From an uncultured Faecalibacterium sp. (GTDB taxonomy: Bacteria; Bacillota; Clostridia; Oscillospirales; Ruminococcaceae): 8,343 bases of DNA. The translations under genes were made by a program, and so were the position numbers. Shown here piece after piece: positions 1-8,343 of this stretch (its first letter is position 1; each line of letters starts with the position of its first letter). The stretch is taken from assembly GCA_934540955.1 (NCBI GenBank), contig CAKTCY010000075.1, forward strand, positions 1 through 8,343, given 5' to 3'. Under the pieces are notes generated by a model. The model had not been told where the DNA came from and searched no databases. It worked only from the letters and a program-made list of their open reading frames with translations.

Positions 1-37
1 TTTTCCTGTTCCTTCGTGCATTTTGAACATTGATACG

Positions 38-66
38 ATTATAGCAAAGTTTCGTTCCGGTGTGAA
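38..66 (-). promoter_or_regulatory. Leftward promoter for a divergent gene beyond the left edge
   Basis: Read on the minus strand, a -35 box TTCACA (61-66) and a perfect -10 box TATAAT (38-43) are separated by 17 bp. Only one base differs from the SigA consensus. Transcription would start near base 31 and run out of the window. The stretch AAGGAACAGGA near the left edge on the same strand could be a ribosome binding site, so a start codon may lie just outside. Divergent placement against a LysR gene is the usual arrangement of a LysR regulator and its target. Confidence 0.65.
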
Positions 67-67
67 A

Positions 68-79
68 TACAAATTTGTA
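68..79. promoter_or_regulatory. Palindrome, candidate LysR operator
   Basis: TACAAATTTGTA is a perfect 12-bp palindrome. It lies directly upstream of the -35 box of the leftward promoter, where a LysR activator would bind. Its spacing is close to the T-N11-A motif of LysR sites but does not match it exactly. AT-rich imperfect repeats (ATTTATCAAAT, TTTATAAAT) follow up to about base 109 and could be further contacts. Binding by the adjacent regulator is an inference. Confidence 0.4.
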
Positions 80-116
80 CCAGCATTTATCAAATCTCTT
101 TATAAATCACTTTCTC

Positions 117-145
117 TTTACGGCCTGTGCGGAATCCTGTATAAT
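117..145 (+). promoter_or_regulatory. Promoter of the first LysR gene
   Basis: A -35 box TTTACG (117-122, four of six consensus bases) and a perfect TATAAT (140-145) are separated by 17 bp. Transcription would start near 152, giving a leader of about 34 nt. The ribosome binding site AGGAAGGGG (168-176) sits 9 nt before the ATG at 186. Confidence 0.6.
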
Positions 146-185
146 AAAGATGACCAGCTTTTTACACAGGAAGGGGCGCCGTTCT

Positions 186-1103
186 ATGACAATTTACCAG
201 TTGGAGTGCTTTATTGCCGTAGCAGAGGAGCTGAATTTCAGCGCCGCTGCCGAGCGGCTGTTCACCACCCAGCCCGCCATCACCTACCAGATCAACGCAC
301 TGGAAAAGGAGACCGGGCTGCACCTGTTCGAGCGCACCACCCGCCGCACCAAGCTGACCGCCGCCGGGCAGTCCTTTTATCTGGACATGGTGCAGATGAC
401 CAGCTTTGGGCGGCAGGCGCTGAAAAAGGCGCAGGATATTCAGGACGCCGACCGCTCCCACCTGACGGTGGGGCTGCGGCAGCTGTTCGATTACAGCACC
501 TTTTCCAGCATTCTGGCTGAGTTCCAGCACCAGTTTCCCAACGCCTGCGTGGACGTTGTGCCCCAGGACAACCGCCGCCCGCTGGAACAGCTGCGCTCCG
601 GGCAGCTGGACATCGGCTTTTTCTACGCCACCGAGCACTCCCGCGACCGGGATATCTCCTTTACGCCCCTGTTCTCGCTGGGGTACCATGTGCTGATGAA
701 CCCCAACTCTCCCCTTGCCGACCGGCGGGCGCTGCATCTGGCGGACCTGAAGGGGCAGAGCGTGGTGTCCTCCGGCGCGTTCGACAGCTTTCTGTCCGCC
801 TGTCAGGGGCCGTCGCTGGAGCAGCTGGCGCAGGTGGGGGTGGATTGCAGCAAGATCACCCCCAGCTTTGAGGGCGCGCTGATCCTGATCCAGATGGGCA
901 CCGCCCTATCCATTGTGCCCTGCCTGTCCACGGCGGTGATCCCGGGCATCGTCAAGGTGCCGCTGCTGGATTTTCCCCCGGTGACGGTGGAGATCGCCGC
1001 CATGCGCCACGCGCCCCGGCTGGAGGTGCAGTCCTTTATCGAGATCGCCAAGCAGAAGTACGCCCATCCCCACGACCCGCTGCTGATGGAGACGTTGATT
1101 TAA
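186..1103 (+). CDS. LysR-family transcriptional regulator
   Basis: This encodes a 305-residue protein of typical LysR length. The winged helix-turn-helix occupies about residues 1-60, with the family signature seen as NFSAAAERLFTTQPAIT (residues 17-33) followed by LEKETGLHLFER (39-50) and TKLTAAG. The rest, from about residue 92, is the periplasmic-binding-protein-like effector domain, recognisable by the segment LRSGQLDIGF. The frame is open further upstream, but ATG 186 is the right start because AGGAAGGGG lies 9 nt before it and the LysR fold begins at once. LysR proteins are cytoplasmic tetramers that bind a small inducer and usually act on a divergent gene. Here a leftward promoter with a palindrome at -40 lies within 150 bp, so the target is probably off the left edge. 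The inducer cannot be told from sequence. Confidence 0.93.
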   Translation: MTIYQLECFIAVAEELNFSAAAERLFTTQPAITYQINALEKETGLHLFERTTRRTKLTAAGQSFYLDMVQMTSFGRQALKKAQDIQDADRSHLTVGLRQLFDYSTFSSILAEFQHQFPNACVDVVPQDNRRPLEQLRSGQLDIGFFYATEHSRDRDISFTPLFSLGYHVLMNPNSPLADRRALHLADLKGQSVVSSGAFDSFLSACQGPSLEQLAQVGVDCSKITPSFEGALILIQMGTALSIVPCLSTAVIPGIVKVPLLDFPPVTVEIAAMRHAPRLEVQSFIEIAKQKYAHPHDPLLMETLI

Positions 1104-1110
1104 AAAAATT

Positions 1111-1146
1111 GTCCCCCGGGAAAATCTGCGGATCCTCCCGGGGGAC
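1111..1146. terminator. Bidirectional intrinsic terminator
   Basis: Perfect 11-bp arms, GTCCCCCGGGA (1111-1121) and TCCCGGGGGAC (1136-1146), enclose a 14-nt loop between two converging genes. On the minus strand the stem is followed by AATTTTTTT, a textbook U-tract ending the membrane-protein gene. On the plus strand it is followed by the weaker TTCTTTGATCATTTT, which would end the LysR transcript. Confidence 0.85.
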
Positions 1147-1159
1147 TTCTTTGATCATT

Positions 1160-2176
1160 TTACTGATAATCGTGGTTGAGGAACAGGGCCTTGATGACCA
1201 CCACCTCGTCGTATTCCTCCTGCTCCACCTGCACATCTGCGTTCAGGCTCTTCAGGCGCGCCTTGACCGCATCCAGTGCCTCGGGCACGGTGACGGCGCG
1301 GCCCTCCTCCACGGCGTCCATCATCTGCTTGAGCACGATGGGGTGGGCGTACCAGCTTGCCACCGGAAAGGCGCCGTGGGGGTAGTGCCTGACATACTCT
1401 GCCATGGCTGCCTCGGCCTTTTCCGCACGCTTCATGATGGCGCTGTTGTTATTGTGGGCAGTGGGCAGCATATTATAGCTGGAAAACAGGAAGATGGCGG
1501 CAAAGCCGAACAGCGCAAAGTACACGCCGTAGCTGCCGGTGTGGCTGAACACCGAATACAGGCCGTAGGCCGCCGCCGCAACGCCCAGCACAAAAATAGC
1601 CAGCGCCACATACCGGTACACCGGCTTGCTTTGCAGCTGCGCACGCTTGCGGCGCTGGGCGGCGCTCAGCTCGGCAGAAAGCTCCGGCTTTGCGTCCAGA
1701 TACTCCTTTGCCCGGCGCAGCACGGTAAGGCTGTGCTCTGCGTCCTCAGAAAGTTCCGGCAGCTTGCGGGCGGCCTTTTCGGCGGCCTTTTTCTCCAGCG
1801 CCTGCTCTCCGGCGGCGCTCAGCAGATGCAGCTGCGGCTGCTCCTTTGCCAGCACCTCCAGCAGGGCGTCCACATCCCGCTCGTCCTTGAAGTTGCACTG
1901 CTTCTGCTTGCCGCCGTCGTACTCCACCACCAGATACGCCATGGAGGCAAACACGCCCTTGCCGGAAAAGCCGCCGGAGCTCATAGCCACCCGCTTGAAC
2001 ACCCGGGTGATGCTGCTGTAAGGCAGATAATAGCGGCGGTCGATGTAAAAGCTGTTCAGGTACAGCGCCTTTTTGCCCACGCCGCAGGGGCCGATCTTCC
2101 GGCAGGCTTTTTTGTCTGCCTCCAGCTCCTGCGGGTCAAGCTTTGCCATGCCCAGCTGTGCGGGTTTGAAAATCAT
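1160..2176 (-). CDS. Unrecognised two-helix membrane protein
   Basis: I do not recognise this 338-residue protein. Three parts can be seen. Residues about 30-110 are rich in alternating hydrophobic residues and contain two Cys (25, 31) and the segment SFYIDRRYYLPYSSITRVF; they could be a PH-like beta domain, which is an inference. Residues about 120-183 are charged and probably helical. Two membrane helices follow at about 187-210 and 214-233, then a soluble tail of about 105 residues with an acidic stretch (VEQEEYDE, 317-324). There is no signal peptide, so both ends are probably cytoplasmic. The ATG at 2176 has AGAAGGGAA 6 nt upstream. It is monocistronic, with its own promoter candidate and terminator, and converges on the LysR gene. 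Reading frame, start site and membrane segments all support a real gene. Confidence 0.8.
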   Translation of the reverse strand: MIFKPAQLGMAKLDPQELEADKKACRKIGPCGVGKKALYLNSFYIDRRYYLPYSSITRVFKRVAMSSGGFSGKGVFASMAYLVVEYDGGKQKQCNFKDERDVDALLEVLAKEQPQLHLLSAAGEQALEKKAAEKAARKLPELSEDAEHSLTVLRRAKEYLDAKPELSAELSAAQRRKRAQLQSKPVYRYVALAIFVLGVAAAAYGLYSVFSHTGSYGVYFALFGFAAIFLFSSYNMLPTAHNNNSAIMKRAEKAEAAMAEYVRHYPHGAFPVASWYAHPIVLKQMMDAVEEGRAVTVPEALDAVKARLKSLNADVQVEQEEYDEVVVIKALFLNHDYQ

Positions 2177-2213
2177 GGGTAGTTCCCTTCTTTGCTTTAA
2201 ATTCTACGCCCCT

Positions 2214-2242
2214 ATTTTCCCACGGGGCAGGGGCAATTGCAA
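2214..2242 (-). promoter_or_regulatory. Weak promoter candidate for the two-helix membrane protein
   Basis: On the minus strand TTGCAA (2237-2242) and GAAAAT (2214-2219) are separated by 17 bp, each matching four of six consensus bases. It lies between the cstA terminator and the start codon at 2176, the only space available for a promoter of this gene if the terminator works. Confidence 0.35.
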
Positions 2243-2261
2243 GCCTTGATTTTTAAAAACA

Positions 2262-2297
2262 GCGCCCGCCGCTGTACGGTCAGGCAGCGGCGGGCGC
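2262..2297 (-). terminator. Intrinsic terminator of cstA
   Basis: Perfect 13-bp GC-rich arms, GCGCCCGCCGCTG (2262-2274) and its complement (2285-2297), enclose a 10-nt loop. Read on the minus strand the stem is followed by TGTTTTTAAAAATC, a U-rich release tract. It begins 34 nt after the cstA stop codon. Confidence 0.85.
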
Positions 2298-2331
2298 AGG
2301 AACCTTATGGAGAAACTGAGCCGTCAGTTCC

Positions 2332-3834
2332 TTATGCCTTGGAAGCGGTATGCTTCTTGGTAGCATGGAGGAACAGAGCCAGCATTGCGATGGCAAAGAC
2401 GATGCCGATGGGGTAAGCAACGGCGGTGTTGTAAGCCACCAGCTTGCCGTCCGCATAGGTGTTGATCATCTTGCCCAGGCACTCGGGAGCCAGCACGAAG
2501 TAGGTGCTAGACACAGCGCTCATGAAGGTAGCAGGCACGGCGGTGATCCAGAAGTTCTTCTTCTCCTTGAACAGGTACATGGAAGCAGCCCACAGGACGA
2601 TCATAGCCAGCGTCTGGTTGGTCCAGCTGAAGTAACGCCAGATGACGGTGTAGTTGATGAAGCCCAGTGCGTTGCCGATGCCAAGGAAGGCACCAACGCC
2701 CAGCACGGGGATGCAGAGCTTCAGGCGGTTTGCGTAGCTGTCCTGATCGATCTTGAGCCAGTCGGACAGGGTCAGACGAGCGGAACGGAAGGCGGTATCA
2801 CCAGAGGTGATGGGGCAGATAACGACACCGATCATAGCCAGTGCCACGCCAACCTTACCCATGGTCTTGAGGCAGACGTCGTAGATAGCGGCAGACTGAC
2901 CGGCAGCCAGAGCCTCGGCCAGACCGACCATCTTGCCATCGGTGATGGTGTACAGTGCGCAGCCGGCAGCAGCCCAGATCAGAGCGATGATGCCCTCGCT
3001 GACCATTGCACCGTAGAATACGAAGTGACCCTGCTTCTCACTCTTCATACAGCGAGCCATCAGAGGCGACTGGGTGGAGTGGAAGCCGGAGATAGCACCA
3101 CAGGCAACGGTGATGAACATGAAGCTCCAGATAGGAGTGTTGGAGGGGTGCATATTGCTGAAGTTTGCCCAGATCTCGGGGATGGTGTAGGCGGGGTTGG
3201 TGAAGATACCAAAGATAACGCCCACAGCCATGATGATCAGGCAGATGCCGAACAGGGGGTAGATCTTACCGATGATGGCATCAATGGAGATAAAGGTTGC
3301 GATGAAGTAGTACACCAGAATGATGATCAGCCAGAACAGGGTGGTGGTCATCACACCGGACATACCGCCGTTCTTGCACAGGGTAACGATCAGGCCTGCG
3401 GGGCCGACAGCGAACACGGTACCGACCATGATCAGCAGCACCACAGAGAACACACGCATGATGGTCTGCATCACAGGGCCCAGATAGCGGCCGGTGACCT
3501 CAGCGATGGAAGCGCCGTCGTTGCGCTCGCTCATCATGCCGGAGAAGTAGTCATGTACGCCGCCGGCAAAGATGGTGCCGAAGGTGATCCACAGGAACAC
3601 CACGGGACCCCACAGAGCACCCTGCAGTGCACCAAAGATGGGGCCCAGACCTGCAATGTTCAGCAGCTGGACGAGGAACAGCTTCCACTGGGGCATCACA
3701 ACGTAGTCAACGCCATCGTTGATGCGCACAGCAGGAGTTTCGCGGTCGTCCGGTCCGAACGTGTTGTCCACGATCTTACCATAGACAAAGTAGCCTACGA
3801 TCAGAAGCGCCAGACACAGTAAGAAACTAATCAT
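2332..3834 (-). CDS. cstA: Carbon starvation CstA-family transporter, short form
   Basis: This 500-residue polytopic membrane protein belongs to the CstA family, whose Escherichia coli members CstA and BtsT take up peptides or pyruvate with protons. Family landmarks are NDGVDYVVMPQW (39-50), IAGLGPIFG (60-68), FAGGVHDYFSG (89-99), ISGFHSTQSP (248-257) and PITSGDTAFRSARL (341-354), between many hydrophobic helices. It is about 200 residues shorter than the E. coli proteins and appears to lack their C-terminal extension, as in short forms I know from Firmicutes. The ATG at 3834 is preceded at 6 nt by AAAGGAGGTT (3841-3850), an ideal ribosome binding site. Its codon choice looks more restricted and less extremely GC-rich than that of its neighbours, suggesting high expression. 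It is monocistronic with its own terminator. The substrate, pyruvate, amino acids or peptides, cannot be settled from sequence. Confidence 0.92.
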   Translation of the reverse strand: MISFLLCLALLIVGYFVYGKIVDNTFGPDDRETPAVRINDGVDYVVMPQWKLFLVQLLNIAGLGPIFGALQGALWGPVVFLWITFGTIFAGGVHDYFSGMMSERNDGASIAEVTGRYLGPVMQTIMRVFSVVLLIMVGTVFAVGPAGLIVTLCKNGGMSGVMTTTLFWLIIILVYYFIATFISIDAIIGKIYPLFGICLIIMAVGVIFGIFTNPAYTIPEIWANFSNMHPSNTPIWSFMFITVACGAISGFHSTQSPLMARCMKSEKQGHFVFYGAMVSEGIIALIWAAAGCALYTITDGKMVGLAEALAAGQSAAIYDVCLKTMGKVGVALAMIGVVICPITSGDTAFRSARLTLSDWLKIDQDSYANRLKLCIPVLGVGAFLGIGNALGFINYTVIWRYFSWTNQTLAMIVLWAASMYLFKEKKNFWITAVPATFMSAVSSTYFVLAPECLGKMINTYADGKLVAYNTAVAYPIGIVFAIAMLALFLHATKKHTASKA

Positions 3835-4060
3835 ACCAGAAACCTCCTTTTGAATTTCAGCCGCCGGCAGCTTATGCCATACTGCGGCTATGACCGATCT
3901 CTGGCTTCATGTTAACACCTTTTTCATAATTGTGTTAATATTTTTTGGGTATAGTTCCTATATCAAAAAGTATATGACCGCTTATTTTATTTGTTTGCAC
4001 AAACTTTCATTTTGCAGTGATGGTGCGTTTAAATTTGTTTTGTTGTTTCTCAAGTTCTTT
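3835..4060 (-). promoter_or_regulatory. AT-rich control region and leader of cstA
   Basis: The 225 bp before cstA contain no gene and are strikingly AT-rich from about 3905 to 4060. A good -10 box, TATACT on the minus strand (3969-3974), has only a poor -35 partner (CAAACA at 17 bp), so an activator may be needed. Downstream of it lies a dyad, TTAACAC (3912-3918) and GTGTTAA (3932-3938), with a 13-nt gap. Upstream is GTTTG-CA-CAAAC (3991-4002). Near the ribosome binding site AGCCGC (3859-3864) can pair with GCGGCT (3884-3889). I see no known riboswitch or catabolite-repression site. The promoter assignment is tentative. Confidence 0.35.
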
Positions 4061-4172
4061 CTCCCGGGAACGGTCAGAGCCGTGCCCGCCAAACTTTGCG
4101 CCGCCTTTTTGTGCACTTTGCTTAATCGTTTACGATTTTCTCCCCAAAACGTGGGATTTGGGACGAAAGATT

Positions 4173-4388
4173 ACCCTCTCAGGCGGGGCACCCCTTCCGT
4201 CTGCTCCCGTTGGTCGCAGCCACCTTCCCCAAGGGGACGGCTGACCCTCTCAGTCATCGCTGCGCGATGCCAGCTCCCCCGAAGGGGGAGCTTTTCAGCG
4301 CTGCCGCAAAGTTTCCCGCCACCACTAAAGCCGTCCCCTTGGGGAAGGTGGCATCGCCGCAGGCGATGACGGAAGGGGTAACCCCGCC
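4173..4388. repeat. Composite palindromic repeat element (units A, B, C)
   Basis: This GC-rich block is built of about 52-bp units, each made of a start ACCCYYTCMGTC, a small variable stem-loop, GCCASCTYCCCC and the complementary GGGG arm. Unit A (4190-4242, plus) and unit C (4329-4379, minus) share a perfect 24-bp inverted repeat (4219-4242 and 4329-4352), and their outer ends are also inverted copies (4182-4200 and 4369-4388, one small difference). Unit B (4244-4295, plus) is of the type found in the second element of this window and directly follows A. A further fragment, ACCCTCTCAG, is at 4173-4182. No protein is encoded. It resembles a non-autonomous palindromic mobile repeat whose mover is not in the window. 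Confidence 0.75.
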
Positions 4389-4420
4389 GCGCGACTGTTT
4401 CCGCAGGAAACAAGCGCGGC
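4386..4420. repeat. Compound hairpin
   Basis: An outer stem GCCGCGC (4386-4392) with GCGCGGC (4414-4420) encloses an inner stem GTTTCC (4397-4402) with GGAAAC (4406-4411) around a GCA loop. There is no U-tract on either side, so it is not a standard terminator. It adjoins the repeat element and may belong to it, or be an independent structured site. Confidence 0.5.
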
Positions 4421-4457
4421 AGCTGCCGTTTGCCTTTACGACCCCTCCCGTGAAAAT

Positions 4458-4493
4458 GGGCTAGCGGAGCGTCCGCAGACGCTCCGCTAGCCC
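4458..4493 (-). terminator. Strong hairpin ending the second LysR transcript
   Basis: Perfect 16-bp arms, GGGCTAGCGGAGCGTC (4458-4473) and its complement (4478-4493), have a 4-nt loop. It begins about 54 nt after the LysR stop codon. On the minus strand it is followed only by ATTTTCACG, a short U-tract, so termination is likely but not textbook. Confidence 0.65.
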
Positions 4494-4547
4494 GAAAATA
4501 AAAATAATTCTTCCGCTATTGATGCCCAGAGCAACGCGGAGGGCATT

Positions 4548-5483
4548 TTAAATCTTCTTCCACCCGCTGTCCTTGATGGTGGCATCCGCCTGTTTGTGCA
4601 GCAACTGCACAAACAGCTGCTCCTCCGGCTGCAGGGGCTCCCGCTCCGGGTACACCAGCACGTCCCGCATCTGCTGCTTCTGCGCCGGGCAATTATGCAG
4701 CGCCAGATGATACTGCTCCAGTGCGCGCTGCGGCATGGGGGACGACCACATATAGGCCGTGGGCAGGTTTTGCAGAATGGAGAACTGGCTGCACCGCTCG
4801 TACACATGGATGCGGCGGTTGGGGTTTGCCTGCCAGCGGGAAACGGTGCTCTCCTCCCCGGGCAGATGGGTGTCGCCGTGCAGCACCTCGATGTAGTCGT
4901 TCAGCTCGTCAAGATTCTGCACCTGCCGCCGCGCCAGCGGGCTGTCCTGACTGGTGAGCAGCAGGTAGGAAAACTCCATGATGGGCTCCTGCCGCAGACC
5001 GTGGCGCTGGCAGTAGCGGCGGTAGTAGTCCTCGTCCTCGGCGGCGTAGCGCAGCAGCGCCATGTGGTAGCCCTGCCGCAGCACAAAGTCCAAGGCTTCA
5101 ATAGCGCCGCTCTCCCGGATATGCACCCGCAGCTGCTCGCTGCGGGCGGCCTGCTGCAAAAAGTCCACCGCCGCATAGGAGGCGTAGGTGGCATGGGTCA
5201 GCACCACCCGCAGCTCGGCGCAGCTGCGCTGCTGGTGCGCCTCCTGCGCCAGCTCATCCACCTGCTGCAGCACCCGCTGCGCCTGCCGGATGAACCGCTT
5301 GCCCTGCTCGGTAGGGATCATGCCAGTGGAGGAGCGCTCAAAAATGCGCAACCCGTATTCCTCTTCCAAGTTCTTCAGTGCCTTGCTGACATTGGGCTGC
5401 GCCGCGTACAGCTGCTTTGCCGCCGCCGACACCGACCCCCATTTCATGATGGCTACCAGATACCGCAGTTCCGTAATATTCAT
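4548..5483 (-). CDS. LysR-family transcriptional regulator
   Basis: This encodes a 311-residue LysR protein. The DNA-binding domain covers about residues 1-60, with GSVSAAAKQLYAAQPNVSKA (16-35), LEEEYGLRIFER (39-50) and a following TEQGKRF. The remaining 240 residues are the effector-binding domain, including LLLTSQDSPLARR. The frame stays open far upstream through a repeat element, but ATG 5483 is the start: GGAGGGG (5487-5493) lies just before it, a near-consensus promoter precedes it, and the LysR fold begins at residue 1. It is divergent from the operon at 5764. A palindrome overlaps its -10 box, which would allow autorepression. It is clearly different from the first LysR protein in this window, and its inducer is unknown. 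Confidence 0.93.
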   Translation of the reverse strand: MNITELRYLVAIMKWGSVSAAAKQLYAAQPNVSKALKNLEEEYGLRIFERSSTGMIPTEQGKRFIRQAQRVLQQVDELAQEAHQQRSCAELRVVLTHATYASYAAVDFLQQAARSEQLRVHIRESGAIEALDFVLRQGYHMALLRYAAEDEDYYRRYCQRHGLRQEPIMEFSYLLLTSQDSPLARRQVQNLDELNDYIEVLHGDTHLPGEESTVSRWQANPNRRIHVYERCSQFSILQNLPTAYMWSSPMPQRALEQYHLALHNCPAQKQQMRDVLVYPEREPLQPEEQLFVQLLHKQADATIKDSGWKKI

Positions 5484-5516
5484 GAACCCCTCCGCATTGT
5501 TTGCAGTCGTAACCAT

Positions 5517-5546
5517 ATTGTAACAATTTTCCAGCGCTGCTGTCAA
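5517..5546 (-). promoter_or_regulatory. Promoter of the second LysR gene with overlapping palindrome
   Basis: On the minus strand a perfect -35 box TTGACA (5541-5546) and TACAAT (5517-5522) are 18 bp apart, giving a leader of about 25 nt. The palindrome ATTGT-A-ACAAT (5517-5527) covers the -10 box, a position suited to autorepression. The -35 box is only 13 bp from the edge of the neighbouring repeat element. Confidence 0.75.
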
Positions 5547-5559
5547 GCGGGGGAGAACA

Positions 5560-5694
5560 AACCCTCTCAGTCCGCTCCCGTTGGTCGCGTCCAGCTCCCC
5601 CGAAGGGGGAGCTTTTTGCCATCTTCCGGTCAGTGCGAATAGAGCTCCCCCTTTCGGGGGAGCTGGCACGCCGTCAGGCGTGACTGAGAGGGTT
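5560..5694. repeat. Palindromic repeat element with 13-bp terminal inverted repeats (units D, E)
   Basis: The element begins AACCCTCTCAGTC (5560-5572) and ends with its exact complement (5682-5694). Inside are two hairpins of the same 9-bp arms AGCTCCCCC/GGGGGAGCT: 5593-5613 with loop GAA and 5643-5664 with loop TTTC. Unit D (plus) and unit E (minus) face each other across a 29-bp spacer and match unit B of the other element. The trinucleotide ACA flanks both sides (5557-5559 and 5695-5697), a possible short target duplication that chance could also give. The first hairpin is followed by TTTTT, so it could stop plus-strand transcription. No protein is encoded. Confidence 0.75.
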
Positions 5695-5704
5695 ACATCC
5701 CCCC

Positions 5705-5734
5705 TTGCACCAAAGCCCCCGGGTGCTATATAAT
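5705..5734 (+). promoter_or_regulatory. Promoter of the two-gene operon
   Basis: A perfect TATAAT (5729-5734) overlaps TATATA preceded by TGC, which can act as an extended -10. The -35 box TTGCAC (5705-5710) is weak, at 18 bp. Transcription would start near 5741, about 23 nt before the first ATG. The promoter begins 11 bp after the repeat element. Confidence 0.6.
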
Positions 5735-5763
5735 AAGGAAAAACACAAAGGAGGGGCTGTACC

Positions 5764-5976
5764 ATGCCGGAATACCGCGTGCTGCGCATTGACGAGCAGC
5801 TGTACGGCTGCGAGGAGCTGCCCGCCGGGCAGCCGGTGCTGTGCGATGTGACCCTGACCGATGCCGCCGGGACTGCCCGCATCCTGCCCTACCCGGACAA
5901 GGAGCTGACCCGTCTGGGCATCGACGAGGGGGACGCCGTCTGTCTGCTGCCGGACGGCACCCTGCACAAGCTGTAA
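5764..5976 (+). CDS. Small protein of unknown function, first gene of an operon
   Basis: I do not recognise this 70-residue protein. It has no membrane segment or signal peptide, is acidic, and its pattern (YRVLRIDEQLYGCEELP, then VLCDVTLTD, then GDAVCLLPDGTLHKL) suggests a compact, mostly beta fold. It contains two Cys in the N-terminal half (16 and 27) and a third at 59. Evidence that it is real comes from its signals: a TATAAT promoter just upstream, the strong ribosome binding site AAAGGAGGGG (5747-5756) 7 nt before the ATG, and tight coupling to the phosphatase gene 11 nt downstream, whose own ribosome binding site overlaps this gene's stop codon. Any role as a partner of the phosphatase is a guess from position. 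Confidence 0.75.
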   Translation: MPEYRVLRIDEQLYGCEELPAGQPVLCDVTLTDAAGTARILPYPDKELTRLGIDEGDAVCLLPDGTLHKL

Positions 5977-5987
5977 GGAGTAATTTT

Positions 5988-6527
5988 ATGCACAATATCT
6001 ATTTCACCCGCCACGGCGAGACGGTATGGAACGTGGAAAATAAGATCTGCGGCATGACCGACAGCCCGCTGACCGCCCGCGGGCAGCAGCAGGCGCGGCA
6101 GCTGGGCGAGCTTGTCCGGGACAGCGGCCTGCACATTGACGAAATTCTGTACTCTCCCCTTTCCCGCGCCGCCGACACCGCAAAGGCCATTGCCGCCGCT
6201 ACCGGTCTGCCCGCCCGCTGCGAGCCACGCCTGCGGGAGCAGTGCTTCGGCAAGTACGAGGGCACACCCCGGGACGGTGCGGAGTTTCGCCGCTCCAAGA
6301 CCCACTTTGCCGACCGCTATGTGGGCGGCGAAAGCATGATGCAGCTGGCGCAGCGCATCTACAACCTGCTGGACGAGCTGAAGGCCGACACCGGCAAGAC
6401 CTACCTGCTGGTAGCACACAACGGCATCGCCCGGGTGGTGCACTCCTATTTTTACGACATGACCAACGAGGAATACGCCGCTGCGGGCATCAAAAACTGC
6501 CAGCTGGTGGAGTATACCTTTGAATAA
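5988..6527 (+). CDS. Histidine phosphatase (phosphoglycerate mutase-like)
   Basis: This 179-residue protein is a complete cytoplasmic enzyme of the histidine phosphatase branch 1. The phosphate-accepting motif is TRHGET (7-12), with catalytic His9 next to Arg8. The other active-site residues are Arg60 in SPLSR, the acid Glu84 in LREQCFGKYEG, and His144 in VAHNG. The GES segment at 114-116 is also typical. Members remove phosphate from small metabolites, as GpmB-like and CobC-like proteins do; the substrate cannot be read from sequence and no cobalamin genes are nearby to favour CobC. The ATG at 5988 follows AAGGAG (5975-5980) at 7 nt, which overlaps the preceding stop codon, so translation is probably coupled. 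A strong terminator begins directly after the stop codon. Confidence 0.9.
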   Translation: MHNIYFTRHGETVWNVENKICGMTDSPLTARGQQQARQLGELVRDSGLHIDEILYSPLSRAADTAKAIAAATGLPARCEPRLREQCFGKYEGTPRDGAEFRRSKTHFADRYVGGESMMQLAQRIYNLLDELKADTGKTYLLVAHNGIARVVHSYFYDMTNEEYAAAGIKNCQLVEYTFE

Positions 6528-6561
6528 GAAAAGCCGCCGGAGCCCCGGCGGCTTTTCTTTT
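6528..6561. terminator. Bidirectional intrinsic terminator
   Basis: Perfect 13-bp arms, GAAAAGCCGCCGG (6528-6540) and its complement (6545-6557), enclose a 4-nt loop, starting at the base after the phosphatase stop codon. The plus-strand side ends in TTTTCTTTT, and the minus-strand side in CTTTTCTTATTC. It ends both the phosphatase operon and the convergent MATE gene. Confidence 0.9.
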
Positions 6562-6569
6562 ATGGCGCG

Positions 6570-7919
6570 TCAACTATGACGGTAATGGAATTTCTGATCC
6601 TTTGTCACGAACATATACACGGTCACTGCCAGCGTGGCAAGCTCGGCGGCGGTGACCGCCAGCCACACACCGTCAAGACCCCAGAGGGCGGGCAGGAGGA
6701 GCAGTGCGGCCATCTGGAACAGAAACGTGCGCAGAAAGGAGATGAGGGCGCTTGTCACGCCGTCGCCCAGCGCCGTGAAGAAGGAGGACGCATAGATGTT
6801 GAAGCCCTTGATGAGGAAGCACAGCGCATACAGCCGGAACGCGCGGCTGGTCAGCGCCAGCAGCTGGGCGTCGTAGCCCACAAAGATGCGCGCCACATGG
6901 GGAATGATCACCATGGACGCCGCCGTCATGCTCACAGACACCACGGCGATGAGGCGCAGGCTCTTCTGGTAGAGATTGTGCACCTCGGCATGGTTGCGGG
7001 CACCGTAATGAAAGCTGACGATGGGTGCGCTGCCCACCGCATAGCCCACGAACACGGCCACGAACAGGAAAGCGGCATACATGATGACGCCGTAAGCCGC
7101 CACGCCGTTTTCCCCGATCAGCCGCAGCAGCTGGAAGTTATACAGGATATTGACCAGCGACATGGAAAGGCTGGTCATCAGCTCGGAAGAGCCGTTGATG
7201 CAGGCATCCCACAGCACGCGGCCGTAAAACTGCGTTCTGCACAGGTGCAGACAGCTGGTGTTGTTGTGGCTGATAAAATAAAACACCGGCAGCACGCCGC
7301 CCACCAGCTGGCTGATAAGGGTGGCAAGGGCAGCGCCCTCCACGCCCCAGTGCAGCATGCCCACCATTACCACGTCCAGCACCATGTTGGTGCAGCCTGC
7401 ACCTACGGTGAACCAGAAGCCCAGATGCGGCTTTTCGGCGGTGACGAAAAAGCTCTGGAATAGATTCTGCAAAGCGAAGCCCGGCAGCGCCAGCATCAGG
7501 ATGCGCCCGTAGCGCACGGCGTAGTCCAGCAGTTCGCCCTTTGCGCCCAGCAGCACGGCGACCGGCCGTAGGAACAGGATGCCCAGCACGGACAGCACAC
7601 CGGCCGAGATAAGCGCTGCCCACATAAACATGGAAAAATAGTGGTCGGCTTTTTTCCGGTCGCCCTCGCCCAGCGTGATGCCTACGATGGCGCTGCCGCC
7701 GGTGCCCAGCATAAAACCGATGGTGCCCAGCAGCTGTGGCAGCGGCATGATGAGGTTGACCGCCGCAAAGGCCGTTTTGCCCACAAAGTTGGAGACGCAC
7801 AGGCCGTCCACGATGCCATAGATGGAGGTGAACAGCATGGTGCCGATGCAGGGCAGCACGAACCGCAGCAGGCGGGAATAGTTGAAATGATCGGACAATT
7901 GGATGGTTTTCTTTGGCAT
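6570..7919 (-). CDS. MATE-family efflux transporter
   Basis: This 449-residue protein has the usual length and twelve-helix pattern of MATE transporters, which export cationic drugs or metabolites in exchange for Na+ or H+. Family segments are TSIYGIVDGLCVSNFVG (31-47), AAVNLIMPL (52-60), MLGTGGSAIVGITLGEGDRKKA (split across 70-91), NMVLDVVMV (178-186), WGVEGAALAT (191-200) and SAPIVSFHYGARN (297-309). The overall type resembles MepA-like proteins of Firmicutes. The ATG at 7919 is preceded by AAGGAGGAG within 4-5 nt. The gene has its own strong promoter and a leader of about 170 nt with elaborate structure, so expression is probably controlled after initiation. The substrate is unknown; if the leader is a guanidine-IV element, guanidinium would be the expected signal. 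Confidence 0.92.
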   Translation of the reverse strand: MPKKTIQLSDHFNYSRLLRFVLPCIGTMLFTSIYGIVDGLCVSNFVGKTAFAAVNLIMPLPQLLGTIGFMLGTGGSAIVGITLGEGDRKKADHYFSMFMWAALISAGVLSVLGILFLRPVAVLLGAKGELLDYAVRYGRILMLALPGFALQNLFQSFFVTAEKPHLGFWFTVGAGCTNMVLDVVMVGMLHWGVEGAALATLISQLVGGVLPVFYFISHNNTSCLHLCRTQFYGRVLWDACINGSSELMTSLSMSLVNILYNFQLLRLIGENGVAAYGVIMYAAFLFVAVFVGYAVGSAPIVSFHYGARNHAEVHNLYQKSLRLIAVVSVSMTAASMVIIPHVARIFVGYDAQLLALTSRAFRLYALCFLIKGFNIYASSFFTALGDGVTSALISFLRTFLFQMAALLLLPALWGLDGVWLAVTAAELATLAVTVYMFVTKDQKFHYRHS

Positions 7920-7945
7920 AACTCCTCCTTTTTTGAACTCTGCAC

Positions 7946-8058
7946 ATACAAAAAGGCCGGATAAGAACCACCGCTCCGGTGCATTCCCTCTTCTGCTGCG
8001 GCACTACGGTGCCCACAGCCTCCGGGAAGCACGAACGGTGACATCTTATCCGGCCTTT
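7946..8058 (-). ncRNA. Structured 5' leader RNA of the MATE gene, candidate riboswitch or attenuator
   Basis: Read on the minus strand, a perfect 15-bp outer stem (8044-8058 with 7952-7966) closes a 77-nt domain and is followed at once by a U-rich run, as in a terminator. Inside are CACCG/CGGTG (8036-8040 with 7969-7973), a longer stem (8024-8032 with 7979-7988, one bulge) and an inner hairpin (8009-8019 with 7995-8004) with loop CGUA. CACCG at 7977-7981 can instead pair with 7969-7973 in a 3-nt-loop hairpin, which excludes two of the other stems. Such alternatives are a mark of regulatory RNAs. Guanidine-IV (mepA motif) riboswitches are known upstream of MepA-like MATE genes in Firmicutes, so that class is the first to test, but I could not confirm its consensus from memory. 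Confidence 0.6.
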
Positions 8059-8095
8059 CAATTACGTTGAAACAGCCCTCCGATGAGCGAAAAAC

Positions 8096-8124
8096 AGTAT
8101 AACAAAGTTTATTTTTTATGTCAA
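8096..8124 (-). promoter_or_regulatory. Promoter of the MATE gene
   Basis: On the minus strand a perfect -35 box TTGACA (8119-8124) and TATACT (8096-8101) are exactly 17 bp apart, the best promoter in the window. Transcription would start near 8089, about 170 nt before the ATG at 7919. It begins 14 bp after the stop codon of the preceding gene, with no terminator between. Confidence 0.85.
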
Positions 8125-8137
8125 GCCCGGTTTTGCA

Positions 8138-8343
8138 TCACTCCGTCGCAAGGCGGACAAAGGGCGCGATGGCGTTAGCGTCGCCGTGGCGGACGATGGA
8201 GTAGGTGATGTCGCAGTAGGGCTGGATGGCGGTGCTCTTTTCCACAGTGGAGATGAGCAGCACCTGCAATTGCAGCCGGCGGAACAGCTCCATCATGGGG
8301 CGGATGCGGTCGCTGGTCATCTTGCTGAAGGCTTCGTCCAGCA
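8138..8343 (-). CDS. C-terminal end of an SbcC/MukB/JetC-like ATPase (partial)
   Basis: The last 67 codons of a gene that enters from the right edge. The visible start reads LDEAFSKMTSDRI, a Walker B motif (hydrophobic run ending in DE) followed by the D-loop of SMC-type ATPases. After it come a helix (MMELFRRL), the strand LQVLLISTVEK, and STAIQPYCDITYSIVR, the closing part of the ATP-binding head. This ending fits large coiled-coil ATPases such as SbcC, MukB/MksB and the Wadjet subunit JetC. In Wadjet loci jetD usually follows jetC, but here the next gene is a MATE transporter, so this may be another MksB-like system, a different gene order, or an incomplete locus. The stop codon is TGA at 8138-8140. 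The 5' end and partners are outside the window. Confidence 0.7.
   Translation of the reverse strand, partial: LDEAFSKMTSDRIRPMMELFRRLQLQVLLISTVEKSTAIQPYCDITYSIVRHGDANAIAPFVRLATE

Follow-up and report, generated by a model that had tools for sequence, protein, structure and literature searches.

A widespread RNA module in the leaders of MATE efflux genes as a candidate transcriptional ON riboswitch

The MATE Gene Is Preceded by a Structured Leader with Its Own Promoter

The window, that is, the whole 8,343-nucleotide stretch of DNA from an uncultured Faecalibacterium sp. that was analyzed here, carries on its minus strand a gene for an efflux transporter of the MATE family. The first 240 aa of its product match MatE with E = 5.6e-27, and the protein also matches MATE models, all of these matches lying under the curated cut-offs. 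The gene has a leader that runs from 8124 to 7919 on the minus strand and in which a promoter is followed by a folded module and then by a terminator (Table 1). Within the module, the elements follow the order CAUC-GGAG-[hairpin]-GGAUAA-GAUG, and the CAUC of module 1 starts ten bases past the −10 box. The promoter had been overlooked in an earlier note on this DNA, and its presence makes the sequence a leader, not merely a terminator.

Table 1. Features of the MATE gene leader in the window
Feature	Sequence	Position	Strand	Basis or remark
Promoter	TTGACA-17-TATACT	8096–8124	minus	11 of 12 consensus letters; only one found within 7900–8343
Module 1, aptamer candidate		8042–8085	minus	predicted fold, covariation, and cross-phylum conservation
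Module 1, P1	CAUC / GAUG	8082–8085 / 8042–8045	minus	
Module 1, internal loop	GGAG × GGAUAA	8078–8081 × 8046–8051	minus	
Module 1, P2 hairpin	CGUA at 8063–8066	8052–8077	minus	
Terminator 5′ arm, also part of module 1	GGCCGGAUAAG	8045–8055	minus	sequence
Linker (18 nt), 5′ strand of the long stem carrying module 2		8024–8041	minus	
Module 2		7984–8023	minus	second module copy nested in the terminator hairpin
Module 2, core	GGAG × AGAAGA	8020–8023 × 7989–7994	minus	
Module 2, hairpin	CGUA at 8005–8008	7995–8019	minus	
Module 2, helix P1′	UUCCC / GGGAA	3′ strand 7984–7988	minus	
Hairpin named in the earlier note	CACCGGAGCGGTG	7969–7981	minus	not conserved
Terminator 3′ arm	CUUAUCCGGCC	7955–7965	minus	sequence and folds
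U run	five U	7950–7954	minus	sequence and folds
Shine-Dalgarno of the MATE gene	AAGGAGG	7924–7930	minus	sequence
MATE-family efflux transporter gene	449 aa	6570–7919	minus	profile matches

The earlier note had described a perfect 15-bp closing stem leading into a U run, with further helices inside it, and both are present, the stem being formed by 7952–7966 with 8044–8058 on the minus strand. Folded alone, the 116 nt at 7948–8063 reach −70.4 kcal/mol (z = −9.3), and none of 200 shuffles is as stable. A strong stem with a U run, downstream of a same-strand reading frame that ends at 8138, could be a plain terminator of the upstream gene, or a chance fold. We give almost no credence to this explanation, against which speak both the promoter standing between the upstream frame and the hairpin and the fact that a terminator needs neither a conserved module nor the covariation of that module described below. 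It is possible that the hairpin also blocks read-through from the upstream gene.

Of the upstream frame, only the C-terminal end falls within the window (8138–8341, minus strand). By eye alone it resembles an ATPase, and it stops shortly before the MATE promoter begins. Elsewhere in the window, a strong stem, rich in GC and accompanied by runs of A and of U, lies at 6515–6586 between the convergent MATE gene and a plus-strand frame ending at 6527 and looks like a two-way terminator; a long near-perfect hairpin, GGGCTAGCGGAGCGTC...GACGCTCCGCTAGCCC, is found at 4458–4491.

The Module Is Wide but Patchy in Its Distribution

Within the genus, 5 of 61 genomes match most or all of the leader with 79–95% identity, and three more match only its first part. 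When the genus leaders are aligned in full, the loops are kept and the helices vary. TTGACA is kept in all eight genus relatives, with a −10 box that reads TATACT in five and TATGCT in three. A first covariance model, built from eight leaders, strongly matched 8 of 31 genomes of the genus, all previously found. Across 396 genomes of the family, the same model produced nine matches at E ≤ 0.1, of which two were known, one was a chance match (L057), five lie before MATE-like genes, and one (L051) lies before a GNAT-like gene, these genes being judged by eye. The family matches indicate that the core is a short module, which is often single.

Scanning a GTDB genome set with the pattern CATCGGAGG-N14–44-GCYGGATAAGATG yielded at least 119 loci, whose titles include Clostridia and Bacilli as well as isolates such as Bacteroides faecis, B. 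finegoldii, and Brachyspira pilosicoli. Among the 80 matches listed by title, 16 come from Bacteroidales, two from spirochaetes, one from Elusimicrobiales, and one from a bacterium without a named group, the rest being Bacillota. A looser pattern that leaves out P1, TCGGAGG-N14–34-GCYGGATAAG, is present in 33 of 394 genomes of the window's order, against one genome with the reversed pattern. By covariance search, 15 of 31 genomes of the genus match at E ≤ 0.1, and a search with strict filters over 398 genomes of the phylum found only six at E ≤ 0.01, one of them doubtful (L222). The class is thus wide but patchy. On reading, the weak matches L040, L041, L050, L057, and L222 were judged to be chance or doubtful and were excluded.

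Ten loci located before MATE-like genes (L055, L240, L241, L243, L244, L248, L253, L254, L256, and L264) form a subgroup with a U that would bulge in P1. Their P1 strands differ and yet are complementary, the pairs being UGC/GCA, CAC/GUG, or CGGU/ACCG.

The Helices of the Module Covary

The alignment search took 100 of the 119 matches listed, leaving out L075 and L159–L176. The expected strand was matched by 98 loci, L089 and L114 being the exceptions, and one of the 99 aligned rows is a reverse-strand match of L119. In this alignment, which was fitted to the structure and 16 of whose rows are among the 20 seeds of model R2, 93.6% of cells are paired; shuffles reach 74.3%, and sliding the partners gives no more than 42.9%. 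None of 500 shuffles reaches any of five measures. Of the 16 pairs, 12 have two-sided changes, namely three of four in P1, all five in upper P2, and all four in P3. No such change occurs at the base of P2 (GGY/GCY), where two of the three pairs vary on one side only and the third departs only by unpaired cells. Because the scan pattern fixed the first module, the P1 changes in the 99 rows come from second modules, and P1 was therefore retested at places where no pattern set its strands. There, at least three pairs form in 26 of 31 cases, against 13.7 expected. Complementarity also holds between the aligned terminator arms, L064 having the one two-sided change.

A riboswitch candidate is recognized by covarying helices that accompany highly conserved unpaired letters across phyla, and the module displays both. 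The earlier note, which took the leader for a transcriptional switch ahead of the MATE gene, had named covariation in related leaders beforehand as its test; such covariation is found, extends well beyond the genus, and supports that reading. Judged by its anatomy, the module is part of a real conserved switch.

The Module Probably Lies at the Start of the Transcript and Is Predicted to Give Way to the Terminator

Promoters were counted at 118 of the 119 matches listed, one locus with a short flank being left out. In 88 of these 118 loci, a promoter with at least 9 of 12 consensus letters lies ahead of the module, against 11 of 118 after shuffling, and in 80 of the 88 (80/118 loci) the −10 box ends 8–10 nt before CATC. 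From this fixed spacing it follows that the module is probably the first thing transcribed.

GGAGG and the AUG of GAUG might start a short frame, and the leader would then act by leader-peptide or ribosome-dependent attenuation. GGAGG is indeed a Shine-Dalgarno sequence, 7 nt from the AUG across the hairpin, and the AUG is replaced in L241, L243, and L253 by GUG, which is likewise a start codon. We nevertheless judge this mechanism highly improbable. No start codon is found in L240, L244, L248, and L254 (GCA), L256 (GCU), and L264 (ACC), where P1 keeps three to four further pairs, nor in L235 (AGA), where two P1 pairs are kept; second modules mostly lack an AUG, and by eye the frames after the AUG end at differing places. 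Two longer frames through the window leader, of 120 and 307 codons, were also rejected; by eye, they stand in another phase relative to the MATE start in L006.

Folds were predicted for 115 of the 119 matches listed (L094, L114, L147, and L156 were left out). In transcripts ending before the terminator 3′ arm, P1 is present in 93 of the 115 loci, and only 65 have the complete module, consisting of P1 and the P2 base, as their minimum-energy fold. In full-length folds, at least 7 of the 10 arm pairs form in 109 of the 115 and P1 is kept in none, the addition of the 3′ arm bringing a median gain of 13.4 kcal/mol. The same change from module to terminator is predicted for the leader in the window. 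Because GGCCGGAUAAG serves both as part of the module and as the terminator 5′ arm, only one of the two structures can exist at a time. The terminator is by far the stabler of the two, so a ligand could act only through timing and not at equilibrium.

The mutually exclusive helices that the earlier note had proposed thus have a counterpart in these two predicted structures, although not at the place it had named. The competing hairpin it had pointed to is kept in L001 and L003, relatives with 94–95% identity, altered in L002, and lost in the alignment from L004–L008. The conserved competitor is instead module 1, which lies further upstream, partly beyond the region that the note had delimited, and which uses the terminator 5′ arm.

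MATE Genes Follow the Module in Most Loci

A first gene was found for 113 of the 119 matches listed, and in 102 of the 113 it is MatE (103 of 114 when the window is counted). The other eleven are three cytidylate-kinase-like genes (PF13189), three MFS genes, one each of B3/4, ABC transporter, and HD, and two without a family. A second scan, some of whose loci belong to the same genomes as the first, gave MatE in 27 of 30 first genes. The three non-MatE loci of that scan show no terminator arm by eye and look like chance matches in coding sequence. Such a steady position before genes of one function, combined with an expression platform (the terminator in 109 of 115 folds among the matches listed), is a further trait by which a riboswitch candidate is recognized. 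A mobile element with inverted ends was rejected as an explanation, given that these ends are the terminator arms and that the module, the promoter spacing, and the gene context all persist from phylum to phylum.

A cytidylate-kinase-like gene stands directly 3′ of the switch in L067, L146, and L163 (PF13189) and, by eye, in L226 of the genus; in L067 and L226, a MATE-like gene comes next after it, again by eye.

The conserved unpaired letters and the antiterminator–terminator layout would fit a protein site equally well, which opens the way to protein-dependent antitermination, with an RNA-binding regulator on the GGAG × GGAUAA loop holding the module against the terminator. This appears unlikely to us: the same core recurs in Bacillota, Bacteroidales, and spirochaetes, and no regulator family is found among the 113 first genes of the matches listed, a count that concerns first genes only.

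The Module Differs from Known Riboswitch Classes

By covariance search, neither the leader nor its relatives match any family in Rfam 15, so the Rfam match for which the earlier note had suggested looking did not appear. With permissive thresholds, the window gives four weak matches, none of them in the leader. Ten relatives searched in the same manner gave six weak matches below the cut-offs, which were taken as chance and five of which lie in L005 outside the module. MIR8139, a eukaryotic miRNA model, covers the L055 hairpin on the opposite strand with 33 bits against a cut-off of 90 and was likewise attributed to chance.

Guanidine-I (RF00442) resembles the module in that it controls efflux genes and, by eye only, in a GGAUAA stretch common to both. 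Unlike the module, however, SMR-gene loci are recognized by the Rfam model of guanidine-I, which matches 7 of the 13 and 4 of the 9 that were scanned.

The earlier note had suggested membership in guanidine-IV (GGAM-1, mepA motif). As described in the accessible parts of PMC7736828, PMC12186494, and PMC11611296, this class controls transcription through a terminator hairpin as an ON-switch and has MATE genes among its targets, a layout that the module shares by prediction. In the accessible parts of the guanidine-IV literature, the commonest target is the SMR gene (sugE), G66, U67, and G72 of the second loop in L. lactis are at least 97% conserved and essential, and the loops of the C. botulinum RNA pair through A29–U72 and C30–G71. 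The module described here differs in pairing CAUC/GAUG around its hairpin and in having neither AC/GU pairing between loops nor the second-loop pattern that guanidine-IV conserves. It also occurs in Bacteroidales, whereas Bacteroidetes are absent from the phyla listed for guanidine-IV in the accessible text. The essential letters, written as GU-N4-G between the terminator arms, fit only 22 of 115 loci among the matches listed, which speaks against the proposed membership.

A second comparison made use of two SMR-gene leaders from one Butyrivibrio genome, L210 (minus strand) and L215 (plus strand), whose loops, ACCGAG and UUAGGUCUUAG, agree with the positions published for guanidine-IV. The signature ACCG[AG]...AGGTNNNAG, which we made ourselves from these two leaders and the published positions, is present in L210 and L215 but in none of the 119 matches listed and not in the window. 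Neither of the two leaders has an Rfam 15 match at the gathering threshold, so a missing Rfam match alone decides nothing on guanidine-IV, a class that may be absent from Rfam. A broader guanidine-IV pattern was uninformative, as it hit 1 of 299 genomes and its reversed control hit more; the guanidine-IV comparison therefore rests on the published positions and on two leaders of one genome.

Gd4v, an orphan variant described as extremely similar to guanidine-IV in sequence, has transaminase genes in over half of its cases according to the portion of the source available. Like the module, it is described there with MATE and GNAT genes, in Bacteroidetes, and with a hairpin on the terminator; by the same partial description, the module differs in being neither guanidine-IV-like in sequence nor before transaminase genes. 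A module that is guanidine-IV or Gd4v, merely diverged, would account for the layout, since the available descriptions give a 5′ hairpin, a terminator, and an interaction between them. It would also account for the shared gene contexts and hosts, namely MATE and GNAT genes in both (our GNAT case, L051, was judged by eye), B3/4 with guanidine-IV, and Bacteroidetes with Gd4v. Against it, besides the poor fit of the essential letters and the missing loop signature, stands the fact that the 113 first genes among the matches listed include no SMR family and no aminotransferase family, and we consider such a divergence very unlikely.

A published description of the motif was not found in the literature searched, and the class may stand in supplementary files, closed journals, or preprints outside that search. 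The accessible main text of PMC11109978, PMC8632094, and PMC6429828 contains no MATE transporter.

A Proposed Mechanism and Its Tandem Form

We consider it quite probable that the MATE leader is one member of a widespread family of RNAs without a match in Rfam 15 and that it acts on transcription as an ON riboswitch: a compound would steady a small 5′ aptamer that takes up the terminator 5′ arm. An orphan ON riboswitch for a toxic compound is the most likely identity. According to the predicted folds, the module would form first and would be replaced by the terminator once the 3′ arm is made, the terminator 5′ arm being GCYGGAUAAG of the module. A ligand would bind the GGAG × GGAUAA internal loop and hold the module; the held module would keep the terminator from forming, RNA polymerase would reach the pump gene, and the pump would export the bound compound. 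If this is true, a common class of RNA sensors for multidrug pumps is unlisted in Rfam, its aptamer is compact (about 44 nt) and testable, and MATE pumps are tied to one compound, so that the purpose of the pump becomes directly testable and the ligand is likely its natural substrate.

A second module lies inside the terminator hairpin in 16 of the 119 matches listed, plus the window. Two further loci, L147 and L156, were called tandem by the script and were moved to the singles by eye. The linker between the two modules measures 17–20 nt in all 16 tandems listed and 18–21 nt in the window, L004, L005, and L006. In 16 of 20 tandems, P1′ forms three or more pairs, with many different sequences, whereas L089, L100, L114, and L004 have fewer; the count leans high since the placement of P1′ is the script's best choice. 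Among the matches listed, hairpin 1 contains CGUA in 15 of the 16 tandems, the exception being L089 with CGUG, but in only 7 of 103 singles (Fisher p = 6e-13, in a kinship-blind test that ignores possible shared descent of the tandem loci). All 16 tandems also have CGUA 25–60 nt past GAUG, in the region of hairpin 2.

Tandem riboswitches, for example those for glycine and guanidine-II, consist of two copies of one aptamer in a row. In guanidine-II, the loops bind each other by ACG loop pairing. The present arrangement differs in two respects: the terminator hairpin encloses the second copy, which keeps a fixed distance, and the letters common to the loops are CGUA. The skew of CGUA toward tandems suggests that the two aptamers touch, and we propose from this pattern of conservation that hairpins 1 and 2 probably meet through their CGUA letters. 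In the window, where the aptamer is doubled and the second core has drifted but is still recognizable, such a contact would make the response steeper. In tandems of the window type, the second core reads AGAAGA where the first has GGAUAA. As this second core need not pair with the terminator, the remaining R-G-A-N-R-A may show, from comparison of the letters, which ones a putative pocket needs.

A more far-reaching version, which we put forward tentatively and hold to be possible without being likely, is an unreported multi-phylum riboswitch class that senses a toxic gut compound and turns on MATE pumps, in which the tandem would be a two-aptamer device joined by a CGUA kiss, both aptamers having to be filled to beat the terminator. 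If true, the tandem would represent a new coupling of two aptamers, one within a terminator. At L225 (1501–1604, minus strand), a divergent module pair with a short linker and no CGUA was also seen, lying by eye before an SMR-like gene.
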